DNA from: an uncultured Rubellimicrobium sp.
GTDB lineage: Bacteria > Pseudomonadota > Alphaproteobacteria > Rhodobacterales > Rhodobacteraceae
Reading direction: 5' to 3'
NCBI GenBank assembly: GCA_902805995.1
Contig: CADCUU010000395.1
Span: 1-11,874, forward strand
DNA length: 11,874 bases
Part shown: positions 1-11,874 of the stretch, piece after piece
Layout of the letters: each line of letters begins with the position of its first letter
How positions within the stretch are numbered: position 1 is the first letter of the stretch
The notes under the pieces: generated by a model
Database searches by the model: none
The model's input: the letters and a program-made list of their open reading frames with translations, nothing else
What the model was told of the DNA's origin: nothing
Made by a program: the position numbers and the translations under genes

Positions 1-387
1 GCGCGGGCCTTTCGGGGCAAGGTCGCGCCGGTCAAGGCCGCGCTGCTCGACCAGACGGTCGTGGCAGGCCTGGGCAACATCTACGTCTCCGAGGCGCTGG
101 CGCGGGCGGGCATCCACCCCGCGCGGGCGGCGGGACGGATCTCGGAGGCGCGGCTGGAGCGGCTCGTGCCCGCGATCCGGGACGTGCTGGCCGAGGCTAT
201 CGAGGCAGGCGGCTCCACGCTGCGGGACCACCGGCAGACGGATGGGGAGCTGGGCTACTTCCAGCACAGGTTCCGCGCCTATGACCGCGAAGGGCAGCCC
301 TGCCTGAACGATGGCTGCGGGGGCACCGTGCGGCGAATCGTCCAAAGCGGGCGGTCCACCTATTACTGCCCGGCCTGTCAGAGGTAG
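1..387 (+). CDS. mutM: Formamidopyrimidine-DNA glycosylase, C-terminal part (5' end outside window)
   Basis: MutM/Fpg removes oxidised purines such as 8-oxoguanine and nicks the abasic site by its AP-lyase activity. Only the last 128 residues are present, read in frame from base 1, so the catalytic N-terminal proline lies upstream of the window. The fragment contains the helix-two-turn-helix region ([19 protein letters not shown]), the [18 protein letters not shown] segment and a complete C-terminal zinc finger. The finger has a CX4C pair (CLNDGC), the conserved [12 protein letters not shown] stretch and a CPAC pair just before the TAG stop. The finger ends right at the C-terminus, as is normal for the family, so this end is intact. 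The gene lies directly upstream of rpsT, an arrangement common in Rhodobacterales. The alternative, endonuclease VIII (Nei), is less likely given the QSGRSTYYC signature. Confidence 0.95.
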
Positions 388-392
388 CGCGG

Positions 393-421
393 TTGACACC
401 CGGCCGCTTCCCGTCTAGGGA
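393..421 (+). promoter_or_regulatory. Candidate rpsT promoter
   Basis: A perfect -35 hexamer TTGACA at 393-398 begins 5 nt after the mutM stop. A -10 placed at 17-bp spacing (TAGGGA, 416-421) matches the consensus poorly, so the exact -10 is uncertain; weak -10 elements are common in high-GC alphaproteobacteria. The predicted start lies about 35 nt upstream of the rpsT ATG, a sensible leader for a ribosomal protein gene. Confidence 0.45.
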
Positions 422-463
422 CGCGGCTTCAGATTCAACCCCTGCCGCGGGACCTCATAACAC

Positions 464-754
464 ATGGCCAATACGCCCCAGTCCGAGAAGCGCGCCCGCC
501 AGGCGCAGGCGCGCACCATCGTGAACAAGATGCGCAAGTCGCGCATCCGCACCTACCTCCGCAAGGTCGAGGAGGCGATCGCCTCCGGCGATCAAGACGC
601 CGCGCGCGAAGCGCTGCGCCAGGCTCAGCCGGAGCTGATGCGCGGCGTGTCCAAGGGCGTGTTCAAGAAGAACACCGCCTCCCGCAAGATTTCGCGGCTC
701 TCGTCGCGCGTGAAGGCCGTGGGCGTCGCCGCCTCGGCACAAGCCACCGTCTGA
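464..754 (+). CDS. rpsT: 30S ribosomal protein S20
   Basis: S20 is a primary 16S rRNA-binding protein of the small ribosomal subunit. The 96-residue product has the classic S20 opening [15 protein letters not shown], a lysine/arginine-rich helical body ([22 protein letters not shown]) and the diagnostic [19 protein letters not shown] segment near the C-terminus. Length is a little above the usual 85-90 residues because of a short Ala-rich tail ([10 protein letters not shown]). The Shine-Dalgarno is weak: only GCGGGA at 447-452, 11 nt before the ATG. The gene appears monocistronic, with a candidate TTGACA promoter upstream and an intrinsic terminator 25 nt downstream of the stop. Confidence 0.97.
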
Positions 755-778
755 TTCAACGGACCTCGCGGCACGAAG

Positions 779-808
779 GGGCGCGTCCTGAACGGGACGC
801 GCCCTTTT
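779..808 (+). terminator. Intrinsic terminator of rpsT
   Basis: A perfect 10-bp GC-rich stem (GGGCGCGTCC at 779-788 with GGACGCGCCC at 795-804) closes a 6-nt loop and is followed at once by TTTT (805-808). It lies 25 nt after the rpsT stop. It should insulate the intergenic region and dnaA from rpsT transcription. Confidence 0.9.
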
Positions 809-863
809 GTCGTGTCTGCGCGGGCGTCGCTGCGCGCGAGGCGTCGTCGTGCGAGGATCGGGC

Positions 864-890
864 GGCCTTGCCCAGAGGCAGGCCAAGGCC
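864..890. repeat. Inverted repeat GGCCTTG/CAAGGCC
   Basis: GGCCTTG at 864-870 and CAAGGCC at 884-890 are perfect 7-bp arms around a 13-nt spacer. It is not followed by a T run on either strand, so it is not an obvious intrinsic terminator. It is the first of a series of dyads in the rpsT-dnaA spacer. Role unknown. Confidence 0.5.
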
Positions 891-910
891 TGACCTCCGC
901 ACTTGGCACG

Positions 911-986
911 TCAGGATAACACCCTCTTCGCGTCCCCCAAGTCGAGCCCGCCGACCTGACCCCCTGACTCGGAGTTCCGAGGATAA
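911..986 (-). promoter_or_regulatory. Pair of DnaA-box-like sequences (TTATCC core)
   Basis: On the minus strand, 911-919 reads TTATCCTGA and 978-986 reads TTATCCTCG. Each shares 7 of 9 positions with the consensus TTATCCACA, including the whole TTATCC core. Both point the same way and are 67 bp apart, at the left edge of the GANTC cluster. They could be weak DnaA sites for oriC or for dnaA autoregulation, but degenerate matches like these can also occur by chance. Confidence 0.3.
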
Positions 987-1036
987 GGCAGCTGCCGTCA
1001 CCCATTTCGAACTGATTCCTGTCTTGGCAGACCTTA

Positions 1037-1111
1037 CGGCGTGAAACGCCGATCCCTGCAAAGGCTGGTCCCTCCTCGTTTCACCGGGCCTGCTACGGCC
1101 CGCTTCGGTGA
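1037..1111. repeat. Overlapping inverted repeats with mutually exclusive pairings
   Basis: Local hairpin A is CGGCG (1037-1041) with CGCCG (1047-1051) around TGAAA. Local hairpin B is TCACC-GGGCC (1081-1090) with GGCCC (1097-1101) and GGTGA (1107-1111), with a 5-nt bulge on the 3' side. A longer-range perfect 8-bp dyad, GTGAAACG (1041-1048) with CGTTTCAC (1077-1084), uses bases from both, so it excludes them. A CGCTTCG direct repeat is also present (1101-1107, 1114-1120). It may be an operator array, a cruciform-forming site or part of a transcript; nothing here identifies a known RNA family. Confidence 0.45.
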
Positions 1112-1203
1112 GTCGCTTCGACCTTTGCCGATTCTCTGCTGAGTCATTGAGGTTCCTGCAGATTCGCCGCCCCGAGTCGGTCCTCGCCAGCCCGGTTCCG
1201 CTG

Positions 1204-1221
1204 CTTAGCTGAAAAATTTCC
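1204..1221. other. Short AT-rich patch in the GANTC cluster
   Basis: The stretch containing GAAAAATTTC (1211-1220) is the only clearly AT-rich segment in the rpsT-dnaA spacer. It sits between the two densest groups of GANTC sites (1110-1178 and 1232-1309). It could serve as an unwinding element or promoter UP-like sequence, but it is much shorter than a usual origin unwinding region. Confidence 0.25.
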
Positions 1222-1227
1222 GCCGTC

Positions 1228-1283
1228 GTGCGACTCCGTCACAAGCCTGTGACAGGACTCGGCTGAATCCTGAGGAGTCGCGC
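1228..1283. other. Potential three-way-junction structure built around GANTC sites
   Basis: The outer stem pairs GCGACTCC (1230-1237) with GGAGTCGC (1274-1281), extendable by a G-T wobble and a G-C pair to 1228/1283. Directly inside lie two hairpins: GTCACA (1238-1243) with TGTGAC (1248-1253), and AGGACTC (1254-1260) with GAATCCT (1265-1271), the latter with one mismatch. Only two bases are left unpaired next to the outer stem. Four GANTC sites (1232, 1256, 1265, 1275) lie within the stems, two of them facing each other in the outer stem. It could be a DNA cruciform, a nested set of protein-binding dyads, or a structured RNA. The sequence does not say which. Confidence 0.45.
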
Positions 1284-1425
1284 AGGTCGGGTTTCGCGAG
1301 CCCCGATTCGGAGGGGCGCAGCCCTCGGTCAAGCGAGTTGTTCAGTTGCGAGACCTCACGGGCTTGCTACCTTCTCCCTGCGATTCCAAGCGTTCCTGGG
1401 GGAATGATGGGATCGGCGCGACGCC

Positions 1426-1461
1426 GGTGCCGCATCCCTGCCAGGATGCTTCTCCGGCACC
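1426..1461 (+). repeat. Long bulged hairpin in the dnaA upstream region
   Basis: GGTGCC (1426-1431) pairs with GGCACC (1456-1461), and immediately inside GCATCC (1432-1437) pairs with GGATGC (1444-1449) around a 6-nt loop. This gives 12 base pairs in all, with a 6-nt bulge (1450-1455). If the dnaA transcript starts upstream of this point, it would be a stable element of a long 5' leader; otherwise it may be an operator-like dyad. Confidence 0.4.
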
Positions 1462-1485
1462 ATGATGACACCGGGCCCTGCCAGG
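1436..1485. repeat. Direct repeat of a near-palindromic 10-mer, CCCTGCCAGG
   Basis: CCCTGCCAGG occurs at 1436-1445 and 1476-1485, exactly 40 bp apart (close to four helical turns). Its core CCTG-C-CAGG is an odd palindrome, the shape expected of a dimer-binding operator half-pair. The left copy overlaps the loop of the 1426-1461 hairpin. No matching regulator is identified. Confidence 0.3.
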
Positions 1486-1627
1486 TCCGGTCGTGGGATA
1501 CATCGCGCCGATATGGGTTGGGCTGCGCTGCCACGCGGCCCCGTCCGACACGCGCCGTCCTTTGGGCGGGGCGCTGTGCCTTGCATCCATCCCCCCGGGA
1601 ACGCCTTAGGGCGCGACACTGGGGCGA

Positions 1628-1658
1628 GGTCCTGGGGGACCGGCAGGCTGTGGCCTGC
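1628..1658 (+). promoter_or_regulatory. Tandem hairpins just upstream of the dnaA ribosome-binding site
   Basis: GGTCC (1628-1632) pairs with GGACC (1637-1641) around a 4-nt loop. One base later GCAGGC (1643-1648) pairs perfectly with GCCTGC (1653-1658) around TGTG. The dnaA Shine-Dalgarno GAGGA (1666-1670) begins 8 nt later. Placement so near the ribosome-binding site suggests an effect on dnaA translation or mRNA stability, but this is inferred. Confidence 0.4.
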
Positions 1659-1677
1659 TCGATGCGAGGACGATGAC

Positions 1678-3069
1678 ATGGCAGACGGCGCAGGCTTCGG
1701 GGCGATGCTGGACAACGGGGCGGAGGCGCTCTGGGCGCAATGCCGCGCGACGCTCAAGGACCGCGTGGGCGCCGGGAGCTTCCAGAGCTGGATCGCGCCG
1801 CTGCATCTCGCTGCCATCGAGGACGGGGTCGCCACCCTCGTCGTGCCGACGGCCTTCCTGGGCTCCTATGTCGCGCGCAACTTCCAGGAGGACATCCTGA
1901 CCGTGCTGGCCCAGGCGGGCTATCCGGCGAGCCGCCTCGTCTTCGCGCCGCAGGGCCGGGTCATCGCCGGGGCCACCCCGGTCGCCGCTACGGCCCAGGT
2001 TCAAGCGCCAGCCGCCGTGGCCGAGATGCCGGAGGAGGGGAGCCGCCTTGACCCCCGACTGACCTTCGACCGCTTCGTGGTGGGCAAGTCCAACGAACTC
2101 GCGCACGCCGCCGCGCGCCGCGTGGCCGAGGGGCATACGGGCTTCAACCCGCTCTTCCTCCATGGCGGCGTGGGCCTGGGCAAGACCCACCTCATGCAGG
2201 CCATCGCGCAGGAGATGCGGGCACGGAACCCGCAGGCCCGTGTGCTGTACCTGTCGGCCGAGCAGTTCATGATCCGCTTCGTGAGCGCGCTTCGCGACCG
2301 CAAGATGATGGACTTCAAGCAGGCCTTCCGCGCCGTGGATATCCTGATGGTGGACGATATCCAGTTCATCGCCGGCAAGGACTCCACGCAGGAGGAGTTC
2401 TTCCATACGTTCAACGCGCTGGTCGATCAGGGCAAGCAGATCGTCCTGACGGCCGATCGCTCCCCCGTGGAGATCGGGTCGCTCGAGGAGCGGGTAACCT
2501 CGCGGCTGCAGTCCGGCCTTGTGGTGCAGGTCCATGCCGCGGACTACGAGCTTCGGCTGGGCGTCCTTCAGGCGAAGCTCGCCGTGGCACAGAGCACGGA
2601 GCCCAACCTGCGCATGGCAGAAGGGGTGCTCGAATTCCTCGCGGCCCGCGTGACGTCGAACCTCCGCGTCCTTGAAGGCGCCCTCACCCGGCTCGTGGCG
2701 CAGGCCAATCTCGTGGGGCGCGAGGTCACGCTCGACCTCGCCCGCGACACCCTGGGCGACGTGCTGCGCGCGAGCGACCGCAAGGTGTCCATCGAGGAGA
2801 TCCAGCGCAAGGTGGCCGAGCACTACCACATCCGCTTGGCCGACCTGATCGGCCCCAAGCGGCTGCGCAGCTTCGCACGGCCCCGGCAGGTGGCGATGTT
2901 CCTCGCCAAGACCATGACCAGCCGGTCGCTGCCCGATATCGGCCGCCGCTTCGGCGGGCGTGACCACACCACCGTCATGCATGGGGTGCGCCGGATCGAG
3001 GAGCTGCGCGTCGCGGATTCGCAGATCGCCGACGACCTAGAGATGCTCCGCCGCGCCCTGGAGGCCTGA
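1678..3069 (+). CDS. dnaA: Chromosomal replication initiator protein DnaA
   Basis: DnaA binds origin DnaA boxes as an ATP-bound oligomer, melts DNA and recruits helicase; it is also a transcription factor. The 463-residue product has all four domains: domain I (residues about 15-90), a short Ala/Gln-rich linker, an AAA+ core and a C-terminal DNA-binding domain. Visible motifs are Walker A GGVGLGKT (163-170), Walker B LMVDD (223-227), the sensor-1 segment VLTADR, the LEERVTSRLQSGL arginine-finger region and the DnaA-box recognition motif RDHTTV (428-433). I chose ATG 1678 because GAGGA lies 7 nt upstream and the protein then has the family's usual length. An in-frame ATG at 1462 would add 72 unrelated residues. 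Upstream is a long structured spacer with a GANTC cluster, which suggests cell-cycle control. Confidence 0.97.
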   Translation: MADGAGFGAMLDNGAEALWAQCRATLKDRVGAGSFQSWIAPLHLAAIEDGVATLVVPTAFLGSYVARNFQEDILTVLAQAGYPASRLVFAPQGRVIAGATPVAATAQVQAPAAVAEMPEEGSRLDPRLTFDRFVVGKSNELAHAAARRVAEGHTGFNPLFLHGGVGLGKTHLMQAIAQEMRARNPQARVLYLSAEQFMIRFVSALRDRKMMDFKQAFRAVDILMVDDIQFIAGKDSTQEEFFHTFNALVDQGKQIVLTADRSPVEIGSLEERVTSRLQSGLVVQVHAADYELRLGVLQAKLAVAQSTEPNLRMAEGVLEFLAARVTSNLRVLEGALTRLVAQANLVGREVTLDLARDTLGDVLRASDRKVSIEEIQRKVAEHYHIRLADLIGPKRLRSFARPRQVAMFLAKTMTSRSLPDIGRRFGGRDHTTVMHGVRRIEELRVADSQIADDLEMLRRALEA

Positions 3070-3154
3070 AGCGCACAAGGCACTTGAGGGAAACCGCAAA
3101 GGCTGGCAGGGTCCGCGTCCCGGGCCAGGGCGCGGGACAATAAGGGTCCGAGAC
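3070..3154 (+). promoter_or_regulatory. dnaA-dnaN spacer with hairpin and a repeat shared with the dnaA upstream region
   Basis: This 85-bp spacer contains GTCCCG (3117-3122) able to pair with CGGGAC (3133-3138), ending 3 nt before the dnaN Shine-Dalgarno AAGGG (3142-3146). It also holds an 11-bp sequence, GCAAAGGCTGG (3096-3106), found exactly again at 1058-1068 upstream of dnaA. No good sigma-70 promoter is visible. dnaN may be cotranscribed with dnaA or have its own unrecognised promoter. Confidence 0.35.
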
Positions 3155-4273
3155 ATGAAGATCAGCATCGAGAAGGCGGTCCTCTCCAAGGCCGTGGCGC
3201 AGGCGCAATCCGTCGTGGAGCGCCGCAACACGATCCCGATCCTGGCCAACGTCCTGATCGAGGCGGAAGACGAGGGCGTCCGCTTCCGTGCGACCGACCT
3301 CGACATCGAAGTGGTCGACCGTGCCACGGCCCGCGTGGACCAGAAGGGCGCCACGACCGTGGGCGCGCTCATGCTCAACGAGATCGTCCGCAAGCTGGGC
3401 GATGGCGCTCTCGTGACGCTGTCCACGCAAGGCGCGCCCGGTCGGCTGACCATCGAGGCGGGGCGCTCGACCTTCCAGCTCTCGACCCTTCCGGTCGAGG
3501 ATTTCCCGAACATGGCCTCGCCCGATTACACCACGACCTTCGAGGCCCCGGCCCCGCTGCTGCGGCGGCTTTTCGACAAGTCGAAGTTCGCGATCTCGAC
3601 CGAGGAGACGCGCTATTACCTGAACGGCGTGTACTTCCATGTCTCGCAAGGCGACGGGGGCGCCGTGCTGCGCGCCGTAGCGACCGACGGCCACCGCCTC
3701 GCCCGCATCGACGCGCCGCTGCCCGATGGCGCGCAGGGGATGCCCGGCGTGATCGTGCCCCGCAAGACGGTGAACGAGTTGCGCAAGCTGCTCGACGACG
3801 ACGAGGCCGTCATCAAGGTGTCCGTCTCCGACACCAAGATCCGCTTCGAGACGCCGACGCTCACCCTCACCTCCAAGGTGATCGACGGGACTTTCCCGGA
3901 TTACACCCGTGTGATCCCGCAAGCGAACGCCAAGCGGCTGGAGGTTGACGCCAAGGAGTTCGCCAAGGCCGTCGACCGCGTGGCAACCGTGTCCTCAGAG
4001 CGGTCCCGCGCCGTGAAGCTCAACCTCGACGAGGACCGGCTGATTCTATCGGTGAACGCTCCGGACTCGGGCACCGCCGAGGAGGAGCTTGCCGTGGCCT
4101 ATGGCGATGATAAGCTCGAGATCGGCTTCAATGCCAAATACCTCCTGGAGATCGCGCATCAGGTGGATCGCGAGAATGCGGTGTTCCTGTTCGAATCGTC
4201 ATCCCATCCGACCGTGATGCGCGAAGGCGACGACCAGAGCGCGCTCTATGTCGTGATGCCGATGCGGGTGTGA
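3155..4273 (+). CDS. dnaN: DNA polymerase III beta subunit (sliding clamp)
   Basis: The beta clamp is a ring-shaped homodimer that encircles DNA and tethers DNA polymerase III; it also binds Hda, MutL, ligase and other partners. The 372-residue product has the length for three repeated clamp domains. It begins MKISIEKAVLSKAVAQAQSV, followed by the RRNTIPILANVLIEA region typical of domain 1. It ends with the conserved YVVMPMRV tail, a C-terminal segment that forms part of the partner-binding pocket. The ATG at 3155 has AAGGG 8 nt upstream. It sits 85 nt after dnaA and 28 nt before recF, the widely conserved dnaA-dnaN-recF order, and looks intact. Confidence 0.98.
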   Translation: MKISIEKAVLSKAVAQAQSVVERRNTIPILANVLIEAEDEGVRFRATDLDIEVVDRATARVDQKGATTVGALMLNEIVRKLGDGALVTLSTQGAPGRLTIEAGRSTFQLSTLPVEDFPNMASPDYTTTFEAPAPLLRRLFDKSKFAISTEETRYYLNGVYFHVSQGDGGAVLRAVATDGHRLARIDAPLPDGAQGMPGVIVPRKTVNELRKLLDDDEAVIKVSVSDTKIRFETPTLTLTSKVIDGTFPDYTRVIPQANAKRLEVDAKEFAKAVDRVATVSSERSRAVKLNLDEDRLILSVNAPDSGTAEEELAVAYGDDKLEIGFNAKYLLEIAHQVDRENAVFLFESSSHPTVMREGDDQSALYVVMPMRV

Positions 4274-4301
4274 CGGGTCTGGTTTGACGGGGCCTGATTT
4301 G

Positions 4302-5408
4302 ATGGGGCCGCATCTCCAGACCCTGGCGCTGTCGCAGTTCCGCAGCCATGCCCGCGCGCGGCTCCTCTTCGATGGCCGCCCCGTGGCGCTGCACGGACCG
4401 AATGGGGCTGGCAAGACCAACCTGCTGGAAGCCGTGTCCTTTCTGTCCCCCGGCCGGGGGCTGCGCCGCGCCAGTGCCGACGAGATCGGGCGCCGCGCCG
4501 AAGGGGTGGGCTGGAAGGTGGCCGCCACGCTTGCCGTACCCGGCCTGATCCACGAGGTGGAAACGCAGTCCCTTCCGGGTGAGGCAAGGACCGTGCGTAT
4601 CGACGGCAAGGCCGCCTCGCAGCTCGACCTTGCGCGGCTCGTGCCTGTCCTGTGGCTCGTCCCGTCGATGGACCGGATATGGACCGAAGGGGCCGAGGGG
4701 CGCCGCCGCTTCCTGGACCGCGCCTGCCTGAGCCTCTTCCCCGACCACGGCGAGGCGTCGCTGGCCTTTGAGAAGGCCATGCGGGAGCGCAACCGCCTGC
4801 TCAAGGACGGCTCACGCGACGCTCATTGGTACGGGGCACTGGAGTCGCAGATGGCCCAAGCCGGGACGCGCATCGCCCGCAACCGCGACGCCACCATTGC
4901 GCGCCTGATGGAAGCGCAGGGCCAAGCGGAGACGGCCTTTCCCGCCGCGACCCTGTCCATCACCTACCCCGAGGACCCGCTGCCCCCGAGCGAGGAGCTT
5001 TACGCCCAGGGGCTGGAGCGGGGCCGCTGGCGCGACATGGCCGCTGGGCGCAGCCTTCTCGGGCCGCACAGGGCCGACCTTGAGGCCGTTTGGACCGCCA
5101 AAGGAGTCGCCGCGCGGGATTGCTCCACGGGGGAGCAGAAGGCGCTCCTGGTCTCTCTGATCCTCGCCAACGCCCGCGCCATCGAGGCGGATGGCACCGC
5201 GCCGCTCCTCCTCCTCGACGAGGTAGCCGCCCATCTCGACCCCAGCCGCCGCGCGAGCCTTTACGACGAGGTCTGCGGCCTGGGCCTCCAGGCCTTCATG
5301 ACGGGAACGGAGCCCGGGCTCTTTGCCGAGCTGGGGGCCCGCGCGCAGCACTGGGAGGCCGCCGAGGAGGGCGGCGTCTCGCATCTGATCGAACGGAGCC
5401 CACCATGA
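4302..5408 (+). CDS. recF: DNA replication and repair protein RecF
   Basis: RecF is an SMC/ABC-type ATPase that works with RecO and RecR to load RecA at single-strand gaps and to restart stalled forks. With the ATG at 4302 the product is 368 residues, normal for the family. It opens MGPHLQTLALSQFRSH, matching the usual RecF start (L-x-L-x-x-FRSH). Walker A GPNGAGKT is at residues 32-39. Near the C-terminus are the ABC signature STGEQKALL and Walker B LLLLLDEVAAHLD with the D-loop. A TTG at 4284 is in frame and would add six residues, but the ATG fits the family alignment better and has a GGGG-containing sequence at a suitable distance. The stop codon overlaps the start of the next gene (ATGA), implying translational coupling. 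Confidence 0.95.
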   Translation: MGPHLQTLALSQFRSHARARLLFDGRPVALHGPNGAGKTNLLEAVSFLSPGRGLRRASADEIGRRAEGVGWKVAATLAVPGLIHEVETQSLPGEARTVRIDGKAASQLDLARLVPVLWLVPSMDRIWTEGAEGRRRFLDRACLSLFPDHGEASLAFEKAMRERNRLLKDGSRDAHWYGALESQMAQAGTRIARNRDATIARLMEAQGQAETAFPAATLSITYPEDPLPPSEELYAQGLERGRWRDMAAGRSLLGPHRADLEAVWTAKGVAARDCSTGEQKALLVSLILANARAIEADGTAPLLLLDEVAAHLDPSRRASLYDEVCGLGLQAFMTGTEPGLFAELGARAQHWEAAEEGGVSHLIERSPP

Positions 5409-5851
5409 CCCGCCACCACCTCCTGCCCGAGCAGCGCGTGACCCTGATCACCCTGGGCGTCCGCGACTTGGAGCGTTCCCGAGCCTTCTACCGCGCCCTG
5501 GGCTGGCATCCCGCACGGGAACAGGAAGGCGTGTCCTTTTACCAGATCCATGGTGCCGTCCTCGCGCTGTTCGGGAAGGACGACTTGGCCGACGACATGG
5601 ACCGGCCGGTGGGCGAACTGGGCACGGGCGCGATCACGCTCGCCCAGAACTTCGCGACGGAGGAGGACGTGGACGCGGCCTTCCACCGGGCGGTGCAGGC
5701 CGGGGCCAGCGCGCTCAAGGTCCCGCAAGCCACGTCCTGGGGCGGCTATTCGGGCTACTACGCCGATCCGGACGGGCATGTCTGGGAAGTGGCGATGAAC
5801 CCGTTCTGGCCGCTCGCGCAGGACGGCAGCCTGACCCTGCCAAAGGGCTGA
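5405..5851 (+). CDS. VOC (glyoxalase/bleomycin-resistance fold) family protein
   Basis: This 148-residue protein belongs to the vicinal-oxygen-chelate superfamily, with two beta-alpha-beta-beta-beta halves. The evidence is the opening VTLITLGVRDLERSRAFYRALGW, the central SFYQIHGAVLALFG strand region, and the closing YYADPDGHVWEVAMNPFW. The final acidic metal-ligand position is present (Glu in HVWEV). The first strand has Thr-Leu where a metal-binding His often lies, so a classic glyoxalase I metal site is doubtful. The substrate cannot be told from sequence; the family includes lyases, dioxygenases and antibiotic-binding proteins. It overlaps recF by 4 nt (ATGA) and is followed 4 nt later by a LysE-type exporter, so it likely shares the recF transcript. 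Confidence 0.88.
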   Translation: MTRHHLLPEQRVTLITLGVRDLERSRAFYRALGWHPAREQEGVSFYQIHGAVLALFGKDDLADDMDRPVGELGTGAITLAQNFATEEDVDAAFHRAVQAGASALKVPQATSWGGYSGYYADPDGHVWEVAMNPFWPLAQDGSLTLPKG

Positions 5852-5855
5852 CCGC

Positions 5856-6476
5856 GTGACCATCGCGCTTCAGGACCTCGGCTTCTATGCGCTGGGCATC
5901 CTTCTCCTGTGGCTCACCCCCGGCCCGGTCTGGGTCGCAGTGACGGCGCGGGCGCTGGCGGGGGGCTTCCGCGCGGCCTGGCCCCTCGCGGTCGGGGTCT
6001 CGCTCGGCGACCTGATCTGGCCGTTGTGCGCGATCCTCGGCGTGACCTGGATCCTGTCGGTCTGGGAGGGGTTCCTCGACGCGATGGTCTGGGTCGCGGC
6101 GGCGACCTTCCTCCTGATGGGGACGCTGGTCCTCCGGAGCGCGAGCAAGCCCATCGGAGCTGAGTCCAGTCTGACCCGTCCGGGGATGTGGGCCGGGTTC
6201 CTCGCGGGCGGGGCGGCGATCCTGGCCAACCCCAAGGCGATCCTCTTCTACATGGGTATGCTGCCCGGCTTCTTCGAGGTGACCCGCCTGACCGGGCCGG
6301 ACATCGCCGCGATCCTGTTCGTCTCGGCCAGCATCCCCCTTCTCGGGAACCTCCTCCTGGCGCTTCTCGTGGGCCGGGCGAGGGCACTTCTGTCGTCCCC
6401 GACAGCCGTCCGCCGCACCAATCTGGCGGCCGGAAGCCTGCTGATCGGAGTGGGGCTCCTGATCCCCCTCCTGTGA
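5856..6476 (+). CDS. LysE/RhtB-family amino-acid exporter
   Basis: This 206-residue integral membrane protein belongs to the LysE/RhtB/ThrE-type efflux group, which exports amino acids or related metabolites. The signature TPGPVWVAVTARALAGGFRA lies in and after the first membrane helix and is followed by a G-rich second segment (LAVGVSLGDLIWPL). About six hydrophobic segments can be drawn, near residues 6-28, 40-60, 65-85, 108-130, 145-170 and 185-206. The segment at 108-130 includes the family's FLAGGAAILANPKAILFY stretch. The start is GTG at 5856, 4 nt after the VOC stop, with AAGGG inside the preceding gene's end as a likely ribosome-binding site. Substrate is unknown. Translation seems coupled to the VOC gene. 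Confidence 0.9.
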   Translation: MTIALQDLGFYALGILLLWLTPGPVWVAVTARALAGGFRAAWPLAVGVSLGDLIWPLCAILGVTWILSVWEGFLDAMVWVAAATFLLMGTLVLRSASKPIGAESSLTRPGMWAGFLAGGAAILANPKAILFYMGMLPGFFEVTRLTGPDIAAILFVSASIPLLGNLLLALLVGRARALLSSPTAVRRTNLAAGSLLIGVGLLIPLL

Positions 6477-6530
6477 CCCCTTACCCCTGGTAATCGGGCG
6501 CGGAAATCCCATATTTGCAAGGGCCAAGGG

Positions 6531-9024
<2,494 letters not shown>

Positions 9025-9026
9025 GG

Positions 9027-9055
9027 GAGAGGCCCGGCGCGTCCGGGCCCCTCTC
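9027..9055. terminator. Hairpin between convergent gyrB and kinase genes
   Basis: GAGAG (9027-9031) plus GCCCGG (9032-9037) can pair with CCGGGC (9043-9048) and CTCTC (9051-9055), with a 5-nt loop and a two-base bulge. It starts 3 nt after the gyrB stop and ends 5 nt before the end of the minus-strand gene, so it could stop transcription from both sides. There is no T run on either strand, so termination efficiency is uncertain. Confidence 0.6.
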
Positions 9056-9060
9056 ACTCA

Positions 9061-9699
9061 TCAGGCCTCGGGCCGGACCACCACGTCCGCGGGCGCGCTG
9101 TCAGCCATCACGGCGCGCCCGTTCGGAAGATCGTTGCCGTCGAGCTTCCAGGCGATCTCCTCCGGTGTCAGGCGATATCCCTCCCAACGCCGGGTCAGCC
9201 GACGGCGCAGTTCCTCCTCCGGCACCTCGATCATCACTGTGAGATCGAAGAGGGGGCGGAGCGTGTTCCAAGGTGCCCGGTCGAGGAGCAGGTAGTTCCC
9301 CTCGCAGACGATCAGTCGGACAGAGGACGGGATCAGACGCGCTCCGGCGCGCGCGATCTCGATGTCACGGTCAAAGACCGGCACCGCGACCGCGTCCTCC
9401 TCATTTGCCCGAAGCCGCATGAGAATATGACGCAAGCCCCCCACATCGAACGTCTCCGGCGCGCCCTTCCGGGGTCGCAGGCCCGCAGGCACGAGGTGCA
9501 GGTCATCGAAGTGGTACCCGTCCATTGGCAGAAGCGCCGCTATCCCAGGGGTGTCCTGGTTCAACCTTTCCACCAGACGCTCGGCCAGTGTCGACTTGCC
9601 TGACCCAGGCGCCCCTGCAATGGCGCAGATGGCCCGCCTGGTCTCGCCCAGGTCAGTCAGACGTCTGGCCAGATCCCCCAGTCCCCTGTCGTTCGACAT
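9061..9699 (-). CDS. P-loop nucleoside/pantothenate-kinase-like protein (FrcK/YggC-type)
   Basis: This 212-residue protein is a small P-loop phosphotransferase of the uridine-kinase/pantothenate-kinase-like group, often annotated as nucleoside/nucleotide kinase or FrcK-like. Walker A is GAPGSGKST (29-37). Then come MDGYHFDD (59-66, with the probable catalytic/substrate Asp60), LRPRKGAPETFD (74-85), EGNYLL (133-138) after a hydrophobic strand, and the group's NDLPN motif (189-193). I chose ATG at 9699-9697 because GGGGG lies 5 nt upstream; a GTG four codons earlier (9711) has no good ribosome-binding site and sits on the predicted transcription start. The substrate is not identifiable from sequence. 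It converges with gyrB and diverges from pncA-pncB, so a link to sugar, pantothenate or NAD metabolism is possible but unproven. Confidence 0.85.
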   Translation of the reverse strand: MSNDRGLGDLARRLTDLGETRRAICAIAGAPGSGKSTLAERLVERLNQDTPGIAALLPMDGYHFDDLHLVPAGLRPRKGAPETFDVGGLRHILMRLRANEEDAVAVPVFDRDIEIARAGARLIPSSVRLIVCEGNYLLLDRAPWNTLRPLFDLTVMIEVPEEELRRRLTRRWEGYRLTPEEIAWKLDGNDLPNGRAVMADSAPADVVVRPEA

Positions 9700-9719
9700 T
9701 GCATCCCCCACGCCGTCTG

Positions 9720-9748
9720 ATCATGTTCCGGCGCACAAGGGACCTCAA
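9720..9748 (-). promoter_or_regulatory. Candidate promoter for the P-loop kinase gene
   Basis: On the minus strand TTGAGG (9748-9743) and CATGAT (9725-9720) are separated by 17 bp, each matching the sigma-70 consensus at 4 of 6 bases. The predicted start near 9713 would give a leader of about 14 nt to ATG 9699. This is a moderate match in a GC-rich background. Confidence 0.3.
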
Positions 9749-9798
9749 TTGCCGCCCCTTGCCAAGACGCCCCGCGCCCGGCACCCCCAGCCCAATGG

Positions 9799-9827
9799 TT
9801 GACCCCGCCCGGGGCGCTCCTTACCGA
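9799..9827 (+). promoter_or_regulatory. Candidate pncA promoter
   Basis: TTGACC (9799-9804) matches the -35 consensus at 5 of 6 bases; at 17-bp spacing the -10 would be TACCGA (9822-9827), a poor match. The spacer holds a compact dyad, CCCCG-CC-CGGGG (9803-9814), which could be an operator. The leader to the pncA ATG would be about 28 nt. Confidence 0.35.
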
Positions 9828-9850
9828 TGGACGCCTCAGGCCTTGGGTCA

Positions 9851-9856
9851 AGGAGG
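9851..9856 (+). promoter_or_regulatory. Strong ribosome-binding site that fixes the pncA start
   Basis: AGGAGG lies 5 nt before ATG 9862. It is the best Shine-Dalgarno in the window and decides against a longer reading with an upstream start at 9799, which would add 21 residues and overlap the candidate promoter. Confidence 0.85.
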
Positions 9857-9861
9857 CTGCC

Positions 9862-10467
9862 ATGCGCCCGGCGAACGAAGCCCTCGTCGTGATCGACGTC
9901 CAGAACGACTTCTGTCCGGGCGGCGCCTTGGCCGTGCCCGGCGGCCATGACATCGTGTTCGGAATCAACGCCCTGATGGACGAGTTCCCCGCCGTGATCC
10001 TGACCCAGGACTGGCACCCCACGGGCCATTCGTCTTTTGCCACCTCCCACTGGGGGCGCGAGCCCTACGAGTCCGTCGAGATGCCCTATGGGCCGCAGGT
10101 CCTCTGGCCCGATCACTGCGTCCAGGGCACGCCGGGGGCGGAGTTTCACCCCGCGCTTCGCCGTGATGCCGACCTTATCCTCCGCAAGGGGTTCCGGCCC
10201 CAGGTGGACAGCTATTCCGCTTTCTATGAAAACGACCACAGCACGCCGACGGGGCTCGCGGGCTACCTGCGCGAACGGGGCATCGACAGCATCACCCTCG
10301 TGGGCCTCGCCACCGATTTCTGCGTGAACTACTCGGCCATGGACGGGGCGCGCTTGCGCTTTCGCGTCACCGTGCGCGAGGATCTGAGCCGCGCCATCGA
10401 CCTGTCGGGCAGCCTTGCGGCGGCCCATGCGGGCTGGGCCGGGGCCGGGGTGACGGTCGCCCGATGA
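9862..10467 (+). CDS. pncA: Nicotinamidase
   Basis: PncA hydrolyses nicotinamide to nicotinate and ammonia, the first step of NAD salvage by the Preiss-Handler route. The 201-residue isochorismatase-like protein has a complete catalytic triad: Asp12 ([12 protein letters not shown]), Lys109 (LRKGF) and Cys154 ([12 protein letters not shown]). The metal site is also visible: Asp50 and His52 in TQDWHP, and His85 in WPDHCVQGT; His56 and His63 are nearby. All this supports an active cytosolic enzyme that, as in the family, would also deamidate pyrazinamide. It overlaps the start of pncB by 4 nt (ATGA), so the two consecutive enzymes of the pathway are translationally coupled. Confidence 0.96.
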
Positions 10468-11756
10468 TCGACATCGCCACCCGCGTCTGGAACCACACCT
10501 GGAAGATCGACCCCGTCGTCCGGTCGCTTCTCGACACCGACTTCTACAAGCTGCTGATGTGCCAGTCGGTGTTCCGCAACCGACCCGATACGCGCGTCAC
10601 CTTCCAACTCATCAACCGCTCCCATCGCATCCGTCTGGCCGAACTGATCGACGAAGGAGAGCTGCGCGAACAGCTCGACCATATCCGCAGCCTCCAGCTC
10701 ACCCGGGGGGAGTCCACTTGGCTGCGGGGCAACACCTTCTACGGCAAGCGGCAGATGTTCTCGCCCGAATTCATGGAATGGTTCGAGAACCTGCGCCTGC
10801 CCCCCTACCATCTGGAGCGCCGCGACGGCCAGTTCGAGTTGACGTTCGAAGGGCTCTGGCCCGAAGTCATGCTGTGGGAGATCCCGGCGCTCGCGGTCAT
10901 CATGGAGCTTCGCTCCCGCGCGGTGCTGAAGGGAATGGGCCGCTTCGAGCTTCAGGTCCTATACGCCCGCGCCATGACCCGTGTCTGGGAGAAGGGGCTG
11001 CGGCTGCGCGGGCTTGAAGGCCTGCGCCTCGCGGATTTCGGCACGCGCCGCCGGCATGGCTATCTCTGGCAGGACTGGTGCGTGCAGGCTATGACCGAGG
11101 CGCTGGGCGACAGCTTCGTCGGCACCTCCAATTGCCTGATAGCCAAGAAGCGCGACCTTGAAGCCATCGGCACCAACGCGCACGAGCTTCCCATGGTATA
11201 CGCAGCCCTCGCCAACAGCGACGAGGAGCTTCGCCAAGCCCCCTACAAGGTCCTCGCCGACTGGCAGGAGGAGCACGAGGGCAACCTCCGCGTCATCCTG
11301 CCCGACACCTTCGGGACGAAGCACTTCCTGGAGCGCGCGCCGGACTGGCTCGCCTCCTGGACCGGCATCCGTATCGACTCGGGCGACCCTGTGGAGAATG
11401 CCGAAGCCGCGATCCGCTGGTGGGAGGCACATGGCCAGGACCCGCGCGAGAAGCTCCTGGTCTTCTCGGACGGCCTCGACGTGCCCGAGATCGAGGCGCT
11501 GCACGCCCGCTTCCATGGCCGCGTCCGGGTGACGTATGGTTGGGGCACGCTCCTGACCAACGACTTCGAAGGTCTGGTGGAGAACGATGCGCTGGCCCCG
11601 TTCAGCCTTGTCTGCAAAGCCGTCGAGGCGGATGGACGCCCAACCGTGAAGCTGTCCGACAACCCTGAAAAGGCCATGGGCCCCAAGGATCAGGTCGAGC
11701 GCTACAAGGCGGTCTTCGGGGTGGGCGAGCAGATGGCACGCGAAGTCAGGGTCTAA
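10464..11756 (+). CDS. pncB: Nicotinate phosphoribosyltransferase
   Basis: PncB joins nicotinate to phosphoribosyl pyrophosphate, giving nicotinate mononucleotide with ATP hydrolysis; its substrate is the product of PncA. The 430-residue protein begins with the family's [16 protein letters not shown] segment and has [10 protein letters not shown] (from Asp191). GTNAHELPM carries His240, equivalent by motif to the histidine phosphorylated during the ATP-coupled cycle. It also has RIDSGDP and the late [10 protein letters not shown] and [12 protein letters not shown] motifs. Length and motifs match bacterial type I NAPRTase, rather than the shorter nicotinamide-specific or quinolinate enzymes. 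Start ATG 10464 overlaps the pncA stop. The gene ends with TAA and looks intact. No terminator is visible after it. Confidence 0.97.
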
Positions 11757-11874
11757 ACGTGAGCCCTGGGCGGCTGTTCTGGAGCAGCGCCGGCAGCTTT
11801 CCCCGCCAGTCACGCTGACGAGCGGCGCGCTCTGGAGAGCGTGAGGTTGGACGTTGTTCGCCCTACATTGTCGT
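11757..11874. other. Right-hand flank with no recognised gene
   Basis: After pncB these 118 bases show only a small hairpin, CGCTC-TGGA-GAGCG (11828-11841), with no T run after it. No reading frame, promoter or repeat here is convincing. The next gene presumably begins beyond the window. Confidence 0.5.

Follow-up and report, generated by a model that had tools for sequence, protein, structure and literature searches.

The spacer between rpsT and dnaA in the window (the whole 11,874-nucleotide stretch analysed here, contig 395 of a 3.03 Mb draft genome in 504 contigs, 85% complete) carries 13 GANTC sites within 421 bp. On balance we read this array as a methylation sensor within the dnaA promoter region, tying dnaA transcription to passage of the replication fork. 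The sites are dense, conserved, and variable in their middle base, genes of the ccrM type and gcrA are found in the genome, and origin features are absent from the spacer.

The array occupies positions 966..1386 (no strand is assigned to it or to the other site features below), with GANTC starting at 966, 1014, 1110, 1130, 1141, 1161, 1174, 1232, 1256, 1265, 1275, 1305, and 1382. It lies between rpsT, encoding ribosomal protein S20 (464..754, forward strand; Pfam PF01649), and dnaA (1678..3069, forward strand; Pfam DnaA_N, Bac_DnaA, and Bac_DnaA_C). An earlier note on this DNA had given these 13 positions, ten of them within 200 bp, about 19 sites elsewhere, and a 15-20 times higher local density; a recount of the sequence returned the same 13 starts, ten sites in 1110-1309, exactly 19 outside the array (window total 32), and 30.9 vs. 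1.66 sites per kb, about 19-fold. The window as a whole holds fewer GANTC sites than its shuffled versions (32 observed, shuffled mean 58.8), and at the whole window's rate 1.13 sites would be expected at 966-1386. In simulations with the region's own dinucleotide make-up the mean was 2.7 sites and the maximum 10, so that at least 13 were reached in none of 20,000, and among the 16 palindromic pentamer classes (type XYN-Y'X') compared over the same positions GANTC alone was a far outlier. The whole rpsT-dnaA spacer (755-1677) gives a weaker test, in which 13 sites stand against a simulated mean of 4.6 and were reached in 11 of 20,000 simulations; by base composition, the spacer has 4.5 times the expected number. 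This spacer measures 923 bp in the window vs. 555-648 bp in six relatives, and seven of the sites fall in a species-specific upstream block (966..1178) inside approximately 370 bp of spacer DNA that sister species lack. A mobile or repeated element was considered for the upstream block and rejected, as the stretch 800-1220 matched only one of the eight genus genomes, its own, in a single copy, and none of the seven sister genomes.

Within the genus, five of the six sister species carry an array of 9-13 GANTC in this spacer (G002, 10; G003, 9; G004, 13; G007, 9; G006, 12; spacers of 555-628 bp), and the sixth, G005 (L088), has only four in 648 bp, which is not significant. An alignment of six species, comprising the window and five relatives (L083-L087) and leaving out the more distant L088, showed five GANTC sites common to all six members and a sixth site common to five. 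The middle base differs, with GA and TC constant, at four of the ten GANTC positions shared by at least two aligned species, a pattern that would be expected of selection for a CcrM site rather than for a longer motif. Four sites (1232, 1256, 1265, and 1275) form a genus-conserved block at 1232..1279 with a spacing of 24-9-10, three of them present in all six aligned species and that at 1256 in five. Between two of these sites the genus alignment revealed a palindrome, GTCACA-AGCC-TGTGAC (GTCACAAGCCTGTGAC; 1238..1253), identical in four of the six species, altered in L086 and L087, and matched in L088 by the counterpart GTCACA-CGGC-TGTGAC; it looks like a putative site of a dimeric regulator and is a possible protein-binding site. 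A little upstream in the sequence is an A/T run, GAAAAATTTC (1211..1220), of which AAAATTTC is kept in four of the six aligned species and also in L088.

The earlier note had proposed looking for the same enrichment in relatives, and it was found there: in all 34 family members tested outside the genus, the spacer was denser in GANTC than its flanks (means of 8.1 vs. 1.6 per kb). These 34 spacers comprise 22 loci assigned to the family by record names (L002-L023) and 12 of the 17 same-family genomes; the remainder were L089 (G010), where dnaA stands at the contig start and there is no spacer, L110 (G011), and G015, G021, and G024, for which no locus was returned. The left-out L110 has three GANTC in 859 bp, or 3.5 vs. 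2.2 per kb in its flanks. G001 contributed no dnaA locus; on its contig C5 dnaA is split in two pieces and so is gidB, both probably assembly errors. The family spacers all stop where the first residue of the window's DnaA projects onto them, so they may lack up to about 54 bases that precede the true start. Outside the family, GANTC counts in the spacer are mixed, from 0 to 9 sites. Relative to the family, the array has grown in the genus.

Read by eye, for all but two or three spacers around L014-L016, the family shares a layout of GATTC, then about 20 bp on GAGTCAAG, GTTGC ... TTGCTA, GC-GATTC-AC, and a G-rich leader start. An automatic count examined 41 spacers, of which 36 could be anchored on the last GANTC, here called site c (1382..1386 in the window). 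Because the anchor is itself a GANTC, the presence of site c is given by construction, and a few anchors slipped; its variants in the 36 were GATTC in 24, GAGTC in 7, GACTC in 3, and GAATC in 2. Site a (1305..1309) lies 77 bp upstream of site c in the window; a GANTC likewise stands 74-84 bp before the anchor in 31 of the 36 anchored spacers, and in these 31 (of 41 examined) sites a and c flank a promoter-like core, site c lying just 3′ of it. Site b (GAGTCAAG) was counted in 17 of the 36 and is absent in the window, its place (1326..1330) having decayed to CGGTC. Five spacers gave no anchor (L023, L090, L091, L099, and L101) and five were anchored without site a (L010, L017, L021, L022, and L094). 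By eye, the triplet is carried by L090, L091, L021, and L094, and sites a and b by L010, so the automatic counts are conservative.

The promoter-like core itself, TTGCGA ... CTACCT (1346..1372, forward strand), reads GTTGC ... TTGCTAGCTT in relatives and was recognized as a conserved block; a sigma-70 consensus scan and a terminator scan of 700-1750 returned no matches. Downstream of the core, the stretch 1376..1677 (forward strand) is the likely dnaA mRNA leader. It folds better than 100 shuffled versions (z of -3.05) into three hairpins with the loop CUGCCA, and the consensus fold of six species (the window and L083-L087) has 92 pairs, at 17 of which one or more sequences carry a compensatory change, the loop being identical in all three hairpins of all six species. 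This structured stretch may be a regulatory leader of dnaA; no Rfam family matched in the window. We dismissed a pairing of the CUGCCA loops with the start of dnaA (in the window, AUGGCAG), as AUGGCC or AUGGCG stands there in the five remaining aligned genus members. The earlier note had offered control of dnaA transcription as an alternative to an origin, and the anatomy fits this proposal, with conserved sites bracketing the promoter-like core.

The genes that such control would call for can be recognized in the genus. A RAMA match of the CcrM type was found in all eight genus genomes. The protein from the window's own genome, 356 aa at a contig edge, has the domains N6_N4_Mtase and RAMA, and its closest solved structure is 6pbd, named Modification methylase CcrMI. 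Truncated by the contig edge, it scores 618 bits with the ncbifam CcrM model, below the cut-off of 830; the protein as translated from two relatives has 369 aa. A ccrM-type gene, for which the earlier note had proposed a search, is thus present. Beside it, at 1329-1785 of L264 (G000:C133), seven GANTC sites stand in about 460 bp, six of them in 421 bp, and no place in 20 sampled contigs of this genome (126 kb) is denser; we take this cluster to lie inside a neighboring coding gene resembling RNase HII. gcrA is likewise found in all eight genus genomes, and its product is the most likely candidate reader of methylated GANTC at the window array. The earlier note had imagined a SeqA-like reader instead. 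SeqA itself (PF03925) was found in none of the eight genus genomes, the E. coli control being positive, and GcrA is a known candidate; however, the idea of a SeqA-like role gained indirect support because sister species also carry a GANTC array at their likely origin.

In the chain of events that we favor, CcrM would methylate the GANTC adenines late in the cycle, fork passage would leave the sites of the array hemimethylated, and hemimethylation would, most likely by way of GcrA and RNA polymerase, change how active the dnaA promoter is, coupling dnaA output to the passage of the fork. We infer the methylation itself, where transcription starts, what reads the sites, and in which direction the effect goes. 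In Caulobacter, GANTC state is reported to act directly on dnaA transcription (PMC3973325), and GcrA is described as recruited by methylated GANTC and as interacting with RNA polymerase (PMC3667746). Given the ccrM-type and GcrA genes and the Caulobacter precedent, this chain is the most economical account. Against it stands the number of sites: at least ten is far beyond the one and two GANTC described for the Caulobacter ctrA P1 and mipZ promoters, respectively (PMC3667746). Plain promoter control leaves unexplained both how many sites are kept and the array at the likely origin of sister species. The lack of a sigma-70 match, the mere four sites of L088, and the sub-threshold CcrM score of the truncated protein also weigh against this account. 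Brilli et al. gave averages of 0.4-1.5 GANTC per promoter upstream of cell-cycle genes, held that control is not derivable from GANTC counts, and drew no conclusion (PMC2877005).

That the rpsT-dnaA spacer is itself the replication origin, as the earlier note had suggested, is very improbable. The spacer is an intergenic dip in G+C (0.61 vs. about 0.70) adjoining dnaA, a position common for origins in other bacteria, and in some sister species the number of DnaA boxes at two mismatches exceeds most simulations (L087, three boxes, reached in 0 of 200; L084, two, in 8 of 200; L085, two, in 18 of 200). However, no DnaA box within one mismatch was found in the window spacer or in any of six genus spacers, the two boxes at two mismatches in the window spacer were reached in 36 of 200 simulations, and no CtrA site (TTAA-N7-TTAA) within two mismatches was found there. 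The maf-hemJ gap of sister species, in contrast, has 4-5 two-mismatch boxes in six of seven genus genomes, where 0.1-0.9 are expected (the seventh, G005, has one), and is the origin candidate of the sister species. The earlier note had also proposed a skew check; run by sampling in two nearly closed family genomes, it put the sign change of GC skew at a distance from dnaA of about 220-250 kb in G020 and 460-510 kb in G016. The turn in G016, at 2.71-2.76 Mb, is also off gidB (2.907 Mb), and in G010 the sampled skew is noisy near zero, with gidB and dnaA not separated. On the genus contigs that carry both dnaA and gidB (G002:C36, G004:C3, and G007:C76), skew is weak or changes many times, and neither dnaA nor maf-hemJ coincides with a clear turn. 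The spacer is therefore probably not the origin; it is probably the dnaA promoter region.

The likely origin in the sister genomes is the maf-hemJ gap, rich in DnaA boxes, near gidB and approximately 95-174 kb from dnaA (G002, G004, and G007). gidB was recognized by TIGR00138 and hemJ by PF03653, and nearby genes which, from reading their translations, we take to be maf, rho, mnmE, gidA, and parA complete the neighborhood. The assignment rests on these neighboring genes, on the DnaA boxes, and on skew at the family level, skew within the genus being uninformative; comparable features, namely DnaA boxes, skew, and nearness to parAB, are reported to place oriC in Rhodobacteraceae (PMC6699656). 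hemE was rejected as an origin neighbor, since it is on another contig than gidB in all eight genus drafts; about 0.5-0.7 Mb separates the two genes in G010, G016, and G020. In the window's own draft (504 contigs, 85% complete) no hemJ of the origin type was found, so the origin array is known from sister species only. The one maf of this draft was rejected as an origin marker and is regarded as a paralogue because it stands beside genes that, from reading of the sequence, are presumably infA-like and RNase E/G-like. Near this paralogue, at 2426-2475 of L327, four GANTC sites fall within 50 bp upstream of the infA-like gene.

Two further readings of the dnaA array remain to be weighed against the methylation-sensing promoter, and the maf-hemJ gap bears on the first of them. 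Once the fork has passed, a protein might bind both arrays, at the origin and at the dnaA promoter, cooperatively while their GANTC sites are hemimethylated; we consider this possible and rather unlikely. Such sequestration would, on this tentative account, delay re-methylation and block re-initiation and new dnaA transcription, in a manner like that of Dam and SeqA with another site and another reader. The maf-hemJ gap has 7, 5, 5, 8, 5, 8, and 11 GANTC in the seven sister genomes, in 369-423 bp, with chances by base composition of 2e-7 to 0.02, and the middle base differs at 6 of the 12 positions shared by at least two species. Three long sister contigs, which add up to about 1.0 Mb, were scanned for GANTC density over 421 bp. 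In two of them the dnaA spacer ranks first and the maf-hemJ gap second (G004:C3, 312 kb, with 14 and 11 sites, the next place having 6; G007:C76, 355 kb, with 10 and 9, the next having 5), and in the third (G002:C36, 335 kb) the dnaA spacer was densest with 11 and the gap joint second with 5. GANTC clusters thus occur at both the dnaA spacer and the candidate oriC in G002, G003, G004, G006, and G007. The parallel with E. coli, where SeqA reportedly keeps both the 11 GATC sites of oriC and the 8 of the dnaA promoter hemimethylated (PMC10073500), speaks for sequestration as well. So does the spacing of the window sites, which leans to the helical repeat: at 10.5 bp, the mean cosine of site distances is 0.42 for distances up to 65 bp (p of 0.0165) and 0.63 up to 35 bp (p of 0.0065), phasing that 191 background pairs do not show. 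This spacing is a hint only, since single arrays of G004 are weaker (p of 0.05-0.28 at the origin and 0.03-0.20 at dnaA, hence 0.03-0.28 overall) and several array sets and periods were tried; we quote single arrays alone, because a set that pools related species does not give independent values. Also against sequestration are the absence of SeqA family members from the eight genus genomes and the count upstream of hemJ outside the genus, only 0-3 GANTC in all eight genomes read (1-3 in the five with maf or DnaA boxes recognized; hemJ matches in G009, which is weak, and in G028-G033, which belong to other families, were left out). Both the number of sites and the origin array would be accounted for by a reader that binds hemimethylated arrays cooperatively; that one is at work here is doubtful.

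Distinctly less probable again is that the array represents the sites of an ordinary repressor or activator whose motif coincides with GANTC, or tolerance of GANTC in non-coding DNA. The 4.5-fold excess over base composition in the spacer and the roughly 19-fold density of the region over the rest of the window argue against both, as does the middle base, which varies as GA..TC stays, fitting a CcrM site in a genome with a ccrM-type gene.

The methylation-sensing promoter also has to be set beside published views of GANTC in this group. A 2021 study, noting that ctrA lies near ter and has few GANTC in its promoter, considered that replication-driven methylation changes might not be a major factor in the control of genes in Rhodobacterales (PMC8116508). 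The dnaA promoter suggests the other direction, its GANTC sites being kept across the tested family and multiplied in one genus. A 2022 study described more GANTC around ori in four alphaproteobacterial orders, on a scale of hundredths of the chromosome (PMC9836097). No published description of paired GANTC arrays at dnaA and a DnaA-type oriC was found in a search that had most subscription journals outside its reach.

Several known systems resemble this one in part. The Caulobacter dnaA promoter has a few GANTC. The present array is like that of Caulobacter crescentus in placing GANTC in a dnaA promoter region, here a putative one, in a genome with ccrM and gcrA, and unlike it in three ways: it has 13 sites, their register is kept across the genus, and sister species carry a second array at their likely origin. 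Enrichment in GANTC is reported for repABC origins of alphaproteobacterial secondary replicons, in studies that implicate GcrA and CcrM and propose a role like that of SeqA (PMC11514494, PMC6090056). The arrays described here are similar to repABC origins and promoters (such as Agrobacterium ori2) in that GANTC is enriched at replication-control loci; however, those are RepC origins of secondary replicons, whereas here it is the chromosomal initiator gene, and the second array in relatives is at a DnaA-type origin candidate. The nearest likeness in layout is to Dam and SeqA of E. coli, where the methylase's own site is also clustered at both loci, with helical spacing that is suggestive here; the differences are that the site is GANTC and the methylase CcrM, that SeqA is absent, and that the origin array is known in sister species only. 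Conceivably, against the greater likelihood, a clade of Rhodobacteraceae has evolved the two-locus layout of E. coli with CcrM and GANTC, in which a cooperative protein would keep helically spaced arrays at both loci hemimethylated and silent. If so, it would be a convergent sequestration system without SeqA in Alphaproteobacteria, and if one protein reads both arrays, origin sequestration in CcrM bacteria can be put to the test.
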